This document shows positions 1 through 47,250 of a stretch of 47,250 nt of DNA, piece after piece; position 1 is the stretch's first letter, and the number at the start of each line of letters is the position of its first letter. A program made the position numbers and the translations under genes. Source of the DNA: Gemmatimonadetes bacterium SCN 70-22 (lineage in GTDB: Bacteria; Gemmatimonadota; Gemmatimonadetes; Gemmatimonadales; Gemmatimonadaceae). The DNA is taken from NCBI GenBank assembly GCA_001724275.1, contig MEDZ01000031.1:1-47250 (forward strand), given 5' to 3'. The notes below the pieces were generated by a model. That model did not search any database. It was not told the DNA's origin and was given only the letters and a program-made list of their open reading frames with translations.

Positions 1-68
1 GGGGCGCCCGCGCCTCAGGGGAGCCCGCGCCTCAGGGGCGCCCGCGCCTCAGGGGCGCCCGCGCCTCA
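1..68. repeat. 17-bp tandem repeat, four copies, at window edge
   Basis: Four consecutive 17-bp units (1-17, 18-34, 35-51, 52-68) with consensus GGGGCGCCCGCGCCTCA; the second unit has a C to A change at its fifth base. The array may continue beyond the left edge. The stop codon of the minus-strand thioredoxin gene (TCA at 66-68) lies in the last unit. Function unknown. Confidence 0.9.
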
Positions 69-599
69 GGGGGCGGCGGTCGCGCCTAACGCCGAGCCCA
101 GCGCCTGCGTGAACGTGGTGTCGGTTGCCCGCACCGTCCCCAGGTGCTTCCAGCGAAGCACTCCGTCGCGATCGATCAGGTAGGACGCGGGGACGCCCAG
201 CGCCATGTACAGCGTCTGGATGCGCTCGTCGGGGTCGAGCCAGATGGGGTACCGCATCGCGAAGTCCTTCTGGAAGCCCCGGATCGTTTCCTCCGTCCCC
301 GCCGCGTCGACGCTGACTCCGATGATCTCGAGGCCGTCCTGGCGATGCTTCTCGTAGAGCGATTCGAGGTATGGAATCTCCTCGCGGCACGGGGCGCACC
401 AGGTGGCCCACACGTTGAGCAGGACCACCTTGCCTCGGTGGTCTGCGAGCGAAGCGCGAGCGCCGTCGAGCGTCACCGCGGCGTAGGCCGGCGCTTCCTT
501 GCCGACCTTCACCTCCGCGTTGCCGCCCGCCCCGGCCGCCCCGCATCCGGCAAGGATGGCGACCAGTGGCAGCATCCCCAGCTGAACGAACCGCCGCAT
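66..599 (-). CDS. TlpA/ResA-type thioredoxin-fold lipoprotein
   Basis: 177-residue predicted lipoprotein. An N-terminal hydrophobic stretch ends in a lipobox (LAGC, Cys19), followed by a thioredoxin fold with the active site WCAPC (Cys68, Cys71) in the context NVWATWCAPC. The cis-Pro region is GVPASYLID. Family members are periplasmic thiol-disulfide oxidoreductases, often reductants in cytochrome c maturation or metal handling. The ATG at 599 is chosen because it gives a clean lipoprotein signal. An in-frame ATG at 752 overlaps the stop of the upstream BNR gene as ATGA and would add 51 residues including a GQRLL repeat, so translational coupling from 752 is possible. The gene ends inside the 17-bp tandem repeat. 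The substrate cannot be told from the sequence. Confidence 0.85.
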   Translation of the reverse strand: MRRFVQLGMLPLVAILAGCGAAGAGGNAEVKVGKEAPAYAAVTLDGARASLADHRGKVVLLNVWATWCAPCREEIPYLESLYEKHRQDGLEIIGVSVDAAGTEETIRGFQKDFAMRYPIWLDPDERIQTLYMALGVPASYLIDRDGVLRWKHLGTVRATDTTFTQALGSALGATAAP

Positions 600-748
600 C
601 ACGCGCCGCGCCCTGCGCAGAGGCGTCCCGAGCAAGCGCTGTCCGAGCAGGCGCTGTCCGAGCAGGCGCCCCTGATTGCGCCCCGGTGCCGACCGGCGTC
701 CAGCGCGCGGGGCCGTCGTGTCTGGCCTGGCGGCCAAGCGTGCGTCCG

Positions 749-1969
749 TCATGGGAGCGCCTCGAGGCGATACCGGGCGACACGGACCTGTGCCGAATCG
801 CCGGCCTGGGTCCAGGCGGCAATCAGCTCGCCGCCACGTCGCGTGATCTTCGGGAAGCCGCTGGCGCGCGCCCCCATGGACCTGGCCAGGACGATCGCCG
901 CCCCCGCCGTCCCATCGCGACGCACGCGACGCAGACGGACCTCGGCGGCGGTGCTGTCGGTGCGCTCCAGCCATGAGACCGCGGCGCTTCCGTCGTCGAG
1001 CAGCTCCACATCCACACGCCCCGCCGGGTTGCCGTCGTCGATGCGCTGCGGCGCACCGAACGTCGCGCCGGCGTCGGTGCTGAAGGCGACCCGCACGCGC
1101 GCGGTGTCCTGCGCCCCCGTGAACCAGGCGATGACGACGGTGTCGCCGCGCGAGGCCAGCGCCGGGCCGTTCACCGGGCAGGCCGCGATCTGCCAGTGGT
1201 CGTCGTGCACGATGGCCGGCTCGGTCCACCGTCCGTTCTCGCGGCGCACCACGGCGATGTCGCGCACCTCGTCCACCGTGCGGTCGCGGTAGGCCACCAC
1301 CGGCCCGCGCGGGGTGAGCGTGGCCGCCACCTGGCAGCAGTCGCAGTTGCGGGTGTCGAGCAGGCGTTCCTCGCCCAGCGTGCCGTCAGCGGCAACGGAT
1401 GTCGTGGCCACGTGCATCGCGCGCATCGACTCGTCGCCCGTCGCCGTGCCGCGCCCGTCGAGCCAGGCGGCTTCCACCCCGCCGCCCGCCGTCGGCCAGA
1501 CGGCCACGAAGCCGTGCTCGGCGGCCACCCCGTCGCGGTGCAGGATGCGCCCGTCCGACCAGGTTCGTCCCGCGTCCACCGACTGCGTCAGCATCACGTC
1601 GTAGCTGTACCGGCCGCCGGGGCGGCGCTGCAGCCAGTGCGCGAACAACGTCCCGTTGTCGGCCACCGTCACCGAGGGAAAGTCGGCCCAGTTGACGAAG
1701 AAGTCCGGCCGCTCGGCGATCGTTCGGGGGGCGCTCCACGTGTCGCCGGAAAGCGTCGCGTAGCGCAGCGCGTAGGTCGAGTCGCTGCGCCGCTCGAGCC
1801 ACGTGAGGTGCACGCCGCCGTCGGCGTCCGACGCGAGGAACGGTTCCCCGCTCGGGATTGCCGCCGGCGTAGGGAGGGGGACCAGCGCGCCCGCGTCGGT
1901 GGCCTGCTGCTCGGGGCGGCATCCCGCCAGGGCGGCGAGCAGGAGGGCGAGGGAAAGTCGCGTCGTCAT
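749..1969 (-). CDS. BNR/sialidase-fold lipoprotein with CDCC motif
   Basis: 406-residue lipoprotein (lipobox LAGC, Cys17) with BNR/Asp-box-like blades such as SVDAGRTWSDG and STDAGATFGAP, typical of the sialidase-like beta-propeller. The annotation 'exo-alpha-sialidase' reflects the fold only; I do not see a convincing sialidase Arg triad. A striking block carries NCDCC (Cys209, 211, 212) and later HWQIAACPVNGPAL (Cys264), which looks like a thiol or metal site. The gene sits directly upstream of the TlpA lipoprotein with an ATGA contact, so the two probably act together at the outer face of a membrane. A redox or metal-related role is inference. Confidence 0.75.
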   Translation of the reverse strand: MTTRLSLALLLAALAGCRPEQQATDAGALVPLPTPAAIPSGEPFLASDADGGVHLTWLERRSDSTYALRYATLSGDTWSAPRTIAERPDFFVNWADFPSVTVADNGTLFAHWLQRRPGGRYSYDVMLTQSVDAGRTWSDGRILHRDGVAAEHGFVAVWPTAGGGVEAAWLDGRGTATGDESMRAMHVATTSVAADGTLGEERLLDTRNCDCCQVAATLTPRGPVVAYRDRTVDEVRDIAVVRRENGRWTEPAIVHDDHWQIAACPVNGPALASRGDTVVIAWFTGAQDTARVRVAFSTDAGATFGAPQRIDDGNPAGRVDVELLDDGSAAVSWLERTDSTAAEVRLRRVRRDGTAGAAIVLARSMGARASGFPKITRRGGELIAAWTQAGDSAQVRVARYRLEALP

Positions 1970-2001
1970 GCGGGAAATCTGCCGGTCGGGCCTCCGGAGC
2001 G

Positions 2002-3363
2002 TCAACGCCGCGCGGCGACGTCGTTGCGGAACACGTCGCCTCCCTTCATCACGAAGCGGACGTGCCGCGTGGCCGCGATGTCGCGCGTCGGGTCGCCTTC
2101 CATCGCGACCAGGTCGGCCCACAGCCCGGGCTTCACCATGCCGATGCGGTCGTCCATCCGCAGGACCTTCGCCGTCACCGACGTTGCCGTGCGCATCGCC
2201 TCGAGCGGCGTCATGCCGTAGTCGACCAGGAGTAGCAGCTCGCGGGCATTGTCGCCGTGACTGAAGACGCCGACGTCGCTCCCGTTGCAGATCGTGACGC
2301 CGGCCGCGCGCGCCAGGCGGAAGCTCTCGCGCTTGGCACGGATCCGCGCCGGTTCCGGGTCGACCCCCTTCTTCCACCCCGCGTACTGCTGCGTGGCGTC
2401 GCCCGCGGCCAGCGTGGGACAGAGGGCGACCCCCCGCTCAGCCATCAGCTTGAACACCTCGGCGGTCCCCCCGTCGCCGTGCTCGATGTTCGCCACCCCC
2501 GCCAGGGTGGCGCGTCGCATCCCCTCGGCGCTCGCCGCGTGCACGACGACGTGGCGTCCGCTCGACTCGGCGATCTCGACCGCGGCGCGCAGCTCGTCCT
2601 CCGTGAAGCCGGGGCGCGCCTCGCCCGAGGGGCCCCACCGGTAGTCCGCGTAGATCTTGATCCAGTCGGCCCCGTGCTTGATCTGGTCACGCACCGCGCG
2701 GACCAGCTCCTCGCGATTTCCCACCTCCTCGGCGCCTTGCAGGATCTCGACGTCGTTGGCGAAGGTGCGCGGTCCGTAGCTTCCGCGTCCGACGATCGCC
2801 TTGGTGGTGACGAGGAGGCGCGGGCCGGGGAGGATCCCCTGGTCGATGGCCTGCTTCACGCCGACGTCGGCGTAGCCGGCCCCCTCGGTCCCGAGGTCGC
2901 GGAGGAGGGTGAAGCCCGCCTGGATGGTCGCGCGCACGTGATTGGTGGCGCGCGCCACGCGCAGGGCGGTCGGCTCGCGCAGGACCTGGTCTTCCCAGGT
3001 GGTCTCGTTGTACGGGTGCAGCAGGATGTGCGAGTGCGCCTCGATGAGTCCCGGCGTGAGCGTGAGGCCGGGGAGGTCGATGACGCGGGCCCCCGCCGGC
3101 ACCTTGACCTCACCCGCTGGTGCGACCGTCTCGATCCGATCGCCAACCACGACGACGACCATCCCCTCGCGCGCCGCGTCGCTGGCGCCGTCCCAGACGC
3201 GTGCCGGGCGCAGGACGGTGGCCTGCGGAGCCCTGGCGCCGCCTCCCTGTGCCGGGAGGGGGCCGGCGGCGGCAGCCACCAGGGAGCAGGCGGCTGCGCA
3301 CGCGATGGCGATCGGGGGGAAGCGACGGGGCAAGCTGCCTAACGCGATGCGCGGGGTGGGCAT
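2002..3363 (-). CDS. Secreted imidazolonepropionase-like amidohydrolase
   Basis: 453-residue protein with a signal peptide (hydrophobic stretch ending near ...GPLPAQG). It is a metal-dependent amidohydrolase of the imidazolonepropionase-like, prolidase-like subgroup. Visible elements are EAHSHIL (HxH metal ligands), DWIKIYADY (candidate carboxylated Lys), [21 protein letters not shown] and [14 protein letters not shown] (later metal Asp), plus the C-terminal beta-sandwich motif [15 protein letters not shown]. Family members hydrolyse cyclic amides, dipeptides or related C-N bonds; the substrate here is unknown. The ATG at 3363 is 20 nt after the stop of the DUF502 gene, so the two are probably co-transcribed. 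Confidence 0.85.
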
Positions 3364-3383
3364 GGTGGCCGGGGCGATGAGGG

Positions 3384-4016
3384 TCAGGCGAGGGGCGCGG
3401 CGTCGTCGCCATCCGCGCGCGGCGCCGCGGGGCGCGCGAGGACCGGGATCTCCGTCACGCCGCCGGAGACGATGAACGCCATCATGTCCGAGCTGTTGGT
3501 ATCGAGACGGGTGACGGCCGACGTGGGGAAGAGGTACATCTGCCCCGAGAAATTGTAGGAATGCGGCATGTACACCGAGACGTGGCCCGGCATGTCGAGC
3601 TGGTTGAGCGCGTCCTGCGTCACGAAGCCCAGGGCGCGCGCGTTCCCCCCGGGGAACAGGTCGACGACCACCGGCTTGTCGAAGCGGCGCTTCTCGCCGA
3701 CGAAGGCATTCACCAGGTCGCGCGTCGAGGAGTAGAGCAGCCGCACGAAGGGAAGGCGCTCGAGGAGGTCGTCGAGGGCGGTGATGAGGCTGCGCGTCAG
3801 GAAGCTCGAGGCGAGGAAGCCGAACAGCGTGATCACGGCGAGCGAGACGGCGAAACCGGCCCCCGGAATGGGGAGCCCAAGCCACCCGTCGATCGTCTTG
3901 AACACCACCACGACGACGTACGCCGTGATCACGACCGGGGTCAGGAAGACGAGCCCCCGGAAGAAGTAGCCCAGGATGCGGCGGGCAAAGCCCTCCGCTG
4001 CGGTCTTCGGGCGCAC
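3384..4016 (-). CDS. DUF502 family membrane protein
   Basis: 210-residue protein with two N-terminal transmembrane helices (about residues 18-42 and 50-74), then a soluble domain containing [42 protein letters not shown] and FPTSAV, all hallmarks of DUF502. The role of the family is not established. The start is GTG at 4014-4016, immediately after the TAG of the upstream MBL-rhodanese gene, which suggests translational coupling. Confidence 0.85.
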
Positions 4017-5468
4017 CTAAGCCGACACAGCGAAAGATGCCCGCTCGACCGGGAACCCGGCTTCCTGCCATCCCTGGATGCCGCCGCGCAGGTTGGACAC
4101 GTGGCGCACCCCGCGCAGCCGGGCCAGGCTGGCTGCGATCGCCGATCGTCCCCCCGACTGGCACTGCATCACGAGGTGCGGCGCGTCGGCGAGCGTCGGC
4201 AGCGATTCCGGCAGGCGGCCCAGTGGGGCGTGGCGTGCACCCGCGAGATGCCCGGCCTGGAATTCATCATGGGCCCGTACGTCGATCACGGTCGCGCTTC
4301 CCGAGGCCATCCATTCGGCGAGCGTGTCCGGATCGACCTGCGGGATGGCATCGAAGTGCCGGCCCTGTGCCTCCCATCCGGTGAACGCGTCCGCGCCGAA
4401 CCAGCCGGCCACGCGGTCGAGGCCGATCATCGCCAACTCGGCGGCCGCGGCCCGGGCCGCCGCGTCGTCCGTGCTGTCGGACAGGAGGTAGAGGTCGCGA
4501 TCGTAATCGGCCAGCCACCCTGCCCATCCGACGAACGCCCGGTTGAACGGGACGTTGAGCGTGCCCGGGATGAAGCGGTTGGCCGCGACGGCGGCGCTGC
4601 GGATGTCGAGCACGAGGGACCCGCTGGCCACGACGTCGGCCAGCGCGGTCGCGGCGATGTGCGACGGCGTGGGGAGGTGGCCCAGCAGGGCGGGCCCCGC
4701 ACGATTGAGCCGCTTCATCACCGCGAAGTAACGCGGCGGGTCGGGCTGCCCCTCGAGCACGGCCTCGATGAACGACGCCTCGTCGGCAACCTGCAGCGCC
4801 CAGTTGGCGACCTTCTCGTAGCCTAACGTGGTCTGCGGAACGGCACCCAGCGCCTTGCCGCACGCCGATCCCGACCCGTGGCCCGGCCACAGCTGCAGGT
4901 AGTCCGGGAACCGCTCGGTGAAGCGGCGCAGCGACCGGAAGAGCTGCGCGCCGCCGGCGCGCATCGTCCCCTCGATGTTGGCGGCCCGCTCCAGGAGGTC
5001 GGGACGCCCCACGTCGCCCACGAAGATGAAGTCGCCGGTGAACGCCCCCACCGGGTGCGGCGCGGCGGGGGTGTCGGTGAGGACGAACGTCAGGTGCTCC
5101 GGCGTGTGTCCCGGGGTGTGGACGACGTCGATCCGCAGGTTGCCCACCATGAACGTGTCGCCGTCGTGCAGCAGGCGCGCGCCATCGCCCGCCGCGAAGG
5201 CGTACTGCCAGTCGTCGCCTCCCTCGGCGGAGAGGAGGAGGCGGGCCCCCGTGCGCCTCGCCAGCTCCCGGCTCCCCGACAGGTAGTCGGCATGGATGTG
5301 CGTCTCGGTGACGTGCGTGATGCGCAGTCCCTCGCTCGACGCGGCGGCGATGTACTGGTCGGCGTCGCGATTGGCGTCGATCACGAGCGCCTCGCCCGTT
5401 CGCTGGCAGCCGACCAGGTAGCTCGCCTGCGCGAGTCCCTCGTGGTAGAATCGCTTGAGCAGCATGGG
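4017..5468 (-). CDS. Metallo-beta-lactamase/rhodanese fusion (persulfide dioxygenase-sulfurtransferase-like)
   Basis: 483 residues in three modules. The N-terminal metallo-beta-lactamase domain (about 1-250) has [10 protein letters not shown] (His56, His58, Asp60), HTPGH (His120) and [14 protein letters not shown] (Asp145), the ETHE1-like arrangement using a mononuclear iron; a Tyr replaces the last His of HxHxDH, as is usual in this subgroup. A first rhodanese domain (about 270-365) lacks the catalytic Cys. A second (about 380-480) carries it in [10 protein letters not shown] (about Cys436). CstB-like proteins of this architecture oxidise persulfides to thiosulfate, so sulfide or persulfide detoxification is likely. 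The ATG at 5468 has a GAGGGG ribosome site on the minus strand. It is divergent from the S9 peptidase. Confidence 0.88.
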
Positions 5469-5577
5469 TCCCCTCGAAAGCTGGCGGCGCGTCGTTCGCG
5501 CCCTGACCGAAAGGTGCGCAGGCGGCGTCGCGCGAGGTAGGCCCTCGGATCCTCGGTCAATCGTCAGGAGACCTTCG

Positions 5578-8421
5578 ATGCAACGCAGCACCCGGGTGGC
5601 CCTCGCCGCCATGACGGCGTCCCTCTGCCTCGGCACCGGCGCAACCGCCGGCGCCCAGGGGCGCAAAGCGCTCACCCAGGACACGTACGATACGTGGCGC
5701 CAGATCCAGGGGGCGGTGCTGTCGCCCGACGGGCGGTGGGCGATGTACACCCTCACCCCGGTCGTGGGCGACGGCGACGTCGTGCTGCGCGAGACCGGCG
5801 GGACCAGGGAGCGCCGCCTTCCGCGCGGGTGGACGGGACGCCCCGTGACGAGCGTGGTCGTGGACTCGCCCTTCGTGGCGCCGCAGCCGCAGTTCACCGC
5901 CGATTCTCGTTATGCGGTCTTCCTCGGCTACCCGCCCCAGGCGCAGTACGACCAGGCGAGGCGCGACAAGCTCCCCGCCGCACGGCAGCCCAAGGCCATC
6001 CTCTCCATCGTCCCCCTCCAGGGCGACAGCGTGGCCAGCATCCCGCGCGTGCGGTCGTACCGCCTGCCGCGCGAGTCGGGGCGCGTCGTGGCCTACCTGC
6101 TGGAGCCGGACGAGGCGCCGCGCGACACGGCGGCGCCGGCGACGGCCGCCGGCCGGCCGGCGCAGCGCAAGACGTATGGCTCCACGCTCGTGATCCGCGA
6201 CCTTGCCACCGGCAACGAGGCGCGTATCGCCGACGTCACGAGTTACGTGGTGGATGACAGCGGGCGGTACCTGGCATACGCCGTCGCCTCGCGCACCCCG
6301 CAGTCCGATGGAGTGTACCTGCGCCACCTCGCCACGCAGCAAACGGCCACGGTGATGGCGGGCGAGGGAGACTATCGCCAACTCGCCATGGACCGGGCGG
6401 GGACGCAGCTGGCCTTCGTCTCGAATCGCGATGAATACCGCGAGCCCAGGCCGCGGCACGTGCTCTACTACGCGACCATGCGGGCCCCAACGCCGGTGGT
6501 CGTGGCCGCCCCCGGCGCGGTGGACGGGTTGAACCCGAGCGACAAGGCGCCGGTGAGCTTCACCCGCAGTGGCGATGCGCTCACCTTCGGCGTCGCGGCG
6601 CCGCCGCTCGACAGCATCCCGGCCGATTCGCTGGCCGACAAGGCGGTCTTCGACCTGTGGCACTGGAAGGACCGCCGGCTGCAACCACAGCAGAGGGTGG
6701 AGGCCAATCGCGACCGCGACCGGGCGTGGACCACGGTCTACGTCCCGCGCACGAAGCGAATCCTGCGCCTCGCGAACGATACGATGCCGCAGGCCCAGCT
6801 GTCCGACGACGGGCGCGTGGCCCTGGTGACCACCAACGTCCCCTATGCCGTCGAGGCGATGTGGGGAGAAGGAGGGACCGACGTCTACGTGGTCGACGTC
6901 ACCAGCGGAACGGTCACCCCTGTGGCCCGGCGCCAGGAATTCAACGCGCAACTCTCGCCGGGGGCCCGGTACGTCACCTGGTACGGTGACGGGAGGTGGA
7001 GCGCGTACCAGGTCGCGACCGGACGCACGATCGACCTCACCGGTGCGATCCGGGGGGTGCGCTTCGACGACGAGACGTGGGACTCGCCGAGCACGCCGCA
7101 GCCGTACGGCATCGCGGGGTGGACGCGTGACGACCGCTCGCTCCTGGTGTACTCCCGCTTTGATGTGTGGGAGGTCGATCCGTCGGGGGCGCGGCCGCCA
7201 CGCGTGGTGACCGACTCGGTCGGCGTACAGGAGAAGCTGGTGTTCCGTCTCGTCGACCTCGATCCCGACGAGCGCTGGATCGACCCCGCCCAGCCCCTCC
7301 TGCTCCGCGCCTTCGACGACGAGAACAAGGGGAGCGGCTTCTATCGTGACCGGCTCGGGGTGACCGCGGCGCCGCAGCGCATCGTCTTCGGCGACCGCAG
7401 CTACGGCACGCCGCAACGGGCGCGGAAGGGCGGGCAGTACCTGCTCACCCAACAGACGCTGCGCGAGTTTCCCGACCTCTACACGGGGGCCTCGCTCGAT
7501 GCCGTGACGCGCATCAGCGATGCCAACCCGCAGCAGGGAGAGTATCGCTGGCCCACGGTCGAACTGGTGCGCTGGACGAGCGCCGACGGGATCCCGCTCA
7601 AGGGGCTCCTGTACAAGCCCGACGATTTCGACGCGTCCCGGCAGTACCCGATGATCGTGTACTACTACGAGACGCTGAGCGACGGCTTGCATACCTACCA
7701 TGCGCCGACGGGGCGCAACGTGATCAATCCCGTCGTCTATACGTCGTTGGGCTACGTGGTGTTCTTCCCCGACATCACCTACGAGATCGGCTTCCCGGGA
7801 CCGAGCGCGATGAAGAGCATCGTCCCCGGGGTGAAGTCGATCGTGGCCCGCGGCTTCGTGAACCCCAAGGCGATCGGCCTCGCGGGGCAGAGCTGGGGCG
7901 GGTACCAGACCGCCTACCTCATCACCCAGACCTCGATGTTCGCCGCCGCCGTCCCCAATGCCCCGGTCGCCAACATGACCAGTGCCTACGGCGGAATCCG
8001 CTGGGGGACGGGGCTTGCCCGCGCCTTCCAGTACGAGAAGACGCAGTCGCGCATCGGCGGCTCCATCTGGGAGTACCCGATGCGTTACCTCGAGAATTCC
8101 CCCCTCTTCCACCTCGATCGTGTCACGACCCCGGTCTTCTTCATGCACAACGACGCCGACGACGCCGTCCCGTGGTACCAGGGGATCGAGCTCTTCGTCG
8201 GGCTGCGACGGCTCGGGAAGGAGGTGTACTTCATCTCGTACAACGGCGACGTGCACAACCCGCGCAAGCGCGCCAACCAGAAGGACATCGACCTGCGCAT
8301 GCAGCAGTTCTTCGCCAACAAGCTGCAGGGGGCTCCGGCACCGGACTGGATGGTCCGCGGCATCCCCTTCCTCGAGAAGGGGCGTGACCAGCTGAACCGC
8401 TCGCCCGACGTCCCCCGTTAG
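5578..8421 (+). CDS. Secreted S9-family prolyl oligopeptidase-like peptidase
   Basis: 947-residue exported serine peptidase of the S9 family. A signal peptide precedes GAQGRKALTQDTYDTW. The central part is a WD/TolB-like propeller (about 40-640). The alpha/beta-hydrolase domain has GLAGQSWGGYQ (nucleophile Ser772; Trp replaces the commoner Tyr), ADDAVPW (Asp about 861) and GDVHN (His893). The family cleaves peptides, often after Pro, in the periplasm. The ATG at 5578 follows an AGGAG at 5566-5570, ideal spacing, which excludes the longer frame-open extension to 5455. The gene is monocistronic and converges on the cytochrome gene with only 9 bp between stops. Confidence 0.92.
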   Translation: MQRSTRVALAAMTASLCLGTGATAGAQGRKALTQDTYDTWRQIQGAVLSPDGRWAMYTLTPVVGDGDVVLRETGGTRERRLPRGWTGRPVTSVVVDSPFVAPQPQFTADSRYAVFLGYPPQAQYDQARRDKLPAARQPKAILSIVPLQGDSVASIPRVRSYRLPRESGRVVAYLLEPDEAPRDTAAPATAAGRPAQRKTYGSTLVIRDLATGNEARIADVTSYVVDDSGRYLAYAVASRTPQSDGVYLRHLATQQTATVMAGEGDYRQLAMDRAGTQLAFVSNRDEYREPRPRHVLYYATMRAPTPVVVAAPGAVDGLNPSDKAPVSFTRSGDALTFGVAAPPLDSIPADSLADKAVFDLWHWKDRRLQPQQRVEANRDRDRAWTTVYVPRTKRILRLANDTMPQAQLSDDGRVALVTTNVPYAVEAMWGEGGTDVYVVDVTSGTVTPVARRQEFNAQLSPGARYVTWYGDGRWSAYQVATGRTIDLTGAIRGVRFDDETWDSPSTPQPYGIAGWTRDDRSLLVYSRFDVWEVDPSGARPPRVVTDSVGVQEKLVFRLVDLDPDERWIDPAQPLLLRAFDDENKGSGFYRDRLGVTAAPQRIVFGDRSYGTPQRARKGGQYLLTQQTLREFPDLYTGASLDAVTRISDANPQQGEYRWPTVELVRWTSADGIPLKGLLYKPDDFDASRQYPMIVYYYETLSDGLHTYHAPTGRNVINPVVYTSLGYVVFFPDITYEIGFPGPSAMKSIVPGVKSIVARGFVNPKAIGLAGQSWGGYQTAYLITQTSMFAAAVPNAPVANMTSAYGGIRWGTGLARAFQYEKTQSRIGGSIWEYPMRYLENSPLFHLDRVTTPVFFMHNDADDAVPWYQGIELFVGLRRLGKEVYFISYNGDVHNPRKRANQKDIDLRMQQFFANKLQGAPAPDWMVRGIPFLEKGRDQLNRSPDVPR

Positions 8422-8430
8422 CCCCCTGAC

Positions 8431-9327
8431 CTAACGAGTCCCCGTCTCGCGCGGCGGGACGGTGCGGAGGTGCGCGTACAGCGCCCGGAGCTCGTCATCG
8501 GTCATTTGTGCCGTGTACTTCACCGGCATGAACGGATCGATGACGGAGCCGTCCGGGCGCTTCCCTTCGCGCAGCGCGGTCACGAAGTCCTGCTCGCTCC
8601 ACTGGCCGATGCCGGTGGGCGTCAGGTTGGCCGCCGGCTTGAACGAGGGTGGCGTCCCCGGCACGTGCCCACCGGACAGCCCGGGGCCATGACATCCGGT
8701 GCATCCGCCGACGGTCGCCAGGTACGCGCCATACTCGGCGGTCGCCCCCGCCGGAGGCGTCCGGCGCGTGATCCCGTCGTGCGGCACCAGCTCGGACTCG
8801 TTCATCAAAGGCAGCTGGCCGGCGACGTACAGGAGGCGGCCGAGCGGGCGCACCACGCTGCCGCGGCTCGGCCGGTCCACCGGCGGCGCTGTGCGCAGGT
8901 AGGCGACGATCGCCGCGACGTCCTCGTCGGAGAGGATGTTGAACGACGTCGTCGGCATGAAGCGCAGCGGCGTTCCGTCGGGGCGCACGCCGTGCCGGAT
9001 GGCCCGCACCAGCTCCGCGTCGCTGAGCGCCGACAGCACACCGCCGGCCCCGCTGGTGATGTTCGGGGCAATCAGCTGCCCGATCGGACCGGCATCGACC
9101 GCCAGCTGGCCACCGAGGTCGGCGCCATGACAGTCCACGCACTTGGCGATGGCGATCGCCAGGTGTCGTCCTCGCGCGATGGAGGCGGAGTCGGTGCGGA
9201 TGACGGGTTCGCTGTCGTGGACGGCGATCCGGCGCGACATGCGATATGAAGAGAGTGCAAAGACACCTCCCGCGACGAGCGCGACGAGGAGGACGGCGCC
9301 CAGGAGCGCGCGGCGGATGAATCGCAT
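8431..9327 (-). CDS. Membrane-anchored dihaem cytochrome c
   Basis: 298-residue protein with an uncleaved-looking N-terminal hydrophobic helix (about residues 7-28) and two class I cytochrome c domains. The haem motifs are CVDCH (first domain) and CTGCH (second); the candidate distal Met residues lie in RFMPTTSFNILSDED and DPFMPVKYTAQMTDDEL. This is the architecture of alcohol/aldehyde dehydrogenase cytochrome subunits and related periplasmic electron carriers. No dehydrogenase gene is adjacent, so the redox partner is unknown. The ATG at 9327 is chosen because it begins just before the membrane anchor. It is divergent from the ABC exporter genes. Confidence 0.88.
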   Translation of the reverse strand: MRFIRRALLGAVLLVALVAGGVFALSSYRMSRRIAVHDSEPVIRTDSASIARGRHLAIAIAKCVDCHGADLGGQLAVDAGPIGQLIAPNITSGAGGVLSALSDAELVRAIRHGVRPDGTPLRFMPTTSFNILSDEDVAAIVAYLRTAPPVDRPSRGSVVRPLGRLLYVAGQLPLMNESELVPHDGITRRTPPAGATAEYGAYLATVGGCTGCHGPGLSGGHVPGTPPSFKPAANLTPTGIGQWSEQDFVTALREGKRPDGSVIDPFMPVKYTAQMTDDELRALYAHLRTVPPRETGTR

Positions 9328-9455
9328 GCGGGTGCCTCTCGCGGGTTGGGAGGTGAGCGATCCGGGGCGCGGCCTCACAAGGCGGATTACGCTCGGCGCT
9401 CTTGGACGGTTTCGCACCGATCGCCCGATGTCTCGTCGATTCGTACATTGTCCGC

Positions 9456-10484
9456 ATGCACAACGTGATCGAGGTCGAGGCGCTCCGGAAGGTTTATTCG
9501 TCCGACGGCGGGAAGCGTCGCCGAGTCGCGCCGCCTCACGCTCCGGCGACGAATGCCGCGCCGTCGGCGATGGCGGCTCGTCCGGGCGTGGACGGCGTGG
9601 TGGCGCTCGACCGGCTCGACCTGGCGGTGCGAGCCGGGGAGTTCTTCGGGCTCCTGGGGCCGAACGGGGCGGGGAAGACCACGACCATCGGGATCCTGAC
9701 GACGCGCGTGATCCCCACGTCGGGGCGGGCGCTCGTCGCCGGCCACGACGTCACCACGGCGCCGGCCCGCGTGCGGCAGCACATCGGCGTCGTCCCCCAG
9801 CGTCCCAACCCCGATCGCTCGCTCACGTCACGCGAGAACCTCGTCTTCCACGCGGCCTACTTCGGCGTGGACTTCGAGTCGGCGGAGCGTCGGGCCGGCG
9901 AGCTGCTCGAACGGCTGCGCATCGCCGACAAGGCCGACGCCCGGGTCGACGCGCTGTCGGGGGGGCAGCAGCAGCGGCTCATGATCGCACGCGCGCTCAT
10001 CCACGAGCCCGCGGTCATCTTCCTCGACGAGCCGACCGTCGGCCTCGACCCGCAGGCGCGCCTGGACCTGTGGGACATCCTGCGCGACCTGCACGCCCAG
10101 GGACGCACGATCGTGATGACGACGCACTACATGGAGGAGGCGGACCAGCTGTGCGAGCGGCTCGCGATCGTCGATCGCGGGCGGCTGCTCGCCTGCGACA
10201 CCCCCGACCGCCTCAAGGCGCGCGCTCCCGGCGGGACGCTGATCCAGCTGACGCTCGAGGGCGATGCGGAGGCGCTGGTGGAGCGCGTCCTCGCCGTCCC
10301 GGGGGTCGTGCGCGCCGAGTCGCATGGCGGCACACTTCACGTGTACAGCCAGCGCGCGGGCGAGTCGATTCCGGCGCTCATCGCGGCGGCGCAGGGCGAC
10401 GGGCAGGTGGTCACGAACATCCACCTGACGCGCCCGAGCCTCGAGTCGCTCTTCATCTCCATGACCGGGAGGAAGCTGGATTGA
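9456..10484 (+). CDS. ABC-2 type exporter, ATP-binding subunit
   Basis: 342-residue ATPase of the DrrA/CcmA/NodI-like class. Walker A is GPNGAGKT, the Q-loop region is VVPQRPN, the signature LSGGQQQR, Walker B VIFLDEPTVGLDP, and the H-loop MTTHYMEEAD. About 25 low-complexity residues (rich in Ala, Pro and Arg) interrupt the N-terminal beta-sheet between VYSSDGG and VDGVVALDRL. A C-terminal regulatory domain ends with LESLFISMTGRKLD. It pairs with the permease at 10481. The ATG at 9456 begins just before the conserved IEVEALRKVY. A weak -10-like TACATT lies at 9444-9449. The substrate is unknown (drug, lipid or polysaccharide are typical). Confidence 0.92.
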   Translation: MHNVIEVEALRKVYSSDGGKRRRVAPPHAPATNAAPSAMAARPGVDGVVALDRLDLAVRAGEFFGLLGPNGAGKTTTIGILTTRVIPTSGRALVAGHDVTTAPARVRQHIGVVPQRPNPDRSLTSRENLVFHAAYFGVDFESAERRAGELLERLRIADKADARVDALSGGQQQRLMIARALIHEPAVIFLDEPTVGLDPQARLDLWDILRDLHAQGRTIVMTTHYMEEADQLCERLAIVDRGRLLACDTPDRLKARAPGGTLIQLTLEGDAEALVERVLAVPGVVRAESHGGTLHVYSQRAGESIPALIAAAQGDGQVVTNIHLTRPSLESLFISMTGRKLD

Positions 10485-11290
10485 GCACCGTACTGCAGCT
10501 GAGCGAGCGGCCGCCGGTCTCGGCGGCGGCCGTCTTCGCCGCCCTCCTGCGCCGCGACGTGCGCGTGGCCCGCCGCGAGCTCCCGTCGTTCCTGGTCCGC
10601 ACGATCATGCAGCCGGTGCTCTTCCTGATCGTCTTCGGCTACCTGCTCCCGCGGATGGGCTTCATCCGCAGCGGCTACACGTCGGCGCTCCTGCCCGGGA
10701 TCATCGCCGTCTCGCTCACGCTGTCGTCGGTGCAGTCGGTGGCGCTCCCGATGGTGCAGGACTTCGGCTTCACGCGGGAGATCGAGGACCGCCTCCTGGC
10801 GCCGGTCCCGATCCACCTGCTCGCGATCCAGAAGGTCGTGTCCGGGGCGCTGCAGGGGGTGATCGCGGCCCTCGTCGTCCTCCCGATCGCCCGCGTGATC
10901 ATGGGGCCCATCGAGGGGTTGCACCTGGCGAATGCCGGCCTGGCGCTGGGAGTCACCCTGCTGGGCTCCACCGTCTTCGCCGCGCTGGGGCTGGTGATCG
11001 GCACGGTGATCTCGGCCACCCAGATCGGCCTGATGTTCTCGATCGTCATCGCCCCCATGCTCATGTTCGGCTGCGCCTACTACCCGTGGCGCGGGCTCGA
11101 CGCCGTCCCCGCCTTCAAGTACGGCGTCCTGGTGAACCCGCTCGTGTACGTGGCCGAGGCGATGCGCGGGACGATGACGCCGTCGCTCCCGCACATGCCC
11201 CTGCCGGTGGCCTGCGCGGCGATGCTCGCCCTCGCGGCGCTCTTCCTGTTCATCGGCGTCCGGTCGTTCACGCGGCGGGCCATGTCGTGA
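10481..11290 (+). CDS. ABC-2 type exporter, permease subunit
   Basis: 269-residue integral membrane protein with about six transmembrane helices and the ABC-2 family block near FGFTREIEDRLLAPVPIHLLAIQK. Further features are LPGIIAVSLTLSSVQS and VNPLVYVAEAMRG, both typical of DrrB-like permeases. The proposed start is TTG at 10481-10483, overlapping the ATPase stop as TTGA, with GGGAGG at 10468-10473 as ribosome site; there is no good ATG upstream of the first helix in this frame. Translational coupling to the ATPase is therefore likely. Confidence 0.85.
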   Translation: MSTVLQLSERPPVSAAAVFAALLRRDVRVARRELPSFLVRTIMQPVLFLIVFGYLLPRMGFIRSGYTSALLPGIIAVSLTLSSVQSVALPMVQDFGFTREIEDRLLAPVPIHLLAIQKVVSGALQGVIAALVVLPIARVIMGPIEGLHLANAGLALGVTLLGSTVFAALGLVIGTVISATQIGLMFSIVIAPMLMFGCAYYPWRGLDAVPAFKYGVLVNPLVYVAEAMRGTMTPSLPHMPLPVACAAMLALAALFLFIGVRSFTRRAMS

Positions 11291-11322
11291 CCGCGCCTGG
11301 TGTGCGGGGGACTTTCGTCCCC

Positions 11323-11331
11323 TGCTATGTT
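11323..11331 (+). promoter_or_regulatory. Candidate extended -10 element for speA
   Basis: TGC followed by TATGTT (11326-11331) in an otherwise very GC-rich 49-bp gap before speA. If it acts as an extended -10, transcription would start within a few bases of the ATG at 11340, giving a near-leaderless message. No obvious -35 or Shine-Dalgarno sequence is present. Weak evidence. Confidence 0.3.
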
Positions 11332-11339
11332 TCCATCCC

Positions 11340-13310
11340 ATGACCAGCACCCGAATTCCGGCCACTTCCCCGGGCGCCGAGCCGGCGCCCCCGGCGCCCT
11401 CCTGGACGATCGAGGACGCCAAGGACCTCTACAACATCGAGGGGTGGGGCGCGGGCTTCTTCGATATCAACGAGCGTGGGCACGTCGTCGTGCGCCCCGA
11501 CCCGGACGCACCCGAACGGTCGGTGGACCTCTTCGAGATCGCCCTCGACCTCGAGGCACAGGGAGTCCCGCTCCCGGTGCTCCTCCGCTTTTCGGACATC
11601 CTCAAGCGGCGGATCGAATCGCTCAGCGAGGCCTTCGCCAACTCGATCCGCGAGTTCGAGTACACGGGCGGCTACACCACCGTGTACCCGATCAAGGTCA
11701 ACCAGCAGCGGCACGTGGTCGAGGAGATCGTCGAGTTCGGGCAGCGCTACGGCGTCGGCCTCGAGTGCGGCTCCAAGCCGGAGTTGCAGGCCGTTCTCGG
11801 CCTCTCGGCCACCACCGAGCACATCATCATCTGCAATGGCTACAAGGACGAGGAGTTCATGCGCCTCGCCCTCATGGGACAGAAGCTCGGGCACAACGTC
11901 TTCATCGTGATGGAGCAGTTGAGCGAGCTCGATGTCCTCCTGCAGGCGGCGCGCGACCTCAACGTCACCCCGCGCGCCGGTGTGCGCATCAAGCTGGCCG
12001 CCGAGGGGGCGGGGCGCTGGGCCCAGAGCGGGGGCGAGAAGTCCAAGTTCGGCCTCAACACGGCCGAGCTGATGAAGCTCATCGACCGCCTGCGCGACAT
12101 GGGGCAGCTGGACATCCTGCGCCTGGTGCACTTCCACCTCGGGAGCCAGATCACCGACATCCGCTTCATCAAGGCCGGGCTGCAGGAGGTGTCGCGCTAT
12201 TACGCGGAGCTCCACAAGCTCGGCGTGAACATCACGCACGTCGACGTGGGCGGCGGACTGGGGGTCGATTACGACGGCACGAACTCGGTCAACAACGCGT
12301 CGGTCAACTACACGATCCAGGAGTACGCCAGCGACGTCATCTACGGCCTGGCCGAGACGTGCCGGGGCGCCGATCTCCCGATGCCGCACATCGTCAGCGA
12401 GTCGGGACGCGCCCTCACGGCACACCACGCCCTCCTCCTCCTGCGGGTCATCGACGTCGAGTCCCAGGCCGAGCCCCCGCTCCCCGATCTCACCGACGAC
12501 GATCATGTCCTCCTGCACGAGATGGTGGAGGACTACAGGTCACTGGCGCGGAAGAAGCTTCCCAGGCGCAAGGTGGTCGAGATCTTCCACGACGCGTCGT
12601 TCGACAAGGAGCGCGCGCAGCAGCTGTTCAACTCCGGCGTGCTGTCGCTGCGCGAGCGGGCGATGGCCGAGACGATCTACTTCGCGACCATCAACCGCAT
12701 CGCCGACGTGATCGCCGACAACCGCGAGGCGTACGACGAGATCCTGAAGGAGGTCGACGCCGCGCTCGTCGATCGCTACTTCTGCAACTTCTCGCTCTTC
12801 CAGTCGCTCCCCGACAACTGGGCCATCGACCAGCTCTTCCCCATCATGCCCATCCACCGCCTGAACGAGCGGCCCGACCGGCGGGGGACGTTGCAGGACG
12901 TGACCTGCGACTCGGACGGCAAGATCGACCGCTTCGTCGGTGGCAAGGACGGGCGCCCCAGCCTCGAACTGCACCGCTATCGCGAGGGGACCGACTACAT
13001 CCTGGGGATCTTCCTCACCGGCGCGTACCAGGAAATCCTGGGCGATCTCCACAACCTGTTCGGCGACACCAACGCCGTGCACATCCGCCTGACCGACGGG
13101 GGCTACGAGCTGACCGACCTGGTGCACGGCGACACCGTGACCGAGGTGCTCAACTACGTGCAGTTCTCGGCGTCCAACCTCCTGGCCACCTTCCGTCGGA
13201 AGGTGGGGGCGGCCAGCGGGATCACGCGACAGGAAGCCAACACCTTCATCGCGGAGTACGTGGCCGGGCTCGAGGGGTACACGTACCTCGAAGGGGAGGC
13301 GGCGAGGTAG
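11340..13310 (+). CDS. speA: Biosynthetic arginine decarboxylase
   Basis: 656 residues, the expected length for SpeA. This PLP enzyme converts arginine to agmatine for polyamine synthesis. The N-terminal signature is SWTIEDAKDLYNIEGWGAGF. PLP-binding YPIKVNQQ (Lys119) follows, then GLECGSKPEL, ICNGYKDEEF, LVHFHLGSQ, DVGGGLGVDYDG and HIVSESGRALTAHHA, and the C-terminal region ends with LEGYTYLEGEAAR. No ribosome site is obvious, and a candidate -10 lies just upstream. It appears monocistronic, closed by the terminator at 13343. Downstream agmatine-processing genes are not in the window. Confidence 0.97.
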   Translation: MTSTRIPATSPGAEPAPPAPSWTIEDAKDLYNIEGWGAGFFDINERGHVVVRPDPDAPERSVDLFEIALDLEAQGVPLPVLLRFSDILKRRIESLSEAFANSIREFEYTGGYTTVYPIKVNQQRHVVEEIVEFGQRYGVGLECGSKPELQAVLGLSATTEHIIICNGYKDEEFMRLALMGQKLGHNVFIVMEQLSELDVLLQAARDLNVTPRAGVRIKLAAEGAGRWAQSGGEKSKFGLNTAELMKLIDRLRDMGQLDILRLVHFHLGSQITDIRFIKAGLQEVSRYYAELHKLGVNITHVDVGGGLGVDYDGTNSVNNASVNYTIQEYASDVIYGLAETCRGADLPMPHIVSESGRALTAHHALLLLRVIDVESQAEPPLPDLTDDDHVLLHEMVEDYRSLARKKLPRRKVVEIFHDASFDKERAQQLFNSGVLSLRERAMAETIYFATINRIADVIADNREAYDEILKEVDAALVDRYFCNFSLFQSLPDNWAIDQLFPIMPIHRLNERPDRRGTLQDVTCDSDGKIDRFVGGKDGRPSLELHRYREGTDYILGIFLTGAYQEILGDLHNLFGDTNAVHIRLTDGGYELTDLVHGDTVTEVLNYVQFSASNLLATFRRKVGAASGITRQEANTFIAEYVAGLEGYTYLEGEAAR

Positions 13311-13342
13311 CGCGGGCGGCGGGGGGCGGGGGACTGGAGAAG

Positions 13343-13370
13343 AAAGCGGCGCCACGAGGGCGCCGCTTTT
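13343..13370 (+). terminator. Rho-independent terminator after speA
   Basis: Perfect 11-bp inverted repeat AAAGCGGCGCC (13343-13353) and GGCGCCGCTTT (13359-13369), loop ACGAG, ending in four T. It lies 33 nt after the speA stop. The A-rich 5' side also gives a T-rich tail on the minus strand, so it may serve the convergent sodA too. Confidence 0.9.
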
Positions 13371-13475
13371 CGTCGGAGGTCATGGGGGGCACGACAGGGG
13401 GCGTGCCCCTTGGCGCGCGGTGGGAGTGCCGGTGTGCCGTGCCGTCGTGCGCACGCCCGTCTCCCGGCGCGTCTC

Positions 13476-14087
13476 CTACCCCTCGAACCGCGCCGAGACC
13501 GCCTTCCAGTTCACCACGTTCCACCACGCCGCGATGTAATCGGGGCGGCGGTTCTGGTACTTGAGGTAGTAGGCGTGCTCCCACACGTCGATGCCGAGGA
13601 GGATGTCGCCCGCCGAGCGGCCGTCCATCAGCGGGTTGTCCTGGTTGGGCGACGAGGTGATGCTGAGCCGCTTGCCGTCCTTCAGCAGCCACGCCCACCC
13701 GGAGCCGAAGCGCCCGGCACCGGCAGCCGCAAACTGCGCCTTGAACGTGGCGAAGTCGCCGAACGAGGCGGCAATCGCCTGGGCCAGGGCGCCGCTCGGC
13801 TCGCCGCCGGCGCTCGGCCCCATCAACTGCCAGAACAACGCGTGGTTCCAGTGTCCGCCACCGTTGTTGCGCACCGCCGTGCGAATGTCCTCGGGGACGC
13901 CGGCCAGGTTGCCGAGCAGCGCCTCGAGCGGCTTGTCGTGCAGCGCCGGGTGCTTGTCCAGCGCGGCGTTGAGATTGTTGACGTATGCCTGATGATGCTT
14001 GCCGTGGTGGATCTCCATGGTCCGCGCATCGATGTGTGGCTCGAGCGCATCGAACGCGTAGGGTAGCGCAGCCAGGGTGTGTGCCAT
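13476..14087 (-). CDS. sodA: Superoxide dismutase, Mn-type
   Basis: 203-residue Fe/Mn superoxide dismutase. Metal ligands are His27 (MEIHHGKHH), His82 ([11 protein letters not shown]), Asp167 and His171 ([12 protein letters not shown]). The outer-sphere Gln is in the C-terminal domain (SPNQDNPL, Gln149) and not in the FeSOD position after WNHA, so manganese use is favoured; cambialism is not excluded. There is no signal peptide, so it is cytoplasmic. The ATG at 14087 begins the canonical start of the protein ([15 protein letters not shown]). About 230 bp separate it from the divergent GH38 gene, with no other gene and no clear operator seen. Confidence 0.96.
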
Positions 14088-14316
14088 GAGATTCGCTCTC
14101 CCGTAGGGCTTGAGGGGGCGATCCGCGCCGCAAACGTGCGCGCGGGTCGCTTCCTCAAGTAAATCGCGGGGAGCGGGAGTGTGAAGCGCCTCCGTCCCCA
14201 TTCGCCGCGCTCCTCGCTCCTCATGCGTCACCGCCCGTGTCGCGGACGCCCGCCACGGCGCATCCGTCGGGGTGCGCCCTTGCCCGCGCGAGGCCTCCGG
14301 TCCAGACTCCCGCCCC

Positions 14317-17001
14317 ATGCCCGATCGCCCCTTCCGTCCGCTGGTGTTGCACGTCGTGACCCATACGCACTGGGATCGCGAGTGGTATCGGACGGCGGAG
14401 GAGTTCCGGCTGGGGCTGGTGGAACTGGTCGACGAGGTCCTCGACGGCGAGGCCGGCCCCCACTTCCTGCTCGATGGGCAAGGCATCGTCCTCAGCGACT
14501 ACGTCGAGGCGCGTCCCGAGCGCGAGCGCGACCTGGTGCGGGCGCTGCGCGCCGCGGCGGTGGAGGCGGGGCCGTGGTTTGTCCTGGGCGACAACCTGAT
14601 CCCCGGCGGGGAGGCACTCGTCCGCAACCTGCTCGCCGGACGACGCGAGGTGATGCGCCTCGGGGGGACGCCCCCGTCGGTGCTCTACTGCCCCGACGCG
14701 TTCGGCCACCCCGCCGCGCTCCCGCCGTTGGCCGCGGGATTCGGACTGTCCGTGTGCATCGTGTGGCGCGGCTACGGCGGCGCGCCGTGGCCCGACGGTG
14801 ACACCGCGCGCTGGCGGGGGAGCGACGGGAGCGAGGTCCTGCTGTACCACCTCGCCCCCGATGGCTACGAGCTGGGGGCGAACCTGCCCCCGTCGCCCGA
14901 GGCGGCGCGCGCCCGGTGGGTGACGGTGCGCGGCATCCTCGCGCCGCGCGCCACGTTAGGCATCGCCCTCCTTCCCAACGGCGCCGACCATCACGCCGTG
15001 CAGGCGCGTCGTGCGGAGGCGCTTGCGGCGCTGTCGGCCGTGGCGGCGCCCGATGCGGTGATCCCGGGGACGCTGCAGGAGTTCGCCGATGCCCTCGTCG
15101 CGCGCGCGGCTGGCGTGGCGCTCCCCGTGATACACGGCGAACTCCGCACGTCGCCCGACTACGCATGGTCGTTGCAGGGGACCCTCGCCACGCGGGCGGC
15201 GCAGAAGCGCGCCCATGCCGTGGCCGAGCGGCTCCTGGTGCACCACGTCGAGCCGCTCTCCGCACTGGCGTGGTGGCGCGACGCGCACTCGCGCCGCCAC
15301 GAGGGGCGCCTACTCTGGCGGACGCTGCTGGCCTGCCAGCCACACGACACGCTGTGCGGCTGCTCGAGCGACGCCGTCGCCGGGGCGATGGACCACCGGC
15401 TCGGCATCGTGATGCGCGCGGGACGGCTCGCCGCCCGCCGCGCCGCGCTGGCGCGCCTCGGGCACGATCCGGCGGGCGCGCGGCGCGTCGCCGACGACTG
15501 GGCGCCCGTCGTCGTCCTCTGGAACCCGGTCCCCCGCCCGCGCGGCGGCATCTGCGAGTTGGAGGTGGACGAGCCGCTGGGGCTGGTGGCCGTCGGGCCG
15601 GGGTCCGCTGGCCAGGCGCTCCCGCTGGCGCCAGCGCGTGGAGGGCGCCTGGGGAAGGGGATCGTCGCCCAGCAGGAACTGTCGCGCGAGCTGGTGCATG
15701 TGCGCGAGGAATCGCCGCGGCACTACCCGCGGAACAGGCTCGTCCTTCGGCGTCGCGTGCTGGCGGCGGTCGAGGAGGTCGAGGGGATGGGGTTGCGGTC
15801 GATCCCCATCGAGCGCGGCCGCGCGCGCGCGCGCGCGGTGGAGCATGCCGTCGTCGCCACCGCCGATTCGCTCGACAACGGCCGCTGCCGGGTCTGGGTG
15901 GACGAAGCCCGGGCGCTCTGCATCGCCACCGCCGGCGGCGCGGTGCTGCACGACGTGCTCGGCCTGGAGGTCGTCGGCGACCGCGGCGACCTCTACACGC
16001 ACTCGCCGATCGAGGGGACGGCGGCGCAGGGGCGCATCGTGCGCCATCGTGTCGTCCGCCGCGGGCCGCTGCGCGGCGAGTTGCGCCTGTCGATGCGCGC
16101 GACCGTGCCCGCGCGGTCGCTGGTGACGGCCACCGGCGTCGCCGTCAGGCGCGGTGCCACGCCGGTCACCGTCACCGTCGATGTGCAGCTCGACGCCGGG
16201 GCAGCGTGCGTCGTCTTCTCGGTACACGGGGAGCACCGGGCCGCGGACTGCCGTGTGCGGCTGACGACACGAACCCGCCTGCAGGCTCCCGACGTGTGGG
16301 CCGACGCCGCGTTCGGAGAGGTGTTGCGACCGCCGGTCGCCGCCGCGGATGCGATCGGGGCGGGGAGGGCGGGCGAGGGCGTCGTGCGCACGGCCCCGCT
16401 GCATCGCTACGTGTCGCTCTACGCGAGGGATCGCGGGGTGACGCTGTTCGGCGACGGGCTGGCCGAGTACGAGGCCATGGGCGACGGCACGATCGCCGTC
16501 ACCCTCGTGCGCGCGGTGGGAGAGCTGTCTCGCCACGACCTCCCCGAGCGCCCCGGGCACGCCGGGTGGCCGGTCGCCACCCCGCAGGCCCAGTCGCTCG
16601 GTCCGTTTGCCGCCCGCTTCGCGCTGCTCGCCCACGGGCCGCGCACCGACGCCGTCCGCTGCACGGTGCGCCGGGCCATGGAGGATTTCCTCCTGCCACT
16701 GGTGGGCGAGACGTGGGGTGCGGCGACGTCCCCCCCCGCCACGGTGCCGGGCCTAGCGTTGCGCGGCGAGGGGCTCGCCCTCTCCAGCTGCAAGGAGGGC
16801 GAGGATGGCCGCTCCCTGGTGCTGCGGTGCGTCAACCTCCTCGACCGGACGGTGGAGGGGGCGTGGCAGCTGGCGGGAGTGCGGCAGGCGTGGCTCGCGC
16901 GCCTCGACGAGACGCCGCTCGGGGCACTCGACGTGCGCGGCGAGCGCGCGGCGTTTCACGCCCCGCCGCGCGCCGTGGTGACGGTGCTGCTGAGGCGCTA
17001 G
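14317..17001 (+). CDS. Glycoside hydrolase family 38 alpha-mannosidase
   Basis: 894-residue GH38 enzyme, zinc-dependent and retaining. The N-terminal catalytic domain starts with HTHWDREWY (His18 and Asp20 of the HxHxD zinc motif, preceded by His16), and the nucleophile is Asp127 in [25 protein letters not shown] and [18 protein letters not shown] fit the helical bundle and third ligand region (CQPHDT). The C-terminal part is the expected beta-sandwich. No signal peptide is visible, so it is cytoplasmic and probably acts on imported alpha-mannosides. A (GCGCGC)n run at about 15824-15838 encodes an RARAR patch. The GTG/ATG-rich upstream frame was rejected; the ATG at 14317 fits the family start. 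Confidence 0.93.
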
Positions 17002-17170
17002 CGCTCCATCGCCGTCCGCGGCATGCCGGGGAGGTCGGCGACGATCGCCCCGGGCGTGTCGCGGTCCGTCAGCTGCCTGAGCGAACCAGGGGCGCCCCCC
17101 CCCGCGCCCGGCGATCGCCACCGGACGGCGCACGCCGACATGCGCCGCAGGGGCCGGAGTGCCGAACTCG

Positions 17171-18016
17171 TCAGGTGCGCTCGCCGAGGTGGCCAGCGCC
17201 GTCGCCAGCCAGCGAGTCGCGCAGCGCATCACCCAGCACGGTGCAGGCCAGCACCGTCGCGATGAGCGCGACGCCGGGGGCGAGCGCCACCCACGGCGCG
17301 GTCACGATCAGGTCGCGCCCTCCCGCGATCATGTTGCCCCAGCTGGGCGTGGGAGGCTGGATGCCGAGGCCGAGAAAGGCGAGTCCGCTCTCGAGCAGGA
17401 TCGCGTTCCCCACCCCCAGCGTGAGCGCGACGATCGCGGGGCCGAGGGCGTTGGGAAGGACGTGGCGCCACAGCACGCGCCACTCGCTCGCCCCGGCGGC
17501 CCGCGCCCCCTCCACGAACGCGCGCGTGCGCAGCCCGCGCACCTCGCCACGCACCAGTCGGGCGACGCTCATCCACCCCGTGAGCGCCAGGACCACGACC
17601 ACCGTCGTCATCCCCGGGCGCCAGAGCGTGGCACACAGGAGGAGGAGGATCAGGCGCGGCACGGCGAGGAGGGTGTCGCACAGCGCCATCGCGGCCCGGT
17701 CCACGAGGCCGTGCCACCATCCGCTCGCCGCGCCGACGACGATCCCCACCAGCGTCGCGAGGAGCGATCCCACGATCCCGACGGCCAGCGAGATGCGGGC
17801 CGCGAGGAGCATGCGGACGACGATGTCTCGCCCGAAACGATCGGTGCCGAGTGCATGCAGCCCGCCCGCCGCGTCGCGCGCCATCGGGGCGACGAGGCGC
17901 GCGCCGGCCACGTCGCCGATCGCGAGCGGGTCGGCGGGGTGGAGCGACGGGACGACGATCGCGAGGATCGCGAGGACGAGGAGGGCGGCCAGCGCGCCGC
18001 GCGCGGGGCCCGTCAT
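17171..18016 (-). CDS. Dpp/Opp-type ABC transporter permease (DppC-like)
   Basis: 281-residue inner-membrane permease. After the first helix it has GTDRFGRDIVVRMLLAARISLAVG, shown here as the family block GTDRFGRD...ARISL, and the EAA loop EGARAAGASEWRVLWRHVLPN. PPTPSWGNMIAGG is the typical late-family motif. Start 18016 (ATG before GPARGALAALLVL) places the first helix correctly; an in-frame ATG at 18079 would overlap the upstream permease by 38 nt. It follows the DppB-like gene and needs ATPase subunits, which are not in this window. Substrates of such transporters include peptides and, in many glycan degraders, oligosaccharides. Confidence 0.88.
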   Translation of the reverse strand: MTGPARGALAALLVLAILAIVVPSLHPADPLAIGDVAGARLVAPMARDAAGGLHALGTDRFGRDIVVRMLLAARISLAVGIVGSLLATLVGIVVGAASGWWHGLVDRAAMALCDTLLAVPRLILLLLCATLWRPGMTTVVVVLALTGWMSVARLVRGEVRGLRTRAFVEGARAAGASEWRVLWRHVLPNALGPAIVALTLGVGNAILLESGLAFLGLGIQPPTPSWGNMIAGGRDLIVTAPWVALAPGVALIATVLACTVLGDALRDSLAGDGAGHLGERT

Positions 18017-18041
18017 CGGCGGCGCGATCGGGCGAGCCGGG

Positions 18042-19019
18042 TCATCGCCGCCTCGGGTCCAGCAGGTGCAACGCGACATCGGCGAGGGCGTTGGCCGCGA
18101 TCACGAGCGCCGCGTAGGCGATCGTCGCCCCCATCACCACCGGGTAATCGCGCGACGCGATCGCCGACAGCATGGCCCGCCCCATCCCCGGCCAGGCGAA
18201 GATCCCCTCCACGAACACCGATCCCGCCACCACGCCGGGGAGCGCGAGGGCGAAGAGGACGACCAGCGGTGGCGCCGCATTGGCGAGGACGTGCCGCCCG
18301 AGGACGCGCCGCTCGCCGAGCCCCTTCGCCCGCGCCGTCCGGACCAAGTCACTGCCGGCCAGGTCGAGCGCGGCGCTTCGCGCATAACGAGCCATGCCGG
18401 CGGCGCCGATCGCCGTCAGCACGGTCACCGGGAGGATCGCGTGGCGCGTCACCTCCACGGCGGCGTCCCAACCCGTCGCGGTCGACGCCGGGCTGCGCAC
18501 GCCGAACGCCGGCAGCCGCAACCATTCGGGGAAGCCCCACCACGATGCCCCCGACGTGAACAGGGCCACCAGCGCCAGCGCCAGCCAGAAGCTCGGGGCC
18601 GCGAAGATCGAGATCCCGACGATCCCCAGGACGCGGTCGGGCCACCGGCCACGCCGTGCCGCCTGGTACAGGCCGACGCCGACGCCGAGGACGAACGTCA
18701 GCGCCAGCGAGGTCCCGCCCAGCCCGAGCGAGACGGGGAGCGCGCGCGCCAGGACCCGCGTCACCGGTTCCCGGAGCGCGAACGAGTCGCCCAGGTCGCC
18801 CCGCAGCACGCCGCCCACCCAGCGTGCATATTGCTCGGGGATCGGCCGGTCGAGCCCGAGGGAGCGGCGCAGTCGCGCGACCTCGTCCGCCGAGGCCGAG
18901 GGCGAGACGAGGAGGTCGGCCGCATCCCCTGGAGCGAGGTGGACGACGAGGAAGGTGAGCGAGACGACGAGCCAGAACAGCAGCAGCGCCTCGACGCCAC
19001 GTTGGATGAGCGTGCGCAC
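18042..19019 (-). CDS. Dpp/Opp-type ABC transporter permease (DppB-like)
   Basis: 325-residue permease with six predicted helices. The family N-terminus is LIQRGVEALLLFWLVVSLTFL and then HLAPGDAADLL; RWVGGVLRGDLGDSF follows, and the EAA loop is RTARAKGLGERRVLGRHVL. The C-terminus ends LADVALHLLDPRRR, normal for DppB. The start is GTG at 19017-19019, only 9 bp from the divergent binding-protein ATG at 19029, and no Shine-Dalgarno sequence is seen. The binding lipoprotein is evidently its partner. Missing ATPases must be encoded elsewhere. Confidence 0.9.
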   Translation of the reverse strand: MRTLIQRGVEALLLFWLVVSLTFLVVHLAPGDAADLLVSPSASADEVARLRRSLGLDRPIPEQYARWVGGVLRGDLGDSFALREPVTRVLARALPVSLGLGGTSLALTFVLGVGVGLYQAARRGRWPDRVLGIVGISIFAAPSFWLALALVALFTSGASWWGFPEWLRLPAFGVRSPASTATGWDAAVEVTRHAILPVTVLTAIGAAGMARYARSAALDLAGSDLVRTARAKGLGERRVLGRHVLANAAPPLVVLFALALPGVVAGSVFVEGIFAWPGMGRAMLSAIASRDYPVVMGATIAYAALVIAANALADVALHLLDPRRR

Positions 19020-19028
19020 GCCGTCATA

Positions 19029-20675
19029 ATGTGGTGCGCATCGCCCGCGTCAACGCCCCGTCGCCGATGGCTGCTGCGTGCGCTCGCGGCGCTCCCCGCG
19101 CTCGCCGCCGCCGTGCCGGCGGCCTGCGCTCCGGCCGCCGATCGCCTGCCGGCGGCGCCGGGGGACGTGGTCGTGCTGGCCTCGGGCGCCGACCTCGAGT
19201 CGGCGAACCCGCTGGTCACCGTTCACCCGATGGCGCGTCAGGTGCAACGCTTCGCGCTCTTCGTCACCCTCACGCAGGTCGACTCGGCGTTGCGTCCCAT
19301 CCCCTACTTCGCCCGGCACTGGCGATGGAGCCGCGACCGTCGGGCCCTGACCTTCACCCTCGAGCGCACCCTGCGCTGGCACGACGGGACCCCGACCACT
19401 GCCCGCGATGTCGCCTTCACCCTCGAGGCGGCGCGCGACCCGGCCACCGCGTCGCCGCGCGCGCCCGACCTGGAGTGGCTCGAGCGGGTCGAGGTCCTCG
19501 ACGACTCGACGATCACGCTCATCGCCCGGCGCCCCCTCGCCGGGGTGCCGGCGGTCCTGGCGGAGCTCCCCATCGTTCCCGCGCACCGGCTGGCGGGGGT
19601 CAAGCGCGACGCCTTCCGGCGCGATGCCTTCGCCACCGCTCCGTTGGGCAACGGTCCCTTCGTGTTTCGCCAGCGGCGAGCCGGCGAGCGATGGATCTTC
19701 GACCGCAACCCGGACTTCCCCGCGTCGATGGGCGGGGCGCCGCGCATCGGGCGGCTCGTCGTCGCCGTCGTCGACGAGCCGACCACCAAGTTCGCCGGGC
19801 TCGTGAGCGGTGACCTCGACATGGCCGGGATCAGCCCGACCATGGCTCCGCTCGTCGCCCGCGACCCCACGCTCGCCGTCCGGTCGTACCCGGTCACCTT
19901 CTCCTACGCCCTGGTCTTCAACACCACGCGTCCGCCGTTCGACGACGTGCGTGTCAGGCGGGCCGTGAGCGCCGCCATCGACCGCGAGCGCATCGTGCAG
20001 GTCGCCCTCGCCGGGTTCGGGACGCCGGCCACGTCGCCCGTCCCCCCGGAGCACCCCCTTGCGGCTGGCGGTGCACGGCACGCGCCACCCCCCGACCCGC
20101 AAGGGGCCGAGCGAGCGCTCGACGCCGCGGGGTGGCGCCTGGCCCCCGACGGCGTGCGCGTGCGCGACGCCATTCCCTTGCGCGTCACGCTCCTCACCGT
20201 CGGGAGTGGTGACAACGCCCTCGAGCAGCTCGTGCAGGGTGACCTGCGCCGCGTCGGCATCGCCGTCGAGATCCGCCAGCTGGAGCTTGGCGCCTTCCTG
20301 GTGGAAGCGCGCGCGGCGACCAAGCGCTTCGATGCGCTCGTCACCGGCATCCCCGGAGACCTCGCGCTCGGGCACCTGGCCGGGATGTTCGACGGCGCCC
20401 AGCGCGGCGGGGCGCTTGACTACGCGGGGTATCACGATCGTGCGCTGGATGCCGCCTTCGCCGCGACGCGCTCCGCCAGCGACGAGGCGTCGCTCCGTGC
20501 CGCGTGGGACGACGTACAGCGTCGCCTCGACGCGGCCGCCCCCGTGGCCTGGCTTTACCATGCGCGCGGCGTCCAGGGGGTGAACCGGCGGCTGCGCGGC
20601 GTCCGGTTCGACCTCCGCGGCGAGCTCGCCACGCTGCACGACTGGACGATCGCCCACGGCGGCGGCGCGCCATGA
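19029..20675 (+). CDS. Dpp/Opp-type substrate-binding lipoprotein (SBP family 5)
   Basis: 548-residue extracytoplasmic binding protein. The start MWCASPASTPRRRWLLRAL leads to a hydrophobic stretch and a likely lipidation Cys in AAVPAAC. Family 5 features are ESANPLVT, RHWRWSRDRRALTFTLERTLRWHDG, PLGNGPFVFRQ, FDRNPDFP and VRVRRAVSAAIDRERIV. It would capture a peptide-like or oligosaccharide ligand for the divergent permeases. Its TGA overlaps the ATG of the heparinase-like gene as ATGA, which ties transport to polysaccharide breakdown. The ATG at 19029 has no Shine-Dalgarno sequence. Confidence 0.9.
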   Translation: MWCASPASTPRRRWLLRALAALPALAAAVPAACAPAADRLPAAPGDVVVLASGADLESANPLVTVHPMARQVQRFALFVTLTQVDSALRPIPYFARHWRWSRDRRALTFTLERTLRWHDGTPTTARDVAFTLEAARDPATASPRAPDLEWLERVEVLDDSTITLIARRPLAGVPAVLAELPIVPAHRLAGVKRDAFRRDAFATAPLGNGPFVFRQRRAGERWIFDRNPDFPASMGGAPRIGRLVVAVVDEPTTKFAGLVSGDLDMAGISPTMAPLVARDPTLAVRSYPVTFSYALVFNTTRPPFDDVRVRRAVSAAIDRERIVQVALAGFGTPATSPVPPEHPLAAGGARHAPPPDPQGAERALDAAGWRLAPDGVRVRDAIPLRVTLLTVGSGDNALEQLVQGDLRRVGIAVEIRQLELGAFLVEARAATKRFDALVTGIPGDLALGHLAGMFDGAQRGGALDYAGYHDRALDAAFAATRSASDEASLRAAWDDVQRRLDAAAPVAWLYHARGVQGVNRRLRGVRFDLRGELATLHDWTIAHGGGAP

Positions 20676-23557
20676 CGCTCCTCCTGTCGCCAGTCGCCCT
20701 CGCGGACCGTCGCCCGCTGGCGCTCGGTCCGCTCGCGTCGCTCGCGCAGTCGCTGCGCGGCGACCTGGCGCCGCTGCTCGGCACCGGCGCGCCGTGGATC
20801 CCGGCCGAGAAGGCGCGCCTGACGCGGGTCGGGGGGCGCTGCCCCCGGCACGGCGTCCTGCTCGACTTCGACCCCGCGTCGCCCCGCGCGCATCGCTGTC
20901 CCGAGTGCCACGAGGCGTATCGCGAGGAGGAGCACTATCGCTGGTGGATCATGAACTACCAGCTCTGGCTCGCCGAGCGCGCCGTGCACGCGGCCTCGCT
21001 GCATGCGCTGACCGGGGACCCCGCCGCCGGCGCGCTGGCCCGCGACATCCTCCTCGGCTACGCCGCTCGATACGACGACTACCCGAATCGCGACAACGTC
21101 CTCGGCCCCACGCGCCCGTTCTTCTCCACGTACCTCGAGTCGATCTGGCTCCTGCAGCTGGCGATCGCGCTCGACCTCCTCGAAGTGCAGGGGGGGCGCG
21201 GCGCGCTGGGCGACGAGGTGCGCGAGCGGCTCGTCCGCCCCAGCGCCGCGCTCATTGCCTCGTACGACGAGGGGATGTCGAACCGCCAGGCCTACAACAA
21301 CGCCGCGTTGGCGGCGGCCGGCGCACTCCTCGGCGACGACACCCTGGTGGCGCGCGCCATCCACGGCGGCTCGGGGGTGGCGGCGCAGCTCACCACCGCC
21401 CTGCTTGCCGACGGGACCTGGTACGAGGGCGAGAATTACCACCTGTTCGCGCATCGCGGGCTCTGGTACGGCGTCACGATCGCCGAGGCCCTGGGGGCGC
21501 CGCTCCCCGAGGAGGGGCGCCGGCGGTTCGCCGAGGCCTTTGCCACCCCGTTCGCCACGGCGCTCCCCGACTTCACCTTCCCGTCGCGGCGCGACTCGCA
21601 GTACCGCGTCTCGCTCCGGCAGTGGCGGATCGCCGAGAGTTGCGAACTGGGCGTGGCCCGCGGTGATGACCCCCGGCTGCTCGCGGCCCTGGCCGCGCTG
21701 TACGGTGGGCCCGCGCCGGAGGGCGACACCGGGCGGGCGCGCTCGACCGCCGACGCCGAGCGCAATGTCGCACCCGTCCGCCTGACGCGTGCCTCGTTAG
21801 GGTGGAAGTCGCTCCTGTTCGCGCGCGGTGCGCTCCCCCGGCTCGCCGCCCGCCCGGCCGAGTCCGTGCACCTGGCGGGGCAGGGGATCGCGGTCTTCCG
21901 GCGCGACGATGCCCGCACCTTCATCGCCCTCGACTATGGCGAGTCGGGCGGCGGGCACGGTCACCCGGATCGCCTCAACCTCTGGCTCGTCGTCGGGGAT
22001 GCCCGGATTCTCGAGGACGTGGGGACGGGGTCGTACGTGGACCCCACGCTGCACTGGTACCGCAGCACGCTGGCGCACAACGCGCCCCTGGCCGAAGGGC
22101 GCTCGCAGTGGCGCAACTCCGGCGAACTGTCGGCCTGGGACGAGCGCCCCGGCGCCGGCGGCATCGTCGCGGCGCGCGCCACCATCGCCCCGGGGGTGGT
22201 GGTGCAGCGCACCGTCGTGGCGATGGAACCGTACCTGCTCGACGAGGTGCGGTGGCACGCCGATCGGATCATCACCTTCGACCTCCCGATGCACGTGGAC
22301 GCGGAAATGGACGGCGCGGCGCGATGGGGCGAGGCGACGCTGGCCGGAGGGAAGGGGCAGGAGGATGGCTTCGATTTCGTGACGAGCGCCGAGTACCTCC
22401 CCGGCTCGGGGCAGCGCGCCTTCGAGGCGCACGCTGGCGCGGCCGCGGTGAGGCTCTGGACGCACGCGGAGGCGCCGCACGAGTGGTGGCGATGCGTGGC
22501 CCCGGGGCCGCCCGGCGAAGGTCCCCGGCGCTTCCTGTGCCTGCGCGCCCGCGCGAGCGAGGGGTGCATTCGCAGCGTGTGGTCGTGGCGTGGGGAGGTG
22601 GCGTCGGCATCACTCGACGGCGCCGCCGCCGTCGTGCTGCTGTCGAACGGGGCGCGGCACGAGCACCGGCGTCTCGAGGGAGACGGCGGGGGGGAGTGGC
22701 GGATCGTCGTCGCAGCGGATGGCGCCACCGTCGCCCACGCCTTCGCCCTCGCCCCCGCCCAGGAGGAGGCGACGGCCGGGCAGGCGCTCCCGTCCGACGC
22801 CCCTTCGGCAGCCGACGGCGCCCCGCCGCCCGCCGCGGAAGGCGGCACGCGTGCCGCCGGCCATCGGGCCGATGGAAGAGCGATGTTCACCCTTCGCCCC
22901 ACCCATCACCTCCCAGCCGAGGCGGGGACGCTCGACCAACTCCTGACGTCGTTCGCCGACGCGCGTGGCGCTCCAGGCGTGGCCACGTTCCGTCTCGGGC
23001 GCGATCACTACCGCCGTTCGGAGCAGGATTGGGAGGCGGCCGGGCGCCCGACGGCGGACGTCGCGGTGGCCGCGACCGGCGACCGGATCGTGGTCGACAT
23101 CAGGGTCCCCGATCCCTCCCCCGACTTTGCCCCCCGGCGCGACGAGAACCCGCTCGACAACGAACACCCCGACATCAACTCGGATGGCGTCCAGCTGTAC
23201 CTCGGCGCCCTCCATGGGCGCGCCCGCTATTACTCGTGGATCCTCGTCCCCGAAGGGGGGAGGGGGAAGGTCCGCGTGACGCCACGGGCCGCCTTCGGCC
23301 CCCCGGCCACCCTCGACGCCTCGGCGCGCCTAACGTCGACCGGGTGGTCGCTCCGGGCCACCATTCCGCGGACCGCCGTCGTGGTCGCGCCGTCGCAAGG
23401 CTTCACCCTCGACGTCATCATCAACGAGATTTCACCCGGTCGCGAACGCCGGCGGGGACAGCTCGTCCTCTCCGGCGGCGAGGGGGAATGGATCTACTTG
23501 CGCGGCGACCGGCAGGACGCCGACCGCGCCTTCGTGTTCGAACTCATCGATGACTGA
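20672..23557 (+). CDS. Heparinase II/III-like protein with C-terminal CBM9-like domain
   Basis: 961 residues. Near the N-terminus a Cys pair set, CPRH and CPECHEAY (about residues 57-83), suggests a small zinc-binding turn. An alpha/alpha toroid follows (NRQAYNNAALAAAGALL, DGTWYEGENYHLFAHRG), then the heparinase II/III beta-sandwich domain with DYGESGGGHGHPDRLNL and STLAHNAPL, where the conserved His/Tyr environment of these lyases is recognisable. The last about 210 residues resemble a CBM9-like domain (NEHPDINSDGVQLYLG, RARYYSWILVP). Family members cleave uronic-acid-containing glycosaminoglycans or alginate-like polymers. No signal peptide is seen, so oligomers may be cleaved after import. 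Its end overlaps the next gene by 8 nt. Confidence 0.85.
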   Translation: MTLLLSPVALADRRPLALGPLASLAQSLRGDLAPLLGTGAPWIPAEKARLTRVGGRCPRHGVLLDFDPASPRAHRCPECHEAYREEEHYRWWIMNYQLWLAERAVHAASLHALTGDPAAGALARDILLGYAARYDDYPNRDNVLGPTRPFFSTYLESIWLLQLAIALDLLEVQGGRGALGDEVRERLVRPSAALIASYDEGMSNRQAYNNAALAAAGALLGDDTLVARAIHGGSGVAAQLTTALLADGTWYEGENYHLFAHRGLWYGVTIAEALGAPLPEEGRRRFAEAFATPFATALPDFTFPSRRDSQYRVSLRQWRIAESCELGVARGDDPRLLAALAALYGGPAPEGDTGRARSTADAERNVAPVRLTRASLGWKSLLFARGALPRLAARPAESVHLAGQGIAVFRRDDARTFIALDYGESGGGHGHPDRLNLWLVVGDARILEDVGTGSYVDPTLHWYRSTLAHNAPLAEGRSQWRNSGELSAWDERPGAGGIVAARATIAPGVVVQRTVVAMEPYLLDEVRWHADRIITFDLPMHVDAEMDGAARWGEATLAGGKGQEDGFDFVTSAEYLPGSGQRAFEAHAGAAAVRLWTHAEAPHEWWRCVAPGPPGEGPRRFLCLRARASEGCIRSVWSWRGEVASASLDGAAAVVLLSNGARHEHRRLEGDGGGEWRIVVAADGATVAHAFALAPAQEEATAGQALPSDAPSAADGAPPPAAEGGTRAAGHRADGRAMFTLRPTHHLPAEAGTLDQLLTSFADARGAPGVATFRLGRDHYRRSEQDWEAAGRPTADVAVAATGDRIVVDIRVPDPSPDFAPRRDENPLDNEHPDINSDGVQLYLGALHGRARYYSWILVPEGGRGKVRVTPRAAFGPPATLDASARLTSTGWSLRATIPRTAVVVAPSQGFTLDVIINEISPGRERRRGQLVLSGGEGEWIYLRGDRQDADRAFVFELIDD

Positions 23558-24362
23558 ATCGCTCCTTCACCACGTCCGCGTGGTGCTCTTCGAACCGCAG
23601 GACCCCGTCAACATCGCCGCCACCGTGCGCGCGATGAAGAACATGGGGGTGCGGGACCTCGTCCTCGTGCGCCCGGTGGAGGTCACCGCCTATCGCCTCG
23701 AGGGCATCGCCCACGACACCTACGATGTCATCGAGCGCATCCGGACGGTCGATTCGCTGGATGAGGCCCTCGCGGATTGCGTGCACGTGGCCGCCTTCAC
23801 CGCACGCCGGCGCCGCCACAAGTGGGACCTCGCCTTGCCGCGCACGATGGCGACCAGGCTCCTGGAGAAGGTCCCCGACGGACCGGTGGCGGTCCTCTTC
23901 GGCCGCGAGGACCACGGCCTGCCGAACGAGGCGCTCGACCGGGCGCACACGCTGGTCACGATCCCCACCACGGCGCACGCCTCGCTCAACCTCGCCCAGG
24001 CCGTGCTGGTGGCGCTGTACGAGTTGCATCTGGCGGCCGGTGACGCGACGCGCGTCGTGGCGCCGCCCCGGCACGATGCGCCCCCCGCCAGTGCCGAGCA
24101 GTTCGAGCGCCTCTTCCAGGATGTCGAGCGCGCGCTGGCGGCGATCGACTTCTTCAAGACGCGTTTTCGGGACCACATCATGCGGAGCATCCGCTCGCTC
24201 TACTTCCGCGCCGCGCCGGATGCCCGCGAAATCGAGCTCCTGCGGGCCATGAACATCGAGGTCGTGCGCACGATGGATCGCATCCGTCGCCAGGGGGCGG
24301 CGGGGAGCGAGTCGGTCGCCCCGGCGCTCGGTGGTGACGCCGCGCCGCCGCCCGATGCATGA
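23550..24362 (+). CDS. SPOUT RNA 2'-O-methyltransferase, TrmJ-like
   Basis: 270 residues. It is a SpoU/TrmH superfamily protein with the three knot motifs: NIAATVRAMKNMGV (motif 1), AVLFGREDHGLPNEAL (motif 2) and IPTTAHASLNLAQAV (motif 3). The order and the C-terminal helical extension (about 180-255) resemble TrmJ, which methylates position 32 of tRNAs. It is cytoplasmic and uses S-adenosylmethionine. The ATG at 23550 overlaps the heparinase-like gene by 8 nt, an unexpected neighbour for a tRNA-modifying enzyme; co-transcription is likely but a functional link is not evident. Confidence 0.85.
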   Translation: MTESLLHHVRVVLFEPQDPVNIAATVRAMKNMGVRDLVLVRPVEVTAYRLEGIAHDTYDVIERIRTVDSLDEALADCVHVAAFTARRRRHKWDLALPRTMATRLLEKVPDGPVAVLFGREDHGLPNEALDRAHTLVTIPTTAHASLNLAQAVLVALYELHLAAGDATRVVAPPRHDAPPASAEQFERLFQDVERALAAIDFFKTRFRDHIMRSIRSLYFRAAPDAREIELLRAMNIEVVRTMDRIRRQGAAGSESVAPALGGDAAPPPDA

Positions 24363-24427
24363 TCGTGTGACCCACTTCGCCTGACGCCGTTCGCCCCCCC
24401 CGCATCTCACCTCCTCCCTCCCTGATC

Positions 24428-25747
24428 ATGCCGTTCAAGCGCCTGTTCGGCCGCGGCTCCGACGATGCGCCGCCGCCGCCTCCCGATGAACCCGAGGGCG
24501 AGGAGGAGCTCGACGTCGCTCCCGAAGAGGCGCTCGATGCGGACGGCATCGACCTCGACTGGCGAGACCGGGCGGCGGTCGTCATCCCGGGCGGGACGTC
24601 GACCGGGAGCAAGCGCCCGGCCGCGCTCTACGGCCCGGGGTCGACGATCGGCCCCGCCCACTTCACCTCGGCGCAGGGGTGCCGCGTCGCCACCCCCTCC
24701 GGGCGATCGCTCATCGACTGCACCATGGCGTTGGGGTCGGTCGCCATCGGGTACGGCGACGAGGCCGTCAGCCGGGCGGTGCTGGCCGCCGTGGCCAACG
24801 GCAACGTCAGCGGCCTCGCGAGCACGGCGGAGGTCGAGGTGGCCGAGCGTCTCTGCGAGATCATCCCGTGCGCCGAGCAGGTCCGGTTCCTGAAGTCGGG
24901 GGGAGAAGCGGTCGCCGCCGCCGTGCGCATCGCCCGCACGGCGACGGCGCGCGCCACCGTGGTGGGGTGCGGCTACTTCGGCTGGCAGGACTGGTGGAGC
25001 GACAGCGCGGGAGTCCCGGCGGGAGCGCACGCCGACTTCGTCGCCGTTCCGTTCGACGACGTGCCCGCCCTCGAGCGCGCGGCACGGCGCGCCGGCTCCT
25101 CCCTTGCCGCGATCGTCCTCGAACCGGTCATCGGTGGCTTCCCGTCGCCCGAGTGGGCCGCCACCGCGCGCCGGCTGTGCGACGAGGCGGGTGCGGTGCT
25201 CGTCTTCGACGAGCTCAAGACGGGGTTCCGCATTGCGCCTGGCGGATACCAGGAGCACGGCGGGGTCGTGCCCGACCTGGCGGTGTTCGGCAAGGCCATG
25301 GCCAACGGATTCCCGATCGCGGCCGTGGCCGGCCGCGCCGCGGTCATGGAGGCTGCCGAGCGCACGTGGATCTCGGCGACGCTGGCGGGCGAGGCGGTCG
25401 GGCTCGCGGCGGCAGGGGCGGTCCTCGACATCTACGCCGAGACCGACGTCTGCGCGACGCTGTGGCGCGTGGGGAAGCAGATGCGCGAGAGCGTCGCGGC
25501 CGCGGTCGACGCGAGCGGCGTGGATGGCGTGCAGGTGACGGGGATCGACCCGATGTGGAGCGTCGAGTTCGCGGACGCCGGCCGCCAGCTGCGCTTCCTC
25601 GAGCGGGCAGCCCTGGGCGGCGTCCTGTTCAAGCGTGGCGCGTACAATTACGCCGCCATGGCGCACGACGAGGACGAGATCCTCCTCGACGTCGAGCGGG
25701 TGGCGAGCACCGCGCTGGTCGAGGTGCTCGAGGGGGAGGCATCGTGA
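24428..25747 (+). CDS. Class III aminotransferase, glutamate-1-semialdehyde aminomutase-like
   Basis: 439-residue PLP enzyme. The core starts at about residue 47 (RDRAAVVIPGGTSTGSKRP), and the PLP Lys is in VFGKAMANGFPIAAV. LKSGGEAVAAAVRIAR and VFDELKTGFRIAPGGYQE are the expected cofactor and substrate motifs. It resembles HemL-like enzymes but has an unusual acidic, proline-rich 46-residue N-terminal extension and no haem genes nearby. It is coupled to the following amidohydrolase by GTGA overlap, so it more likely acts on an amino sugar or amino-keto compound in the catabolic block than in tetrapyrrole synthesis. The substrate is unknown. Confidence 0.83.
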   Translation: MPFKRLFGRGSDDAPPPPPDEPEGEEELDVAPEEALDADGIDLDWRDRAAVVIPGGTSTGSKRPAALYGPGSTIGPAHFTSAQGCRVATPSGRSLIDCTMALGSVAIGYGDEAVSRAVLAAVANGNVSGLASTAEVEVAERLCEIIPCAEQVRFLKSGGEAVAAAVRIARTATARATVVGCGYFGWQDWWSDSAGVPAGAHADFVAVPFDDVPALERAARRAGSSLAAIVLEPVIGGFPSPEWAATARRLCDEAGAVLVFDELKTGFRIAPGGYQEHGGVVPDLAVFGKAMANGFPIAAVAGRAAVMEAAERTWISATLAGEAVGLAAAGAVLDIYAETDVCATLWRVGKQMRESVAAAVDASGVDGVQVTGIDPMWSVEFADAGRQLRFLERAALGGVLFKRGAYNYAAMAHDEDEILLDVERVASTALVEVLEGEAS

Positions 25748-26634
25748 CTGGTGACGTCGCCCCGGGCCCCCCGGCGGCGCGCCCGGGCGCCCCGGCGTTG
25801 GGTGGCCCGGCGGCGCTGATCGACGTGCACGCGCACTTCTTCCACCGCGAGGGAGCGCGCCCCGACTGGGCGGAGCTCAACGCCAGCCGCCTGGCGGCCG
25901 GCGATCGCATCGGGATCTCCTGGCACGTGGCCTCGGTGCTCGGCACGTGGGGGCGCCGGTCGCCGACCTACTTCCAGTCGCCCGACGATACGCGCCCGGC
26001 CAACGACTTCGCCCTGGCCATGCAGCGCGCGCACCCCGATCGCGTGCGCGCGTACGTCGCCGTCAATCCCAACGACTCCGAGTTCGCGGTGGGCGAGATC
26101 GACCGCTGTGTCGCGCGCGGGGCGGTGGGGCTCAAGCTCGCCGCCGCGCGGCGCTGCGACGATCCCCTCCTCGTCCCGGTCGTCGATCGGGCGCGCACGC
26201 ACGGCCTGCCCGTCCTGCATCACATCTGGCAGCACCGTCGCCGGCACTGGCCCTCGCAGGACATCTCGGACGGGGACGACCTTGCCGTGCTCGCGCAACG
26301 ATTCCCGACGGTCCCCTTCATCCTCGCCCACATCGGCGGCGGGGGCGACTACGCACACACCTTCGCGGCGGTGCGCGACGTCCCCAACATCTTCCTCGAC
26401 CTCTCGGGGAGCGGGATCGACCGGGGGATGCTCGACGACGCCCTGGCGGCCGTGGGTCCCCGACGGCTGCTGTGGGGGGCCGACATCACCCTCTGCACGG
26501 GGCTCGCCAAGCTCTGGGCGCTGGAGGTGGTCGGCCTCTCCGACGACGCCCTGCAGGACGTCCGCTGGCGCAACGCCGCGCGGATCTTCCCGGCCCATGC
26601 CTTCCCCGGCCTGTCGGAGCTCGCCCATGCCTAA
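25744..26634 (+). CDS. Amidohydrolase-2 family metal-dependent hydrolase
   Basis: 296-residue TIM-barrel amidohydrolase of the ACMS decarboxylase/amidohydrolase-2 type. Metal residues are visible as DVHAHFF (HxH), GLPVLHHIWQHR, LAHIGGGGDY and the strand-8 Asp in LLWGADITL. Family reactions are hydrolysis or non-oxidative decarboxylation of small carboxylates. The start is GTG at 25744 (overlap GTGA with the aminotransferase), which best explains the continuous frame; the N-terminal 25 residues are Pro/Ala-rich. Its end overlaps the next gene by 8 nt, so the three genes form one translational unit. Confidence 0.85.
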   Translation: MTGDVAPGPPAARPGAPALGGPAALIDVHAHFFHREGARPDWAELNASRLAAGDRIGISWHVASVLGTWGRRSPTYFQSPDDTRPANDFALAMQRAHPDRVRAYVAVNPNDSEFAVGEIDRCVARGAVGLKLAAARRCDDPLLVPVVDRARTHGLPVLHHIWQHRRRHWPSQDISDGDDLAVLAQRFPTVPFILAHIGGGGDYAHTFAAVRDVPNIFLDLSGSGIDRGMLDDALAAVGPRRLLWGADITLCTGLAKLWALEVVGLSDDALQDVRWRNAARIFPAHAFPGLSELAHA

Positions 26635-27442
26635 CGCGGCGGCCGCTGCCCCCGTCCCGCACCCGTCGTCGCCCGTCCGGCTCGACGTCAACACCTTCAT
26701 CGGCGGGTATCCCTTCCGTCACGTCCCGCATCCCGACCCCGAGGTCCTCGTCCGGGTCCTGGCGCGGGAGGGGGTGGCGCAGGCATGGGTGGGGCACCTC
26801 CCGACGGCCTTCCACCGCGACCCGGCGCCGGGCAACGCCGAGCTGTTGCGGGCGCTGGCGCCGCACGCGGCGGTGCTGCGCCCCGCGCCGGTGGTGCGCC
26901 CCGACTGGCCGGGGTGGCGCGAGTCGTTAGGCAGGCTGGTCGACGCCGGCGTCCCGGCCATCCGCGCCTACCCGCAGCTCTGGGGAATGGCCCCGGGCGA
27001 CGAGCGCCTGGCGGCGCTCGCCGAGGCGTGCGCCGGCGCGGGGCGTGCGCTCGTCCTGACGGTGCGTTTCGAGGACGTGCGCCAGCGCCACCCGCTCGAC
27101 GCGACCCCCGACCTCTCGGCCGCACACGTGCGGGCGCTGGCGCGGAGCGGGGGAGCGGGCCCCCTGGTGGTGACGGCGCCGTCGCGCGAGCTCGTCGAGG
27201 AAGTGCACTGGGGACTGACGCCCGCCGAGCGGGAGCACGTCTTCTACGATTTCAGTTGGATCTGGGGGCCGCCCACCGACGAGCTCGCGCAGCTGTTCCG
27301 CACCGTGGGGTCAGCGCGCTTCGTGTACGGGACGATGTGGCCGCTGCGATTGACGCAGGGCGCGCGTGCGAATCTGGCGTTGCTCCCGGCCGATGTGGCT
27401 GGCGTCGCGCTGGGCGATGCGTCACTCTTGCGACTCGCTTGA
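26627..27442 (+). CDS. Amidohydrolase-fold protein lacking the usual HxH metal motif
   Basis: 271 residues and related in layout to the preceding amidohydrolase. The first-strand motif is DVNTFIGGYPFRH in place of DxHxH, and the strand-8 motif GADI is replaced by YGTMWPL, so the usual metal site appears to be lost. Other features are AWVGHLPTAFHRDP, AGVPAIRAYPQLWG and VFYDFSWIWGPPTDEL. It may be a catalytically inactive partner or bind its cofactor differently. The ATG at 26627 lies inside the previous gene (8-nt overlap). I do not recognise a named family. Confidence 0.75.
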   Translation: MPNAAAAAPVPHPSSPVRLDVNTFIGGYPFRHVPHPDPEVLVRVLAREGVAQAWVGHLPTAFHRDPAPGNAELLRALAPHAAVLRPAPVVRPDWPGWRESLGRLVDAGVPAIRAYPQLWGMAPGDERLAALAEACAGAGRALVLTVRFEDVRQRHPLDATPDLSAAHVRALARSGGAGPLVVTAPSRELVEEVHWGLTPAEREHVFYDFSWIWGPPTDELAQLFRTVGSARFVYGTMWPLRLTQGARANLALLPADVAGVALGDASLLRLA

Positions 27443-27474
27443 CCGGTGTTCATTTTTCGCCGCTGTTTCGGGAT

Positions 27475-27494
27475 CTTGTGAAATCATTCACAAG
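27475..27494. promoter_or_regulatory. CRP/FNR-type palindromic operator upstream of actA
   Basis: Perfect inverted repeat CTTGTGAA-ATCA-TTCACAAG. Its core TGTGA-N6-TCACA (27477-27492) is exactly the consensus of CRP-family regulators and close to FNR-type TTGAT-N4-ATCAA only in spacing. It lies 41 nt before the actA ATG at 27536 in an AT-richer gap. The left half TTGTGA could itself act as a -35. Regulation of the respiratory operon by a CRP/FNR-family protein is inferred. Confidence 0.75.
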
Positions 27495-27535
27495 CCCGAA
27501 TCAATCACTCGGTTTCCCTCCCACCTCACGACTCG

Positions 27536-28177
27536 ATGACGAGCAGGCGCAAGTGGGCGCTGATCCCGGCGTTCTTCGCCATTGCCACGGCGGCGACCCT
27601 TCTGTCGGCCTATAGCGGCGCATCGTCGTCGCAGGGCTTCGCCCCGGTGCAGCCCATCGCATTCCCGCATCCCGTGCACGTGAAGACCCTCGGGATGAAC
27701 TGCCTGTACTGCCACTACAGCGCCAACAAGTCGCCCGACCCGGGGCTCCCGGCCGTCGGGACCTGCATGGGGTGCCACACGGTGGTGGGGCCGAACCGCC
27801 CGGCCATGGATGGCAAGCCGGCCCGCGTGAGCGAGCCGATCAAGACGTTGCAGACCTTCGCCCCCCCGGCGCAGGTCGACAAGTGGAAGGCGATTCCGTG
27901 GGTGCGCATTCACAAGCTCCCGGAGTACGTGCGCTTCCCGCACATGCGCCACGTGAGCGCCGGGGTCACCTGCCAGACGTGCCACGGGGCGGTGCAGGAG
28001 ATGGCCCAGGTGTCGCAGAACGCCTCGCTCAACATGGGGTGGTGCGTGAACTGTCACGTGAAGGGCTACAAGCTGAGTGATGGACTGCTGGCGGCCGGCG
28101 ACACGGTGGGGGCCAGGGCGGCCGCCAATGTGGAACCGAAGAAGGCGCGGTACGACTGCGCCATCTGCCACTACTGA
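27536..28177 (+). CDS. actA: Alternative complex III pentahaem cytochrome c subunit ActA
   Basis: 213 residues. One N-terminal membrane helix (about 8-25) anchors a periplasmic domain with five CxxCH motifs beginning at residues 56 (CLYCH), 77 (CMGCH), 146 (CQTCH), 170 (CVNCH) and 208 (CAICH). ActA passes electrons from the FeS protein ActB to ActE and on to the terminal oxidase. It is the first gene of actABCDEF, preceded by the palindromic operator. The ATG at 27536 lacks a strong Shine-Dalgarno sequence. The last haem motif lies only one residue from the C-terminus. Confidence 0.95.
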   Translation: MTSRRKWALIPAFFAIATAATLLSAYSGASSSQGFAPVQPIAFPHPVHVKTLGMNCLYCHYSANKSPDPGLPAVGTCMGCHTVVGPNRPAMDGKPARVSEPIKTLQTFAPPAQVDKWKAIPWVRIHKLPEYVRFPHMRHVSAGVTCQTCHGAVQEMAQVSQNASLNMGWCVNCHVKGYKLSDGLLAAGDTVGARAAANVEPKKARYDCAICHY

Positions 28178-28267
28178 CCTGGAAGCTTCGCCGCCGCCGC
28201 GGATGCCGGGCCTAACGAATCGGGTCCCAAGCGCCGCGGTCCGTCTCGACGATCGAGGAAGCACTGC

Positions 28268-31200
28268 ATGAGCCAGTCATCGGGGTCCGCGGGCGTCAAG
28301 CGCCGCGAGTTCCTCAAGGTTCTCGGCGCCGCCAGCGCCGTGACCACCACCATCGGATGTAGCCAGGAGAAGGTCGAGAAGCTCATCCCGTACCTGGTCT
28401 CCCCCGACCAGACGGTCCCGGGCGTCTCGACCTACTACAGCACCACCTGCCGTGAGTGCGCGGCGGGGTGCGGCGTGGTCGCCGAGGTCCGCGACGGGCG
28501 CGCCATCAAGCTCGAGGGGAATCCCGAGCACCCGGTCAACCGCGGCGCGCTGTGCGCGCGTGGCCAGGCGGCGCTGCAGGGGTTGTACAACCCCGATCGC
28601 TACCGGCAGCCGATGGTGCGCGAGGGAGGGAAGCTCGTCCCCACCACGTGGGACAAGGCGATCGCCCTCCTGGGCCAGAAGCTCGGGGAGGTGCGCGCCA
28701 GGGGACAGGGGCAGAACGTCGTCTTCATCGACGAGCACGCCTCGGGGACCTTCGGCGTCTTCCTCGACCAGTGGCTGGGCGCCTTCGGCTTCCCGGCGCA
28801 CGACCAGTACGACAGCGGCGCCGACCTGGCCCTGCGCGCGGCCAACACCGCGGCCTATGGCGTCGCCATGCCCGGCATCGACATGGCGGCGGCGTCGCTG
28901 GTCGTCTCGTTGGGCGCGGACTTCCTGGACGGGCGCGACGCCTCGGTCCCGATGCAGCTGGCGTTCGCCGATGCGCGGGCCCGGCTGCAGCATGCCCCGC
29001 GCTTCGTCTACGTCGGCCCGCGCCGCTCGCTCACCGGCCTCAACGCCGACGAGTGGATCGCCTGCACCCCGGGAAGCGAGGAAGTCATTGCCCGGGCGCT
29101 GCTGGGGGCGGTCGGCGGCGCTGGGGGCGCCACGATCGCCGAGGCGGCAGCCGCCAGCGGCGTCACCGAGGCCACGCTCCAGCGCCTCGCCGACGCGCTC
29201 AAGGGCGCACGCCCCAGCCTCGTCCTCTCGGGCGTCTCCACGCCGAACGCCGGCGTCGTGGCGACCCTCGCCGCCGACATCAACAAGGCGGCCGGCAACG
29301 TCGGCGTCACGGTCAAGCCGGGCGAGCCGATGGGCGGCTACAACGGCGCCGTCGGTGCCCAGCGGATGGCCGCCATCGCCGAGGCGGCCAATGCGGGGAA
29401 CGTCGCGCTCCTCTTCGTGCGCGGCGCCAACCCCGCCTACGACACGCCCAAGTCGGTCAAGTTCGCCGAGGCGCTGGCCAAGGTCCCGTTCAAGGTTTCG
29501 TTCTCGAGCTATCCCGATGAGACGTCGGAGCTGTGCGACCTGGTCCTCCCGGGAGACCACGCGCTCGAGTCGTGGGGCGACGCCGAGGCGAAGCCGGGCG
29601 TGATCTCGCTGCAGCAGCCGGTGATGGAGCGCATCTTCGACACGCGCGCCACCGCCGACGTCCTGCTCCAGCTCGCGCAGGGGGACCCGGCCATCGCCGG
29701 GCGCTTCGCGTGGAAGACGTATCGCGACTACCTCGTCAGCCGTTTCCCGGGCGGCGCCGCCGCCTTCACGCAGGCGCTGGCCACGGGCATGGCCAACGGC
29801 ACGCTGCCGCAGCGCGATGCGGCGGCCAGGCCGGCGCTCGCACCGGCCGCACCGGCGCCGATCGGCGGCGACGGCGACTACTTCCTCGTGGTGTATCCGC
29901 ACGCCGTGCTCGGCACTGGCGCCGGGGCCAACAAGCCGTGGCTGCAGGAGCTCCCCGACCCCGTCTCCAAGGTGCTGTGGCAGTCGTGGATCGAGATCCA
30001 CCCGCTCACGGCGCGCAAGCTCGGCGTCGCCGCCGGCGATCACGTCACGGTGCAGACGGCGGCGGGGAGCATCACCGCGCCGGCCTTCCCGTACCTCGGC
30101 ATCCGGCAGGATACCGTTGGTGTCGCGCTGGGGCAGGGGCACACGGGATACGGGCGCTACGCGAAGGACCTCGGGATCAACGCCCTCGATGCGTTAGGCG
30201 CCACCTGGAATGGTGCGGGGGCGCTGGCGCTCACGCAGTTCAAGGCGAGGGTGAGCAAGGCGGGGGCCCGCTCGGACCTCGTCACCACCGAGGGGTCGGC
30301 GCGCCAGCACGGGCGCGGGATCGCGCAGGCGATCACCGTCGCCGACCTGGTGGCCGGCCGCTTCAAGGAGGAGCAGCACGCCTTCCCGGGCGACGCCAAC
30401 CACGAGTTCCTCCCCGGCCTGCGGTCGCCGGTGGCCGCGGACGCCCAGGGTGACCTCGCCGACTCCACGGCGAAGGATCACGGGATGTATGCGCCGGACC
30501 ACTGGAGCGGGATGGCCAAGCGCCGCTGGGCGATGACCATCGACCTCGCGCGGTGCACCGGCTGCTCGGCGTGCGTCACGGCGTGCTACGCCGAGAACAA
30601 CATCCCGACGGTCGGGGCGCGCTGGCAGGGACGGTCGCTCCGTCCGGGTTCGGCGAGCGACGACAGCGCCTGGGATACGCGCCCGGGGGCCAACATCCTG
30701 AAGGGGCGCGAGATGAGCTGGCTGCGCATCGAGCGCTACTTCGAGGGGGGCGAGGACGGCTTGAGCGACTTCGAGGCGCGCTTCGTCCCGATGATGTGCC
30801 AGCACTGCGGCAACGCCCCGTGCGAGCCGGTCTGTCCGGTGTACGCGACCTATCACTCGCCCGACGGGCTCAACGTCCAGGTCTACAACCGCTGCGTCGG
30901 GACGCGTTACTGCTCCAACGGCTGCCCGTACAAGGTGCGCTACTACAACTGGCACGGGTACGGGGAGAAGGAGCGGCGCCAGTACGCCTTCCCCGAGCCG
31001 TTGCACCTGCAGCTCAACCCGGACGTCACCGTGCGCGGCAAGGGCGTCATGGAGAAGTGCTCCTTCTGCGTGCAGCGCATCCGCGAGGCCGAGAACCTGG
31101 CCAAGCTCGAGGGGCGCGAACTCAAGCCCGACGAGTTCACGACGGCCTGCGCCCAGGCGTGCCCGTCGAAGGCGATCGTCTTCGGTGACGCGGCCGACGA

Positions 31201-31324
31201 CAACTGGTCGGTGGCCAAGCTGGCCAAGGATGCACGCGGCTACCACGTGTTCGAGGAACTCAGTACCTACACCGCGGTGGTTTACTTGAAGCGCGTCAAT
31301 CATCCGGCGGGAGGAGCCAACTGA
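28268..31324 (+). CDS. actB: Alternative complex III iron-sulfur/molybdopterin-like subunit ActB
   Basis: 1018 residues. A Tat-type signal (KRREFLKVLG, then Cys31) is followed by a molybdopterin oxidoreductase-like domain (about 50-680) and a ferredoxin-like domain (about 755-1000). The latter binds several FeS clusters: CTGCSACVTAC (Cys763-773), CQHCGNAPCEPVC, CVGTRYCSNGC and CSFCVQR...CAQACPSKA. The large domain also keeps a CxxCxxxC-N27-C set (Cys61, 64, 68, 96), as in catalytic Mo enzymes, although ActB is not thought to bind molybdenum. GAGGAAG at about 28252 is the ribosome site. Its TGA overlaps the actC start (TGATG). Confidence 0.95.
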   Translation: MSQSSGSAGVKRREFLKVLGAASAVTTTIGCSQEKVEKLIPYLVSPDQTVPGVSTYYSTTCRECAAGCGVVAEVRDGRAIKLEGNPEHPVNRGALCARGQAALQGLYNPDRYRQPMVREGGKLVPTTWDKAIALLGQKLGEVRARGQGQNVVFIDEHASGTFGVFLDQWLGAFGFPAHDQYDSGADLALRAANTAAYGVAMPGIDMAAASLVVSLGADFLDGRDASVPMQLAFADARARLQHAPRFVYVGPRRSLTGLNADEWIACTPGSEEVIARALLGAVGGAGGATIAEAAAASGVTEATLQRLADALKGARPSLVLSGVSTPNAGVVATLAADINKAAGNVGVTVKPGEPMGGYNGAVGAQRMAAIAEAANAGNVALLFVRGANPAYDTPKSVKFAEALAKVPFKVSFSSYPDETSELCDLVLPGDHALESWGDAEAKPGVISLQQPVMERIFDTRATADVLLQLAQGDPAIAGRFAWKTYRDYLVSRFPGGAAAFTQALATGMANGTLPQRDAAARPALAPAAPAPIGGDGDYFLVVYPHAVLGTGAGANKPWLQELPDPVSKVLWQSWIEIHPLTARKLGVAAGDHVTVQTAAGSITAPAFPYLGIRQDTVGVALGQGHTGYGRYAKDLGINALDALGATWNGAGALALTQFKARVSKAGARSDLVTTEGSARQHGRGIAQAITVADLVAGRFKEEQHAFPGDANHEFLPGLRSPVAADAQGDLADSTAKDHGMYAPDHWSGMAKRRWAMTIDLARCTGCSACVTACYAENNIPTVGARWQGRSLRPGSASDDSAWDTRPGANILKGREMSWLRIERYFEGGEDGLSDFEARFVPMMCQHCGNAPCEPVCPVYATYHSPDGLNVQVYNRCVGTRYCSNGCPYKVRYYNWHGYGEKERRQYAFPEPLHLQLNPDVTVRGKGVMEKCSFCVQRIREAENLAKLEGRELKPDEFTTACAQACPSKAIVFGDAADDNWSVAKLAKDARGYHVFEELSTYTAVVYLKRVNHPAGGAN

Positions 31325-32766
31325 TGGCAACCTTCGCCGAACCGCTCCGGCCGAACGTCGCCTCGGCCAACGTGCAGCTCCCGGGGGTCCGGGACTACGA
31401 GCAGGTCGACAACGAGATCATCGGGACGCTCAAGCCAAGCGCCGGCTGGTTCGGCGCGCTGGGCATCGCGATCGCGCTCTTCCTCGTCGGCGCCGCGGCG
31501 TGGATCTACCAGATCTACTGGGGACTCGGGAACGCGGGCTACGCCCCGCCGGTGATGTGGGGGGTCTACATCATCACCTTCGTCTTCTGGGTCGGCATCG
31601 GCCACGCCGGGACGCTCATCTCGGCGATCCTCTTCCTCTTCCGCGCCGGCTTCCGCACCACGATCTACCGATGCGCGGAGGCGATGACGGTCTTCGCGGT
31701 CATGACGGCCGGCCTCTTCCCGATCATCCACATCGGGCGGCCGTGGAAGTTCTTCTGGCTGGTCCCCTATCCCAACTGGCGCCTCATCTGGCCGAACTTC
31801 AAGTCGCCGCTGGTGTGGGACGTCTTCGCGATCCTCACCTACCTCACGGTCTCCGCGACCTTCCTGTACGTGGGGCTCATCCCGGACATCGCGGTGCTGC
31901 GCGACCGCGAGACGAACCCGGTGCGCAAGCGGATCCTGGCCGTGCTGTCGCTGGGGTGGCGGAACTCGGAGCCGGAGTGGCGCCACTTCATGAAGATGTA
32001 CCTGTTCCTGGCGGCCTTCTCCACGCCGCTGGTGCTCTCGGTCCACTCGGTCGTGTCGTTCGACTTCGCCATGGCGCTCACGCCCGGATGGCACGCCACG
32101 ATCTTCCCGCCGTACTTCGTGGCCGGCGCCATCTTCTCGGGCATCGGGATGGTGTTCACGATCATCATCCCCATCCGGAAGTTCTTCAAGCTCGAGCACT
32201 ACGTCACCATCAACCACCTCGACGCGGCGGCCAAGCTGGCCCTCTTCACGTCGATGGTGGTCGGGTGCGCGTACCTGATCGAGTTCTGGGTCGCGTGGTA
32301 CTCCGGCGTGGCGGTGGAGCAGGACTACTTCTGGAATCGCGTCTTCGGCGAATGGTGGTGGGCCGCGTGGATCATGCTGACCTGCAACATGATCTTCCCG
32401 CTCTCGCTCTTCTCGCAGAAGCTGCGCCGCAACCCGACCTGGCTCTTCATCCTCTCGATCTTCATCAACATCGGGATGTGGTTCGAGCGGTTCGTGATCA
32501 TCGTCCCGTCGCTCTCGCACGAGTTCGAGCCCTGGCAGTGGGGGCACTACGCGCCGAGCTGGGTCGACGTCGCGATCCTCGTCGGGTCGTTCGGGTGGTT
32601 CTTCATGTGGTTCCTCCTCTTCATCAAGCAGCTCCCCGTGGTGGCGATCGCCGAGGTGAAGGAAATCGTCCCGCCCAAGCTGCGCGCCCATGCGCGCGGG
32701 CACGGGATCGACGCCAGCGGGCATCACCTCCCCTACGGCACCGAGACGCCGGGAGAATTCGACTGA
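31324..32766 (+). CDS. actC: Alternative complex III quinol-binding membrane subunit ActC (NrfD/PsrC family)
   Basis: 480-residue polytopic protein with about ten transmembrane helices, of the NrfD/PsrC family. Recognisable stretches are GVYIITFVFWVGIGHAGTLIS, LFPIIHIGRPWKFFW and SVHSVVSFDFAMALTPGWH. In the known complexes ActC binds menaquinol near its periplasmic face next to ActB and may contribute to proton translocation. The start ATG at 31324 overlaps the actB stop. The paralogue ActF lies three genes downstream. Confidence 0.95.
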   Translation: MATFAEPLRPNVASANVQLPGVRDYEQVDNEIIGTLKPSAGWFGALGIAIALFLVGAAAWIYQIYWGLGNAGYAPPVMWGVYIITFVFWVGIGHAGTLISAILFLFRAGFRTTIYRCAEAMTVFAVMTAGLFPIIHIGRPWKFFWLVPYPNWRLIWPNFKSPLVWDVFAILTYLTVSATFLYVGLIPDIAVLRDRETNPVRKRILAVLSLGWRNSEPEWRHFMKMYLFLAAFSTPLVLSVHSVVSFDFAMALTPGWHATIFPPYFVAGAIFSGIGMVFTIIIPIRKFFKLEHYVTINHLDAAAKLALFTSMVVGCAYLIEFWVAWYSGVAVEQDYFWNRVFGEWWWAAWIMLTCNMIFPLSLFSQKLRRNPTWLFILSIFINIGMWFERFVIIVPSLSHEFEPWQWGHYAPSWVDVAILVGSFGWFFMWFLLFIKQLPVVAIAEVKEIVPPKLRAHARGHGIDASGHHLPYGTETPGEFD

Positions 32767-33266
32767 TGCGACGCGGACTTGTGGCAGCGTTTCGTGAGAT
32801 CGACGCGACCTGCGACGCGATCGAAGCGCTGAAGAAGAAGAAGTACGAGTTCACCGTCTACACGCCCGCGCCACGGCACGAGATCGAGCACGCGGTGGCC
32901 GCGCCGATGAGTCCCGTGCGCCGCTTCACCCTGATCGGCGGATTGATCGGCGTGACCTTCGGCTACTGGATCGCCGTGTGGACCTCGGAGTACTGGCCGC
33001 TCGTCGTGGGCGGCAAGGCCATCGCCAGCTGGATCCCGTACACCATCATCGGCTTCGAAGTCATGGTGCTCGTCGGGGCCCTGTCGACCGTGGCCGCCAT
33101 GTTCATCAACTCGCGCATCCCGAAGATCACCGCCACGGTGGGCTTCGACCCGCGCTTCACGCACGGCGACTATGGCATCTACGTACAGGCGGCGCCCGAA
33201 CGGCTCAAGGAGGCCGAGGAGACGCTGCGCGCCCACGGTGCCGTCGACGTGAGGACCGAGTCATGA
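32766..33266 (+). CDS. actD: Alternative complex III subunit ActD (DUF3341)
   Basis: 166 residues. A cytoplasmic N-terminal region (FREIDATCDAIEALKKKKYEFTV, an ACT-like start) is followed by two transmembrane helices (about 54-74 and 92-115) and a C-terminal cytoplasmic tail ending LRAHGAVDVRTES. This is the DUF3341/ActD layout, a structural subunit of the membrane arm. The ATG at 32766 overlaps the actC stop (TGATG), and its own stop overlaps actE (ATGA). Confidence 0.93.
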   Translation: MRRGLVAAFREIDATCDAIEALKKKKYEFTVYTPAPRHEIEHAVAAPMSPVRRFTLIGGLIGVTFGYWIAVWTSEYWPLVVGGKAIASWIPYTIIGFEVMVLVGALSTVAAMFINSRIPKITATVGFDPRFTHGDYGIYVQAAPERLKEAEETLRAHGAVDVRTES

Positions 33267-34018
33267 TGCGTCGAGCAGACGGGACGTCGCGCAGACGGAA
33301 AGACGAGATGACGCGCCGAATCATGCCCACCGTCCGACGCTTCGCGCTCATCGCGCCGGCGGTCCTCTCGCTCACGGCGTGCGAGTGGTTCACCGACTTC
33401 AAGCGCCAGCCGATGGTGACCACCTGGGAGCAGGATTCGATCCTCAAGTCGGTGCGTGGCGCGCCGCAGGGATCGGTGCCGCGCACCGGGACCGCGGTGA
33501 GCGCCATGCAGGTGTCCTATGCCAGCCTCCCGTTCCAGATCGACACGATCGGGGCGCTGGCGCAGAACCCGACCCCGGTGACCGAGGCGTCGCTGGCCAA
33601 CGGGCACAAGTACTACGAGATCAACTGCGCCGTCTGTCACGGCGAGAAAGGTGATGGCATGGGGGCGGCCACCAGGTACGGCATCCCCCCCTTCAACCTC
33701 CTCCTGGACATGACGAAGAATCGCACCGACGGCTACATCTTCGGCATGATGCGCAACGGCCGCGGCCTGATGCCGTCGTACAACCGCATCGAGGAAGCCG
33801 ACCGCTGGGACGTGGTGAACTACCTGCGCGCCCTGCAAGGCCTGGTGACCGGTGTGCAGGTCGCGACCGGCCCCCTCGCGATGCCGGGGGTCAACGGCGA
33901 CAAGGTCCCGGGACCGACCGCGCTTGGTCCTAACCGCTGGGTGCCGCACGTGGCCCCGGGGCTCATCGGAACGCCGGGCGCCTCGAGCGAACCGGCGAAG
34001 ACGGGAGAACACGAGTGA
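33263..34018 (+). CDS. actE: Alternative complex III monohaem cytochrome c lipoprotein ActE
   Basis: 251 residues. A lipoprotein signal ends at LSLTAC (Cys40 from the ATG at 33263), followed by a class I cytochrome c domain with CAVCHGEKGDGMG (Cys122-His126) and a distal Met in GRGLMPSYNRI. ActE receives electrons from ActA and donates them to the oxidase or a soluble carrier. Start 33263 gives the ATGA overlap with actD; the ATG at 33308 would give a shorter, more typical signal and is an alternative. Confidence 0.92.
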   Translation: MMRRADGTSRRRKDEMTRRIMPTVRRFALIAPAVLSLTACEWFTDFKRQPMVTTWEQDSILKSVRGAPQGSVPRTGTAVSAMQVSYASLPFQIDTIGALAQNPTPVTEASLANGHKYYEINCAVCHGEKGDGMGAATRYGIPPFNLLLDMTKNRTDGYIFGMMRNGRGLMPSYNRIEEADRWDVVNYLRALQGLVTGVQVATGPLAMPGVNGDKVPGPTALGPNRWVPHVAPGLIGTPGASSEPAKTGEHE

Positions 34019-35349
34019 GCGCACATCACGGAGCAGATACGCCCTCCCGGCAGGACCTGGTCGCGATGATCCAGGCCAAGCCGGTGCCAAAGAACCTGCG
34101 CACGATCTCCCTGGTCCTCGCGGCCGTCGGCTTCGCCGTCTTCCTCGCGGGCGCGGTGATGGGCGAAGATCGCGTCTGGCAGGCGTTCCACGTCAACTGG
34201 CTCTTCTTCACCATCCCGGCGTCGGCCGGGGTGATGCTGGCCGCGGTGCAGCGCATCACCACGGCGCGCTGGTCGCGTTCGGTGATCCGCCTCGTCGAAG
34301 GGATGGTCGCCTGGCTCCCCGTCGCCTTCGTCCTCCTCCTCCTCACGCTCTTCATCGGGAAGGGACACATCTTCCCGTGGGTGCACGAGACGATCACGAT
34401 CCCGGAGAAGGCGAAGTGGCTCGACCCGACCTTCTTCACGCTCCGCGTGATCCTGGTCTTCGGCATCATCACCGCGCTCAGCCTCTGGTACACCTACACA
34501 TCGGTGCGCGTGGACGTGGGGCTCCTCCCGGAGTGGGGCGCCTCGTGGGCCAAGGGGATCCGTGACGGCATGCGCCGCGGCTTCGGGGAAGAGCGCCGCG
34601 AGATGCACTCGACCCACTCGCTCCAGGGACGCTTGGCCGTCTTCCTCGCCCTCGCCTTCGGCTTCGGCTGGACGATGCTCTCGTGGGACCTGTCCATGTC
34701 GATGGACTACCACTTCCAGAGCACGATGTACGGGTGGCAGGTCTTCATGGGCGGCTGGCTCGTGATGCTGATGATGTTCGCCCTCCTCCTGCGCTGGTGG
34801 CGCGACTTCATGGGGGCGCACGACGTCATCACCGACACCCAGCTCCACGATGTCGGCAAGCTCTGCTTCGCCTTCACCGCCTTCTGGGGATACCTGACCT
34901 TCTCGCAGTACCTCGTGATCTGGTACGGCAACTGGTCCGAGGAGACGCATCGCCTGCGCCTCATCCTCATCCAGCCGTGGACCGGCCTGAGCGTCTCGGT
35001 CGTCTTCCTGGTCTTCCTGGCGCCGTTCTTCGGCCTCCTGGGCAAGGCGCCCAAGCTCTACATGCCGACCATGGCGCTCTTCTCGGCGACGACGATGATC
35101 GGCATGTGGATCCATCGGTACCTCGAGATCTACCCGCCGATCTACGTCCAGACCGTCACGTCGGTCCCCTTCGGCATCTGGGAGATCGGGACGACACTCG
35201 GCTTCCTTGGCCTGTTCGGCTACGTGTACCTGCAGTTCATGGATGCCTTCCCGCGCATGCGCGTGGTGTGGATGACGTCGCCGCATCGCGACGAGATGCA
35301 GGTGCCCGTCGACCCGCGCACCATGGAGCCCCTCCCGGCGCACGAGTAG
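34015..35349 (+). CDS. actF: Alternative complex III membrane subunit ActF
   Basis: 444 residues, about ten transmembrane helices, distantly related to ActC. It has the ActF-type segments FHVNWLFFTIPASAGVMLAA, STMYGWQVFMGGW, DVGKLCFAFTAFWGYLTFSQYL and WYGNWSEET. It is one of the two large membrane subunits implicated in proton translocation. The start is GTG at 34015-34017, overlapping the actE TGA. No actG or oxidase gene follows; the operon ends at the hairpin at 35402. Confidence 0.94.
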   Translation: MSAHHGADTPSRQDLVAMIQAKPVPKNLRTISLVLAAVGFAVFLAGAVMGEDRVWQAFHVNWLFFTIPASAGVMLAAVQRITTARWSRSVIRLVEGMVAWLPVAFVLLLLTLFIGKGHIFPWVHETITIPEKAKWLDPTFFTLRVILVFGIITALSLWYTYTSVRVDVGLLPEWGASWAKGIRDGMRRGFGEERREMHSTHSLQGRLAVFLALAFGFGWTMLSWDLSMSMDYHFQSTMYGWQVFMGGWLVMLMMFALLLRWWRDFMGAHDVITDTQLHDVGKLCFAFTAFWGYLTFSQYLVIWYGNWSEETHRLRLILIQPWTGLSVSVVFLVFLAPFFGLLGKAPKLYMPTMALFSATTMIGMWIHRYLEIYPPIYVQTVTSVPFGIWEIGTTLGFLGLFGYVYLQFMDAFPRMRVVWMTSPHRDEMQVPVDPRTMEPLPAHE

Positions 35350-35401
35350 CGGACGGAGGGCGAGGGGACGAGGAGCGCTCGGCGCTCCCCGTCACCGGCA
35401 G

Positions 35402-35436
35402 AGCGGGGGGGCGCCAGTGGCGCCCCCCCGCTTCTC
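35402..35436 (+). terminator. Terminator after the act operon
   Basis: A 14-bp GC-rich inverted repeat (35402-35415 and 35419-35432) with a 3-nt loop AGT, followed by TTCTCATCTTCTCG, a pyrimidine-rich rather than pure T tract. It starts 53 nt after the actF stop. The following segment to about 35465 is made of repeated TCTTCTCG-like blocks. Confidence 0.8.
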
Positions 35437-35471
35437 ATCTTCTCGTCTTCTCGTCTTCCCGTCTTCTGCCC

Positions 35472-36191
35472 CTATCCAATGTACTGCAAGGAATAGCCCC
35501 GCTCCTGCGCCCGATTCACCGCCACGATCCCCGCCGCCGTCATGTGCGAGTTCGCGATCAACCCGGCGTTCAACTCGGCGAAGATCTCGTCGGGCGTCGC
35601 CCCGACCTTGGTCGCGATGATCCCGGCAAAGGCGCGCGTGGCGAGCCCGCAGATCGCGAAATGCGTCCCGCGGGCGATCATGTCGTCGAGCGTCGTCCCG
35701 CGGTTCGGCAGCTGCATCCCGTAGCTGTCGTCCAGGTAGACGTTCGTCTTCGGCGCCGCCTGCGTCTTGGGGTCCGTGAACCGGATACGTTCCGCCAGGT
35801 GCACGCCGTACTTGCCCCAGATGGCGTCGTCGAAGGCGAATGCCGTGGCCCAGTGTCGCAGGCAGATCACGACCGCGAGCTCCCTGGCGTCGAGACCGTA
35901 CCCCGCCTTGTTGGCCAGGTAGTAGTTCGTCGCGAAGGTGATCGCCTCGCCGGCGCCGTTCGGCGACGTGGCATCGAAGAAGAACCGATGCTTTCCCGGG
36001 ACCTGGTCGAACCAGTCATCCTGCGGATGCCGCGCCGGCTGCCACCTGGCGGGTTGCGGGGCGCCCTGCGCCGAGCCCTCGCGCGCGCCGAGCCCCAGGG
36101 CGGTGGAGAAGGCGGCGGCCCCCGCGCCCAGTCTCGTGAGGAAGGAGCGTCGCTCGAGCGGGGGCGGGAGCGGGAGCGGAGTGTCTGGCAT
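35472..36191 (-). CDS. Tat-exported DsrE-like protein
   Basis: 239 residues. The N-terminus has a twin-arginine signal (ERRSFLTRLGAGAAAF, then a hydrophobic stretch ending near EGSAQG). The mature part resembles DsrE/DsrF-fold proteins: HRFFFDATSPNGAGEAI, ELAVVICLRHWATAFAFDDAIWGKYG and TLDDMIARGTHFAICG (one Cys in the position where sulfur-relay proteins carry a reactive Cys). A role in periplasmic sulfur or thiol chemistry is inference. ATG 36191 is chosen over 36242 since it leaves a normal signal length. It lies 78 nt downstream of the thioredoxin gene and is probably co-transcribed. Confidence 0.65.
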   Translation of the reverse strand: MPDTPLPLPPPLERRSFLTRLGAGAAAFSTALGLGAREGSAQGAPQPARWQPARHPQDDWFDQVPGKHRFFFDATSPNGAGEAITFATNYYLANKAGYGLDARELAVVICLRHWATAFAFDDAIWGKYGVHLAERIRFTDPKTQAAPKTNVYLDDSYGMQLPNRGTTLDDMIARGTHFAICGLATRAFAGIIATKVGATPDEIFAELNAGLIANSHMTAAGIVAVNRAQERGYSLQYIG

Positions 36192-36269
36192 CGGCGTGTG
36201 GGAGCGGGGAAGGCGAAGCGTCACGGCATCGTCGGCTGGCACCTGCCCGATGCAGCTGCCGACCGGTAC

Positions 36270-36728
36270 CTACGCAGCGGACGGGATGGCCCGTTGGAGC
36301 AGTTCCTCCAGCGCGGTCAGCGGGATGGCGCCGCTCTGTCGGGCCACCTCCTTTCCGCTCTTGAACACGATCGTCGTCGGGATCCCGCGGATGCCGAAGG
36401 AGGCCGACGTCTGTTGCGCCAGGTCGGTGTTCAGCTTGGCGACCAGCGCCTGCCCGGTGTACTTCGCCGCGAGTTCGTCGACGGAGGGGGCCATCATCTT
36501 GCACGGGCCGCACCAGTCGGCATAGAAGTCGACCAGGACCGGGAGTTCGGACTCGGCGATGGTCCGGGCGAACGTGTCCTCGTACAGGGCGAAGGGGCGA
36601 TCCAGGAGGATGAAGCGCCCGCACTCCCCGCACTTCGGGCGCTCGGTGGTCGCGCGGGGGGCGTCGACACGGTTCCAGGTGTGACAGAATTGGCAGCGAA
36701 CGGTGAGGGCGTGTCCAGCAGGGATCAT
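36270..36728 (-). CDS. trxC: Thioredoxin 2 with N-terminal zinc finger
   Basis: 152 residues. The N-terminal zinc module has two CxxC pairs (Cys12/15 in RCQFCH and Cys33/36 in KCGECG), followed by a thioredoxin domain with WCGPCK (Cys73/76) and the cis-Pro motif GIRGIPTTIVF. This is the TrxC layout, a cytoplasmic disulfide reductase linked to oxidative stress. The ATG at 36728 has an AGAGGA ribosome site on the minus strand. It is divergent from the tRNA-Ala gene, sharing an AT-rich promoter island. Confidence 0.93.
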   Translation of the reverse strand: MIPAGHALTVRCQFCHTWNRVDAPRATTERPKCGECGRFILLDRPFALYEDTFARTIAESELPVLVDFYADWCGPCKMMAPSVDELAAKYTGQALVAKLNTDLAQQTSASFGIRGIPTTIVFKSGKEVARQSGAIPLTALEELLQRAIPSAA

Positions 36729-36756
36729 TGCGGTTTCCTCTGGTGCGTCGGTACGG

Positions 36757-36766
36757 ATATATTATG
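36757..36766. promoter_or_regulatory. AT-rich bidirectional promoter island between trxC and tRNA-Ala
   Basis: The stretch ATATATTATG is the most AT-rich patch nearby. On the plus strand TATATT (36758-36763) is a good -10 about 14 nt before the tRNA. On the minus strand TAATAT could serve trxC. No convincing -35 hexamers are visible. Confidence 0.5.
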
Positions 36767-36776
36767 CCACGCGCGC

Positions 36777-36849
36777 GGGGCGGTAGCTCAGTTGGGAGAG
36801 CGCGTGCTTTGCAAGCATGAGGTCAGGGGTTCGATTCCCCTCCGCTCCA
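36777..36849 (+). tRNA. tRNA-Ala (anticodon UGC)
   Basis: 73 nt, no encoded CCA. The acceptor stem GGGGCGG pairs with CCGCTCC (one G-U), discriminator A. The D arm is GCTCAGTTGGGAGAGC. The anticodon stem CGTGC/GCATG encloses loop TTTGCAA with anticodon TGC at 36810-36812. The T arm contains GGTTCGATTCCCC (T-loop TTCGATT). All standard features are intact. Confidence 0.98.
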
Positions 36850-36854
36850 TTCCG

Positions 36855-36889
36855 CCGCGCCCCTCGATCTTCGCGATCGGGGGGCGCGG
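36855..36889 (+). terminator. Hairpin downstream of tRNA-Ala
   Basis: A 15-bp inverted repeat (36855-36869 with 36875-36889, one G-T pair) and a 5-nt loop TTCGC begin six bases after the tRNA. There is no T tract, so it may be a processing or stop signal rather than a classical intrinsic terminator. From here to 37080 I see no gene or further structure. Confidence 0.6.
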
Positions 36890-37080
36890 GTGCATTCAGG
36901 GGGTCCCTCATCTCCCCTGCGGGAAAACCGGAAGGGGGGCGCCCGGCAGCCGGGGCGCGCCGCCAGTTGCGCCTGCCGTCGAGAACGGCAACTTGTGGCG
37001 ATCGGCACGCGACGGGTGCGGAGCACGTTCCGAGGAACCGGCAATCCCTTGGCTCCGTACGGGTGTCGAAGGGATAGCCC

Positions 37081-39477
37081 ATGACGAACCCACCCCACCA
37101 CCCCTCGGCCGTCGATTCGGTCGTCGAGCGCCTCCAGCGTGCGCTTGGCGACGCCTATCGCATCGACCGGGAGCTGGGGGGCGGGGGAATGTCCCGCGTC
37201 TTCCTCGCCCACCAGCGCTCGCTGTCGCGCGACGTGGTGGTGAAAGTCCTGCACGAGGACGTCGCCGAGGGGCTGTCGCGCGAGCGGTTCCGGCGCGAGG
37301 TGCTGATGTCGGCGAACCTCCAGCACCCCAACATCGTCGGCGTCATCGCCGCGGGCGACGCGGAGGGGCTGCCGTACTTCGTGATGCCGTACGTCGAGGG
37401 CGAGTCGCTGCGGTCGCGGCTGGTGTCGGAGCGGGCGCTCTCGGTCCCGATGACGGTCAGCATCCTGCGCGATGTCGCGCGCGCGCTCGCGTTCGCGCAT
37501 GAACGCGGGGTGATGCACCGCGACATCAAGCCCGACAACGTCCTCCTGGCGGGGGGCGCGGCCATCGTGGCCGACTTCGGGGTCGCCAAGGCCGTCGCCT
37601 CGGCCCGGTCGCGCAAGGAGCACCCGCACGGCACGCTGACCAGTGCCGGGATTTCGTTAGGCACCCCGGCCTACATGGCGCCGGAGCAGGTGGCGAGCGA
37701 CCCCACGATGGACCACCGCGCCGATCTCTATGCCCTGGGCGTGATGGCGTACGAGATGCTCGCCGGGCGCACGCCGTTCGCCGATCGCGGCGTGACCGAG
37801 ATCATGCAGGCGCACCTGGTCGAGACGCCCGAGCCGCTCGCGCGGCTGCGTCCGACGACTCCGGCGGCGCTCGTCCGCCTGGTGATGCGCTGTCTCGAGA
37901 AGGATCCGGCGCACCGGCCGCAGGACGCCGCCTCGATCCTCGCCGTGCTCGACGACCCGGCGGTGGTGAGCGGCGCCGTCTCGACCGCTTCGGTCAAGTC
38001 GCTCTCCGGTGTCTCCTCGCGGCCCGCGCGCCGGTGGCTGGCGGGCGGGGCGATGGCGGTCGTCGTGATCGCCGGGGCGATGCTGGCGCTCCGCGGGCGC
38101 ACGCCGGCCCCGCCCGCGAGCGGTGGCACCACCACGGCCGCGCTCCCCCCCGGGGTCGCCGTCCTCCCGATGGTCAGCGTCTCCCCCGATTCCAGCGACG
38201 CGTACCTCGCCCTCGGCATGACGGACGAGATCACCGGCGCGCTCTCCCGCGTTCCGGGGCTGCGGGTTGCCTCGCGCAGCGCCGCCGAGGCGGCACAGGC
38301 GGCGGGCGGCTCCGTCGGCGACGTCGCCCGGAGGCTCGGCGTCCCCTACCTGCTGGAGGGAACCGTGCAGCGCAACGGCGATCGCATCCGCGTGGCCGTG
38401 CGGTTGGTGACGGCGAGCGATGGCTTCAGCGCCTGGTCCGAGGTGTACGAGCGACCGGCCGGCGACCTCCTGGCGGTGCAAGCCGACATCGCCTCGCAGA
38501 TCGCGACCGCGGTGCGGAGCGACGTCGCCACGGATGCTCGACTCGACGTGAGCGGCGCTCGCGATCCTGATGCGTACAACGACTTCCTGCGCGGCCACTA
38601 TCAGCTGTCGCGTGGCACGGACGAGTCGCTCCCGCAGGCGGTGGCGGCCTTCGAGTCGGCGGTCGCGCGCGACCCCGCCTTCGCCCGGGCGTATGCGGAG
38701 CTCGCCCAGAGCTATGCGCAGCTCCCCGCGGCCTCCGATGCCGAGCGCGCCGAGTCGCTCGACAAGGCGACCTTCGCGGCGCAGCGCGCCCTGGCACTCG
38801 ACTCGACGGTGGCGGCCGCGCACGCGGCGCTCGGGAGCATCCACAGCATGGAGTGGCGTTGGCGCGAGGCGGAGCTTTCCTATCGGCGCGCCCTTGCCCT
38901 GGACTCCACCGACGTCACGGCACGCGTCGGGCTCGCGCGCATCGCGATGCTCGACGGCGACGCCAGGCGAGCGGAGGGCATCCTGGCTGCGGCCGCCCGG
39001 CGCAACCCGACCGGGGCCTCGGCGCGCCACCTCGCGCTCGCCCAGGCCGCCGAGCGGCGCTACGACCTGGCGATCGGCACCGCGCGCGCCGCGATCGCCC
39101 GCGACTCCACCACGGCGGCGTCGCGCCTCCTCCTTGCCACGGTGCTGCTGCAGGCGGGGCGATATCCCGAGGCGATCGCCCAACTGGAGTCGATTCGCGG
39201 CCTCGACGCCGAGTCACCCGAGGTCCTGGGGGCGTTAGGCTTCTCCCTTGCCCGTGCCGGTCGCGCGTCGGAGGCCCGGTCGATCCTCACCGGCTTGCAG
39301 CGTGACACCCGGCGGATCGGCGCCTACCCGGCCATGGCGAAGGTCTACCTGGGGCTGGGCGATCGCGATTGGGCGCTCGACGCGCTCCGCGGCGATGCGC
39401 GCTTTGCGCGCGTGCTGGAGATCGTGGCGCTCGATGCCGCGCGTCTGACCACGGCGACGGGGCGCCGCGCGCCGTAG
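37081..39477 (+). CDS. Membrane Ser/Thr protein kinase with TolB-like and TPR domains
   Basis: 798 residues. The N-terminal kinase domain (about 28-295) is complete: GGGGMSRV loop, Lys55 (VVVKVL), Glu73, catalytic MHRDIKPDN (Asp148), ADFG (Asp165) and LGTPAYMAPEQ. A transmembrane helix (about 318-338) leads to an exported domain with a TolB-N-like module (about 355-475; VAVLPMVSVSPDSSDAYLALGMTDEI, LLEGTVQRNGDRIRVAVRLV) and TPR-like repeats (about 490-780). This is a common sensory kinase design in Gemmatimonadota and Acidobacteriota. The signal and phosphorylation targets are unknown. It stands alone between tRNA-Ala and the repeat arrays. Confidence 0.93.
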   Translation: MTNPPHHPSAVDSVVERLQRALGDAYRIDRELGGGGMSRVFLAHQRSLSRDVVVKVLHEDVAEGLSRERFRREVLMSANLQHPNIVGVIAAGDAEGLPYFVMPYVEGESLRSRLVSERALSVPMTVSILRDVARALAFAHERGVMHRDIKPDNVLLAGGAAIVADFGVAKAVASARSRKEHPHGTLTSAGISLGTPAYMAPEQVASDPTMDHRADLYALGVMAYEMLAGRTPFADRGVTEIMQAHLVETPEPLARLRPTTPAALVRLVMRCLEKDPAHRPQDAASILAVLDDPAVVSGAVSTASVKSLSGVSSRPARRWLAGGAMAVVVIAGAMLALRGRTPAPPASGGTTTAALPPGVAVLPMVSVSPDSSDAYLALGMTDEITGALSRVPGLRVASRSAAEAAQAAGGSVGDVARRLGVPYLLEGTVQRNGDRIRVAVRLVTASDGFSAWSEVYERPAGDLLAVQADIASQIATAVRSDVATDARLDVSGARDPDAYNDFLRGHYQLSRGTDESLPQAVAAFESAVARDPAFARAYAELAQSYAQLPAASDAERAESLDKATFAAQRALALDSTVAAAHAALGSIHSMEWRWREAELSYRRALALDSTDVTARVGLARIAMLDGDARRAEGILAAAARRNPTGASARHLALAQAAERRYDLAIGTARAAIARDSTTAASRLLLATVLLQAGRYPEAIAQLESIRGLDAESPEVLGALGFSLARAGRASEARSILTGLQRDTRRIGAYPAMAKVYLGLGDRDWALDALRGDARFARVLEIVALDAARLTTATGRRAP

Positions 39478-39500
39478 CGGCTCCGCACGATCGCGCCGCT

Positions 39501-39590
39501 GCGCCACGGCGTTCTGCGCCATGGGGTTCCGCGCCACGGGGTTCCGCGCCACGGGGTTCCGCGCCATGACGTTCCGCGCCATGCCACCCC
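39501..39590. repeat. 15-bp tandem array, six units
   Basis: Six contiguous 15-bp units from 39501, consensus GCGCCAYGGGGTTCC; units three and four (39531-39560) are identical, the first and last more diverged. It is part of a 335-bp gene-free interval (39478-39812). On the plus strand the unit reads as GFRAT-type pentapeptides, but I see no credible start, ribosome site or domain, so it is treated as non-coding. Confidence 0.9.
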
Positions 39591-39610
39591 GCGCGACGGC
39601 GCCGCGCACG

Positions 39611-39734
39611 CGATCTCGTGCACGCGACATCGAGCGCGCGACATCGAGCGCGCGACATCGAGCGCGCGACATCGAGCATGCGACATCGTGTGCGCCATCC
39701 TACGCGCGACATCCTGTGCGCGACATCGTGCAGG
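39611..39734. repeat. 14-bp tandem array, about nine units
   Basis: Units of 14 bp with consensus CGACATCGAGCGCG start at 39611, 39625, 39639, 39653, 39667, 39681, 39695 (this one 12 bp), 39707 and 39721. It follows the 15-bp array after 20 bp and ends about 80 bp before the peroxiredoxin start. There are no spacers, so it is not a CRISPR. Its role is unknown. Confidence 0.88.
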
Positions 39735-39812
39735 CGCACGCCTCGCTTGCCGGCCTGCCCGGGCACGCCTAGCTTCCCGGCGCGTTCGCCCACCCTCCCG
39801 CCGAGTCCCTGC

Positions 39813-40292
39813 ATGCCATCCAGCGCCACCCTGCGAGTTCCCGCCGTCGGCGAGGTCGCGCCCGACATCACGCTCCCCTCCACCGCGGGTGAGGTCGTCA
39901 CCCTCTCGTCGTTCCGCGGCCGGCAAAACGTCCTCCTCGCCTTCTTCCCGGCCGCCTTCACCTCGACGTGCACCACCGAGATGTGCGCCTTCCGCGACGA
40001 CTACGACGCGTTCGCCGGGCTCGACGTGACCGTCTTTCCGGTGAGCGTCGACCAGGTGCCGTCGCTGCGGGAATACAAGGCCAAGTACGAGCTCCCGGTC
40101 GACCTGCTGAGCGACTTCCGGCGCGAGGCGGCGACCGCCTATGGCGTGTTGCTCCCCGAGCGCCTCGTGGCCAACCGCGCGTACTTCCTGGTCGACAAGG
40201 CGGGGATCCTGCGCTGGGCGCATGTCGAGGAGCACCCCGGCAAGCGGCGCGACAACGCCGAGATCCTCGCCGAGATCGCCAAGCTCACCTAA
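39813..40292 (+). CDS. Peroxiredoxin, Bcp/AhpC-TSA family
   Basis: 159 residues. The peroxidatic Cys53 is in [14 protein letters not shown] with a candidate resolving Cys58 (Cys-x4-Cys, as in Bcp-type atypical 2-Cys enzymes). [14 protein letters not shown] and [17 protein letters not shown] are standard family segments. It is a cytoplasmic, thioredoxin-dependent reducer of peroxides. The ATG at 39813 is the start that fits the domain; a long Arg-rich frame-open extension comes from the tandem repeats and was rejected. Confidence 0.9.
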
Positions 40293-40311
40293 CGACAAAT
40301 CGCGGGGCCCG

Positions 40312-41232
40312 ATGGATCCCATCGAATCGCTGGCGCGTCACGACAAGTGGTACCTCGGAAGCGGCGACGGGATCATCTTCGCGCCGCCATTCCCCGCGTG
40401 GCTCGACGCGCCCGGGTTCTGGGACGAGGCCCAATTCTACCAGTACGCCCTCGCCCCGCTCTTCACGGTCACCATCCTGGACCACGAGGGGCGAGAGCTC
40501 CCGCTGGTGGCGACGGGGCGCCGCTGGACCCCGGCCGACCTCACCGTGGAATACGACCTCCCCGGCGGGATGCGCGCCACGGAGATTCGCACGGTGCAAC
40601 CCGGTGGAGTGTTCGCGAGCGAGTGGACGGTGCGTGCGCCGGAACCCGTCTCGCTCCACGCGGTCGGCTGGACGGCGCAGGACACCGCCCCCCTCGACGT
40701 GGGCGCCGTGCGGTGGGACGGGGCGCTGCAGTGGGTCCGCACCGTCACCGACCGGCGCGAGGTGCCGCTGGCGGTGCGCTGCGAGCTGGCCGCCGTCGGC
40801 GAGGCGACGAGCTGGTCGGCGACACTCAGCGAGCGGAGCGCGTTGCAGCCGCACTGGCGCCTGGCGCCGTTCGCCGAGTTGTGGGAGGGCGAGGCGCTCC
40901 CCTGCGAGGTGCGGCTGGAGGGGATCTCGCCCGCGGGGCTGATGTACGGCGCGGTGCACCAGGCGCTCGCCCCCAACGCCACCGAGGCCACCTTCGCCTT
41001 CGCCTTGCGTCTGGCGGCCCAGGAGGACGTCCTGCGTGGCGGGCGCGGCCGGCGTCGCCCACGCCGATGTCGGTCGCCGCCGTCGGCGCGGCGCGCCACG
41101 TCTCGACGATGCCGCTGGCGCGTGCCAGCCGCCGGCGCTGGCGTGACTTCTTCGCCCAGGTGCCGTCGTTCGCCTGCTCCGATCCGTACCTGGAGCGCTA
41201 CTACTGGTACCGCTGGTACGGCCTCTGGCTGA
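40312..41232 (+). CDS. Six-hairpin glycosidase, N-terminal part (frameshifted)
   Basis: The first part of a glycosidase gene, ATG at 40312. Residues 1 to about 243 make a plausible N-terminal beta-sandwich domain (SLARHDKWYLGSGDGIIFAPP; WTVRAPEPVSLHAVGW; ATFAFALRLAAQEDVLRGG). After about 41040 the frame becomes Arg/Pro/Ser-rich nonsense up to the stop at 41232, while the sensible protein continues in another frame to 42554. One base lost (or two gained) between about 41030 and 41065 explains this. Whether it is a sequencing error or a real mutation cannot be told here. Confidence 0.7.
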   Translation: MDPIESLARHDKWYLGSGDGIIFAPPFPAWLDAPGFWDEAQFYQYALAPLFTVTILDHEGRELPLVATGRRWTPADLTVEYDLPGGMRATEIRTVQPGGVFASEWTVRAPEPVSLHAVGWTAQDTAPLDVGAVRWDGALQWVRTVTDRREVPLAVRCELAAVGEATSWSATLSERSALQPHWRLAPFAELWEGEALPCEVRLEGISPAGLMYGAVHQALAPNATEATFAFALRLAAQEDVLRGGRGRRRPRRCRSPPSARRATSRRCRWRVPAAGAGVTSSPRCRRSPAPIRTWSATTGTAGTASG

Positions 41233-42554
41233 ACAGCATCCAGCCGGGGGTGGGGAACTACCGGTGGCCGACCGTGTGCGAAGGGATCGGCTTCTTCCAC
41301 GAACCGATCACCTACAGCGCGCAGTGCCACATGCGTGAGCTGCGCTGGCTGCGCGACCCCGCCCACGCGCGCGGGGTGCTCCGCACGATCTTCGACCACC
41401 AGAAGCCCGATGGCGCATTGCACGGCCGCATCTACGTGAACCACCTGCAGGGGACCGACTTCTACCACGCGAACTGGGGGGACGCGTTGCTCGCGCTCGA
41501 TGCGGTGCGCCCGGACGACGCGTTCGTGCGCGAGATGTACGCCCCGCTCGCGCGCCATGCGGAATGGCTGGTCGCCACGCGCGATGCCGACGGCACGGGG
41601 ATGATCGATGTCGTCGACCAGTACGAGACCGGCCAGGAGTACATGTCGCGCTACCAGGCGGTGGATCCCCACGCCGACGCCTACGGGTGGGAGAACCGCA
41701 TCCGCCTGAAGGGGATCGACGTCACCGTCTACGCCTACGCGCTGTTCCGTTGCCTGGAGCGCATCGCGCCGCGCGCGGGAGCGCCGGCCGACCCGGGGCG
41801 CTGGCACGGATACGCCGAACGGACCGCCAGCGCCGTGCGCGGGACGATGTGGGATCCCGCCCGCGGGATGTTCTCCGACGTCGACCCGCGCACCATGACA
41901 CGGACCGGCGTCGCGGCGGCGGTCTGCTTCTACCCGTACTTCACCGACCTGGCCACCGAAGCGCACCTGCCGGGACTCGAGCGCAACCTCCTCGATCCGG
42001 AACGCTTCTGGACCCCCTATCCGGTGCCGTCGTCGGCGCTCGACGACCCGTACTTCAGCGCCGTCGCGGAGTGGAAGGGGAAGCGCCACGTCTGCCCGTG
42101 GAACGGGCGCGTCTGGCCGATGGCCAACTCGCACGTGATGGAGGCACTCGGAAAGTGGGGGGATGCGTCGCGCCCGGCGTTGCGCGAGGCGGCGGGCCAG
42201 TTCCTCCTCAAGTACGTGCGCATGATGTTCCACGACGGCGACCTCGCGCGCCCCAACTGCTTCGAGCACTACAACCCGTTCACCGCCGCGGCCTCGGTGT
42301 ACCGCGGCATCGACGACTACCAGCACTCGTGGGTCGCGGATCTCATCATCCAGTACGCCTGCGGTGTCCGGGTGAGCGAGCGGGCGATCACCGTCGACCC
42401 CCTCCCGATGGAACTCGACTTCTTCGAGCTGCGGGGGGCGTGGGTGGGTGACGTGGAACTCGGCGTGCGGCTCGACAACGGCTATCTCACCGTCACTGCC
42501 AACGATCAGCTGCGCATGGCGCGCCTGGGCGAGCCGATCGTGATTCACCGCTGA
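41067..42554 (+). CDS. Six-hairpin glycosidase, C-terminal catalytic part
   Basis: Continuation of the gene beginning at 40312, in the shifted frame; the ATG at 41067 is only the first Met of this frame. It is an alpha/alpha toroid of the amylo-alpha-1,6-glucosidase/MGH1-like type: RYYWYRWYGLWLN, GFFHEPITYSAQCHMRELRW, DGTGMIDVVDQYETGQEYMS, KGIDVTVYAYALFRCLE, CPWNGRVWPMANSHVMEA and FEHYNPFTAAASVYRGIDDYQHSW. Acidic candidates in DVVDQYETGQE and GIDDYQ would be catalytic. The intact protein would be about 747 residues. It likely hydrolyses an alpha-glycoside; the sugar is unknown. It is coupled to the next gene by TGATG. Confidence 0.78.
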   Translation: MSVAAVGAARHVSTMPLARASRRRWRDFFAQVPSFACSDPYLERYYWYRWYGLWLNSIQPGVGNYRWPTVCEGIGFFHEPITYSAQCHMRELRWLRDPAHARGVLRTIFDHQKPDGALHGRIYVNHLQGTDFYHANWGDALLALDAVRPDDAFVREMYAPLARHAEWLVATRDADGTGMIDVVDQYETGQEYMSRYQAVDPHADAYGWENRIRLKGIDVTVYAYALFRCLERIAPRAGAPADPGRWHGYAERTASAVRGTMWDPARGMFSDVDPRTMTRTGVAAAVCFYPYFTDLATEAHLPGLERNLLDPERFWTPYPVPSSALDDPYFSAVAEWKGKRHVCPWNGRVWPMANSHVMEALGKWGDASRPALREAAGQFLLKYVRMMFHDGDLARPNCFEHYNPFTAAASVYRGIDDYQHSWVADLIIQYACGVRVSERAITVDPLPMELDFFELRGAWVGDVELGVRLDNGYLTVTANDQLRMARLGEPIVIHR

Positions 42555-44284
42555 TGCGCCTCGTCGTGCTCGTCCCGCCGGGCGGCGACCGCGAGGGGGA
42601 GAGGGCGGTGGGGTGGGCGCGCGGGGCGGGATACGAGGTACGGGTGGAATCGACGGGGACGCCCCCCGCGTCGCCCCTCGCCCCCGACGAGCTCCCCTGG
42701 TGTCACGCGGGAGATGGCGTCCCCACCCTGACGCCCGAGTGGCGCACGATGCTCGGCGCCCGCGTTATGGGCGGCGGGCGCCTCCTCCTGACGCTCCTCG
42801 CCCCCCCCCTCGCCCACGCGCTCGGTGCCCCCGGACCGCTGCCGGTGGTGCAGCTGCCGGAGGAGTGGCGCCACGCGGGCGACCCGCTGTGGGGCGACGG
42901 CTTCCGCGACTGGCCGGACTACCCGCACATCCGCGGGATGCAGGGGTGGGGCGAGCACCCGCTCTTCGACGGCTTGCAGCGCGGAACCTTCACGTGGGAG
43001 GCGACCGAGGGCGAACGCGTCGCGCGGACGTGCTTCCGCGCGCCCGTCTGGCCGGCGGGGCGCGTGCTCGCGGTCGACCGGGCCTACGTGCAGCTGGACA
43101 CCGCGACCGCCGTGGCGTGGGAGTTCGAACTGGGGATGGGCGAAATCCTGTGCCTGGGCGCGAACGTGTGCCTCGCCGCCCGCGCCAAGGCGCTCGACGC
43201 GCAGCGCGATCGTCTGCTGGTCAACGCCCTCGCCTATCTCGATGCCCGGCGCGACCGCCGGGGATCGGTGCGACGTGCCTGGCCGCACCCTGCGGGAGCG
43301 ACGCCCGCCGCCGGCGGCGGGATGGCGCCCCGGCAGGCCGGCGCTCCGGAGGGCGCCGGCGCGGCGGCGGCGTGGATCGGGGCGCCGTGCGCGCTGGCGC
43401 CGGCTGGTCGCCTCGCGCCGGCGCCGTTGCAGCTGGAGGGGGCCGCCGCTCCCGACGCCCCGCTCACCCTCGCCTCACCGCACGCCCTGGTCGTGGGCGA
43501 CGAAATGTCGGGCGTGCGCGAGGCCTGGGTCCACCCGCTCTGCGTCCTCTCGGATGGGGTGATCACGACCGTCGATGGCGCCCCGCTGCGTGCCACCACC
43601 GTGCGCGTGACGCCGGGACTGGTCGAGCGGCACCTGGTGGACGGGCACGGCGCCGCCTGGCGCGAGGTCGTGGCCGTGCCGCCCGACCATGCGGCGATCG
43701 TTCTCGAGATTGTTCCTGACGGAGTCGGTACGCACGCCGCGCTGCAGCTCGAGGCCTCGCTCCGGCTCCGGCTGGCGTGGCCCTTGCCCGGCGATGCCTT
43801 GCACCCCCTGGTGGCGGGTGCGGTGGCGCCGGACGCCGGCCCCGCCGGAGGCGTGGACGCGGGACGGGACGGGAGCGTCGCCACGCGCGGGGGGGCGGGA
43901 ACGGGGGCGGGAGTCGTGGCAGTCCGCGGGGCCGACGGGAGCACGTTCGCGCGCGTGGCGGTCGATGGGGCCGACGCGCTCGTGGTCGAGCCGTCGCCCA
44001 CCGCGCCTCGAATGGTCGTCACCAGCCGGCGGGGCGGGGGATTGCGGCTGGCGGTGGTCGCCACCACCGAGGGCGCCGCCGCGCTGGAGCGCGCCTGGCG
44101 CCGGATCGCTTCCCCGCCGGCTTCCCCGCCGGCTTCCCCGCCCGGCTTCCCCGCCGGCTTCCCCGCTGGCTTCCCCGCCGGCCTCCCCGCCGGCTTCCCC
44201 GCCGGCTTCCCCGGCCGCTGCCCAGGTCACGCCCGTCACGTCGTCTCCCGTCGCCCGCGTCGCGGCCACGCTGGCGCGGCGTGA
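42554..44284 (+). CDS. Glycosidase with ThuA/glutamine-amidotransferase-like N-domain, 5' part (frameshifted)
   Basis: From ATG 42554. Residues 1 to about 230 resemble a ThuA or class I amidotransferase-like fold (LVVLVPPGGDREGERAV; GGGRLLLTLLAPPLAHALG; HPLFDGLQRGTFTWEA; GEILCLGANVCLAA), without an obvious catalytic triad. A beta-sandwich region follows (VVGDEMSGVREAWVHPLCVLSDG), then an ASPP-repeat linker starting near 44108. An extra C at 44141-44143 throws the frame into FPAG repeats and an early stop at 44284. In the corrected frame the protein continues to 45719, about 1050 residues in all. Confidence 0.65.
   Translation: MRLVVLVPPGGDREGERAVGWARGAGYEVRVESTGTPPASPLAPDELPWCHAGDGVPTLTPEWRTMLGARVMGGGRLLLTLLAPPLAHALGAPGPLPVVQLPEEWRHAGDPLWGDGFRDWPDYPHIRGMQGWGEHPLFDGLQRGTFTWEATEGERVARTCFRAPVWPAGRVLAVDRAYVQLDTATAVAWEFELGMGEILCLGANVCLAARAKALDAQRDRLLVNALAYLDARRDRRGSVRRAWPHPAGATPAAGGGMAPRQAGAPEGAGAAAAWIGAPCALAPAGRLAPAPLQLEGAAAPDAPLTLASPHALVVGDEMSGVREAWVHPLCVLSDGVITTVDGAPLRATTVRVTPGLVERHLVDGHGAAWREVVAVPPDHAAIVLEIVPDGVGTHAALQLEASLRLRLAWPLPGDALHPLVAGAVAPDAGPAGGVDAGRDGSVATRGGAGTGAGVVAVRGADGSTFARVAVDGADALVVEPSPTAPRMVVTSRRGGGLRLAVVATTEGAAALERAWRRIASPPASPPASPPGFPAGFPAGFPAGLPAGFPAGFPGRCPGHARHVVSRRPRRGHAGAA
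44108..44216. repeat. 12-bp tandem repeat encoding a proline-rich linker
   Basis: Nine units of consensus GCTTCCCCGCCG. The third unit (44132-44144) is 13 bp long because of an added C (CGCCCGG instead of CGCCGG). The 12-bp length keeps frame and encodes the ASPP linker, so the 13-bp unit alone accounts for the frameshift in the surrounding gene. Confidence 0.92.
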
Positions 44285-45719
44285 CGCCGCACGCCTGGCC
44301 GCGACCCTCCGCGTCGCCACTCCCGACGCCACCTTCGACCGGGCGTGGCAGTGGGCGACGGCACGGCTCGCGTCGTTCGTCGTGGAGGCGCCGGGGGTAG
44401 GCCGAGGGCTCGCCGCCGGCTACGCCGCGTCACGCCCCGGATGGGGCGACTCGCGCCCCGGCTATGCCTGGTTCTTCGGGCGCGACGCCTGCTGGTGTGG
44501 CGACGCCCTCCTCGCCGCGGGGATGTTCGACGAGGCGCGCATCGCGCTCGAGTTCCTCGCCGATACCGCGGATGTCACCGGCAAGGTGGCGCACGAGGTC
44601 TCGACCAGCGGGGTCGCCCACTACGACGCCGCAGATGCAACGCCGCTCTGGCTGCGCTTCGTGGCGCAGTACGCCGACTGGACCGGCGACCTGGACACCG
44701 TGCGCGCCCGCTGGGATGCGGTGCGCGCCGCGTTCGCCTTCGTCCTCTCGCACGACCGGGATGGCGACGGCCTTCCCGAGAACACCGGCGTGGGGCACGG
44801 GTGGGTCGAGTCGGGACCGTTGGGCGGCGGGGGCGTGACGTCGTACACGGCGGCCATCTGGACCGAGGCGGCGCGACGCCTGGCGCCGCTGGCCCGCACG
44901 ATGGGCGATGGCGCCCTCGCCCGGCGCTCCGAGGTCGCCGCGGAGCGCGCGGCCGCCGCCTTCGAGGCCCGGCTGCGCGACCCGCGCACCGGACGCGTGG
45001 CGCTGCAGCTGGACGCCGAGGGGCGCCCCGCCGGCGACCTCACGGCGCTGGCGGCCGTCCCCATCCTCCTCCACGTCGACACGAACCCCGCGGCCGACGA
45101 CATCCTCGCCGCCCTCGCGTCCGAAGACTTCTCCGCCCCCTGGGGGGTGCGGATGATCGGGCGCCGGGATGCGCGATACCGTCCGCGGGGCTACCATTTC
45201 GGCGCCGTGTGGCCGCTCTACACCGGGTGGGCCTCGCTCGCGGCCTTCGCGCGCGGGCGCGCCCAGGAGGGGTGGCAGCACCTCACGGCCGTGGCCTCGT
45301 GCGCCTTCGCGCGCGGTCGCGGGGCCTTCGACGAGGTGCTCGATGGCGACACCGGCGCCGCCGCCGGTATCTGTCCCGACCAGGCCTGGTCGGCGGCCAT
45401 GGTCATTTCACCGCTTGTCTACGGCATGATGGGAATCCGGCCCTCCGCTCCTGCGGCCCGCTGCTCGGTCGCCCCGTTGCTCCCGCCCGGGTGGGAGTCG
45501 GCGCGGCTCGCCGGGATCCGCGTTGGCCGTTCACGCTTCTCGCTCGCGATCGAGCGCCCGGCGCTGGCGCCCGGCACGTATCGCTGCGAGGCGCGTCTCG
45601 AGGAGGGGCCGCCGGTCGCGTTGCAGCTGGGCGACGCCGCCCCGGTCGCGCTCGTCCCCGGGCGCCCGGTCTCGGCCACCGTCCCCGAGGGACGCGGGAG
45701 GGGACATGGGAAGCGTTAG
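44145..45719 (+). CDS. Glycosidase, 3' catalytic part
   Basis: The shifted-frame continuation of the gene starting at 42554; the start given is where the frame takes over inside the repeat, not a start codon. After the ASPP linker comes an alpha/alpha toroid glycosidase domain similar to archaeal/bacterial debranching-enzyme-like proteins: ATFDRAWQWATARLASFVV, GYAWFFGRDACWCGDALLAAG, GKVAHEVSTSGVAHYDAADATPLW, DGDGLPENTGVGHGWVESGP, YRPRGYHFGAVWPLYTGW and DQAWSAAMVISPLVYG. The acidic residues in EVSTSG, WVESGP and the DQAWS block are candidate catalysts. Its stop overlaps the MalK-like gene by 14 nt. Confidence 0.75.
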   Translation, partial: ASPPASPLASPPASPPASPPASPAAAQVTPVTSSPVARVAATLARRDAARLAATLRVATPDATFDRAWQWATARLASFVVEAPGVGRGLAAGYAASRPGWGDSRPGYAWFFGRDACWCGDALLAAGMFDEARIALEFLADTADVTGKVAHEVSTSGVAHYDAADATPLWLRFVAQYADWTGDLDTVRARWDAVRAAFAFVLSHDRDGDGLPENTGVGHGWVESGPLGGGGVTSYTAAIWTEAARRLAPLARTMGDGALARRSEVAAERAAAAFEARLRDPRTGRVALQLDAEGRPAGDLTALAAVPILLHVDTNPAADDILAALASEDFSAPWGVRMIGRRDARYRPRGYHFGAVWPLYTGWASLAAFARGRAQEGWQHLTAVASCAFARGRGAFDEVLDGDTGAAAGICPDQAWSAAMVISPLVYGMMGIRPSAPAARCSVAPLLPPGWESARLAGIRVGRSRFSLAIERPALAPGTYRCEARLEEGPPVALQLGDAAPVALVPGRPVSATVPEGRGRGHGKR

Positions 45720-46710
45720 GCTCGACGGCGTCGCCAAGCGCTTCGACGGGAGCGGGGCGGCGGCCGTCGATGGCGTGTCCCTCACCATCACCGACGGCGA
45801 GTTCGCGGTCTTCGTCGGGCCGTCGGGGTGCGGCAAGACGACCGTCCTCCGCATGATCGCCGGCCTCGAGACTCCCACCGCCGGGCGGATCTTCATCGAC
45901 GGGCGCGACGTCACCGACCTCCCGCCGCGGGAGCGTGACATCGCCATGGTCTTCCAGAACTACGCGCTCTATCCCCACCTCTCGGTGCGCGAGAACATCG
46001 CCTTCGGCCTCCGCATGCGACGGGTCGCCCCGCGCGAGATCGTGCAGCGCGTCGCCCGCGTCGCCGACTCGCTGGGGATCCGTGAACTGCTCGATCGCCG
46101 CCCCGCCCAGCTCTCCGGGGGACAGCGGCAGCGCGTGGCGCTCGCCCGCGCCATCGTGCGCGAACCCGCGGTCTTCCTCTTCGATGAACCGCTCTCCAAC
46201 CTCGATGCCCAGGTGCGCGCGCAGACACGCGGCGAGCTGGTGCGCCTGCATCGGCGCCTCGGCACCACGATGATCTACGTGACGCACGACCAGGTCGAGG
46301 CCATGACGATGGCGCAGCGGGTCGCCGTGATGAACAAGGGGCGGGTGGAGCAGCAGGCCCCTCCGCTCGAGGTGTACCGGGCGCCGTCCACCCTGTTCGT
46401 GGCCACCTTCGTCGGCTCCCCGTCGATCAACTGCTTCCGCGGCCGCATCGTCGGCGACGCCGCCGCGCCGATCTTCGACGGGGCGGTGCAGTGCCGCGTG
46501 GCCGCGCCGCTGCTCGAGGTCGCGACGCTCGCCGTTCGTCCCGAACACCTCGCCCTCGTCCCCCCGGAACGCGGGAGTCGCGGCGAGGTCACCCTCGTGG
46601 AGCCGCTGGGTCCCGAGACGATCCTGCATGTGCGGCTGGCGGCGGGTTTCACATCGGGCATGTGCTGGGCGCTGCCTGCCATGTCCCGCACGGCCATACC
46701 TCCTGCGTGA
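45706..46710 (+). CDS. MalK/UgpC-type sugar ABC transporter ATPase, truncated at the foreign junction
   Basis: ATG 45706 with GGGAGGGG just upstream, inside the end of the glycosidase gene. Walker A is GPSGCGKT (about 38-45), Q-loop [10 protein letters not shown], signature LSGGQRQR, Walker [15 protein letters not shown]-loop THDQVEAM, then the start of the MalK-type OB/TOBE region ([40 protein letters not shown]). At about residue 313 the family sequence stops and about 20 unrelated residues follow to the stop at 46710; relatives have roughly 360. The natural 3' end is therefore missing. It probably energised sugar import for the neighbouring glycosidases. Confidence 0.85.
46640..46653. other. 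Probable chimeric junction
   Basis: Left of this point the sequence is the MalK-like ATPase in one frame; right of it is the C-terminal part of an iron-containing alcohol dehydrogenase in another frame. Both genes are cut in mid-domain, with no repeat, integrase or insertion-sequence end at the border. Confidence 0.75.
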
Positions 46711-46988
46711 TGCTGCCGTCGGTGTTGCGCTGGAACTTGTCGGCCAACGCCGAACGCCAGAAGAGGGTCGGCGAAGCCTTTGGCAAGCCCGACACTGCCG
46801 CCGGCGATCTTGTCGAAGCGTTGGTGAAGTCGCTGGGTCTGCCGGGGCGGCTGTCGGAAGTCGGTGTCGGCCGGGATCGCTTTCGCGAGGTCGCCGAGAA
46901 GTCGATGCACGACCGCGCGGTGCTCAACAATCCGAGGCCGATCGCCGGACCGGATCAGGTGATGGAGATTCTCGAACTGGCTGCCTGA
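46647..46988 (+). pseudogene. Iron-containing alcohol dehydrogenase, C-terminal fragment
   Basis: About 113 residues of a group III alcohol dehydrogenase/maleylacetate reductase-like protein without its N-terminal NAD domain. [18 protein letters not shown] contains the conserved iron-ligand His region (the HxxGHxxG and PHG motifs), followed by the helical C-terminus ending PIAGPDQVMEILELAA. No start codon belongs to it. The style resembles rhizobial-type alphaproteobacterial homologues, by memory of the family and not by search. Confidence 0.8.
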
Positions 46989-47117
46989 ATCTGAATTGAT
47001 TTGGTCCCCAAACGATATAGTCTGGAGTCACTCTAGAGTAGCGTGCGTTCGTAAAAACAAGACCGAAAAGACAAGACCGAAAAGACAAGAGGAAACGCTA
47101 GCAAGAGGGGACACGCC
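46989..47117 (+). promoter_or_regulatory. AT-richer leader before the binding-protein gene
   Basis: 129 bp, visibly less GC-rich than the rest of the window. It contains TTGATT (46996-47001) and TATAGT (47016-47021), a weak promoter pair with a short 14-bp spacer, and two direct copies of AAGACCGAAAAGAC (47059-47086). AAGAGGGG at 47103-47110 is the ribosome site for the next gene. Confidence 0.4.
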
Positions 47118-47250
47118 ATGATGCGAATGGCTTTGGGCGCGCTCGCGGTTTCGGCTGCGGCCATGCTCGCCGTCGCGCCGGCCTCGGCGCAGGACAAGGT
47201 TAAGATCGGCTACGCCATCTCCAAGACCGGCCCCAATGCCGGCGGCGCCA
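47118..47250 (+). CDS. Branched-chain amino acid-type ABC substrate-binding protein, N-terminus (partial)
   Basis: 44 residues up to the window edge, from ATG 47118 (an ATG at 47121 is equally possible). A signal peptide (MALGALAVSAAAMLAVAPASA, cleavage after ASA) is followed by QDKVKIGYAISKTGPNAGGA, the typical opening of Leu/Ile/Val-type (LivJ-like) periplasmic binding proteins. It belongs to the foreign right-hand segment with the alcohol dehydrogenase fragment. Confidence 0.85.
   Translation, partial: MMRMALGALAVSAAAMLAVAPASAQDKVKIGYAISKTGPNAGGA

Follow-up and report, generated by a model that had tools for sequence, protein, structure and literature searches.

A predicted Rex operator upstream of the alternative complex III operon of Gemmatimonadetes bacterium SCN 70-22

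Introduction

Earlier work has established the repressor Rex and its operator, and has shown that Rex controls both its own gene and the genes of ATP synthase. In Streptomyces avermitilis, Rex binds the same motif as found here at the rex and atp promoters, and its DNA binding is lowered by NADH; its further targets in respiration are nuo, cyd and ndh2, and complex III is not mentioned (PMC5355995). The generalised consensus TTGTGAA-N4-TTCACAA used in that work is also quoted in a study of Caldithrix abyssi, in which a Rex consensus site was predicted 5' of rex and an alternative complex III is present as well; the predicted Rex-controlled operon of that bacterium is a hydrogenase cluster, and a Rex site at act was not described (PMC5317091). 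For alternative complex III itself, a KEGG-based annotation of Gemmatimonadota genomes gave a frequency of less than 10% (PMC9426454). The literature searched, with the main comparative survey of Rex lying outside it, contained no report that Rex controls alternative complex III and no account of the regulation of alternative complex III operons, nor did it yield a Rex regulon in Gemmatimonadota or anything on Rex in Desulfovibrio.

The locus described here resembles that of S. avermitilis in its operator consensus, and sites were found at rex and at the atp genes, for which autoregulation and direct control are described in that species. It differs in that alternative complex III is a predicted target and the ATP synthase is encoded in two operons (compared with PMC5355995). 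The other described class of operators to be considered is that of CRP, TGTGA-N6-TCACA, whose inner ten specified bases are common to the site studied here. Unlike CRP operators, this site is fixed to TTGTGAA/TTCACAA, has a free centre of four bases instead of six, and follows rex in its distribution. Since the CRP core is nested in the Rex motif, an inner match alone cannot separate CRP from Rex.

Results

The palindrome upstream of actA

The window, i.e. the whole analysed stretch of 47,250 nucleotides, carries at 27475-27494 the sequence CTTGTGAAATCATTCACAAG, read directly as two perfect 8-bp arms round a 4-nt centre. This element, CTTGTGAA-ATCA-TTCACAAG, was annotated without strand as a predicted Rex operator on the basis of its sequence, its consensus match and its conservation. 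The 14-base consensus core occupies 27476-27493, where the full-length reading is TTGTGAA-ATCA-TTCACAA and the consensus TTGTGAANNNNTTCACAA is matched perfectly (14/14 fixed bases). By chance, the exact 14 fixed Rex positions are expected about 2e-6 times per window and about 2e-4 times per 4.70-Mb genome. No other exact TGTGA-N6-TCACA occurs in the window. The palindrome stands 41 nt before the ATG of actA (27536), inside the intergenic control region (27443-27535, plus strand, 93 bp) between the upstream gene, with its stop at 27442, and actA; this gap has 52% G+C vs 71% for the window. The coordinates and base composition agree with the initial annotation, which had described a TGTGA-N6-TCACA palindrome 41 nt before actA in an AT-richer gap. 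Neither a sigma-70-like promoter nor a terminator signature was recognised in the scan round the operator. The spacing to the start codon would be compatible with a block of the promoter or of early transcription.

The genes downstream lie on the plus strand and constitute a genuine alternative complex III operon, the identity given in the initial annotation; the order is actA-B-C-D-E, with a fused ActB and an ActD. The multihaem cytochrome c subunit is encoded by actA (27536-28177; matches 6btm_A, 8k9e_A, 6f0k_A and 6lod_A), and the fused molybdopterin-like and Fe-S subunit by actB (28268-31324; matches ActB of solved alternative complex III structures, E down to 4e-133), so that both products match chains of the solved structures 6btm, 6f0k, 6lod and 8k9e. 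These are followed by actC (31324-32766), encoding an NrfD-like membrane subunit (PF03916, E 9e-29), actD (32763-33266; PF11821 'Alternative complex III, ActD subunit', E 5e-43) and actE, encoding a monohaem cytochrome c (PF13442 and PF00034). The interval of actE, 32978-34018, is that of the longest open reading frame, and translation probably begins at a later codon. The probable actF gene (34015-35349, start uncertain) encodes a multi-pass membrane protein and was assigned by operon position and hydrophobic sequence; its product had no match in Pfam. A homologue of ActA was found in 121/121 genomes of the phylum, against the much lower KEGG-based figure of PMC9426454, and ActA homology alone is no proof of the full complex in each of them.

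Rex and its predicted sites in the same genome

When the whole 4.70-Mb genome was searched at up to two mismatches to the Rex consensus, four sites were found, all of them with at most one mismatch, vs 0 for the reversed control pattern; single-base frequencies predict about 0.6 sites per genome at up to two mismatches and 0.02 at up to one. Two of the sites are perfect, one directly 5' of the sole rex gene and one 5' of actA, and two carry one mismatch, one 5' of atpA-atpG (the F1 operon) and one 5' of atpI and the Fo genes, atpF and atpH among them. The ATP synthase is split into two operons, F1 and Fo, with one Rex-type site each. The single-copy rex encodes a product that scores above the NCBIfam Rex equivalog cut-off, can be aligned with the Rex structure 1xcb along almost all of its length, and shares with the Thermus Rex of that alignment the segment QVRKDLS(F/Y)FGS in the DNA-binding domain.

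The atp-operon sites are located at G000:C52:5847-5864 (L009) and G000:C58:8026-8043 (L010), with orthologues L290-L309, and each shows one constant deviation throughout the order, TTGTGATAA... at atpA and TTGCGAA... at atpI. The atpA site reads TGTGATAAT, which could serve also as an extended -10 element; an overlap of operator and promoter is possible at this site.

Conservation at actA and co-occurrence with rex

A search of 99 genomes of this family found ActA in 96, and the analysis covered 90 upstream regions. Of these, 69 have before actA a Rex-type site that matches 12 or more of the 14 fixed bases, and in 62 the match is perfect, so the palindrome is kept in relatives, which is the conservation check that had been proposed for it. 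In the alignment of the 69 operators the arms are near invariant, the central four bases vary freely, an extra C and G at the outer ends are mostly retained, and hardly any other nearby column is conserved apart from a mildly conserved T-rich element about 20 bp 5' of the operator; no compensatory change was seen in the arms. The earlier view of the palindrome as operator-type is supported. At actA the site was found in no sampled genome of genera g13, g23 and g26, and it is absent from 3/3 complete upstream regions of g25. As the act site is missing in g13, g23 and g25 despite rex, Rex control of act is not universal in the family. Members of g23 (G022, G048, G069, G085 and G097) have 5-7 Rex sites, and rex was found in all except G069; having lost the actA site, they would not show act control by Rex.

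The cognate factor was examined in 121 genomes of the phylum at least 90% complete, the motif being counted at up to one mismatch. Both rex and the motif were present in 107 genomes and both absent in nine, with rex alone in two (G099, G104) and the motif without detected rex in three (G012, G069, G101). The association gives a Fisher p of 1.0e-9, genomes within one genus not being independent. Joint absence was found in five genera (g26, g48, g61, g63 and g79), for g26 and g63 in more than one genome. Genera g26 and g48, which have neither motif nor rex, encode strong CRP-type HTH genes (E about 1e-20 to 1e-21), which argues that a CRP protein is not what maintains the sites there. Genus g61 had no PF13545 match and g63 weak matches only, so both are uninformative on CRP versus Rex. 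Site presence does not follow the CRP-family gene, and the sites are gone where rex is gone (g26, g48).

Rex-type sites in other lineages

For twenty recurring one-mismatch sites of other genomes, the gene that follows was examined. The atpA-type sites were just 5' of atpA in 11/11 cases and the TTGCGAA-type sites 5' of an AtpI homologue in 7/9, the remaining two being without a match; the atpA and atpI sites are conserved at the order level. Other Rex-type sites in relatives precede clpX, an ETF gene and nuoA. The clpX gene, an unusual Rex target, has perfect sites upstream in genera g20 and g32 (L203, L204, L207).

A plastocyanin/azurin-like lipoprotein gene is preceded by a Rex site in many relatives (L188, L190, L191, L193-L195, L197-L199, L202, L205 and L206), and PF00127 was detected in all three of the products tested. 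In several genomes of the sister family f2 a perfect or near-perfect site stands at this cupredoxin gene instead of at actA, which is about 9-18 kb away; the Rex-linked cupredoxin is a possible electron carrier tied to alternative complex III. The actA site itself is patchy in f2, with 13/14 bases in G153, G165, G167 and G177 and 12/14 in G119, G121 and G107, and no perfect act site was found among the first 20 genomes outside the family. The simplest history is that act joined an older rex-atp regulon, mainly in this family. Genus g58 of the same class (G110, G131, G134, G135, G137, G138, G140 and G159; L153-L167) has 14-30 Rex consensus sites per genome vs 2-7 elsewhere, with differing central bases, and the regulon predicted from these sites is greatly enlarged.

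A scan with the ActB Fe-S region retrieved 80 act loci from many phyla, and 853 kb were searched. There were nine Rex-like palindromes (at least 12/14), eight of which lie just 5' of actA in seven loci of Acidobacteriota and Armatimonadota-type bins; eight of nine near actA corresponds to a binomial p of about 6e-8, computed after the pattern was seen. No Rex-like site was found in the act loci of Roseiflexus, Oscillochloris or Chloroploca.

Discussion

The computed evidence, namely the site with its twins, the conservation in relatives and the joint loss with rex, points to 27475-27494 as a predicted operator of Rex, the NADH/NAD+-sensing repressor, which very probably controls act alongside rex and both atp operons. 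What characterised Rex proteins do (PMC5355995) is the model for the DNA binding, the effect of NADH and the sign of the regulation proposed here. At a low NADH/NAD+ ratio, Rex would bind TTGTGAA-N4-TTCACAA 5' of actA and block act transcription, presumably by obstructing RNA polymerase. When NADH builds up, through a surplus of reductant or a shortage of electron acceptor, Rex would dissociate and alternative complex III would be made. The rex gene itself and the two ATP synthase operons would be under the same Rex.

The initial annotation had assigned the palindrome to a CRP/FNR-family regulator, and this assignment is not supported, given the perfect Rex match, the twin at rex and the co-loss with rex; the conserved outer T/A and inner A/T are Rex positions. 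That a cAMP-type CRP-family regulator binds TGTGA-N6-TCACA and controls act is very unlikely. In its favour, the actA site matches the CRP core, a search of the genome for such a gene, as the annotation had advised, found a CRP-family protein whose recognition helix has the classical sequence RETVSR, and besides the Rex-class sites the genome has four further exact copies of TGTGA-N6-TCACA. Selection keeps TTGTGAA/TTCACAA, two positions per half-site past the CRP core, and leaves the centre four free. The optimum of Escherichia coli CRP has A outside and T inside TGTGA, and the bases fixed at the actA site are the opposite. A perfect twin of the site stands at rex, and the motif-less genera g26 and g48 retain their strong CRP-type HTH genes. 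CRP/FNR as the main factor was rejected on motif extension, co-occurrence and footprint. A dual operator, at which Rex is the main factor and the CRP-family protein recognises the overlapping core as well, bringing in a second signal, is somewhat less improbable and still unlikely: a complete TGTGA-N6-TCACA lies inside the Rex sites and both proteins are encoded, so CRP cross-binding at actA is possible, but the conserved site has no feature needing a second factor, and in the remaining TGTGA-N6-TCACA sites the centre is G+C-rich or unrelated and the Rex extension is missing. With the CRP-family protein and these four non-Rex sites, a CRP regulon may exist beside the Rex regulon. The four non-Rex sites lie at G000:C32:11401-11476, G000:C32:17039 and G000:C78:7455 (L288, L289), two of them 60 bp apart. 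Elsewhere in the genome (G000:C19:5075-7303, L012), a cyclic-nucleotide-binding domain is fused to an apparent aspartate ammonia-lyase/fumarase-type enzyme in one open reading frame, which is unusual.

Use of the site by an FNR-type oxygen regulator is extremely improbable, the general likeness of CRP and FNR sites being all that speaks for it; the FNR consensus is TTGAT-N4-ATCAA, which TTGTGAA-N4-TTCACAA does not match, and the motif itself contradicts an FNR operator. There is hardly any chance that the element is an accidental palindrome or an RNA hairpin with no regulatory role. Any inverted repeat can fold in such a way, which is nothing specific, but across 69 loci the arms keep their sequence and show no compensatory change, and no terminator signature was seen, so a hairpin or terminator was ruled out; accident is contradicted by conservation, by the expectation of about 2e-4 such sites per genome and by the equal sites before rex and the atp genes. 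Of the link between respiration and cAMP, oxygen or redox state suggested earlier, the part concerning cellular redox state is plausible, whereas a cAMP- or oxygen-sensing CRP/FNR protein as the link is not supported. Sites of the form TGTGA-N6-TCACA should be compared with the longer Rex consensus before they are named CRP sites.

The predicted Rex operator offers a testable answer to how act expression is set, namely by NADH/NAD+ and in co-ordination with ATP synthase, and these predicted sites would extend Rex regulons to a phylum for which the literature searched gave none. It is likely that Rex in this family is a regulator of oxidative phosphorylation, a single NADH sensor acting on alternative complex III, on the F1 and Fo halves of the split ATP synthase and, in many relatives, on the cupredoxin, with act added to an older rex-atp regulon and with similar Rex-type sites also 5' of actA in some Acidobacteriota and Armatimonadota. 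With Rex acting on act and both atp operons, quinol oxidation would be adjusted in step with ATP synthesis, and reductant pressure would raise complex III and ATP synthase together.
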